In this document: positions 1 through 31,183 of the stretch, piece by piece | How positions within the stretch are numbered: the stretch's first letter is position 1 | Layout: every line of letters begins with the position of its first letter | From: a virus | Length of the DNA: 31,183 nucleotides | Direction: 5' to 3' (one strand) | Virus record (IMG/VR): IMGVR_UViG_3300029286_000174 | Location: 1 to 31,183 of that record | Position numbers and translations under genes: made by a program | The notes under the pieces: model-generated | What the model saw: the letters and a program-made list of their open reading frames with translations, nothing else | Told to the model about the DNA's origin: nothing | Database searches by the model: none

Positions 1-9
1 AGCCTTAAT

Positions 10-453
10 ATGAAAAAATGTACAAAATGTGGTATTGAAAAGCCTTTGAGTGAATTTGGAAAAGATTCACACCAAAAATCAGGTTTGAAGCCTAGATGCA
101 AAGAATGTATTGAAAGAGTAAGAAGAAAAAAAAAATTCGAAATAGAACAAGATAAAAGAACAAAAGGTATTTGTAAAACTTGTGGTAATAGATTTTATCT
201 GCGAAGATTAAATTATATTTTTTGTTCAGCATACTGTTATAGAAAACATTACAGATTGAAAAACAAATCTGACATTAAAGTGAAAAAAAAAGCTGCTAAA
301 TCTATTGAAACAAAACTATTGAAAGACAATTACATAAAAAAAGCACTTTGTGATAGATCAAAAATATTAAAGTATAAAGACATTACTCCTGAAATGGTTG
401 AACTTAAAAGAATTCAAATTCAAATAAAAAGGTTAATAAAACAAATTAGTTAA
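10..453 (+). CDS. Small double zinc-finger phage protein
   Basis: A 147-aa basic protein with two cysteine clusters. The first is CTKC (residues 4-7) with CKEC (31-34) in the pattern CxxC...F.KD...GL...CK.C. That module is common in phage zinc-binding proteins and at the N-terminus of some HNH endonucleases. The second is CKTC (55-58) with CSAYC (72-76). No HNH catalytic motif follows, only a lysine-rich helical tail, so a nucleic-acid-binding role is more likely than cleavage. The gene is visibly richer in A+T and in Lys codons than the capsid genes further right, which suggests separate acquisition. It starts at the first ATG of the window; there is no obvious Shine-Dalgarno sequence, as usual in Bacteroidetes. 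The function is inferred from cysteine spacing only. Confidence 0.75.
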   Translation: MKKCTKCGIEKPLSEFGKDSHQKSGLKPRCKECIERVRRKKKFEIEQDKRTKGICKTCGNRFYLRRLNYIFCSAYCYRKHYRLKNKSDIKVKKKAAKSIETKLLKDNYIKKALCDRSKILKYKDITPEMVELKRIQIQIKRLIKQIS

Positions 454-471
454 AATTTAAAAATTCACACA

Positions 472-687
472 ATGGAAAATCAAAGAAAAATTGAAAACGT
501 GGTTGATTTACGCGATGACTTGATTTCGGTTTACACTGAACTGAAAACTGGTACGATTGGTTTGCGCGATGCAAAGGAGAGAAACAATACTGCTGGTAAA
601 ATTCTTAATTCGGCAAAGTTGGAGCTTGAATACAATGTTTACACAAAAACAAAAGCAAAAATTGCATTCTTAGAGCCAACAGTATAA
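472..687 (+). CDS. Small helical protein of unknown function
   Basis: A 71-aa protein, mainly helical by composition, with no signal peptide or membrane segment. It carries a run of charged and polar residues (LRDDLISVYTELKTG, then LRDAKERNNTAGKIL). It resembles small hypothetical proteins found in Bacteroidetes phages, but I do not recognise a named family. It lies 18 bp after the zinc-finger gene in the same direction and is followed by a strong terminator, so the two genes probably end one transcript. Start at ATG 472 behind an A-rich leader. Confidence 0.7.
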   Translation: MENQRKIENVVDLRDDLISVYTELKTGTIGLRDAKERNNTAGKILNSAKLELEYNVYTKTKAKIAFLEPTV

Positions 688-712
688 AATTAGGTAAAAA
701 TAATTCACGGGT

Positions 713-760
713 ATCCCGGCAATTTATCAGCCTATTGGCTGATTTATTGCCGGGATTTTT
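713..760 (+). terminator. Rho-independent terminator after the first small-gene operon
   Basis: The stem ATCCCGGCAAT pairs with ATTGCCGGGAT. It encloses a second stem, TCAGCC/GGCTGA, and is followed by a T run. It closes the transcript of the two genes to its left. Confidence 0.85.
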
Positions 761-831
761 ATTTGTATTGTTTCTTAATGATTGATTTTAGAATTTTGGC
801 GGATTGTTTAATCCAAAATAAAATTTACAAC

Positions 832-1200
832 ATGAAAAACCTACTCATTATCGTGTTCCTGATAGCAGGAACATGTTCGTTTGCGCAAATGGTTAATGGG
901 ATCCAATTTAAAACGATTGGCTCTGAATACCTTCAAATCTCTGCGCAAACCGCTAAAGTACCGACCGGTAAACTGAGCATCGCTGTTGATTTTGGCCAGG
1001 ATGTGCGGGATATGCCCGAAAAGGACAACCTTCTCAGGAGTAACACCGGTGATGTAATGGCCTTCAGTTCTATAGTTGATGTGTTCAATTTCCTTGACAA
1101 GGATCTTGGTTATGCTTATCTTGATGTTTACTCGGTGGCCGGATATGGTGGTGGCATAGTTTATTACATCATTTTTAAGAAAAAAGCAAAACAGGAGTAA
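832..1200 (+). CDS. Exported small protein with signal peptide, unknown function
   Basis: A 122-aa protein starting at ATG 832 (MKNLLIIVFLIAGTCSFAQ). The frame is open further upstream, but this Met begins a clean type I signal peptide: Lys at the N-terminus, a hydrophobic core and an SFA|Q cleavage site typical of Bacteroidetes. The mature part (about 103 aa) ends in a hydrophobic, beta-like stretch (AYLDVYSVAGYGGGIVYYIIFKKK). There are no recognisable catalytic residues. It stands alone between two terminator or promoter regions, so it is probably transcribed by itself. An exported protein in a phage accessory zone could alter the host envelope, but that is inference. Confidence 0.75.
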   Translation: MKNLLIIVFLIAGTCSFAQMVNGIQFKTIGSEYLQISAQTAKVPTGKLSIAVDFGQDVRDMPEKDNLLRSNTGDVMAFSSIVDVFNFLDKDLGYAYLDVYSVAGYGGGIVYYIIFKKKAKQE

Positions 1201-1205
1201 TTTGT

Positions 1206-1237
1206 TTTGCTTCTAAGATAATTCTGCCTTTACTTTG
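1206..1237 (+). promoter_or_regulatory. Bacteroidetes-type promoter for the folded-leader gene
   Basis: TTG (1207-1209) lies 20 nt before TTACTTTG (1230-1237), which differs by one base from the TAnnTTTG -7 consensus. The predicted start of transcription, around 1244, lies just before the hairpin leader. Confidence 0.55.
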
Positions 1238-1273
1238 TAGTGCTAAAATTCAAGAATTAAATGATTACGTTAA

Positions 1274-1371
1274 CTCCATATAGGGGAAAACCCCGTAAAG
1301 GTTCCGGATGCTGTGAGGCGCCGGCAGTTTCTTGAAACTGTAGCAAACCTTTACGGGGTTTTCTCATGGAG
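1274..1371 (+). promoter_or_regulatory. Long-stem structured 5' leader that buries the Shine-Dalgarno sequence
   Basis: An 18-bp perfect stem (1286-1303 with 1346-1363) closes a junction. Inside it are a CCGG/CCGG stem (1304-1307, 1321-1324) and a CAGTTT/AAACTG hairpin (1325-1330, 1335-1340). TGCT (1309-1312), in the loop of the first inner stem, could pair with AGCA (1342-1345) as a pseudoknot. An outer stem CTCCAT (1274-1279)/ATGGAG (1366-1371) covers the GGAGG (1368-1372) just ahead of ATG 1380. A good Shine-Dalgarno is rare in this window, so hiding it suggests translational control by refolding, a ligand, or a trans RNA or protein. No known riboswitch class was recognised. Confidence 0.6.
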
Positions 1372-1379
1372 GAAATCAA

Positions 1380-1577
1380 ATGCAAGTATTTTACCGTAAC
1401 CTTACCGAGGTTGCCAACATCGAAGCAGGCGCGCTCTGGCGCCGCCAGGATAATACGATGATCCTGGTTGTTGAAGATCAATTTGTAAAAGCTTACTACA
1501 ACCCAAACGACTTCGATCCAGTGAACGAAGGCTGCCAGGGTTGTAGCTGCCATCAGGATGTTTCGGATATGACCTGA
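1380..1577 (+). CDS. 65-aa cysteine-containing protein behind the folded leader
   Basis: A 65-aa acidic protein beginning MQVFYRNLTEVANIEAG and ending with a Cys cluster, GCQGCSCH (about residues 52-59), that could bind a metal. It has no signal peptide. The start at ATG 1380 is set by GGAGG eight nt upstream, one of the few clear Shine-Dalgarno sites here. The gene forms a complete single-gene unit: promoter, structured leader, ORF, strong terminator. It is not recognised; a small regulatory or host-takeover protein would fit, but nothing in the sequence proves this. The opposite-strand frame over the same bases is an artefact of the palindromic leader. Confidence 0.65.
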   Translation: MQVFYRNLTEVANIEAGALWRRQDNTMILVVEDQFVKAYYNPNDFDPVNEGCQGCSCHQDVSDMT

Positions 1578-1601
1578 TTGATGCTTTTTCTGCACGAATT
1601 T

Positions 1602-1635
1602 AAAACGGCCACGCGAAAGCGTGGCCGTTTTTTTT
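1602..1635 (+). terminator. Strong terminator of the 65-aa gene
   Basis: A perfect 13-bp stem AAAACGGCCACGC / GCGTGGCCGTTTT with a GAAA tetraloop and an uninterrupted T run. The 5' A-run means it could work on both strands. Confidence 0.92.
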
Positions 1636-1747
1636 TGCACTAACTTTTTCTATTTTTTTTTAAGTGGCTGATATATAGTATATTATTATTTTTATTACCG
1701 CTTTATTGTGAAAATAGACTTATCAAAAATGCTGAAAAAATTCGTGC

Positions 1748-1771
1748 AACAGTGCGCACAAATATACTGTT
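1748..1771. promoter_or_regulatory. Inverted repeat AACAGT-N12-ACTGTT, possible operator
   Basis: A perfect 6-bp inverted repeat with a 12-bp spacer that contains GCGCAC. The spacing fits a dimeric DNA-binding protein on one face of the helix. No regulator gene adjoins it, so the role is a guess. Confidence 0.3.
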
Positions 1772-1815
1772 CCACCATATGAGGCTGTTGGCGCGGCTTG
1801 TAGCCGACTGTTTTT

Positions 1816-1855
1816 CGTACTATTTTGCACGAATCCGTACTAATTGCACGAATAC
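1816..1855 (+). repeat. Two tandem 20-bp direct repeats
   Basis: CGTACTATTTTGCACGAATC (1816-1835) is followed directly by CGTACTAATTGCACGAATAC (1836-1855), with 17 of 20 positions identical. They carry two of the TGCACGAA words of this region. Confidence 0.7.
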
Positions 1856-2058
1856 CCGTTTTTGTACGGTTTTAAAAATGTTAATGTATTGATATTCACC
1901 GGGTATAAGTATTTAGCGCACTACTTGCACCCCTGCACGAAAATTTTGGTAGTTACAGACAAGTCTCCAGTGGCGCGCGTGTGTGTAAAAATGGATCCAT
2001 ATTTCCCTTCTTGCCTGTTTTTTTATGTTTAATGAGACCGGATAAATCCATTTTTTTT

Positions 2059-2066
2059 ATCTTTGC
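2059..2066 (+). promoter_or_regulatory. Promoter -7 element (TATCTTTG) of the capsid operon
   Basis: An exact match to the Bacteroidetes -7 consensus TAnnTTTG, followed by GCC. The -33 region is T-rich (TTTATG around 2023-2030) rather than a clean TTTG. Transcription would start near 2073, about 25 nt before the first gene of the capsid module. Confidence 0.6.
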
Positions 2067-2098
2067 CTTGCCGCGATGGGAATTAAAATTTTAACGAA

Positions 2099-2641
2099 TT
2101 GCCGTCACCCGTAACAGTTAAGCTTAAGATTAAGCCGTACCTCAAAAAATATCTTCTCGAAAAAAGTATCAATAAAGAGGAACCTCTTTTGTTCGACCGC
2201 AAGGATGAATATGGCGATCTTATTTTTGGATGCCTTACGAACCACAATGAACAAAAATTTCTTTCGATTACCGATAAGGAATTTGTTTATGCTTATTTTA
2301 ATAAATATTGGCCAAAAGGTGAGTGGTGCGAAATCCAGCTTCCATACAACCGGAATTTTAATGTGCTTTACAAAAACTATTTATCTGATCATAATAATCG
2401 AATAATTGTCGCTGAAATTACCTCCCGGTTTTATCTCGAGCTTAACAAGTACCTTGTATTTAATATTGATAAAGGTGTTGATCGAAAAATCATTTTAAGG
2501 TATTTCTTAAATCTTTACAATATCACCGAAGATGAATTGAATTTTGATAGTATTTACCGTCAATCTTCACGAATGCTGGAGTGTAAAACAAGAAAATTTT
2601 ATTATTTATTTCGTCACATAAATGCCGAATTTGTCCTATGA
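2099..2641 (+). CDS. Unknown protein at the head of the capsid operon
   Basis: A 180-aa protein, apparently starting at TTG 2099 because no in-frame ATG or GTG lies between the promoter and the conserved start (PVTVKLKIKPYLKKYLLEKS). Aromatic and Lys-rich, without signal peptide or membrane segment. The C-terminal 50 residues (KIILRYFLNLYNITEDELNFDSIYRQSSRM) look like a helical DNA-binding segment. I have an impression of similar proteins starting phage operons in Bacteroidetes, but no named family. The next gene starts inside its stop codon (ATGA), so the two are translationally coupled. A transcription regulator or an assembly factor are both possible. Confidence 0.65.
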   Translation: MPSPVTVKLKIKPYLKKYLLEKSINKEEPLLFDRKDEYGDLIFGCLTNHNEQKFLSITDKEFVYAYFNKYWPKGEWCEIQLPYNRNFNVLYKNYLSDHNNRIIVAEITSRFYLELNKYLVFNIDKGVDRKIILRYFLNLYNITEDELNFDSIYRQSSRMLECKTRKFYYLFRHINAEFVL

Positions 2642-3147
2642 AAATAAACCGCCATTCAGGCTTTAATTTATCCGGTTTGTCCCGGGTAAGATTTTGTTTA
2701 ACCTCGAAGGTTAAAAAAATATCACCGCCGGATTCCAGCAGGCTGGTAAGTGTCGAATTGAAAAACAATTTCGATTTCGATGAAATCTATTTTACACCCA
2801 CCACCGAAGATGTGAGCATCGAAGCCCGAAAAGATCAGGGCTATGATGTAGAAGTTAAGCTGATCAATCCAAAGCTAAGCGAAACAAACGCCAAAACCTT
2901 CGCCGATCTCGAACAAAAAGATTTCATCTTTCTGCTCACCGACCAGAACGAATCGGTTATGCTGGTTGGTTCGGTTGAATCTCCGGCCAGGTTAACCTAC
3001 AAAATGAACATCCCTGGAGCTGGTAGGAATCAGCGGACGGTTGTTGTTGATGCAATTCATGATGTTGAACCTTTCTATGTCGAATCAACAGTGACCACCG
3101 CCGGTGGTGCTTTTTCGGATGCTTTTTCAGATGATTTCGACATTTAG
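2638..3147 (+). CDS. Probable phage structural protein upstream of the protease
   Basis: A 169-aa protein overlapping the previous stop by 4 nt. Beta-rich central part (YDVEVKLINPKL, DFIFLLTDQNESVMLVGSVESPARLTYKMNIPG), no signal peptide, acidic end (FSDAFSDDFDI). Position directly before the S49 protease and capsid gene suggests a head or head-tail component. No recognised family. Confidence 0.6.
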   Translation: MKINRHSGFNLSGLSRVRFCLTSKVKKISPPDSSRLVSVELKNNFDFDEIYFTPTTEDVSIEARKDQGYDVEVKLINPKLSETNAKTFADLEQKDFIFLLTDQNESVMLVGSVESPARLTYKMNIPGAGRNQRTVVVDAIHDVEPFYVESTVTTAGGAFSDAFSDDFDI

Positions 3148-3215
3148 CGGCTTCCGCAAGTCCTTTATTTAGAACGTTTCTGCCTTTAACATTGCACCAG
3201 ATAAATTCTGATGCA

Positions 3216-4088
3216 ATGAACTTTTCACACATTCTCTCTGAAATCTTACGCGGCCAATGGGCCATCGAGCCACAAACGGCGCTGTCGCACAGCTCGCTTG
3301 TGGCTTCGCTTATTTCAGGCAAATCAGAAAACTTTCAGCCACGCTCCGAATTCAATCATTTAGTTTCGGCTGGTTCAGGCATCGCAACTACTTCTAATTT
3401 CAAAGATGCGCCGGCAGGATCTGTTGCCATCATCCCGGTAAAAGGTACCATGATGAAATACGGAACAATGTGCAGCTATGGTACCGAAGAAATTGCAGCG
3501 TATTTTTCAGATGCACTTGCCTCCAAAAAAATTGCCGCAATCGTGATGGACATAGATTCGGGAGGTGGTACAGTAAATGCTATCTCACCACTTGCCAACC
3601 TTCTTTCGTCAAAATCGAAACCCGTTGTTGCTTTATGCGATACGGCTGCAAGTGCAGCCTATTATGTTGCTTCGGCTTCCGACCACATCATGGCCGATAA
3701 CAACCTTTCGGCAGGATTTGGAAGCATCGGGGTAGTTACCTCATTTGTAGATATGCAGCCTTTTTACGAAATGCAGGGTGTAAAATTCCATACCATTTAC
3801 GCAAAGGAAAGCAAAGATAAAAACCTGGCATTCGAAAAAGCCCTGAAGGGCGATTATGAAATGATGCAGGACGAGATCCTTTCACCACTTGCCAGGCAAT
3901 TTCAAAACCACGTAAAACAATCCCGTGGAACGAAGCTCAAAGCCGAAACTCCAGGGATCCTCACGGGCAAAATGTTTTTCGCCGAAGATGCCCAGGAGAT
4001 TGGCCTCATTGATTCGATTGGCAATATGCAAAAAGCGATCGAAAAGGCTTTGCTGCTTGCCGACGTCAAAAAATTCATGAATTCTTAA
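3216..4088 (+). CDS. S49-family (SppA/SohB-like) capsid maturation protease
   Basis: A 290-aa ClpP-fold serine protease of the S49 family. ATG 3216 is preferred over an in-frame TTG at 3192 because MNFSHILSEILRGQWAIEP matches the usual beginning of phage S49 proteases. Seen in sequence: the beta-strand and oxyanion region IVMDIDSGGGTV (109-120), the nucleophile motif CDTAASAAYYVASASD with Ser146, and a candidate general base Lys at 197 or 200, 51-54 residues later, as in Bacillus SppA (Ser147/Lys199). In phages such proteases sit just before the capsid gene and remove scaffold sequences during head maturation. Here the capsid gene follows after 19 bp and has a scaffold-like N-terminus. Confidence 0.92.
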   Translation: MNFSHILSEILRGQWAIEPQTALSHSSLVASLISGKSENFQPRSEFNHLVSAGSGIATTSNFKDAPAGSVAIIPVKGTMMKYGTMCSYGTEEIAAYFSDALASKKIAAIVMDIDSGGGTVNAISPLANLLSSKSKPVVALCDTAASAAYYVASASDHIMADNNLSAGFGSIGVVTSFVDMQPFYEMQGVKFHTIYAKESKDKNLAFEKALKGDYEMMQDEILSPLARQFQNHVKQSRGTKLKAETPGILTGKMFFAEDAQEIGLIDSIGNMQKAIEKALLLADVKKFMNS

Positions 4089-4107
4089 CCAACACCCAAA
4101 AAATAAA

Positions 4108-5721
4108 ATGTTAGATAAAATCAAATCGATCGCTATGATGATCCTGGGCATTGAAAAGTTCAGTGCACAGGATGGCAAGATTTCATTTACCGAAGAGCAA
4201 AAGCAAAAGCTTAGTGCTCAGTTCGGTGATGGATTCGCCGAAAAGTTTCAGGCACAGCTCGAAAAGGAGCTTGCCGATACTTCTGCTCAAGACAAGGCTG
4301 CCGCTTTGCAGGCAACAATGGAAACCATGAAAACTGAGCAAGCAAAACAGATGCAGAATATGCAGGCTGATTTTGATGCTTTTAAAACGGATGCAAATGC
4401 TAAAATCGAAAAACTTAGCAAAACACCCGAAGCCGACGACACTATTCCACAACCAACTACAGGAGGAAAAAAGGTGCCTTTCAAAATCAACATGAAGCAC
4501 GCCCACAACCGCTGGGCAGAAGCTAAAATGAAAGCAGAGGGTGGCGATATCGTGATGACAGGAACCACCATCGACGTTGGTGACCTGAAAACTGAGTTTG
4601 GAACGTATATCAGCCAGACCGACCGTCCGATTGTTGCCACGCTTACAGCTCCAACAGCATCAGAAAAGTTCATGACAACCAAGGTTGCCATCGAATACTG
4701 GAGAGCCTCAAAATCCGAAATCAATTCGGTGGTACAGCAATTTGTTGCCAAATGGACGCCTTTGGGAAAGGCTGCTTTTACGCCAATCGAAATTCAAAAT
4801 AGAAGGCACAAAATCAACGTCCCGATTACTCCGGACGAAATCAACCTTTCCTGGTTATCTTTCCTGTATGACGAAAGACAGACCCCGGCTGAAATGCCAA
4901 TTACGAAGTACATCATCGAAAAGCTGATCCTGCCAAAGGTTGCCGAAGATCGTGAACTACGCTTAATTGGTACCGGCGTTTATTCAACAACCGGACTTAA
5001 CGATGCTGATGGCGAAGCCGGACAGCCAACGGGCCGCTCGATGGATGGTTTCCTTACCATTCTCAAAAAAATGTACGAGGCCAAGCTCACCACTTATGCT
5101 AATGTTAACTTCATCAACTTCTCAGGTGTTCCGGTAACTTCGGCCAATATTCAGGACAAGATGGAAGAGTTTGTTGATTCGATTGATGAGATTCATCAAT
5201 CAATACCGATGAACATCTTCACTTCACAAACCTTGTACAGACAGTACAAACGTGCTTACCGCGATGCATTCCCAACCACCAAAAATGCTGATGGTGGAGA
5301 TGATTCGATTGACTTCTCAGTACAGCGTTTACAACCGCTGCCATCGATGGCCAGCGCAAAACACTTCTTTGCAACACCAAAGGAAAACTTCATCCGCTTG
5401 CGCAACTTGAATGATGGCGCAAACAAAATTTTCCTGCAAACCGAAAATTACGACGTGAAGGTGTTCGCCGAGTGGTGGGAAGCCGTAGGTTTTGCGATCC
5501 AGGAAGCACTGTATGTTTACATTGATGCGCTTTCGCTCATCAACGAGTACCGCGCTGCCGATGATGCAACCAACCTTACAACTTACATGCTCGAAGATGC
5601 CGGTTGCACCGCTGTTTCGTCGGCTAAACTTGCCGGATACAAAGCAGCTGTTGCTGCTGCAACTGCCGACTATACTGCAACCACCTTGCAAACCATGGTA
5701 ACAACCGTGATTGCTGCGTAA
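4108..5721 (+). CDS. Major capsid protein with scaffold-like N-terminal domain
   Basis: A 537-aa protein. Residues 1 to about 115 are Gln/Lys/Ala-rich and probably coiled coil (FTEEQKQKLSAQFGDGFAEK, then repeated KAAALQATMETMKTEQAKQM). A Pro/Thr/Gly linker (TIPQPTTGGKK) leads into a capsid-type core with Trp/Arg-rich beta segments, and the chain ends in an Ala/Thr-rich tail. An N-terminal delta/scaffold domain cut by a neighbouring S49 protease is the known arrangement in HK97-fold phages that lack a separate scaffold gene, and no separate scaffold is seen here. The call rests on size, position and organisation. Confidence 0.82.
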   Translation: MLDKIKSIAMMILGIEKFSAQDGKISFTEEQKQKLSAQFGDGFAEKFQAQLEKELADTSAQDKAAALQATMETMKTEQAKQMQNMQADFDAFKTDANAKIEKLSKTPEADDTIPQPTTGGKKVPFKINMKHAHNRWAEAKMKAEGGDIVMTGTTIDVGDLKTEFGTYISQTDRPIVATLTAPTASEKFMTTKVAIEYWRASKSEINSVVQQFVAKWTPLGKAAFTPIEIQNRRHKINVPITPDEINLSWLSFLYDERQTPAEMPITKYIIEKLILPKVAEDRELRLIGTGVYSTTGLNDADGEAGQPTGRSMDGFLTILKKMYEAKLTTYANVNFINFSGVPVTSANIQDKMEEFVDSIDEIHQSIPMNIFTSQTLYRQYKRAYRDAFPTTKNADGGDDSIDFSVQRLQPLPSMASAKHFFATPKENFIRLRNLNDGANKIFLQTENYDVKVFAEWWEAVGFAIQEALYVYIDALSLINEYRAADDATNLTTYMLEDAGCTAVSSAKLAGYKAAVAAATADYTATTLQTMVTTVIAA

Positions 5722-5729
5722 AAATATTT

Positions 5730-5775
5730 AAGGTCCGTCCCGGTGACTGAGCTTGCCGAAGTCCGGGACGGCCTT
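5730..5775. repeat. REP-like palindrome between capsid and tail-tube genes
   Basis: CCGTCCCGG (5735-5743) pairs with CCGGGACGG (5763-5771), extended by AAGG/CCTT. The inner part, GACTGAGCTTGCCGAAGTC, has the look of the dispersed 'cttcgacaagctcag' palindromes found in many bacterial chromosomes. There is no T run, so it is more likely an mRNA-stabilising or attenuating hairpin than a full terminator. Confidence 0.6.
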
Positions 5776-5800
5776 AACTCACCTTTAAAATTTTAAGGAA

Positions 5801-6616
5801 ATGACATACGTAAAAACAAGCGTACCAAAGCCAGGAGCCAACAAAGGACTTGGCGGTAATAAAAAATACAACATCACTTTTTTTGATTTTGATGATGTAG
5901 CTACCTTTCCAGCCCGCGATGCCAGTGGCATTGTAATTGCCGGAAATATCGAAATGAACCCGAACGCCTACATGATTACCGTGTATGGTACCATCGACAC
6001 TATTAAAAATAATTCAGAATCAGGTGGAGATATCGATGCTGAAGGAATTACCCAATCGGTTATTTTTAACCATCCTGGTAATGAAGTAGAAATTCGGGAG
6101 TTTCGCGCAAACTGGCTTAGCCGCAATATTGGAATCCTGGTTGAGCATTGTTCCGATTCGACCGTTGACCTTTACGGATCTCCATGCGCTCCTTTGCGTA
6201 TGGCCTTCAAACATGACGAAGACAAAGAAAAAAACACAACTGAGTTTACTTTGAAATCGTCGAACAAAGGACCCGATGTTGCAGACTACCAGGGAACGAT
6301 TACTTATGCTGATGTTGTAGCAACCATTGCTGCTGATGCTACTTCCATTGACCTTGCAACGGGTTCAGGACGTTACCAGCTTACCGATGGCAGCGCTGCT
6401 GCAGTAACCTTAACCACAGGAACAAGGGCAACTTCCGGAATGAAGTTTACGCTTGTGGGTTCTGGTGGGACATACCCAACCACCATCACAAAAGCAAACG
6501 ACTTCCTGCTTGCAAACGGAACAACCTGGACGGCTCTGGCTGGTTCAGAAATAACATTCCAGACTTTCAAATCGGATACTGCTGCCTGGAAATTCCTCGA
6601 ACTCTCACGGAAATAA
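5801..6616 (+). CDS. Probable tail-tube (major tail) protein
   Basis: A 271-aa protein without signal peptide. The N-terminal 165 residues (ITFFDFDDVATFPARD, then NIGILVEHCSDSTVDLYGSPCAPLRM, then EKNTTEFTLKSSNKGPDVADY) resemble tail-tube subunits of Bacteroidetes siphophages. The C-terminal 100 residues are a Thr/Ala/Gly-rich beta domain (TGSGRYQLTDGSAAAVTLTTG...TFQTFKSDTAAWKFLELSRK), probably surface-exposed decoration. It follows the capsid gene after a hairpin and is closed by a terminator. A head decoration protein is the alternative. Confidence 0.6.
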   Translation: MTYVKTSVPKPGANKGLGGNKKYNITFFDFDDVATFPARDASGIVIAGNIEMNPNAYMITVYGTIDTIKNNSESGGDIDAEGITQSVIFNHPGNEVEIREFRANWLSRNIGILVEHCSDSTVDLYGSPCAPLRMAFKHDEDKEKNTTEFTLKSSNKGPDVADYQGTITYADVVATIAADATSIDLATGSGRYQLTDGSAAAVTLTTGTRATSGMKFTLVGSGGTYPTTITKANDFLLANGTTWTALAGSEITFQTFKSDTAAWKFLELSRK

Positions 6617-6641
6617 CCCGACATAGAGATTCTTTCATCGA

Positions 6642-6669
6642 AGCCCTGCCTTGTGCGGGGCTTTTTTTT
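6642..6669 (+). terminator. Terminator of the capsid operon
   Basis: Stem AGCCCTGC / GCGGGGCT (one G-T pair) with a CTTGT loop, then eight T residues. It separates capsid genes from the packaging operon. Confidence 0.9.
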
Positions 6670-6679
6670 CTCATTAAAT

Positions 6680-6871
6680 CACTAAAGAGTACTATGTCCG
6701 CTTCGCTTTGTTTATCCCGGCTTCGCCTTTGTTTTTCATCAATGAAGCACCAGAGAGTACTATGCCCGCTTCGCTTTGTTTATCCCGGCTTCGCCTTTGT
6801 TTTTCATCAATGAAGCACCAGAGAGTACTATGCCCGCTTCGCTTTGTTTATCCCGGCTTCGCCTTTGTTTT
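6680..6871. repeat. 68-bp tandem repeat, about 2.8 copies
   Basis: Units start at 6680, 6748 and 6816. The last two are identical until the third breaks off near 6871; the first differs at a few bases. Each unit contains two related words, CCGCTTCGCTTTG and CGGCTTCGCCTTTG. The open frame running through the repeats on the + strand is an artefact of a period that is not a multiple of three. A recent slippage or recombination product in the gap between two operons. Confidence 0.95.
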
Positions 6872-6922
6872 AAATATTTTATGTCCTTTCGGACATTGCA
6901 TTGTCATTGCATCTTTGATGCA
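6872..6922 (+). promoter_or_regulatory. Promoter/operator region of the packaging operon
   Basis: Contains an ATGTCC-TTTC-GGACAT hairpin (6881-6896) with the word GTCCTTTC that recurs at other operon starts, and a palindrome TGCATC-TTT-GATGCA (6908-6922) touching the start codon. CATCTTTG (6910-6917) is one base off the TAnnTTTG element but would give an almost leaderless mRNA. Exact start of transcription is uncertain. Confidence 0.4.
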
Positions 6923-7869
6923 TGAAAGAAAAAATACCAGAAAAAACAAAGCATACTCCTTTAGTCAGGAAATTTCCAAAATACGGGAGAAACGAACCTT
7001 GCCCTTGTGGCAGTGGCAAAAAGTTTAAACATTGCTGTGAGCTTGCCTACAAGCTCAATCTGGCTAAGAAAATCACACAAATCAGACAAAATCACATGAA
7101 AGAACAAATTATTACTTATCTGCGCACCGATCGTAGTTTTGAATCAGGCGCCAGGCTTTATCACAAACTTGGGCATAACCTTGCCCTTATCAGAAAATTC
7201 AACATTCAGGGAGAAAGCAAATCCAATCTTGAGATGCTTCACTACCAGTTATGGAAGCTCACAGGATTGCCTGAAAAAGAATTTAATGATATCATGATGC
7301 AACCGGTTTCAAAACCAAAACAACCGGAAAACATCCTAAAGCAAATTATTGAAGCTGCTGAAGCTGCTCCATCAACAATTTCAGTTACCGAAGCTGTAAA
7401 ATTTAAGCTCCGGGAAGAGTTTCCATTCCTGGCTGATAAATCCTGTCCGGATGCTTTTAAAATCCTGGTTGCCGACATGATGACGGCTCATGACAATTAC
7501 ATACAGGCTCACGAAGAACTGTTCAATATAACCAACGAACAGGAAGCCTTTGATGCTGCTGATACACTCATCAACAATTACCTGGATAACCAGGCAATCT
7601 GGAAAGAGCTTAATCATTATAAAACTACCGGAGCCATCCTGGGCAAGCATCCTTACTTCCAGGATCAGAACCGCCAGAAGGAGCTGACTGCTAAAAGTGT
7701 TCCAGACCTGATGATCATGCTTCGAAATATCGAACATTCGATCTGGCGGGTTACAAAGAAAATGAAAGACGATCCCAAACCGGAACTTGTTGCCAAGCGA
7801 GAAAAAACAATCCGGGATTATGAACGTGACAAGAAGATCATCAAATCGTTGCTGAATCTTAATGAATAA
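6922..7869 (+). CDS. SEC-C motif protein heading the packaging operon
   Basis: A 315-aa protein with a textbook SEC-C zinc-binding motif near its N-terminus, YGRNEPCPCGSGKKFKHCC (residues 21-39), the Cys-rich module known from the SecA C-terminus. The remaining 275 residues are helical and charged, without recognised catalytic motifs. SEC-C modules tether proteins to partners, and phage proteins carrying them are usually uncharacterised. It is the first gene of a chain of overlapping genes ending with large terminase; its stop overlaps the next start by 8 nt. A role in packaging or host takeover is inference. Confidence 0.8.
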   Translation: MKEKIPEKTKHTPLVRKFPKYGRNEPCPCGSGKKFKHCCELAYKLNLAKKITQIRQNHMKEQIITYLRTDRSFESGARLYHKLGHNLALIRKFNIQGESKSNLEMLHYQLWKLTGLPEKEFNDIMMQPVSKPKQPENILKQIIEAAEAAPSTISVTEAVKFKLREEFPFLADKSCPDAFKILVADMMTAHDNYIQAHEELFNITNEQEAFDAADTLINNYLDNQAIWKELNHYKTTGAILGKHPYFQDQNRQKELTAKSVPDLMIMLRNIEHSIWRVTKKMKDDPKPELVAKREKTIRDYERDKKIIKSLLNLNE

Positions 7870-8467
7870 ATTCTTTTCGATAAAAGATATTACCACAGAG
7901 GCTGATCCGGTTCAGGAAGATAAAAACGCCATTCAGCCGCTCAGGTTTACCGGCCTTCATGATATGAAGGTCGGTAACCTTTCTGAATTGATAAAACGCT
8001 ATCCTGATGACCAGGAAGCTTTTTTTATATGGACAGTGAACAGCTTTAATGCATTCACCTTTATTCCTTATCTTATCAAAAATTCAGGAACGATCAAAGA
8101 ACTGATCATTTCAACCTATTCCATCAACATCAAAATCATTGATGCTTTATCCGGGTATCTTCATAAAGGACTGGTTGAATCGGTTTACATATTAATCAGT
8201 GATTCAGCTAAATTCCGAATTCCAACGGTGATTGATCACCTTGAACAGTTTGCCTCAAACAACCAGGATAATGTTACTGTTCGCTATGCCTGGAACCATT
8301 CGAAGGTGACGCTGATCAGGACGGGTGAACATTATTTTGTTATCGAAGGATCCGGCAACTTTTCTGAGAACTCGAGGCATGAACAATACATTTTCCTAAA
8401 CGCTCAGGAGATATTCAATTTTCGCAAAAAATGGATAACTGATGAAATTCACGGACGAACAACTTAA
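7862..8467 (+). CDS. PLD-like (HxK-type) protein in the packaging operon
   Basis: A 201-aa protein. The C-terminal part has the phospholipase D-like signature NHSKVTLI (His146, Lys148) followed after 15 residues by EGSGNFSENSRHEQY (GSxN, Glu174). The upstream half has the alternating strand/helix pattern of a PLD fold. Only one HxK is present; single-motif family members act as dimers and include nucleases. The canonical HKD aspartate position is not clearly conserved, so activity is uncertain. Its start lies inside the end of the SEC-C gene and its end overlaps the small-terminase-like gene by 26 nt, so all are co-translated. A packaging-associated nuclease is plausible. Confidence 0.7.
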   Translation: MNKFFSIKDITTEADPVQEDKNAIQPLRFTGLHDMKVGNLSELIKRYPDDQEAFFIWTVNSFNAFTFIPYLIKNSGTIKELIISTYSINIKIIDALSGYLHKGLVESVYILISDSAKFRIPTVIDHLEQFASNNQDNVTVRYAWNHSKVTLIRTGEHYFVIEGSGNFSENSRHEQYIFLNAQEIFNFRKKWITDEIHGRTT

Positions 8468-8744
8468 CGAAATTGAGCAGCTTGCTGGGCTAAATTACAG
8501 TGTGAATCAGGTTGCTATGTACCTCAATGTCGAGATACAATTAATCAAAGATGAATATCAGAATAAAGATTCTGAATTCAGATATCATTATGAGCGTGGG
8601 CAGCTTGTTTCACAGTATGAAATTGATAAAACAACTTTAGATTCCGCCAAAAAAGGCAACATCACTGCACAACAGCGATATGATAAAAAAGTCAAAGAAA
8701 ACAGACTCCGTCAGGCTAAAGAGCGGATTTTCGGAAGAGATTGA
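8442..8744 (+). CDS. Small-terminase-like HTH protein
   Basis: A 100-aa protein. An N-terminal helix-turn-helix is visible (DEQLNEIEQLAGLNYSVNQVAMYLNV), followed by a helical segment with DSEFRYHYERGQL and AKKGNITAQQRYDKKVKE. This is the usual pattern of small terminase-type proteins whose HTH reads the packaging start and whose helices oligomerise. Position two genes before large terminase supports this. Overlaps both neighbours. Confidence 0.68.
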   Translation: MKFTDEQLNEIEQLAGLNYSVNQVAMYLNVEIQLIKDEYQNKDSEFRYHYERGQLVSQYEIDKTTLDSAKKGNITAQQRYDKKVKENRLRQAKERIFGRD

Positions 8745-9357
8745 GCATGTTGACATTAATGTACTTCAACATTACATTAAAACAGGCAAAACAAAGGCGA
8801 TGCCCGCCAACATGGTCAGGTACCTCGAGATTATCGAGATCATCCGGGCTATGTATTCAAAATACGAAACAAAGAGTTTTATCATCAATACCCTGATGAC
8901 GCCGGTGTATGGTTTCTGTCGGCGTGATTCCAACCGCCTTTATTATGATTCCCTTAATTTCTTTTTCGCCGACAACGATGTAAAACAAAAGGCCTGGCAG
9001 AATATCTACGCCGAGCACATCGAAAACCTAGCTTATTATGCGCTCGAGCGTGATGAGCTTGACATTGCCAGGCGTTGCTTTATGGATGCCGCAACTATGA
9101 GGGGCGTTGGTAAAGACGAAAAGAATGAAATACCTGCAGAGATGCTTAACCGCCCGGTTATCATTTATACCATCGACCCCGAAAAGGTTGGAATCCCTCA
9201 GGCTTCCAGGCGTGAGCTTGCCCAGTTTATTGATAACCTTCCTGAGATTTCTGAACGTGAACGTGTTCGTGTAAAGCGGGATGCCGGCATTATCGAAACC
9301 ACTTTATTCGAAGATATCATCACCAACGATAGCAAACCCGATGATGCTAAAGATTGA
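8680..9357 (+). CDS. Unknown packaging-operon protein between small and large terminase
   Basis: A 225-aa protein; ATG 8680 lies inside the previous gene (65-nt overlap) and no other Met occurs before residue 42, so this start is likely though long for an overlap. Mostly helical, with a conserved-looking core (MVRYLEIIEIIRAMYSKYETKSFIINTLMTP, then YYDSLNFFFADNDV) and an acidic end. It has no catalytic motif. Its place directly upstream of large terminase, overlapping it by 17 nt, suggests a terminase partner. It could also be the real small subunit, with the preceding HTH protein as an accessory. Confidence 0.7.
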   Translation: MIKKSKKTDSVRLKSGFSEEIEHVDINVLQHYIKTGKTKAMPANMVRYLEIIEIIRAMYSKYETKSFIINTLMTPVYGFCRRDSNRLYYDSLNFFFADNDVKQKAWQNIYAEHIENLAYYALERDELDIARRCFMDAATMRGVGKDEKNEIPAEMLNRPVIIYTIDPEKVGIPQASRRELAQFIDNLPEISERERVRVKRDAGIIETTLFEDIITNDSKPDDAKD

Positions 9358-11044
9358 TGAAGTAAACGCCGAGATCCGTTATGCCAACCTGGTAAAAATG
9401 ACCATCGACCTGGTTAAACCCAAAAACCTGGTCTTTATCGGCGGGCGTGGTACCGCAAAATCAACTGATATTATTGCCGAACGTTCGATTGATATCTGCT
9501 ATGATATGCCCAGGGCACCTTTTGCCTTTGTGGCAGACACCTATGTTAACCTGATGTCGAATATTGTTCCAGCGATACTGCTTGGTTGGGAGCGTAAAAA
9601 GTGGTTCGAATTTGACCCATCAACAGGCTTCGGGCATTACGTTGTTGACAAGCAACCACCGGATAGCTGGCCTAAACCTTACATCAAAACCTTTGATTAC
9701 AAACACACCATTTCGACGCATCTGGGTAATAAATTCTTCCTGATTTCGCTCGACAGAGCATCCATCAGCGCGGGTATCTCGGTAGTTCATCATTTTATTG
9801 ATGAATGCAAGTTTGCCCGGGAAGATCGTGTGAGCAGGTTGTTCCCGACTTTGCGTGGTGATGCGCTGCTGTATGGGAATTCCAACTATTTCATGGGCCA
9901 GACTTTTTGCACCGACATGCCCAACCCAAATATGGGTGAGTATGATTGGATATTCAGGCTAGAAAAGAACATGAACAAAGAGCAGATTGTTAAAATTATT
10001 CAAACTTCACTTTTAGTAAATGAATTGAATATTACGCTGTACAATGCACAACAGTCGAATAATGAAAAGCTGATCAAAGCCACAAATTTTCAATTACAGA
10101 GATGGACCGCAAGGCTCAAGAAGATCCGGCAGGGATCGACATTCTTTTATATCGTAAGCTCCTTCGCCAATGCTGATATCCTTACCCTTAATTATTTCAA
10201 GAACCTTTTTGAATCGCTTGATTTTGAAGAATTCAAATCTTCAGTGCTTTCCATAAAAGCAAGCCTCGAAAAAAATGCCCGGTTTTATGGCAATCTCAAA
10301 GCCACTCACTTTTATGATGATTCTTATGATTATGCCTACTATGATCAGTTTAGCCTACTCGACAACATCAAGCAAAATAGCCTTGGACTTAAATATGTCA
10401 GGCATGATCAGTTACTCGAAGCGGGATTTGATGCAGGCAACATGATGTCTTTGGTGATAGGGCAGGAGCAAGGCTCAACTTATAGAGTGCTCAAGAACAT
10501 GTACATCCTTTCGCCAGAATGGATCCGTGAGCTTGCTAACAAGTTTCTCGAGTTCTTTGCTAAACATAAGCGCAAGACCTTACATCTTTACTATGATCGT
10601 TCAGCAAATCAGTACAGCAAAGCAAAGCAGGACTTTGCTTCAAAGTTCAAGCAGAACATTGAGAAAGATAATGATGGCAAAGCAACCGGTTGGAATGTTG
10701 TACTGATGAGCGTAGGACAGTCCAACATAACACACTCAGAAGAGTTCGATCTGATGAATGAGTTGATGGGTGGAAATAATAGGCATCTTCCAAATTTACA
10801 GATAGATTATCACGAATGTCGTGAGCTTAAGAGTAGCCTTGAGAATGCTCCATTAATAAAGGATGGCCGAGGCAACATTAAGAAAGATAAAAGCTCAGAA
10901 AAACTGGCAGCACAGCGCCTGCCTATGGAATCAACCAACTTCTCTGATGCATTCAAGTATCTCTTATGTCGTAAGAAATACCTGAAGGTAGTGAAGCACA
11001 GACATCTTACCACTACGCTTGGTGATGCTAAGATCAGAGGTTGA
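9341..11044 (+). CDS. terL: Terminase large subunit
   Basis: A 567-aa packaging motor. ATG 9341 (or 9344) is preferred over an upstream in-frame start at 9281 that would bury 60 more nt in the previous gene. Seen in sequence: Walker A GGRGTAKST (34-42), Walker B HFIDE (151-155) with the following acidic residue as catalytic Glu, a coupling-type segment MGQTF (185-189), then a C-terminal RNase H-like nuclease domain starting with AGFDAG (Asp364) and including LYYDRSAN (416-423). Length and domain order are normal for phage large terminases. It ends the packaging operon and is followed by about 650 bp without genes rather than the usual portal gene. Confidence 0.95.
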   Translation: MMLKIDEVNAEIRYANLVKMTIDLVKPKNLVFIGGRGTAKSTDIIAERSIDICYDMPRAPFAFVADTYVNLMSNIVPAILLGWERKKWFEFDPSTGFGHYVVDKQPPDSWPKPYIKTFDYKHTISTHLGNKFFLISLDRASISAGISVVHHFIDECKFAREDRVSRLFPTLRGDALLYGNSNYFMGQTFCTDMPNPNMGEYDWIFRLEKNMNKEQIVKIIQTSLLVNELNITLYNAQQSNNEKLIKATNFQLQRWTARLKKIRQGSTFFYIVSSFANADILTLNYFKNLFESLDFEEFKSSVLSIKASLEKNARFYGNLKATHFYDDSYDYAYYDQFSLLDNIKQNSLGLKYVRHDQLLEAGFDAGNMMSLVIGQEQGSTYRVLKNMYILSPEWIRELANKFLEFFAKHKRKTLHLYYDRSANQYSKAKQDFASKFKQNIEKDNDGKATGWNVVLMSVGQSNITHSEEFDLMNELMGGNNRHLPNLQIDYHECRELKSSLENAPLIKDGRGNIKKDKSSEKLAAQRLPMESTNFSDAFKYLLCRKKYLKVVKHRHLTTTLGDAKIRG

Positions 11045-11193
11045 TCTACTGGTTACCTATTACATTATTTATGGTTTAGCTTAACAGTGGTTGCACTTCT
11101 GCACCACTGGTGGGGCTGTCTGTCACATTTCGCCTTTTTGGCCTCTCTGTCATGACCACATAGGGACAGGGCGGGTCGTCAATAACTAACGTA

Positions 11194-11220
11194 AACGCCA
11201 ACTTTTGAAAAGTTGGCGTT
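11194..11220. repeat. Perfect palindrome AACGCCAACTTTT-g-AAAAGTTGGCGTT
   Basis: Thirteen base pairs with a single-base centre, in the gap between the terminase gene and the cassette array. No T run, so not a clear terminator; as DNA it could form a cruciform or bind a dimeric protein. Confidence 0.6.
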
Positions 11221-11290
11221 GGTTTAAATCCTGAAAGTTTGAGATTTACTCCCATAATGTGTATTTTTTTAATGCTGTTTTTACAGATTC

Positions 11291-11432
11291 GCGCCGCTTT
11301 TTTCTTTTTGGAAAGAAAAAAGCTTGGCAAAAAAGAAAACTTCGCGCAATGGCTGAGAATTAATTGATGCGCGCCACTTTTTTTCTTTTGATGTAGCGAC
11401 AAAAGAAAAAACCTGGACTAAAAAAGAAAACC
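11291..11432. repeat. Two related A/T-tract hairpin repeats
   Basis: Copy A (11291-11340) has CTTTTTTCTTT-TTGG-AAAGAAAAAAG, and copy B (11370-11432) has TTTTTTCTTTTG paired with CAAAAGAAAAAA. Both begin with GCGCC and both are followed by a pattern like TGGmmwAAAAAAGAAAAC. Similar T/A hairpins are dispersed in Bacteroidetes genomes, so these may be host-derived. Confidence 0.6.
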
Positions 11433-11456
11433 CACCCTGCGTTTACTCAATTTGAT

Positions 11457-11698
11457 GGCAAAGGTACAGCCAGCAAAATATCTATGTAAAGCCCGGACGG
11501 ACAATGCATTTTTATTTTTAGCTGACATTGCCCGACCGCCCGTTGGGTTTTTTCAGATATTTCTTAACGCTGCGCTAAAATATCTGACCTAAAGGCTTGA
11601 CTTAGAATTTTTCTTAGCTGTGGTTTCTGGCCATAAATTTTTTAACTCACCGGCGCGCCAGATGCCACAATAAGCCTCCGTGGGCAGGAGCAATAATT
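11457..11698 (+). ncRNA. Structured cassette leader RNA, copy 1
   Basis: First full copy of the repeated element. It runs from the conserved GGCAAAGGTACAGCC to just before ATG 11699. The large hairpin (P3) pairs 11494-11506 with 11526-11538, with two internal mismatches. The next hairpin (P4) pairs TCAGATATTT with AAATATCTGA. The terminal hairpin reads CTCC-GTGGGCA-GGAG, where other copies have CCGC/GCGG or CCC/GGG. The base of P4 is less regular than in the other copies. No family recognised. Confidence 0.75.
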
Positions 11699-11842
11699 AT
11701 GAAAAAATTTAAAGGTCTTTATGATGCTTTTGTTGAATTTCTTGATGGTCTTTATTTTGAAGGCTACGCTGAACGGCTTAAAGACGAGGATCCTGAATTG
11801 TTTTATTTTGAATGGGAACAATATCAGGGGCTTTTTTCTTAA
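11699..11842 (+). CDS. 47-aa acidic protein behind leader copy 1
   Basis: MKKFKGLYDAFVEFLDGLYF and 27 further residues, ending EQYQGLFS. Very rich in Phe, Tyr, Asp and Glu; no Cys, no signal peptide. The start is fixed by the leader, whose last hairpin ends 9 nt before the ATG as in the other copies, and the frame is closed by a strong terminator 6 nt after the stop. DNA-mimic or anti-defence proteins can have such small acidic compositions, but this is only a compositional remark. Confidence 0.65.
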   Translation: MKKFKGLYDAFVEFLDGLYFEGYAERLKDEDPELFYFEWEQYQGLFS

Positions 11843-11848
11843 GATTTC

Positions 11849-11881
11849 GAGCCACGTCGGGGGACGTGGCTCATTTTTTTT
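11849..11881 (+). terminator. Terminator of cassette 1
   Basis: A perfect 10-bp stem GAGCCACGTC / GACGTGGCTC with a GGGG loop and a long T run. Confidence 0.92.
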
Positions 11882-11901
11882 ATTCGTACGGCATATTTTT
11901 T

Positions 11902-11937
11902 AAAAATCCCGTGAACATCGGGTTCCCGGGATTTTTT
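11902..11937. terminator. Second, two-sided hairpin between cassettes 1 and 2
   Basis: AAAAATCCCG...CGGGATTTTTTT with inner GTGAAC/GGTTC pairing and one mismatch. Having A-run and T-run on opposite sides, it can end transcription from both directions. A near-identical hairpin lies before copy 3. Confidence 0.8.
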
Positions 11938-11970
11938 TAGGAGCCACCCGCACTATTACTTAAATTTTAT

Positions 11971-12208
11971 GACAAAGGTACAGCCAGTAAAATATCGTAA
12001 GTAAAGCCCGATTGGACAATGTTTTTGATTTTTTAGCTGACATTGTCCATTCGCCCGTTGGGTGGCTTCAGAAATATTTTAACGCTGTGCTAAAATTTCT
12101 GACCGCCAGGCTTGACTTAGAATTTTTCTTAGCTGTGATTGGACGTCATAAATTTAATTAACCGGCGAGCCAGATGCCAAAATTAGTCCCAGGGCAGGGC
12201 AAACACAC
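11971..12208 (+). ncRNA. Structured cassette leader RNA, copy 2
   Basis: Second full copy. P3 pairs 12009-12021 (CGATTGGACAATG) with 12041-12053 (CATTGTCCATTCG): the sequence differs from copy 3 but the pairing is kept apart from one T-T. P4 has TCAGAAAT/ATTTCTGA on a GGTGG/CCGCC base. The terminal hairpin is CCC-AGGGCA-GGG. The stem TCTGGC/GCCAGA of the other copies is weakened here (TTGG/CCAG). Confidence 0.78.
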
Positions 12209-12412
12209 ATGACAAAATCAGAATATCAGGATTACATCAGTGACATCATGGAAATGTCGAACAACGGAGCTGACCTTGCTGCAAAGCATTTGGAAATTGT
12301 AGAGATTGTAAGAGTTAAACTGGATGATTGCTCACACAGAGAACATCACACGTTGAAAGACATCCGTGAAGCTCTTAATTCAGGCTTTTACGATAAAGCT
12401 TATTTTGAATAA
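12209..12412 (+). CDS. 67-aa protein behind leader copy 2
   Basis: Starts MTKSEYQDYISDIMEMSNNG; acidic, helical, soluble. Contains a His-rich stretch (CSHREHHTLKDIREAL) but no recognised motif. The start follows the leader with the fixed spacing; a terminator begins within 3 nt of the stop. Not recognised; likely accessory cargo of the array. Confidence 0.7.
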   Translation: MTKSEYQDYISDIMEMSNNGADLAAKHLEIVEIVRVKLDDCSHREHHTLKDIREALNSGFYDKAYFE

Positions 12413-12414
12413 TA

Positions 12415-12439
12415 AAAAAGGGGCGAAAGCCCTTTTTTT
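12415..12439 (+). terminator. Terminator of cassette 2
   Basis: AAAAAAGGGGC-GAAA-GCCCTTTTTTT stem-loop with GAAA tetraloop and T run. Confidence 0.9.
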
Positions 12440-12460
12440 ATGGTCGTAACTGACAAGGTA

Positions 12461-12499
12461 AAAATCCCGTGAACATTGAGTTCACGGGATGTTTTTTTT
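12461..12499. terminator. Second two-sided hairpin between cassettes 2 and 3
   Basis: ATCCCGTGAAC-ATTGA-GTTCACGGGAT, a perfect 11-bp stem flanked by A and T runs. It closely matches the hairpin at 11902, with an intact stem where the latter has a mismatch. Confidence 0.85.
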
Positions 12500-12537
12500 G
12501 TGGCTCGCGTACTAACTCTACTGTTACTTAAATTTTC

Positions 12538-12768
12538 GGCAAAGGTACAGCCAGCCAAATATCTAAGTAAAGCCCGACCGGACAATGTTTTTAATTTTTT
12601 AGCTGACATTGTCCGGTCGCCCGTTGGGTGGCTTCAGAAATTTTTGAGGAAATTTCTGACCGCCAGGCTTGACTTAGAATTTGTCTTAGCTGTGGTTTCT
12701 GGCCATAAAATTTAACTAACCGGCGAGCCAGAGGCCAAAAATAGTCCGCAGGGCAGCGGCATCATTCT
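12538..12768 (+). ncRNA. Structured cassette leader RNA, copy 3 (reference fold)
   Basis: Pairings read in this copy, in order. P1: TACAGC 12546-12551 with GCTGTG 12689-12694. P2: CTAAGTAAAGCC 12563-12574 with GGCTTGACTTAG 12666-12677, one A-G mismatch. P3: 12575-12588 with 12606-12619, 14 bp perfect. Mini-stem CCC-GTT-GGG 12620-12628, which competes with the P4 base GGTGG/CCGCC (12627-12631, 12660-12664). P4: TCAGAAATTT/AAATTTCTGA (12634-12643, 12650-12659). P5: TCTGGC 12698-12703 with GCCAGA 12727-12732. P6: CCGC/GCGG (12746-12749, 12756-12759). GCC 12734-12736 can pair with GGC in the P6 loop as a pseudoknot. Conserved G-U pairs in P1 and P4 favour the plus strand as the RNA. No known RNA family recognised. 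Confidence 0.8.
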
Positions 12769-12969
12769 ATGTTAAAATCGCGCTCACTGAAAACTCAGTG
12801 TTATGTTATTCCCGGGAAACGAGGAAAACGGACTAAGTTTTTTCCTCAATTAACCCTCAGGGGCCGCTGGCTCGAAGAGGCCGGTTTCCCACCTGATTAC
12901 TTTGTTGAAGTTCATGTTCAGGATGGCAGACTGATCATTGAACCTGTTGGTGTTCCCTGTACCGCATGA
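12769..12969 (+). CDS. SymE-like toxin domain protein
   Basis: A 66-aa protein whose C-terminal half, PQLTLRGRWLEEAGF then FVEVHVQDGRLIIEPV, matches the SymE pattern P.i.L.GkWLe.aGF..g..v.V.v..g.lvi. SymE toxins have an AbrB-like fold and in E. coli are induced by SOS and held down by the antisense RNA SymR. The basic N-terminus (SRSLKTQCYVIPGKRGKRTK) also fits. Length is normal. It starts at the end of leader copy 3 and overlaps the next gene by ATGA. In phages, SymE-like proteins might be cargo toxins or DNA/RNA-binding regulators; toxicity here is inferred from the family only. Confidence 0.72.
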   Translation: MLKSRSLKTQCYVIPGKRGKRTKFFPQLTLRGRWLEEAGFPPDYFVEVHVQDGRLIIEPVGVPCTA

Positions 12970-13160
12970 ACCGGCCTCCCTATCAAGGGGAACCCAGGCT
13001 GACAAAAACCCGCTATCCGATAATCTGCCACTGTGGTGCGCGGGTAAAGGCCGGAGATTTCATAATCCATTTTCCGATTTCACAAAATGCCAAGTGCTAT
13101 AAGTGCGGCAAATGGGATTATGAATCGGTTTTCCGGAAAAAACTTTCACTTCCTACTTAA
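12966..13160 (+). CDS. Zinc-ribbon protein coupled to the SymE-like gene
   Basis: A 64-aa basic protein with four cysteines as CHC (21-23) and CYKC (44-47), a likely zinc ribbon. Overlaps the stop of the SymE-like gene by 4 nt (ATGA), so it should be translated from the same mRNA. It could be an antidote, a partner or an unrelated small protein. The stop is followed immediately by the 3'-only leader copy without a terminator in between, so cassettes 3 and 4 may share a transcript. Confidence 0.68.
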   Translation: MNRPPYQGEPRLTKTRYPIICHCGARVKAGDFIIHFPISQNAKCYKCGKWDYESVFRKKLSLPT

Positions 13161-13217
13161 TTTTTAAACCGGCGTGCCAGATGCCAACATAAGTCCGCAG
13201 GGCAGCGGCATTTTATT
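13161..13217 (+). ncRNA. 3' domain-only copy of the cassette leader, copy 4
   Basis: Only the terminal part is present: ACCGGCGTGCCAGATGCC (from 13168), the P6 hairpin CCGC-AGGGCA-GCGG (13195-13208) and the spacer to ATG 13218. The sequence matches copies 3 and 5 closely. P1-P4 and the 5' strand of P5 are absent; the preceding bases are coding. The 3' domain is therefore a module that can exist alone. Confidence 0.75.
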
Positions 13218-13259
13218 ATGTTTCAAGAATCAGGGGCCTCCGGGCCTCTTTTTTTATAA
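13218..13259 (+). other. 13-codon open frame containing a terminator, empty cassette
   Basis: ATG after leader copy 4 opens MFQESGASGPLFL and stops. The hairpin AGGGGCC-TCCG-GGCCTCT (13232-13249) with T run sits inside it. Either a degenerate cassette that lost its gene, or a leader-peptide attenuator. The terminator itself is convincing; translation of the short frame is not shown. Confidence 0.5.
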
Positions 13260-13303
13260 TTAGTTATAAAGCTAATATTTAACATCGTTTAACAAAATAA
13301 AGC

Positions 13304-13333
13304 TTGCATATATTAGTTTTATGACTAATTTTA
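13304..13333 (+). promoter_or_regulatory. Promoter of the two-gene unit 13,378-14,209
   Basis: TTG (13304-13306), exactly 19 nt, then TAATTTTA (13326-13333), one base from TAnnTTTG. An inverted repeat ATTAGT-tttatg-ACTAAT (13312-13329) overlaps the spacer and -7 element, an operator-like position. Confidence 0.6.
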
Positions 13334-13377
13334 CAATGTATTTAAAACGAATAATTAACTAATAAAAATTACGAATT

Positions 13378-13680
13378 ATGAAAACTTTAATCGAAACAAC
13401 AACAGGCACAATTTCAAGTCAAATGATTTTAGACCACTGCGGCGACTATGCAGGTAAATTTCAAGACACTGCTTTTGACTTACTTTCAACAGTATGTAAA
13501 TTACCAGAATTTGAAGACAATCAGTGGTGCGACATCATGTTTGACCATGATGGAGATGTTTATGCGATCTGGGCTGAAGATGCTTTGACTTGCTCAAATG
13601 CAGATGCAAAATATATTCAGCTTGATCGCGAAGATTGCGAGGCAGCGTTTGACGGTATGAAAGAAAAAATGGAAAACTAA
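13378..13680 (+). CDS. 100-aa acidic protein of unknown function
   Basis: Starts MKTLIETTTGTISSQMILDHCGDYAG. Strongly acidic, with FDHDGDVYAIWAEDAL in the middle and four cysteines scattered without a metal-binding pattern. No signal peptide. Unlike its neighbours it does not follow a cassette leader but an AT-rich promoter region with an operator-like inverted repeat. Not recognised. Confidence 0.72.
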   Translation: MKTLIETTTGTISSQMILDHCGDYAGKFQDTAFDLLSTVCKLPEFEDNQWCDIMFDHDGDVYAIWAEDALTCSNADAKYIQLDREDCEAAFDGMKEKMEN

Positions 13681-13717
13681 ATTTAACTGCTGCGCTATCG
13701 GCAATACGGGCAATTTT

Positions 13718-14209
13718 ATGAAAGACGAAGCAATAAACATTTTAGATCAAATCTCAAACCTCATAACTTCATATCAGTATTATGAGGAAGCAGAAGAGCA
13801 GGCAGGGGAAAGTATCCAGGAAGATGTTCATGAGTATTACAGAATACTGAATTTTGCTTATGATTTACTAACCAGGACAGCATTAATCAGTTCGATAAAG
13901 GTGAAAACACCTGAAGAGATGAAAGAACCTGGCTTTGAGGAAGAATATATTCAAAGTTATGGTATTGCAGCCGATGAGTTTGCTGATTTTTCGTTTGCTC
14001 TTGCAACCCAAAAGGGCGAAATTTCGCTTCGCAGATTGCTGCGAACGATGATTAACCGCGCCGGTTTTGGTGATAACCCAATTACAATGAAAGATGTTTG
14101 CACGCAAACTCATCAGGGTTATCCGAATATGAGCAGGTACCTTTCCGGAAAACAGTCGCTATCGAGCGATAATTATGAGAAAGCTTTGAATTTTGTTTTA
14201 AAAAAATAG
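13718..14209 (+). CDS. HTH-containing putative regulator
   Basis: A 163-aa acidic, helical protein. The C-terminal 45 residues (ITMKDVCTQTHQGYPNMSRYLSGKQSLSSDNYEKALNFVLKK) have the Cro/C1-type helix-turn-helix layout. The N-terminal 115 residues are helical and may dimerise. It lies 37 bp after the 100-aa gene under the same promoter, and a terminator follows 22 bp later. With the inverted repeat over the promoter, an autoregulatory unit is plausible but unproven. Confidence 0.68.
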   Translation: MKDEAINILDQISNLITSYQYYEEAEEQAGESIQEDVHEYYRILNFAYDLLTRTALISSIKVKTPEEMKEPGFEEEYIQSYGIAADEFADFSFALATQKGEISLRRLLRTMINRAGFGDNPITMKDVCTQTHQGYPNMSRYLSGKQSLSSDNYEKALNFVLKK

Positions 14210-14230
14210 CTTTTATCTATTTTTATTTAA

Positions 14231-14260
14231 AGCCTCTGAGTTACTCAGGGGCTTTTTTTT
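14231..14260 (+). terminator. Terminator after the HTH gene
   Basis: AGCCTCTGAG-TTA-CTCAGGGGCT, 10 bp with one T-G pair, followed by a T run. It lies 40 bp before leader copy 5, in the place that a two-sided hairpin takes before copies 2 and 3. Confidence 0.92.
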
Positions 14261-14300
14261 TATCTCACCCGACACTGAGAGATGATCACTTAAATTGGCT

Positions 14301-14545
14301 GGCAAAGGTACAGCCAGTCAAATATCATAAGTAAAGCCCGGACGGCCAATGCCTTTTCAATTTTTTAGCTGAGCATTGGCCGTCCGCCCGTTGGGTGGCT
14401 TCACGCTTTAAGGCGTGACCGCCAGGCTTGACTTAGAATTTGCCTTAGCTGTGATTTCTGGCCATCAATTTAAATGATTCATTTTTCAAAATTAAACTGG
14501 CGTGCCAGATGCTAAAAAAAGTCCGCAGGGCAGCGGCAAATAATT
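14301..14545 (+). ncRNA. Structured cassette leader RNA, copy 5
   Basis: Fourth full copy. P3 pairs 14339-14352 with 14373-14386, perfect 14 bp in a sequence different from copies 1-3. P4 is shortened to TCACGC/GCGTGA on the same GGTGG/CCGCC base, a full replacement of the stem. P5 TCTGGC/GCCAGA encloses a longer AT-rich loop. P6 is CCGC/GCGG. The pseudoknot-side triplet is GCT instead of GCC, which weakens that pairing here. Confidence 0.8.
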
Positions 14546-14959
14546 ATGACAACCGGATCAGCAAATGCAACTCCGAAAAATGGTTCAGCATCGAAAGCTG
14601 ACAGTACTCAACCAAAAGTTGAGAACGTTCAAAATGCAACGGCTCCTGCCGAAGTGAAAATTCCTAAACCGGAAGCTCCGGTAATAAAGAATTTTACTTT
14701 GCATGAGATTGAGCAAAAGACCGAGTTCCTGAACACGCTTTTTACGAAAAGGATGCGGCTTCACGAAGCTAAACTGAAGCTGGAAAAGTTCAGGATCGGA
14801 TCGGACGATTCGCTTACGGTTCGTTTTTCGGACAATGACGGGAATTCATTTACCACCGCAAACAAGGAGCCTATTGAGAAAATGCTCAGGATGGTGAAGG
14901 ATGGAATTTCGGTTTCGCTGATGGAAGTTGAAGCACATATCAAATCGATATTTGAGTAA
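14546..14959 (+). CDS. 137-aa protein with disordered N-terminus behind leader copy 5
   Basis: Residues 1-45 are Ser/Ala/Thr/Pro/Lys-rich and probably disordered. The C-terminal 90 residues form a compact alpha/beta unit (FTLHEIEQKTEFLNTLFTKRMRLHEAKLKLEKFRIGSDDSLTVRFSD, then EKMLRMVKDGISVSLMEVEAHIKSIFE). I recall similar small proteins in other Bacteroidetes phages but not a function. Start set by the leader; a perfect terminator follows 16 nt after the stop, closing the array. Confidence 0.72.
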   Translation: MTTGSANATPKNGSASKADSTQPKVENVQNATAPAEVKIPKPEAPVIKNFTLHEIEQKTEFLNTLFTKRMRLHEAKLKLEKFRIGSDDSLTVRFSDNDGNSFTTANKEPIEKMLRMVKDGISVSLMEVEAHIKSIFE

Positions 14960-14975
14960 GCTGCAACTTCGGATT

Positions 14976-15011
14976 AAAAAACCGGATCCGGTTTTCCGGA
15001 TCCGGTTTTTT
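14976..15011 (+). terminator. Terminator closing the cassette array
   Basis: AAAAACCGGATCCGG paired with CCGGATCCGGTTTTT through a TTTT loop; perfect, with a T run. The A-run makes it usable from both strands. Confidence 0.92.
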
Positions 15012-15102
15012 TTATGGGCGTAGGCTTTTTTTGTCCTTTCATCTCCTCTATTATCCTCTTAATCTTGCTCATCATTTAGTATTCACTAAAATTTATTACA
15101 AA

Positions 15103-15888
15103 ATGAAAAAGTACTTTGGTAATTTTAAGATTGTGCTGCTGTTTGCAGCGATGCTGGCCTTAATGGCCTTTACACCTTCGGTGTTTCCGGCTTCATCTTC
15201 ACCGCCTGGTGAGAACCCTTTAGGATGGAACGAAGGGAACTTTCCGTCAACACTCTATCTTATCGACCCTGCTGATAATGACTGGTACACGAAAGGTGAC
15301 AGCATTTATTCGATGTTCAAAATCAATGACGAATACTACGCTTCAGGTGTAAAGTGGAGCAAATCAAGTATGGGTTTTGCGATGGCCTTTGCAAACGTAC
15401 ACGGCATGCCTGTTAAGGTTGGATTTGGTACTGATGAACAAGTCTATTGGGGAGTTTGCCGAAAAGGCATTATTTACCAACTCTCATTACAAACTACATA
15501 CAAAGGAAAGTATGATACAAACGCAGTGTTTGCAATGACTGATGAAGTTCTTACGGTGCTCGATAATCCTTATTACTCTTTAAATCCTGTCTGGCCTGAT
15601 GTAACCGACTTCAAAATTAAACCGCCAACAGCCGGTAAATGGGTGTATTTCAGGGATATTATTTCATACAAAAACATGCTACCGAAATACATCGAATGCA
15701 CCACAAAACTTACTGTTTGTGATGGGTGCGCCCTGGTGAAATACGGGAAATACTTTAACGAAACAAAGTTGAAATTCAGTGATGCAGATATTGCGAAAGG
15801 ATATATCTCGATAACAATTTTCGCTCAGCCACTTAAGAATAGCAACTCAAAACAAACCTCCAAAACTTACAAGCTAAGCTGGAGCTGA
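15103..15888 (+). CDS. Exported protein of unknown function upstream of the portal
   Basis: A 261-aa protein starting at ATG 15103. An in-frame upstream extension exists, but the Met chosen begins a signal peptide MKKYFGNFKIVLLFAAMLALMAFTPS. The mature part has paired aromatic beta-like segments, two cysteine clusters (ECTTKLTVCDGC around 210-221) and a Lys/Ser-rich end. No lipobox or catalytic motif seen. It lies between the cassette array and portal, so it is probably a cargo gene acting at the host envelope (receptor masking or exclusion), which is inference. A GTCCTTTC word shared with other operon starts lies 70 bp upstream. Confidence 0.72.
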   Translation: MKKYFGNFKIVLLFAAMLALMAFTPSVFPASSSPPGENPLGWNEGNFPSTLYLIDPADNDWYTKGDSIYSMFKINDEYYASGVKWSKSSMGFAMAFANVHGMPVKVGFGTDEQVYWGVCRKGIIYQLSLQTTYKGKYDTNAVFAMTDEVLTVLDNPYYSLNPVWPDVTDFKIKPPTAGKWVYFRDIISYKNMLPKYIECTTKLTVCDGCALVKYGKYFNETKLKFSDADIAKGYISITIFAQPLKNSNSKQTSKTYKLSWS

Positions 15889-15944
15889 CTGAGCAGCGCC
15901 AACATAAAAATAACAGGTCTTTAAAACCTTTGAAATAAATAAAA

Positions 15945-16226
15945 TTGAACAATACAATTAACATTTGGGATGCCATCCGGCAGATGCGCGAGCTGAGCAA
16001 ACAAGGCGGATCGTTTTCGATCACGTTTATGAGCTATTCCAGGGAGCGCTGTAAGTCGGATGGCATTATCGAAGTTACCAACGCCAGGCTTCGGCCTCAA
16101 GATTCGCCTGCAGGCGAATATTCTGATTACATGCTTAATTACGTGGACATTGACAGCGGCGAAGCTTACCATTTTTGGCAACCCTGCCTGATGTATTTTA
16201 ACCAACAAAGAGTTACGATAAAATGA
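15945..16226 (+). CDS. Small phage protein coupled to the portal gene
   Basis: A 93-aa protein with a TTG start at 15945 behind AAATAAATAAAA; the only in-frame ATG would remove 13 residues of an otherwise consistent N-terminus (MNNTINIWDAIRQMRELSKQ). Contains GGSFSITFMSYSRER and YMLNYVDIDSGEAYHFWQPCLMYFNQQRVTIK, a beta-rich compact fold. Ends in ATGA overlap with the portal gene. Function unknown; probably a head-vertex or assembly component. Confidence 0.65.
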   Translation: MNNTINIWDAIRQMRELSKQGGSFSITFMSYSRERCKSDGIIEVTNARLRPQDSPAGEYSDYMLNYVDIDSGEAYHFWQPCLMYFNQQRVTIK

Positions 16227-17569
16227 TAGTAAGAAATGGAAACGGTGGGATAATCGAACTGGCTGATGTGGCCTATTCGTTTCATATTGCCAGCGCCGAC
16301 AATGGCGTTAACGATTTTGAATTCTTTAATGGCAACCTACAGAAGCGCTGGGAAAGTAACCCGCTTTCGGTGGGACCTTACCGGATAGTGCCTTTCGGCG
16401 AAACCAACAACCTCCCGGTTGTTTTGCGCGATATTATCGAAGACAATAACCTGGCCGAAGGGATTATGAAACGGCAGCGCGGCCTGATATGGGGACAAGG
16501 CCCCGAGCTTTACCGCACTGAGTTTAAAGAAAACAAGCGTGAAAAGATTTGGGTGAACGATCCTGAAGTATTATCCTGGTTAAAATCGTGGGATTTTGAA
16601 ACCTACCTGCAGCACATCATTATTGATTATTTCCATTCGGAATGCTGTTTTACAAAAGTATTTCGTAATCGTGGTACCCGGATTGGTGCTCCTGGTATGA
16701 TACCAAAACTGGAATATGTTTCGGTAAGCCGTGCCCGCCTGGAGTGGCCGGATGACCGCTTGAACCCAAAACGCGCCATTATTGGCGATTTTGATGAGGA
16801 GATTTACAACTACCTTTCGGCTTACCCGCTTTTTGATGAAAACGACCCGTTTGCCCATCCAATTGCAGTAAAGTTTGACAACATGGCGAGCTTTGCCCGC
16901 CGTTTTTATGGTGTTCCGGCCTATTATGGCGCCCTGAACTGGATAAAAAAGGCTTCGCAGATTCCTAAGATCCTGCAGGCGCTCACCGACAATTCACTAA
17001 ATATTAAGTGGCACATTGTTTCTCCTGCAAGTTATTGGGAAAACAAGAAAGAAATGCTGATGGAAAACTGCACACTCAAAGGTGAGCAGTACAATCCAAA
17101 AATGCTGGAAGATTTGAAAGACGAAATTTTTGATAAGCTGGCTAAGGTTTTGGCCGGGGAAACGAATGTTGGAAAGTTTTTCACCAGCGAAAAGGTGATG
17201 AACGAATTTCAACAGATGGAAAACTGGGAGATTATCCCGATAGACCAGAAAGTTAAAGATTTTATTGATTCGCAGATCAGCATTGCAAACAAGGCTGATT
17301 CGGCAACAACTTCCGGGCTTGGGCTGCATCCTGCCTTATCGAATATTATGATTGATGGCAAACTTGCATCCGGATCAGAACAACTTTACGCGCTCAAACT
17401 TTACCTGGCGACCGAGATTGACATACCTGAGCTGATTATTACAAAAGCTGTGAATGCTGCCATTGCCGCCAACTGGCCGGGTAAGGGTTTGAAACTTGGC
17501 TTTTATCATGACATCGTGAAAACAGAAGATTCGGTAACTTCAAACGAAAGGGTTAAAAATGCTGTTTAA
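16223..17569 (+). CDS. Portal protein
   Basis: A 448-aa protein with the general features of a phage portal: an N-terminal arm (FEFFNGNLQKRWESNPLSVGPYRIVPFGETNNLPVVLRD), a beta/alpha wing region with LIWGQGPELY and FHSECCFTKVFRNRG, a tyrosine/proline-rich centre, then long helices in the stem and clip region (MLEDLKDEIFDKLAKVLAGE, then ATTSGLGLHPALSNIM). The dodecameric portal forms the DNA gate to which large terminase docks. It is normally next to terL, but here 5.2 kb of accessory genes separate them. Overlaps the next gene by 11 nt. Confidence 0.82.
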   Translation: MIVRNGNGGIIELADVAYSFHIASADNGVNDFEFFNGNLQKRWESNPLSVGPYRIVPFGETNNLPVVLRDIIEDNNLAEGIMKRQRGLIWGQGPELYRTEFKENKREKIWVNDPEVLSWLKSWDFETYLQHIIIDYFHSECCFTKVFRNRGTRIGAPGMIPKLEYVSVSRARLEWPDDRLNPKRAIIGDFDEEIYNYLSAYPLFDENDPFAHPIAVKFDNMASFARRFYGVPAYYGALNWIKKASQIPKILQALTDNSLNIKWHIVSPASYWENKKEMLMENCTLKGEQYNPKMLEDLKDEIFDKLAKVLAGETNVGKFFTSEKVMNEFQQMENWEIIPIDQKVKDFIDSQISIANKADSATTSGLGLHPALSNIMIDGKLASGSEQLYALKLYLATEIDIPELIITKAVNAAIAANWPGKGLKLGFYHDIVKTEDSVTSNERVKNAV

Positions 17570-18611
17570 AACCATCGACGAATTAAAGAAAGCAACAGGT
17601 TTCCTGTATGCTCAAAACAATATCGAAAACATAACCACCGACCTGGAGCTTGCCGAGGAAGATTTGCGTGGGGTTGTGGGTGATGAGATTATTGATGCGG
17701 CTTTGGCTCACTATGACAGTGAAAATTACGAAAGTCAGAATCCAGTCCCGGCAGATCCGCCGGCAGATCCACCAGTGGACCCGCCAAATTATGAAATTTG
17801 GACAAAACTTGTCAAATACATCCAGTTGCCGGTGGCATATTTTGCAATCCATTCTTTTTATCAGAATACAGATGTTTCGCATGAGGACACCGGACGTAAA
17901 GTAAAGATTGATGCCGAGCGTGAGAAACTCCCGTGGGAATGGATGCTTGAAAAAGATGAAAAGGCTATCCTTAAAAAAGCACACCGCACCACCGACCGGC
18001 TGATCAACTTCCTGGAGCAAAACATTGACGCGTTTCCAGAATGGGCTGGATCGGATGCCAGGAAAGAAATCAGATGCCAGTTTATTGCATCGGCAACGGA
18101 GTTTCACACGGTTTACCCGATTGATTATTCGCGCCGGTTTTTCCTGACCATCAGCCCGTTTATCCGTGAAGCCGAACGGAAATACATTAAGCCGGTTTTG
18201 GGCGAAGATGTTTTTGATGTGATGAAAACCGCCATGGGAACGCTTCCCGATCCGGATGCCGAGCCACCGGTAACCGCTTATGCAGATACCGACGGCTTGC
18301 TTCCGCTTATCCGTGTGCCGCTGGCTCTGTATGCGATGAGTATTGCAGTGACCAGGCTTTCGTTGGAAGTACTTCCCGAGGGCGTTTTCCAGAATCTTGT
18401 TTCAGAAAGATTAACGCAAAATGCAAAGGTTCCGGCAACGGCTCAGGACAGGTTTGAGATTTCGAAGAGCCTGCAAACACGGGCAAATGATGAGTTAAGG
18501 TTTTTGCAGGAAAAAATCAGGAAAATTGCAGCCGCCAGTTCAGAAACTGAATTTATTGCTGCTGATTTGACACAGGGATTGTTGGAGACGAACAAATTTG
18601 CGAGGATGTAG
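17559..18611 (+). CDS. Putative head-tail connector/neck protein
   Basis: A 350-aa helical protein. It contains a proline/aspartate spacer (PVPADPPADPPVDPP, about residues 62-76), then two similar-looking helical halves: LVKYIQLPVAYFAIHSFYQNTDVSHEDTGRKVK and the later LIRVPLALYAMSIAVTRLSLEVLPEGVF. It reminds me of the DUF6712-type structural proteins of Bacteroidetes phages, though I cannot confirm the family. Position directly after the portal, with a start inside its end, supports a connector role. Confidence 0.6.
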   Translation: MLFKTIDELKKATGFLYAQNNIENITTDLELAEEDLRGVVGDEIIDAALAHYDSENYESQNPVPADPPADPPVDPPNYEIWTKLVKYIQLPVAYFAIHSFYQNTDVSHEDTGRKVKIDAEREKLPWEWMLEKDEKAILKKAHRTTDRLINFLEQNIDAFPEWAGSDARKEIRCQFIASATEFHTVYPIDYSRRFFLTISPFIREAERKYIKPVLGEDVFDVMKTAMGTLPDPDAEPPVTAYADTDGLLPLIRVPLALYAMSIAVTRLSLEVLPEGVFQNLVSERLTQNAKVPATAQDRFEISKSLQTRANDELRFLQEKIRKIAAASSETEFIAADLTQGLLETNKFARM

Positions 18612-18612
18612 C

Positions 18613-18676
18613 CTCCCCCCGACCCCCTCCAATTGGAGGGGGAGGAAGAGCCCCCCGCATCGGGGGGTTGGGGGGC
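18613..18676. repeat. GC-rich nested palindrome between two structural genes
   Basis: CCCCCTCC-AATT-GGAGGGGG (18623-18642) and CCCCCCG-CAT-CGGGGGG lie side by side, and the outer CCCCCC (18615-18620) can pair with GGGGGG (18670-18675). The composition is unlike the flanking phage genes. Such C/G-run palindromes are dispersed in Bacteroidetes chromosomes, so this may be a small REP-like element that landed between phage genes. Confidence 0.75.
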
Positions 18677-18697
18677 AAAAAAAGAAGGAAGATTATT

Positions 18698-19573
18698 ATG
18701 ACAAAACTTGAGATACCAGCCATTAATTTTGAAAAGGAAATCCCGGCAAGTTTCGATGAAATGAGCAGCGAGGAGTTTATCCGGTTTGCACATCTTTACC
18801 TGGAGCTGCAAAAAGGTGCCATAACTCTTAACCATCTGAAAACTGAAATGGTATTCCAGTTCCTGGGACTGAAATACAGCAAATGGCGCTTCGAGCTGAT
18901 GCTTGAAGAGGACAAGGCAAAGATTTATGAGAATATTTACCTGATCAGTGAGAAACTTGATTTCTTGTTCGTGCAGGAACCCACCGACGACGGGAAAATT
19001 AACTTAAAAGTTAATTTCCCGTTCACCAAAAATCTTATCCCGAAATATCAGGGCTTTATTGGTCCGGATGACATCATGAATGATGTTACATTTTTGGAAT
19101 ACAAAAATGCGCATGTTGCAGCCATGGAGTTTTTGAAATCGTCGGACGAGACTGATTTAAACTGGTTCGTGGCTACGTTATATCGGAGGCCATGGCTGCG
19201 ATGGCTTAAAAAACCGAGCTATGACGAGTTTAAAACCAAAAAAAACGCCGAAAAAGTAAGTTGCTGGCCTGTTTCGGTGAAATATGCCATACTACTTAAT
19301 TTTTTAGCATGGGAAGAGTACATCCGGACGGGCACTTTTACGATTGATGGCAACGAGATTAGTTTTTCGATACTGTTTAAATCGTCTGGGGATGATGAAG
19401 GTAGCGATGCCGGAACCGGATTAACCGGCCTGCTTTTTACGATAGCCGAAACCGGAGTGTTTGGAAACGTGAAAGCTACTTCGGAACAGAACCTGTATGA
19501 TATCCTTTTCAGGCTTTACCAGGTGCAGCGTGAGAAAATGGAGATGGAGAAACGAATGAATAAAAAGAAATGA
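18698..19573 (+). CDS. Tail-assembly-type structural protein
   Basis: A 291-aa protein from ATG 18698, preceded by AAGGAAG. The longer TTG frame from 18668 would begin inside the palindrome and is rejected. It is acidic and helical at the N-terminus (SFDEMSSEEFIRFAHLYLELQKG). The C-terminal segment GLTGLLFTIAETGVFGNVKATSEQNLYDILFRLYQVQREKMEMEKRM resembles proteins found before the tape measure in Bacteroidetes phages. A tail-assembly chaperone is possible by position, but no frameshift product was seen. Start of next gene overlaps the stop (ATGA). Confidence 0.55.
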   Translation: MTKLEIPAINFEKEIPASFDEMSSEEFIRFAHLYLELQKGAITLNHLKTEMVFQFLGLKYSKWRFELMLEEDKAKIYENIYLISEKLDFLFVQEPTDDGKINLKVNFPFTKNLIPKYQGFIGPDDIMNDVTFLEYKNAHVAAMEFLKSSDETDLNWFVATLYRRPWLRWLKKPSYDEFKTKKNAEKVSCWPVSVKYAILLNFLAWEEYIRTGTFTIDGNEISFSILFKSSGDDEGSDAGTGLTGLLFTIAETGVFGNVKATSEQNLYDILFRLYQVQREKMEMEKRMNKKK

Positions 19574-20016
19574 TAACGATTGCACAACTTGCGGCATTTG
19601 CTGCGCGCCTGAAGGATAACACCGATTTGAATCATGTTATCCTGGTAACTACCGAAAGTGAGCTTACTAAAAAAATGCAGCAGGTAAAACAGGAGCAGTT
19701 CCCGATACTTGTTGTTGTGATCCCAAGTTACGACGCTACAGGAAGCCGCGACAGCCTGAGCATGATGGCGCAAATGATAATGTTTGTGCTTAAAAAAGAC
19801 CGCGCCCAGGGAGCTACCGAAACAAACCAGATGTCCGACATGGAAGAAACCCTTGCAATTACTAATGCTATCGCCGGTTTCCTGCTTAATGGCTTTGCTG
19901 ATTACGAGGATTGTATTTTTTATCAGGGAATACAACCCGCTTCGATACACATCGATCCTGAGTACAACTACCTTGGCTGTAGTGGCTGGAGCCTGGGATT
20001 TACAATTAAAAATTAA
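19570..20016 (+). CDS. Putative tail-terminator/head-tail joining protein
   Basis: A 148-aa alpha/beta protein (ARLKDNTDLNHVILVTTESEL, then EQFPILVVVIPSY, ending NYLGCSGWSLGFTIKN). Size and fold pattern fit tail-terminator or tail-completion proteins, and it sits between neck and tape measure genes. No specific motif, so the call is positional. Confidence 0.5.
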   Translation: MITIAQLAAFAARLKDNTDLNHVILVTTESELTKKMQQVKQEQFPILVVVIPSYDATGSRDSLSMMAQMIMFVLKKDRAQGATETNQMSDMEETLAITNAIAGFLLNGFADYEDCIFYQGIQPASIHIDPEYNYLGCSGWSLGFTIKN

Positions 20017-20029
20017 AACAAATTATTAT

Positions 20030-20329
20030 ATGACAGACACTATGAAATCAGAATGGAGAAAAGCTTTGTGGACTGTGGTAGTTGCAGGGATTATTGCTAT
20101 TGTGAGTAATTTCATTCAGAATATTTCGGCGCAATCATCGATGAATGAACAATTAAAAGTCATGCAGAGTGAAATAACTCTGATCCGCTCAAAAATTGAT
20201 ATTATTCAGATCCAGATGGGTAACAAGGTTGACCGGGAGACGCTTGACAATAACATAGTTATTATGAACGGAAAGCTGGATGAGATGGGTACCAGGATTT
20301 TTGAAATTTACAAGGAAGTTAAACGATAA
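20030..20329 (+). CDS. Small membrane-anchored coiled-coil protein, possible lysis accessory
   Basis: A 99-aa protein from ATG 20030. A longer frame from 19784 overlaps the previous gene out of frame and is rejected. One N-terminal membrane segment (ALWTVVVAGIIAIVSNFI, residues 12-29) followed by a coiled-coil-like stretch with heptad Leu/Ile (LKVMQSEITLIRSKIDIIQIQ). Its neighbour is a holin-like protein, which suggests a role in lysis or membrane attachment. No endolysin is visible in the window. Confidence 0.6.
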   Translation: MTDTMKSEWRKALWTVVVAGIIAIVSNFIQNISAQSSMNEQLKVMQSEITLIRSKIDIIQIQMGNKVDRETLDNNIVIMNGKLDEMGTRIFEIYKEVKR

Positions 20330-20340
20330 ACTCTTAAAAA

Positions 20341-20832
20341 ATGGGAAAATTTAAAGACGAAAACGGAAAAACCCGCGTAGGGGCTTTCCTGGAGACCGTT
20401 GCTCCAACTGTTTTAGACCTGGCTGGAGATCTTACCGGGGTTGGCGCCCTTAACAAGCTTGGCGAATTGATTGACAAAAGCCCTGATATGAGCGAGCAGG
20501 ATAAAAACATTGCGCTGGAGATGCTCCGTTACGATGTTGAAGACCGGAAGAGCGCACGTGAGATGCAGGTTGCAGCATTGGCTCAGGATGATGTTTTCTC
20601 GAAAAGATTTAACTACTACCTGAGTAGTGCAATAATTATTATTTTTGCTGTGCTGATGGTACTTTTGTTCTTTGTTACGATACCTGAAGGAAACAGCGAA
20701 ATAGTTTACATGGGATTTGGAACGTTTATCGGGATTGTTGGCACGGTTGCAGCCTTTTATTTTGGCAGCAGCTCCGGAAGCAAAGACAAAACAGAAGGAT
20801 TAATGCAGGCTCTAAAGAGCCGACGAAGATAA
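20341..20832 (+). CDS. Holin-like membrane protein
   Basis: A 163-aa protein. Two clear membrane segments (YYLSSAIIIIFAVLMVLLFFV and YMGFGTFIGIVGTVAAFYFG) follow a soluble N-terminal part with a hydrophobic stretch (VLDLAGDLTGVGALNKL). It ends in GSSSGSKDKTEGLMQALKSRRR. The FYFGSSSGSKDK signature and charged tail are typical of the three-TM holin family known from gene-transfer agents and phages. Holins form the membrane lesion that triggers lysis. Start ATG 20341, 11 bp after the previous stop. Confidence 0.72.
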   Translation: MGKFKDENGKTRVGAFLETVAPTVLDLAGDLTGVGALNKLGELIDKSPDMSEQDKNIALEMLRYDVEDRKSAREMQVAALAQDDVFSKRFNYYLSSAIIIIFAVLMVLLFFVTIPEGNSEIVYMGFGTFIGIVGTVAAFYFGSSSGSKDKTEGLMQALKSRRR

Positions 20833-20878
20833 CCACCAGGGCCGGAAGAAACAGAAAAGTGCCCGCTATGTGTTTTAT

Positions 20879-20910
20879 AGCTCCGGATTAATTTCCGGGG
20901 CTTTTTTTTT
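20879..20910 (+). terminator. Terminator after the holin-like gene
   Basis: AGCTCCGGA / TCCGGGGCT with one T-G pair, loop of six, nine T residues. Confidence 0.9.
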
Positions 20911-20920
20911 GCTGTAAAAC

Positions 20921-20930
20921 GTCCTTTTCT
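20921..20930 (+). promoter_or_regulatory. GTCCTTTTCT motif at the start of the tail operon
   Basis: The same 10-mer stands at 27859-27868 before the fibre operon, and an 8-nt form GTCCTTTC stands at 6883 and 15033. All four lie between a gene or operon end and the next operon start. It may be a phage-specific promoter element. Confidence 0.4.
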
Positions 20931-20938
20931 CATCATTA

Positions 20939-21424
20939 ATGAGGGTTTATTTTCGCTGCATGGAAGGTAAATATAATGATGTTGAGCTGCTTTTTATCCG
21001 TGAAGTTCTGGATGAATTCGGTGACGACCTGGTTGACAGGCTTACCGAGGAAGTTGAGAAACGCGAGTTAAAGAAATCGGGCGACCTGGTAAACAGCCTC
21101 TCGGCTAAAGTTACCAACGAAGGCATTAATCCAAAACTCGAAATAAGCTTTTTTGGCTATGGCCGTGCGATTGAGATAAAATGGCATAAACTCCGTAAGA
21201 ACCGGCGTGCTTTTAACGAAAGTACAGAGGTTTATTTGTGGGGACACCGCAAAAAGCGGTTGAAAAGCAGCAGTAAAAAGGCTAAAGACACGCTCTGGTA
21301 TTCGCGCACGGCTTACGGTAGTATCAACCGGTTATTATCCATCCTATCCACCAACTACTCAGAACATGAGCAGGAACGATTAAAGAATTTGCTTAACCGC
21401 CAAAAAATAAGGCTTACACCATGA
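20939..21424 (+). CDS. Basic protein before the tape measure, probable minor tail protein
   Basis: A 161-aa protein, basic in its second half (HKLRKNRRAFNESTEVYLWGHRKKRLKSSSKKAK). The first Met is at 20939; Met8 (20960) is an equally possible start, because MEGKYNDVELLFIREVLDEFG reads like a natural N-terminus. N-terminal half acidic and helical. It directly precedes and overlaps the tape measure gene (ATGA), so a tail role is likely. Not recognised. Confidence 0.6.
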   Translation: MRVYFRCMEGKYNDVELLFIREVLDEFGDDLVDRLTEEVEKRELKKSGDLVNSLSAKVTNEGINPKLEISFFGYGRAIEIKWHKLRKNRRAFNESTEVYLWGHRKKRLKSSSKKAKDTLWYSRTAYGSINRLLSILSTNYSEHEQERLKNLLNRQKIRLTP

Positions 21425-24400
21425 GTTTAAAAATAGACCGGCTACAGCTTGATATCGTGATCAACAACGACCAGGCGCGTAAATCGTTACGCGAGCTGGA
21501 AGATCATTCCAGGGAACTACAACGGCAAATGTCGAAGGTTCCAAAAGGCTCTGAAGAATGGAACAAGATGAACACCCGCCTGAAGGAATTAAAGGTGCAG
21601 CATGATAAGGTAATTGAGAGCATCGGGATACAGAACCTGACGATGAAGGAACTTTCGGCCAGGCAAAGGGAGTTAAATGCTATTTTGCTTAATATGAGGC
21701 CTGGCATGAAAGGCTATGAGGACTTGAAGCAGCAGCAGATCGAGGTTGGCAAGCGACTAAAGGAATTGAAAAGCGGAGCGCAAGAGACATCGTTCTCGAT
21801 TGATAAACTTGCCCAGGGTTTTAATAAGTATTTTGGATTGCTTACTGCTGGACTTGCCTCACTCACCGGCGTATATTTCAGCTTACAGAAATTGGTAACA
21901 GGATCGGCCGAATTATCGGACGCATTAGCTGATGTGCGAAAAACTACCGGACTTACCGATGTTGAAGTTAAGCAACTTGCCAAAGATTTAAAAACGATTG
22001 ATACAAGATCATCGCGCAGTGAGCTTTTAGAACTTGCCAGAATAGCCGGTAAACTTGGCGTTACAGGAAAAGATGATATCCTTGGGTTTGTTCGCGCAGC
22101 AGATCAGATAAGTGTGGCTCTGGCTAACGATCTGGGCGGTAATGTTGAAGAGGCCGTGAACCAGATCGGTAAATTAGTTGATATTTTCAAGGTTAAAAAT
22201 GAGTATGGCCTGGAGGCCGGGTTACTTAAAACCGGATCAGCAATTAATGCACTTGGCGCAGCATCGACAGCTAATGAGGCTTACCTTGTAGAGTTTGCAA
22301 AACGTATGGGTGGCGTTGCCAACCAGGCAGGAATTTCGATACAGCAAATACTTGGCCTTGGTGCAACTCTGGACCAGCTTGGCCAAACTTCGGAGGTTTC
22401 TTCGACCTCACTGATGGGATTATGGGTTGATATGTTTAAGAAACCCGGCGAATATGCTGATATCGCGAAGATGAGCATGAAGGAATTTACCGACCTTTTG
22501 AAAACGGATGCCAACGAAGCGTTTATCCGCTTACTTGACGGACTTAACGGCAACAACGACGGCTTAACGGCCATGGCCAATAAACTTGATGGCCTTGGCC
22601 TGGATGGCAAACGCTCGATAAGTGTACTGGCAACACTTTCGCAAAACACGCAGATGCTCAGACAACAGCAAACGTTATCGAACCAGGAATTTGAAAAAGG
22701 TACTTCGCTTACCAAGGAATTTAATGTAAAAAATGAAAACCTTGGAGCAACAATGGCTAAAATAGGCAAAGCGATAGGACAATGGTTTGTTAGTTCGAAA
22801 ATGGTTGATATCATTGGAAATATTGCTACCAGAATACTTGATATTGTTAAAAATAGTGGCACACTAAACGAGCAGTTTACAGCTCAAGCCAAAAAGGTTG
22901 ATGAGTTGCAGCAAAACATAAATCCTTTACTGAGCAGGTATGATGCATTGAAAGATAAAGCCATACTAAACAGCGCTGAACAGGCTGAATTAAAAAATAT
23001 TATTGAACAGGTAGGCGCTGCTATTCCCAATGCGGTTACCCAGTTTGATAAATATGGCGTTGCCATTGGGTTAAATTCTGATGTTGCCCGAAAATACATC
23101 GAAGATCAGGCTGTGTACATGAAGTACATTAATAAGCAGGCTATTGAAGAGGAAGAAAAAACACTTAAGGACCTTGAAGAGAAATACGCAAACATGACCC
23201 AGCGTATGGAGGAACTAAACAGCACGGGTAAATTGTCGGTTTACGTAAAAGGTTCTCAGGTGGACAATCAGGCTACTGAAGAAGAGATAACCGAATTCAG
23301 GCGGCAATATGCTTTACTTGAAGGTGATGTACAAGGATCGAAAGAAACCATCAAGAAACTCAATGGCGAAGCATTGAAGGAAGAGATAAAAATGCGTGAA
23401 GATGCTGTGGTGCAACAACAGGAAGATGTTATAGTGATGAGTGATGCCGACAAAAAAGCCCAGGAAAAACTTTTGGCAGATAAAAAGAAGGCCCAGGAGG
23501 ATTACTATAATGACGTTGCCAAACTTGCTGATGATGCGTTTAAAAAGTCGCTGAGCAAAGATGAACAGGAACTACTTGCGATTGATGAAAAATACCAGGC
23601 ACTTTATGCCAAAGCTGATTTAGCCGGACAGGATACATCAGCTTTACAACAGCAACATGCTGATGAGCTTTCGGCAAAGCAACTGGAAATTGAAGAGCGT
23701 ACCCAGCAGGCAATTCTTGAGTTAAAGCAAAAGTATGGCATTGATGTTACTGCCGAAGTGATGGCGTTGGAGCTTGCACAGCTTTATGATTTGAAAGCTA
23801 AAGAACTAATTACGGAAGACCAATTCCTTCAAGCAAAACAGGCTCTTATTGATAAGTACAATAAAAAGGATTTAAAGGCAGAAAAACAGGCTGCAAAAGA
23901 TGCTGTTCAGATTGAGAAATGGAAACAGGAAGGGAAGATGGCTGTTGTTGAAGCTACTTCGAATCTTGTGCAGACGATTTTTAAATCTGAATCGATTGCG
24001 GCAAGGATTGCAGCTTCGGCCATGGCGATTATTAATACCTGGGCAGCAGCAACAGCGGCCTTAGCTCCACCACCATTTGGCGCTGGTCCCATTGCCGGTA
24101 TTCCGTTTGCAACGGCAGCAGTGATAAATGGCTTGGCAAATGTTGCCAGGATAAATGCCGTTCAGTTTGCCGGTGGCAAGTACGATGTAATTGGCGCCAG
24201 CGATGGAAAGACTTACCGCGCTGATTATGCGCCAACTTCAAAAACAGGAGTTTATAATGCGCCAACGCTCATCGGCGACGGTGCGCCGGAGCTTGTGATT
24301 GACGGTCCAACCCTGCGAAACATGCAGATGAATGCACCGGGATTAATCCAGGCGATACTTCAAATGAGAGTGCCGCAATACAGCTCTGGCAATTATGGCA

Positions 24401-24594
24401 GCGTGAGTGATCAAAAGGTTCAAAAGGTTCAATCCGTTCAACCATCTGACAACGTAGCATCTGCTATGATGCTTACATTGCTTGCTGAGATTTCGGCAAA
24501 GCTCGACAATCCTACCAGAGCAGCAATCAGTTACAGCGATCTGGATAAATCAATTAAGGAAGTTGAAACAATTAAAAATAGTGTCAGTAAATGA
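21421..24594 (+). CDS. Tail tape measure protein
   Basis: A 1057-aa protein, the longest in the window. Residues 1-125 are charged coiled coil (RELQRQMSKVPKGSEEWNKM). A hydrophobic segment follows (about 133-155), then the TP901-type core with ELSDALADVRKTTGLTDVEVKQLAKDL and later LGAASTANEAYLVEFAKRMGGVANQAGISIQQILGLG. A long Lys/Gln/Ala coiled coil (about 670-850) and a hydrophobic Ala/Pro/Gly stretch (about 860-915) complete it. Tape measure proteins set tail length and enter the host envelope; the length would suggest a tail of very roughly 150 nm by the usual 1.5 Angstrom per residue rule. Confidence 0.93.
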   Translation: MSLKIDRLQLDIVINNDQARKSLRELEDHSRELQRQMSKVPKGSEEWNKMNTRLKELKVQHDKVIESIGIQNLTMKELSARQRELNAILLNMRPGMKGYEDLKQQQIEVGKRLKELKSGAQETSFSIDKLAQGFNKYFGLLTAGLASLTGVYFSLQKLVTGSAELSDALADVRKTTGLTDVEVKQLAKDLKTIDTRSSRSELLELARIAGKLGVTGKDDILGFVRAADQISVALANDLGGNVEEAVNQIGKLVDIFKVKNEYGLEAGLLKTGSAINALGAASTANEAYLVEFAKRMGGVANQAGISIQQILGLGATLDQLGQTSEVSSTSLMGLWVDMFKKPGEYADIAKMSMKEFTDLLKTDANEAFIRLLDGLNGNNDGLTAMANKLDGLGLDGKRSISVLATLSQNTQMLRQQQTLSNQEFEKGTSLTKEFNVKNENLGATMAKIGKAIGQWFVSSKMVDIIGNIATRILDIVKNSGTLNEQFTAQAKKVDELQQNINPLLSRYDALKDKAILNSAEQAELKNIIEQVGAAIPNAVTQFDKYGVAIGLNSDVARKYIEDQAVYMKYINKQAIEEEEKTLKDLEEKYANMTQRMEELNSTGKLSVYVKGSQVDNQATEEEITEFRRQYALLEGDVQGSKETIKKLNGEALKEEIKMREDAVVQQQEDVIVMSDADKKAQEKLLADKKKAQEDYYNDVAKLADDAFKKSLSKDEQELLAIDEKYQALYAKADLAGQDTSALQQQHADELSAKQLEIEERTQQAILELKQKYGIDVTAEVMALELAQLYDLKAKELITEDQFLQAKQALIDKYNKKDLKAEKQAAKDAVQIEKWKQEGKMAVVEATSNLVQTIFKSESIAARIAASAMAIINTWAAATAALAPPPFGAGPIAGIPFATAAVINGLANVARINAVQFAGGKYDVIGASDGKTYRADYAPTSKTGVYNAPTLIGDGAPELVIDGPTLRNMQMNAPGLIQAILQMRVPQYSSGNYGSVSDQKVQKVQSVQPSDNVASAMMLTLLAEISAKLDNPTRAAISYSDLDKSIKEVETIKNSVSK

Positions 24595-26171
24595 TAACGA
24601 TAACAAAATATCCCGAGCCGGTGGTTCTGGCTGGCAATAAGGTGCTGGTAAATGCTACCGGTACAAAAATGTACAGCAATGCCGGGCAACATAGCATTTT
24701 TAGAATACGATGCTATCTCAGCGAAGCTATAACTGCCGGAAGCAGCGTAACACTGTCATGGGGCAATAAATCTGTTACTATAATTTTCCAGGGGGCAAAT
24801 CCTGATAATTCGCCGTTTATTTTCAGTCCTACATTGGCAATAACCCAGTATTGGGCTGAGTACTTTTTCCAGTTCCTTCAGAATATTTATCAGTTTGATG
24901 CTGATTTCATTTTGTCGCTTGATATTTCGTCAGGAGTTTATTTCGATATTACGTTTACTTCACGCGAAAAAGGCAGCAATTACACCATTACTTCAACCCC
25001 TGATGTTAACCTTACATTTGTAAATGTGCAACAAGGTTTGGACCCGGTTATCCGATCAGGCTATCAACACATTTTCCAGGTTAAAGACACCGACGGAAAC
25101 ATTATTGGCGAGGAAGCCATAACCCCGGATGCAAACCAGCAGTCAGTTTTCGATACTTCGGAATACCTTTATAACAGGCTCGAACTGAACAGGGCTGCCG
25201 TTGAAGGCTTTTCGTTTCCGGTGCAGGAAGACAAGATTTTTGAGCGCGGCGCCCAGGCACTCCGGTTTTTTGTGCGCTATGCCGAAAAATGGGATCAGAC
25301 GGTGCAAACAATGTACAGCGGCGCAATATGTACCGCGCTGATGGGCGGATTAAGCAAAGTTAAAGAGGCAGAGTTTACAGCTTACGGAACAACGTTTTCG
25401 GCTTTGCTGGATGATGAACAGTTTTTCCTTACCTGGCAACCGGTTACAAAACGTAACTCGTTGTCTTCGACTGAACGGCTTTACTTTTACAACAACGCAA
25501 ACCGTACAATCTATCTAAAATTCAAAGTCTATTTTTATGATGGAACCACTTCAACCACAACCAACCCCGATTTCCTCACTATTCAGGCAGTAGTAGGAAA
25601 GGTTTACGAATTCGATACTTCAGCAGGTTTCTTCCCAAATCCGACTTCACCTATCGAAAAATATGAGGTATGGCTTGAAACTACAGATGATGAACGCATC
25701 AGCGAAATACGCACTTACCAGGTCGATTATACTTTTTACCGCAATGAGCAACACTTTATTTTCCGTAACAGTCTGGGCGAATTTGATACGGTAAGATGTA
25801 CAGGAAGGTTAAAAAGGCAGGGCGAATTTAACCGCGAAACCTTTACCGACGACGACAATGAGCGTCATCAGCTTACCAATTTGATTGATGCTACCTACAG
25901 CATAGAAACAGGCAGCATCCCGGGAGACCATGCCAGGTGGCTCGAAGATATGATGTTGAGCAAGGAAGTTTACTGGCTCACGCAAAACCAGTCGCTGCCG
26001 ATCATCGTCACGAATAAGAAAAGCACGGAGCAGGTTGACGACCAGCGCCGGTTTAATGTTTCGTTTGATTTCGCCCTTTCGGCAATCGAAACGTACAGCG
26101 CCGCGCCATCAACACGCAATGCAGTTTTAGAGGAATTAACCGGCAACAATAACGGAAACATCAATGCTTAA
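24591..26171 (+). CDS. Distal tail/baseplate-type structural protein
   Basis: A 526-aa beta-rich protein starting in the tape measure stop (ATGA). Alternating aromatic strands throughout (IFRIRCYLSEAITAGSSVTLSWGNKSVTIIFQG, then YLYNRLELNRAAVEGFSFPVQEDKIFERGAQALRFFVRYAEKW) and a C-terminal part (YSIETGSIPGDHARWLEDMMLSKEVYW) that looks like the ring domain of distal proteins. Gene position right after the tape measure is that of the distal tail protein. Family known to me only as a Bacteroidetes phage tail protein of unknown detail. Confidence 0.65.
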   Translation: MITITKYPEPVVLAGNKVLVNATGTKMYSNAGQHSIFRIRCYLSEAITAGSSVTLSWGNKSVTIIFQGANPDNSPFIFSPTLAITQYWAEYFFQFLQNIYQFDADFILSLDISSGVYFDITFTSREKGSNYTITSTPDVNLTFVNVQQGLDPVIRSGYQHIFQVKDTDGNIIGEEAITPDANQQSVFDTSEYLYNRLELNRAAVEGFSFPVQEDKIFERGAQALRFFVRYAEKWDQTVQTMYSGAICTALMGGLSKVKEAEFTAYGTTFSALLDDEQFFLTWQPVTKRNSLSSTERLYFYNNANRTIYLKFKVYFYDGTTSTTTNPDFLTIQAVVGKVYEFDTSAGFFPNPTSPIEKYEVWLETTDDERISEIRTYQVDYTFYRNEQHFIFRNSLGEFDTVRCTGRLKRQGEFNRETFTDDDNERHQLTNLIDATYSIETGSIPGDHARWLEDMMLSKEVYWLTQNQSLPIIVTNKKSTEQVDDQRRFNVSFDFALSAIETYSAAPSTRNAVLEELTGNNNGNINA

Positions 26172-27855
26172 AATCAAAGTTGGCACCGAATATCTGGACA
26201 TGGGAAAGTTCTCGGTTTCCTTTGAGCTGCTTTCGCCGGTTTTTAACGACGTTGGCAGTTTCAGTTATCCGTTCACACTTCCGGCCACAGCCAAAAATAA
26301 GCAGGTTTTAGGCTTTCCGGCAAAGGTTAACTACGCAAATTTCACCACGCAAAAGGTAGCCGTTGAGTTGTTCCTGAGCGGACTTTTCTGGAAACGCGGC
26401 AACCTGGTAATCACCGAGGCCAACAAAGACAGCATCCGGGCAAACTTCACTGTTTCGGAAGGTTATTTTTATTCGACGATTAAGGATTTGAAGCTGGCGG
26501 ATTTAGATTTGGGGGGAGAGCGCTGGCATTTTGATTACGAAACGGCACCATTCAGCCCGTTTAATGCAATTTTCGATAAATCATATCCTGAAGTTGATTT
26601 CATTTTATTCCCTGTTTTTTGGCCTGAATTTTATGGAGACACAGCGAAAGGAACACTGCTGAATGATACGTTTTTCGGTTATGTTAACTGGTTTAATCAT
26701 GAATTCCCGTTTTATGGCGAAGAAGCAAATACGCTTGTTTTGTTCCCATTCCTCAATTACGTTATGAAACAAGCATTTGCCAGGTTAAATATTAACCCGA
26801 CAAAAAACATCTTTACACAGGATCAGTACCTCAGACAACTGGTGCTTTTTAATCATATTTCGTGTAATGTATGGACCGTTGAAGAAGAAGGCGTTACTCC
26901 TGTTACAAATACAGAACACCGGTTTAGTCTGAATAATTATGTTCCGGATCTCACGGTTTCTGAACTGTTCGATTTTCTAAACAAAATATTCAAAAGCATC
27001 GTTTTTTATAATGATTTTTCAGGTGATATTTCGATAATCCTGTTGCGCGACATTTTACAGAGCAACGATATTATTGGTCTGGATGCACCTTTTAAAATGA
27101 ATTATCTAAAGCTGAATGAGTATGATGGTTTTACGATGAGTTATGTTATTGATTCGTCGGATAAATCGGCAGAACAGTATTTTAAAGATATTTCAAAGTT
27201 CAATTTTAAAGGTGAATTATCAACCCTGGCCGAGCTGCCAGACAGTAATAACCTGCTTTTTGATTTGTACTTTATCCGTGATATTCACAAATATTACTAT
27301 TACAATGTTACCTATTCGATTGGTGGAGATGTAGGCGAATTTGTGGAATATTCGGATGATCTTTTGACGATAACCGAAGGAAATGGCGATTTTGAATTTG
27401 AGATTCCAGGCGTTTTTGCAAAATCAGCACGAAGGCAGATTTGCGCAAATGACGGCGCTTTTCAGGAATATGAAGTCCCTTTGGTTTTTCCAGATAAGCC
27501 AGAGCCACGATTGATGTTTTGGCATGGTTTACAGCCAAATTTCGGGACACCCGATAAACCTTTCGGCAGCGCTTTTAATGTTTTGCCATTACAGCAAACA
27601 ATTATTTCGCCATATTCTCTGGAATGGGAAGGTGAATATGGCATCAAAGAAAACTTCCACAAAAAATTTCTCGAATTCAAAAAGACTACCCGCGAGACGG
27701 AAATCAGCATGATACTTAAAGCATCGGAATTGAAAAACATTGATTTTTCGCGCAAATACCGCTTTGCCGAAGCCAACTGGCTACTATCCTCAATAAAATT
27801 TACGGTAACGAATGACAGGATTTCACCGGCTACAATTATTGCTTACAAGGTTTAA
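26164..27855 (+). CDS. Large tail-tip structural protein
   Basis: A 563-aa protein overlapping the previous gene by 8 nt. The N-terminus, FNDVGSFSYPFTLPATAKNKQVLGFPAKVN (about residues 22-52), is a pattern I associate with tail-tip proteins of Bacteroidetes phages. The body is beta-rich and aromatic. No peptidase or glycosidase motif seen. Second gene after the tape measure, so probably the baseplate hub or tail-associated protein. Confidence 0.62.
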   Translation: MLKIKVGTEYLDMGKFSVSFELLSPVFNDVGSFSYPFTLPATAKNKQVLGFPAKVNYANFTTQKVAVELFLSGLFWKRGNLVITEANKDSIRANFTVSEGYFYSTIKDLKLADLDLGGERWHFDYETAPFSPFNAIFDKSYPEVDFILFPVFWPEFYGDTAKGTLLNDTFFGYVNWFNHEFPFYGEEANTLVLFPFLNYVMKQAFARLNINPTKNIFTQDQYLRQLVLFNHISCNVWTVEEEGVTPVTNTEHRFSLNNYVPDLTVSELFDFLNKIFKSIVFYNDFSGDISIILLRDILQSNDIIGLDAPFKMNYLKLNEYDGFTMSYVIDSSDKSAEQYFKDISKFNFKGELSTLAELPDSNNLLFDLYFIRDIHKYYYYNVTYSIGGDVGEFVEYSDDLLTITEGNGDFEFEIPGVFAKSARRQICANDGAFQEYEVPLVFPDKPEPRLMFWHGLQPNFGTPDKPFGSAFNVLPLQQTIISPYSLEWEGEYGIKENFHKKFLEFKKTTRETEISMILKASELKNIDFSRKYRFAEANWLLSSIKFTVTNDRISPATIIAYKV

Positions 27856-27858
27856 ATT

Positions 27859-27868
27859 GTCCTTTTCT
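27859..27868 (+). promoter_or_regulatory. GTCCTTTTCT motif before the fibre genes
   Basis: Identical to the motif at 20921 and followed in both cases by a T(T)AA(A)T-rich stretch. Here it stands 43 bp before the start codon of the fibre gene. Confidence 0.4.
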
Positions 27869-27910
27869 TAAACTTAAATTCATAACATTTTTGCTTAAAA
27901 TAAAATTCGG

Positions 27911-29206
27911 ATGGCGAAGTACACAAAAGCACAGGTTGATGAAAAGATAGCCTTAATTTTGGATAATAATTCAAAATTGGTTAACGCTGCCATAGTACGG
28001 GCAGTTTTGGCTACTTTGCGCGATATGGAGCAACTGGCTTCGTACATCAAACACGTAAACCTTACCCTCGACACGCTTACCGTCGAAGATGCGCTAACAG
28101 CCATTACCAACGCCAACATTCCGGTTTTTAACGTCAACCGCCCATACAAGGCCGGTTTTACGGTTTACTGGCAATACATCCTTTACGTTGCCAACATCGA
28201 CATCGTTACGGGTGGACAAACGCCTGATATTTCGGCTAACTGGATTCCGGTTGCCGGTGGATCGGGTGGCACCATGACGGCAGGGCAGATAAAAGCAGCC
28301 CTGGAAACTTTGCAAGGAACGGCCCGCCTGAGTGCTTCGGCAATTAACGGTTTACTCACCGATGCCGACCAGCTTACTTACGATGATCCTGCTTTTGGGT
28401 TTATCGGTTCAGCGCTCAATTACCTGGTTTTGCGGCAAAATATGGACTATTCGCAAACTTTGGCTTACAAAGTTGGGAATATCGTTTTTTACAACAGTAA
28501 ACTTTACAGGTGTAAACTTGCCTGCGTAAATGTACCGCCAACCAGCACAAACAATTGGGAGCTTGCAGTTCCGGCGCCAACTTCCGAAGCCGATTTTGTG
28601 GCATTTTACAACGATTTAGAAAAGAAAACCGATTTTGTGGTTACAACCGGAGGCACTGTTTCGTTTGACGAACGCTGCCTGTTAAGCGTAAAGGGAATAA
28701 GCTACATCTGGGAAATACAAAATGAGGCCGAAAACTCGCCGATAGTTTACAAAATCCGCAAATCGTTTGATTATGATTTTGATACGGCAGGAACATACAC
28801 CATCAGGCTTTCGGTTTTTAATTCGGAAGGCGGGCTGATAGATTCCATCGAAAAGCAATCGTTTATTGAGGTTGCCGATACCATCCCGGATTTTACGGTT
28901 TATTATGGTACTTCGGAAGACACAAGCGTAAGCCAGGGCGAAGTTGAAGCAGGGACAACCTACATTGATACTACACCAATTGAAACTCAGATTGACTACA
29001 ACATAACAACCCCAGCCGTTCCGTGGTTTGCTGCACCAGCTTCTAACGAATACACGCATTTTCAGGGACAGATAGCCGGATGGATGCCAATATCTGACGG
29101 ATGGACAAAATCACAACTGTACATCAACAGCATTCTTTACACGCTTTATGTTTATACTTATCCTACACAAGTAAATTATTTCATGTTTAAAAAAATAACA
29201 TCTTAA
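27911..29206 (+). CDS. Tail fibre-like protein with carbohydrate-binding-type and PKD-like domains
   Basis: A 431-aa protein. An N-terminal helical attachment region (1-65) is followed by two segments of the 'Y..G..V...G.LY.....N....P.....W' kind typical of CBM5/12-like sugar-binding modules: 74-113 (NVNRPYKAGFTVYWQYILY) and 183-218 (TLAYKVGNIVFYNSKLYRC, ending NNWELA). Next comes a PKD-like beta domain (about 240-322, with FDYDFDTAGTYTIRLSVF). The last 100 residues (328-431) are shared with the next gene product. A receptor-binding fibre or adhesin is the natural reading. Confidence 0.72.
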   Translation: MAKYTKAQVDEKIALILDNNSKLVNAAIVRAVLATLRDMEQLASYIKHVNLTLDTLTVEDALTAITNANIPVFNVNRPYKAGFTVYWQYILYVANIDIVTGGQTPDISANWIPVAGGSGGTMTAGQIKAALETLQGTARLSASAINGLLTDADQLTYDDPAFGFIGSALNYLVLRQNMDYSQTLAYKVGNIVFYNSKLYRCKLACVNVPPTSTNNWELAVPAPTSEADFVAFYNDLEKKTDFVVTTGGTVSFDERCLLSVKGISYIWEIQNEAENSPIVYKIRKSFDYDFDTAGTYTIRLSVFNSEGGLIDSIEKQSFIEVADTIPDFTVYYGTSEDTSVSQGEVEAGTTYIDTTPIETQIDYNITTPAVPWFAAPASNEYTHFQGQIAGWMPISDGWTKSQLYINSILYTLYVYTYPTQVNYFMFKKITS

Positions 29207-29210
29207 CAAA

Positions 29211-30548
29211 ATGCCAATAGCACGAATACCATTAGGTACAGGAATTTCGATAAATGCCCCGGCCGGTCCTGATCATAAAATGAATGTAGGAGGAGCCGAT
29301 TCCGTTTATTCAACAAAGGATGGCGCAACTGGAATACCTTCTTATTGGAGATATGAAGGGATGCCGGTTTGGGCTAAAGAAGAAGGTGTTTGGAATAAAT
29401 ACATCCTGGCTGCTGATCTTACTACATGGATACCAGACATTGGCGGAGTTTCGCAGGAAGATTTCGACGAGCACGTTGCAGCTGCTAATCCTCACGGAAC
29501 AACGGCTGCGGATATTAATACCTTATTTGCAAATCAAACCGTTGAAGAAGCGCTTATTTATCTTTCAGGATTAGCCGAAAACGCGGCCACACAAGCATCA
29601 TTAACAGCACATACTGGCAATAAATCTAATTCTCATGAAGTAAATGCTTCGCAAATTCCAACATCAATTTTATTATCAAGTGTTCAAACATTGCTGGATT
29701 TATTGCGTACTGATGTTGATTTAAAAGCTACAATACAGTCGCTTACTACTCACGCTAATTTAAAAATTCATGCCGGAGCTACGGCCAGCGACTTACCTTC
29801 AACAGGAACATGGGCAACAGTTCAGGCAGCAATTACAGGCTTGCAAAATTTAATCCTGGCAATTGACACGCTTAGCGAATTAACCGGAGCAGCTGCATCA
29901 AGCAATGTAACGAATTTATCATTTCTTAAAGGTTTAAATGGTACTCCTTATACTTTAGCAACTGCAAATCCTACATCATTAAACTTTACAGCAAAAAACA
30001 TCTATAAAGCAAATTTTTCGGCTGATACTACAATCACCCACATTACAAACCCAGTTGATGGAGGATTGTACTGGCTTGTTTTAGGATTTACAGCGACGGC
30101 AACAGTAACTTTTAATAATACAGCCATATCTGGATTAGACCCGATTAAAGGATACGCCGGGACAACCTGCCTGCTTACCGGTGTTTATTACGACAGTAAA
30201 TGGCACTTTACCAGGAGTGAGTTATTCGACCTGAGATTTACCTATTATTATGGGGTTTCGACTGACACAACAGTTCTCGCACCCGAAATTATTTTACAAG
30301 GCACATCAGCAATATCCGGTAAAATCCAAAATATTAAGGTTAACTACAATATGGCTGATATAGCCTATCCGTGGTTTGCTGCACCGCAGGCAGTTCCTTT
30401 TACGATGGTTCAGGAAGTATTGGGCGACCCAATGACGATTGAAAGCAGGTTTACAATCACAACCGTCCTTATAAACTCGGTTACATACAATGTTTATGTT
30501 CACAAATCATATCCTACACAGATTTCAACTTTAACATTTATACTTTAA
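29211..30548 (+). CDS. Tail fibre-like protein with NPHGTT repeat region
   Basis: A 445-aa protein starting 4 bp after the previous stop. It contains DEHVAAANPHGTTAADI (86-102) and the related SHEVNASQI and HANLKIHAGATASDL, the 'HxxxxNPHxxTaxdv' repeats known from tail fibre shafts. A beta domain follows (about 245-345). The C-terminal domain (344-445) aligns with that of the preceding protein: YYYGVSTDTTV with VYYGTSEDTSV, YPWFAAP with VPWFAAP, KSYPTQI with YTYPTQV. A trimeric fibre with a shared tip domain fits. Confidence 0.75.
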   Translation: MPIARIPLGTGISINAPAGPDHKMNVGGADSVYSTKDGATGIPSYWRYEGMPVWAKEEGVWNKYILAADLTTWIPDIGGVSQEDFDEHVAAANPHGTTAADINTLFANQTVEEALIYLSGLAENAATQASLTAHTGNKSNSHEVNASQIPTSILLSSVQTLLDLLRTDVDLKATIQSLTTHANLKIHAGATASDLPSTGTWATVQAAITGLQNLILAIDTLSELTGAAASSNVTNLSFLKGLNGTPYTLATANPTSLNFTAKNIYKANFSADTTITHITNPVDGGLYWLVLGFTATATVTFNNTAISGLDPIKGYAGTTCLLTGVYYDSKWHFTRSELFDLRFTYYYGVSTDTTVLAPEIILQGTSAISGKIQNIKVNYNMADIAYPWFAAPQAVPFTMVQEVLGDPMTIESRFTITTVLINSVTYNVYVHKSYPTQISTLTFIL

Positions 30549-30551
30549 AAC

Positions 30552-31183
30552 ATGGCAAACGAAATAAATATCGGGGTTCAGATAAAATCCCACGGACCCT
30601 GGCCTGACATCAGCAAAATGTTTGTTGGATTCGATTTCAGCGATTACGCAAACAAAGAGGCTATCCCGGTTGAGCTTCGGTTTAAAGACATGGTTGTTTT
30701 TGAGAATTTAAGCGGCACCGTTAAGGAATATCAGCTTAAAACTGCTACTGCCGACGAAAACTTTGTGGAAACAACCAAAATCGACAAAGCCACCCAAGCT
30801 GCAAAAGCCGCCGAAGGAATTTCGATTGGTGGGTTTTACGCATACGATCAGGGTTTAACTTTCGGAATTACCAAAGCCGATACAATTCATCCGGTGCTGG
30901 ATGGTACTGAAGCAGTTTTACTCCAGGGTTATAACGAAAAGATTTCGTTTAACGCCGGAAAAGTTGTCGATGCAAACATCACAGCCGAAGCAAACCCCAG
31001 CGCCGACCTGCTCGAAATCGAATGTTCGGCAGTTCACGGACTTTCGGATGGCGACCTGGTTGTTTTGACAAACATGAACAACGCTGCACACGACGGAACT
31101 ACAAAGGTTACAGTTGTAAATACTACGAAATTTACCTGCGACGACATTGATTATGTTGCCGGAGCGGGCGCATCGGCTGGATC
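30552..31183 (+). CDS. Structural protein, cut by the window end
   Basis: The frame opens at ATG 30552, 3 bp after the fibre stop, and stays open to the last base (about 210 codons seen). It starts MANEINIGVQIKSHGPWPDI; beta-rich with repeated short domains (VVFENLSGTVKEYQLKTATADENF, then LEIECSAVHGLSDGDLVVLTNMNNAAHDGTTKVTVVNTTKFTCDDID). The latter resembles the 'HGL..GD.V.+' modules of phage appendage proteins. Probably a baseplate or fibre component; total length and C-terminus unknown. Confidence 0.7.
   Translation, partial: MANEINIGVQIKSHGPWPDISKMFVGFDFSDYANKEAIPVELRFKDMVVFENLSGTVKEYQLKTATADENFVETTKIDKATQAAKAAEGISIGGFYAYDQGLTFGITKADTIHPVLDGTEAVLLQGYNEKISFNAGKVVDANITAEANPSADLLEIECSAVHGLSDGDLVVLTNMNNAAHDGTTKVTVVNTTKFTCDDIDYVAGAGASAG

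Follow-up and report, generated by a model that had tools for sequence, protein, structure and literature searches.

A template-strand DNA inverted repeat coupled to a 45-nt RNA element upstream of accessory genes in Bacteroidota phages and mobilizable elements

The window analysed here, i.e. the complete 31,183-nt stretch of IMG/VR virus record IMGVR_UViG_3300029286_000174, harbors a repeated element, present as four full copies and a further copy of the 3' part only; each lies immediately 5' of an ATG (positions 11699, 12209, 12769, 13218 and 14546). With copy 1 as BLAST query, all five copies are recovered within the window (E 3e-127 to 1e-5), and a repeat finder and BLAST agree on identical repeat families, thus confirming the four full and one partial copies which an earlier note on this DNA had described, as well as its observation that the element precedes unrelated small genes. 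The last hairpin of each copy ends 8-10 nt before the ATG, a distance which the note had assigned to the copies themselves; the intervals it gave in fact extend right up to the ATG. Their starts require correction: the full element begins approximately 15 nt earlier, given inverted-repeat starts of 11440, 11953, 12522 and 14283. The features of the locus, including the 3' RNA element (the "tail"), are as follows.

11440-11646, plus strand: inverted repeat of copy 1, variant A, folding over its whole length (RNA parameters, sense -53.3 and antisense -63.5 kcal/mol; DNA parameters, top -32.2 and bottom -34.7 kcal/mol)
11648-11694, plus strand: tail of copy 1 (model R2, E 1.3e-14), its stem CUCC/GGAG a compensatory variant
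11699-11842, plus strand: ORF of 47 aa, no family; a relative stands behind a tail copy of locus L127 (2435-2578, by eye)
11849-11881, plus strand: terminator-like hairpin at the end of cassette 1, from the sequence
11901-11938, no strand assigned: second terminator-like hairpin, bidirectional (repeat-finder families D12 and I1), repeated at 12459-12496
11953-12160, plus strand: inverted repeat of copy 2 (DNA top -37.0, bottom -38.2 kcal/mol)
12160-12203, plus strand: tail of copy 2 (model R2, E 9.7e-17), with a 3+1 bp stem CCC/GGG
12209-12412, plus strand: ORF of 67 aa, no family by family search
12419-12439, plus strand: terminator-like hairpin at the end of cassette 2, from the sequence
12522-12720, plus strand: inverted repeat of copy 3 (DNA top -50.2, bottom -51.5 kcal/mol)
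12718-12763, plus strand: tail of copy 3 (model R2, E 3.8e-18)
12769-12969, plus strand: ORF of 66 aa, SymE-like (PF08845, E 6e-12, exceeding the Pfam cut-off)
12966-13160, plus strand: ORF of 64 aa, CxxC zinc-finger-like
13167-13212, plus strand: lone tail without inverted repeat (model R2, E 9e-21)
13218-13259, plus strand: 13-codon remnant and terminator, from the sequence and comparison with phage L007
14231-14261, plus strand: terminator-like hairpin 5' of copy 5, from the sequence
14283-14479, plus strand: inverted repeat of copy 5 (DNA top -51.9, bottom -54.6 kcal/mol)
14495-14540, plus strand: tail of copy 5 (model R2, E 1.5e-19)
14546-14959, plus strand: ORF of 137 aa, coiled-coil-like

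The genes behind the elements include those for ArdC, RadC, a SymE-like protein and DUF6573. The family of the 137-aa ORF is the most frequent among the proteins encoded behind the tail (39 of 118), and small proteins resembling the 64-aa ORF stand, by eye, behind tails at 15 other loci. In the sister phage L007, a tail homologous to the lone one precedes an intact ArdC gene (ArdcN PF08401 and MPTase-PolyVal PF18818), which is deleted in the window, leaving the ATG and the terminator. Shared control of many accessory genes, as suggested earlier, is the natural reading of this arrangement. The accompanying idea of cassette exchange by recombination in the leaders is not borne out by the lone clear case, a 5-kb gene difference (ArdC to XRE) between two close phages, the breakpoint of which lies at the ATG and terminator, outside the leader.

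Within the window, the consensus fold of the four full copies contains 69 pairs, 8 of them changed on both sides; set against dinucleotide-shuffled sequences, copies 3 and 5 fold far more stably (z of -7.0 and -5.1), and the outer arms of copy 5, GATCACTTAAATTG and CAATTTAAATGATT, are compensatory relative to copy 3. Comparison with approximately 200 relatives reveals two modules, instead of the single large structured RNA leader previously proposed: the 3' 45 nt form a separate RNA, and the upstream 200 bp or so folds on the template strand. The copy at 13161-13217, formerly considered partial, is real and constitutes a complete 3' module.

The tail defines a new and clearly delimited RNA family with two small hairpins, RGY-loop-RCY followed by (G/A)-bulge-NNNN-ARGGCA-N'N'N'N'-(C/U). 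Pairing holds in 98.3% of alignment cells, and 83 cells are compensatory vs 26 in shuffles and at most 12 in slid controls. Mismatches in sense letters among 142 distinct copies are G.U in 23 cases vs A.C in 5, and the sense strand gives the better fold in 87 of 114 untied copies; the tail thus acts as mRNA. Almost every copy has its ATG 4-6 nt past the end of the model, among them some 75 recovered with a model that lacked the ATG; start-codon choice favored ATG, such that exclusive use of ATG is slightly biased, though very few copies lack an ATG at the set distance. The tail also exists alone within operons: 57 of 195 copies begin less than 80 nt after an ORF stop, none of them with the repeat's 5' box upstream, and the lone tail of the window follows the preceding ORF by 6 nt. 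A loop-loop contact of GCC with GGC is probable, yet unproven owing to its invariance in the 54-row alignment. An alternative pseudoknot, UGCC with GGCA, was dropped since the element persists in copies that have GCCAGTTGCC, GCCAGAAGCC or additional hairpins; the first hairpin (P1, RGY/RCY) together with the GCC-GGC contact fits better. Pairing of UUUCUGGCC with GCCAG of the tail, present in minimum-free-energy folds, is not conserved. Compared with riboswitches, the tail shows only an aptamer-like density of conserved bases. Hairpin operators of the MS2/PP7 type carry a short stem with a 5' bulge near the start codon. The tail shares these properties and a fixed hexaloop, but differs from such operators in sequence, in its two-hairpin organization and in its repetition before many genes.

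The upstream module is an inverted repeat of approximately 200 bp with a three-way junction, located 5' of the first gene of the unit. Over most alignment columns, up to and including the 5'-edge box, 90-100% of its arm pairs are Watson-Crick, and in 49 of 54 distinct cases the 5' arm is followed by tail and ATG; in copy 5 the tail starts about 15 nt past the end of the repeat. With RNA parameters, the antisense fold is better in 45 of 57 copies (3e-5 after composition correction, p-values for these copies being optimistic since they are related), and with DNA parameters the bottom (template) strand is the best fold in 48 of 57, including all four in the window. Mismatches in the inner variable hairpins, in sense letters, are A.C in 17 cases and G.T in 2 (i.e., bottom-strand G.T 17 : 2), an asymmetry opposite to that of the tail (Fisher 1e-6). 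The bottom strand carries a C-GAA-G triloop 32 times vs 0.7 expected, on stems which vary; it belongs to variant B, at the junction of the repeat, and variant A of the window lacks a GNA triloop (bottom AAC). Copy 3 is more stable in sense than in antisense with RNA parameters, and the rod contains some conserved sense A.G mismatches which the bottom strand would pair poorly. The signature of template-strand folding renders the module more likely a DNA-level element. No canonical promoter, either -35/-10 or Bacteroidota -33/-7, could be placed at the repeat base, and inspection of the stem revealed no TTGACA/TATAAT pair at a constant distance; a promoter of the Bacteroidota type might look different.

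The element is carried by dsDNA phages, in which it lies between terminase and portal, and by mobilizable elements of Prolixibacteraceae, in which it is placed upstream of primase-MobC-T4CP. Its earlier description as a phage feature therefore holds for phages but is too narrow, and homologue searches recovered it in other phages, again 5' of diverse small ORFs, as had been anticipated. It occurs in 46 of 100 Prolixibacteraceae genomes vs 0 of 117 genomes of an even phylum sample, according to model R1, which is mostly a sequence profile since the 3' strand of P2 was one column off (corrected in R2). Carriers available in culture include Mangrovibacterium lignilyticum. In five mobilizable-element loci every copy is oriented toward primase/MobC, a geometry in which the transferred strand would be the template. 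In keeping with the earlier failure to recognize a known RNA family, Rfam 15 (including radC and STAXI) gave no match at or above the gathering cut-off in the window and 12 related loci, and an E-value scan of the region returned chance matches only. The phage nucleotide collection contained no match, and a first pattern search of genome contigs gave none. Locus L008 proved to be a chance coding match, and motifs of group II/HEARO-type and small ribozymes are absent, with Rfam negative.

We tentatively propose, with somewhat less than even confidence, that the two modules form a composite unit of Bacteroidota mobile elements, combining a DNA-hairpin promoter on the template strand with a structured RNA that controls translation. 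The two structures and the strands on which they fold, together with their position, coupling and distribution, follow from the data above, and we infer promoter activity, start site, trigger and the action of the tail on translation as set out here. The bottom strand would fold into the long hairpin with its three-way junction when single-stranded, during conjugative transfer or replication, or when extruded by negative supercoiling, and the duplex at the hairpin base would serve as a promoter firing toward the gene. Transcripts would start at or near the repeat base, such that the tail would form the 5' end of the mRNA, cover the ribosome-binding region and set translation of its gene, either as an operator bound by a trans-acting factor or a ligand, or by standing in for a Shine-Dalgarno site. 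Later genes of the operon would each possess their own tail without the inverted repeat. The outcome may be a single switch shared by the accessory and anti-restriction genes, operating soon after the element enters the cell or is activated in it. The window's own carrier group consists of dsDNA phages, without single-strand entry, which counts against the promoter model, as do the missing canonical promoter, the lack of a GNA triloop in the window's variant, the better sense fold of copy 3 with RNA parameters and the A.G mismatches of the rod.

Among known systems, the Frpo/ssi single-strand promoters of conjugative plasmids (Masai & Arai 1997; Samuel et al. 2024, PMC11541004) also comprise an inverted repeat folding on the template strand 5' of anti-restriction or anti-defence genes, with several per element and an orientation that makes the entering strand the template. 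The present repeat likewise folds on the template strand of its gene, but inspection did not reveal the -35/-10 (TTGACA/TATAAT) that Frpo rebuilds in its hairpin duplex. Frpo lies in the leading region with the T-strand as template; the five mobilizable loci have the direction toward primase/MobC that this would require, and phages have no T-strand. Here, moreover, a second, RNA module lies behind every copy, the hosts are Bacteroidota, and dsDNA phages are included. The early promoters of phage N4, hairpins used by its virion RNA polymerase, present a d(C-GNA-G) triloop on the template strand and extrude by gyrase supercoiling in a dsDNA phage genome (PMC4496689). Variant B shares the template-strand hairpin and triloop; however, N4 hairpins have 5-7 bp and a 3-nt loop some 11 nt from the start site, whereas the present repeat spans about 200 bp with its triloop at the junction, and no such short hairpin next to a start was found. 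No N4-kind virion RNA polymerase was noticed in passing, nor any very large unexplained ORF among those of the window. The radC RNA (RF01754) and STAXI (RF01728) are structured cis-regulatory RNAs near antirestriction and DNA-handling genes (Weinberg 2010, PMC2864571), and resemble the present element in that a conserved RNA structure stands 5' of genes of mobile elements, radC and antirestriction genes among them; they differ in taxa and structure, and the Rfam scan gave no match here. A relation of the tail to the GUCCY-hairpin motif (Weinberg 2010; Bacteroidetes/Proteobacteria, not in Rfam) is thinkable from name and phylum, and the 5' side of the tail hairpin is in the majority GUCC. Integron attC sites also fold on the bottom strand, but the repeat ends in GTTA..TAAC, not in the R boxes RYYYAAC / GTTRRRY, and attC marks the 3' end of a cassette ORF whereas the present element lies on the 5' side of genes.

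A less likely alternative is a single long sense RNA leader, transcribed from an upstream promoter, whose 200-nt rod-and-junction together with the tail would sense a signal or block termination. The sense folds are very stable, copies start 20-40 nt past terminators, repeat and tail are nearly always coupled, and the 5'-edge box TTACTCAAATTT looks like a -7 element; yet TTACTCAAATTT is itself paired within the repeat, sense G.U pairs there are almost nil, the mismatch asymmetry and energies favor the opposite strand, and the modules are spaced apart in copy 5. Bottom-strand folding would equally mark another single-strand or cruciform DNA site, such as a single-strand origin or primer or a landing site for a recombinase or protein, with the adjacent tail a separate translational element. 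Variable hairpins between conserved arms would suit such a site, and GNA triloops stabilize ssDNA hairpins (PMC4686876), but the fixed orientation and the immediate coupling to tail and ATG (49/54) point to gene expression, and several copies occur per element, which makes this reading rather improbable.

The bottom-strand wobble signature would suit RNA as well as DNA, so that a structured antisense RNA from the repeat could control the neighboring gene, and the D12/I1 terminator-like hairpins upstream of copies 2 and 3 could act on that strand. However, copies 1 and 5 lack them, no bottom-strand promoter is seen outside the repeat, and the GNA triloop preference is a property of DNA; we regard this possibility as remote. 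Least credible, and strongly disfavored, are MITE-like insertions or recombination debris devoid of regulatory role: multicopy inverted repeats in mobile DNA would be expected of these, but the ATG distance and orientation are constant and evolution is compensatory.

The composite unit of hairpin promoter and RNA element may, more speculatively, represent a family common to dsDNA phages and conjugative elements of Bacteroidota, hard-wired to the 45-nt translation element, in which strand exposure or supercoiling on entry would turn on an anti-restriction set at both transcriptional and translational levels. The two-part control element, a DNA inverted repeat and a folded RNA, is undescribed. 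Model R2 and the inverted repeat provide a compact signature by which the early/accessory regulon of phages and conjugative elements can be located in a bacterial group that has received little study, and yield a list of small unknown genes, probably employed in counter-defence against the host. Were the upstream module a DNA-hairpin promoter, transcription of the N4 type and of the Frpo type would meet in a single element used by phages and plasmids alike. The effect of the tail on translation is directly testable, in bacteria which largely dispense with Shine-Dalgarno pairing.

The repeats claimed by the earlier note are real: the window contains four full copies of the element and one 3'-only copy, each with an ATG at its end. 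Covariation is visible across the four full copies, and copies 3 and 5 are much more stably folded than shuffled sequences. In line with that note, which recognised no known RNA family, Rfam 15 gave no match at the gathering score and chance matches only at lax E-values. The proposal of one large structured RNA leader is not supported in that form: the 45-nt two-hairpin "tail", 8-10 nt before the ATG, is an mRNA structure, while the ~200-bp inverted "repeat" upstream is a separate module, folding best on the opposite strand.

Window 6664-6871: a 68-nt unit in three tandem copies (89% identity), containing AGAGTACTATGCCCGCTTCGCTTTGTTTATCCCGGCTTCGCCTTTG; a gene (6922-7869) lies directly downstream.
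Window 11901-11938 and 12459-12496: bidirectional terminator-like hairpin TAAAAATCCCGTGAACAT..GTTC.CGGGATTTTTTT, closing cassettes 1 and 2.
Window 13167-13212: tail-only copy, before the ATG at 13218.

Among 195 tail copies, 57 begin at most 80 nt after the stop codon of an upstream ORF. All 57 lack the repeat's 5' box, which is confined to copies with long upstream gaps. A tail and ATG come after the repeat's 5' arm in 49/54 cases; of the five exceptions, two or more are degenerate tails that the test missed. The repeat-to-tail gap of window copy 5 is ~15 nt. Together, these observations assign tails to individual genes and repeats to transcription units.

As an RNA element the tail stands on its own and is widespread: scanning viral and genome contigs by pattern yielded 134 copies, essentially all from Bacteroidota, and a model built without the ATG added ~75, nearly all with an ATG at the same spacing. 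Its hairpin, G/A-[bulge]-NNNN-ARGGCA-N'N'N'N'-C/U, has ~20 different complementary stems and an outer pair that is G-C (69) or A-U (36), with 5 exceptions; in a 54-sequence alignment, 98.3% of cells are paired and 83 are doubly changed, versus 26 in shuffles. The added copies revealed a second hairpin, P1 (GGC/GCC, AGC/GCU, GGU/ACC, NGG/CCN'), whose loop sometimes carries an inserted extra hairpin (related loci L079:6567-6635, L103:2994-3063). A variant with a P1 loop 3 nt shorter, NGG-AGAGCCAG-CCN', occurs at L044:6874, L110:4906, L134:4690 and others. In sense letters G.U exceeds A.C by 23 to 5, and thus the tail folds as mRNA.

The repeat demonstrably folds on the bottom, template strand. 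Its arms pair over their full length, including the 5'-edge box TACTCAAATT with AAATTT just before the tail. With RNA parameters the antisense strand is more stable in 45 of 57 non-redundant copies, by a mean of 5.3 kcal/mol, or 3.2 after composition correction (p 3e-5; since the copies are related, this value and the Fisher values below are optimistic and set only an upper bound on the strength of the evidence); window copy 3 has the opposite lean, favouring the sense strand. With DNA parameters the bottom strand is favoured in 48/57. Mismatches within Watson-Crick helices, in sense letters, reverse the tail's bias, with A.C versus G.T at 30 to 12 overall (Fisher 5e-5) and 17 to 2 in the fast-evolving inner hairpins (1e-6); aligned arms give 33 to 17. 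A junction mini-hairpin, NNC-GAA-GNN on the bottom strand, occurs 32 times against 0.7 expected, with seven different stems, the window having AAC in place of GAA. Triloops of the d(C-GNA-G) type form exceptionally stable DNA hairpins (PMC4686876), and in phage N4 early promoters they let template-strand hairpins extrude at natural supercoiling (PMC4496689).

With both structures, the folding strand, coupling, position and distribution demonstrated, the best single reading is a putative DNA-hairpin promoter on the template strand, with a structured 5' UTR after it. A sense RNA leader is possible, with very stable sense folds on its side and the mismatch bias against it; so are an antisense RNA, which the bottom-strand wobble signature would fit and the DNA-type triloops less so, and another kind of single-stranded DNA site, which would share the bottom-strand fold. 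The hairpin-promoter reading draws on the cargo, the shared carriers and a likeness to the Frpo/ssi promoters of conjugative plasmids, which fold as single strands, use the T-strand as template and serve the same kind of genes (PMC11541004). The repeat would be the promoter and the tail the 5' UTR downstream; promoter activity, start site, trigger and mode of translational action are what we infer. The element may work like Frpo or N4 promoters, but is not filed with either, as canonical promoter boxes were not found in it and it is known here from sequence. Open literature searched with relevant terms yielded no description of it; by name and phylum, the GUCCY-hairpin of Weinberg 2010 might be related to the tail hairpin.

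Phage carriers, including the window and L173 and L175, hold the array between large terminase and portal, mostly in terminase direction (reversed in one genome, L072/L174). Further carriers are mobilizable or conjugative elements; at L170/L181 the copies lie upstream of a CHC2 primase, a MobC/NikA-like protein and a YWFCY T4SS coupling protein, and they point toward primase/MobC in 5/5 such loci (L095, L110, L120, L170, L183). In related systems oriT precedes mobC; if so here, the transferred strand would be the template strand, on which the repeat folds. The tail occurs in 46/100 genomes of Mangrovibacterium's family (up to 16 copies) versus 0/117 others in an even phylum sample (p 2e-19). 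AbiEi/AbiEii-like toxin-antitoxin pairs, named by eye, adjoin arrays at L169, L079 and L110, in Prolixibacteraceae genomes.

Searching with an exact 17-mer from the element's 5' end returned a second instance of the window phage (L006) and a sister phage, L007, whose four full copies and single tail are ordered as in the window. In L007 an intact ArdC gene lies directly behind the tail-only copy, within a 5-kb block (L007:3044-8170) absent from the window phage, where 13218-13260 is an ATG and terminator only. ArdC is followed by genes for a 69-aa zinc-finger-like protein, an SNF2-like helicase, a PAPS-reductase/DndC-like protein and what we take, from reading the sequence, to be ParB-like and XRE proteins. 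In L013, a phage further removed (terminase 72% identical), the single copy stands before a RadC-like gene and has AAGGUU/AAUCUU in place of AAGCC/GGCUU in the rod helix; behind it (L013:7009-14944) lie a DUF262/Orf5-like gene and a type IIG restriction-methylation gene. At L013 12652-12713 a 5'-arm-only relic of the repeat precedes a 670-aa gene that belongs to no known defence family.

Among proteins behind tails a coiled-coil family is commonest (39/118), with RadC (15), a small zinc-finger family (15), ArdC (11), DUF6573 (9), SymE-like (3) and others. ArdC is required in the recipient (PMC7213743). The cargo (ArdC, RadC, SymE-like, restriction neighbours) and the carriers in common suggest that the element serves genes needed on entry or activation.
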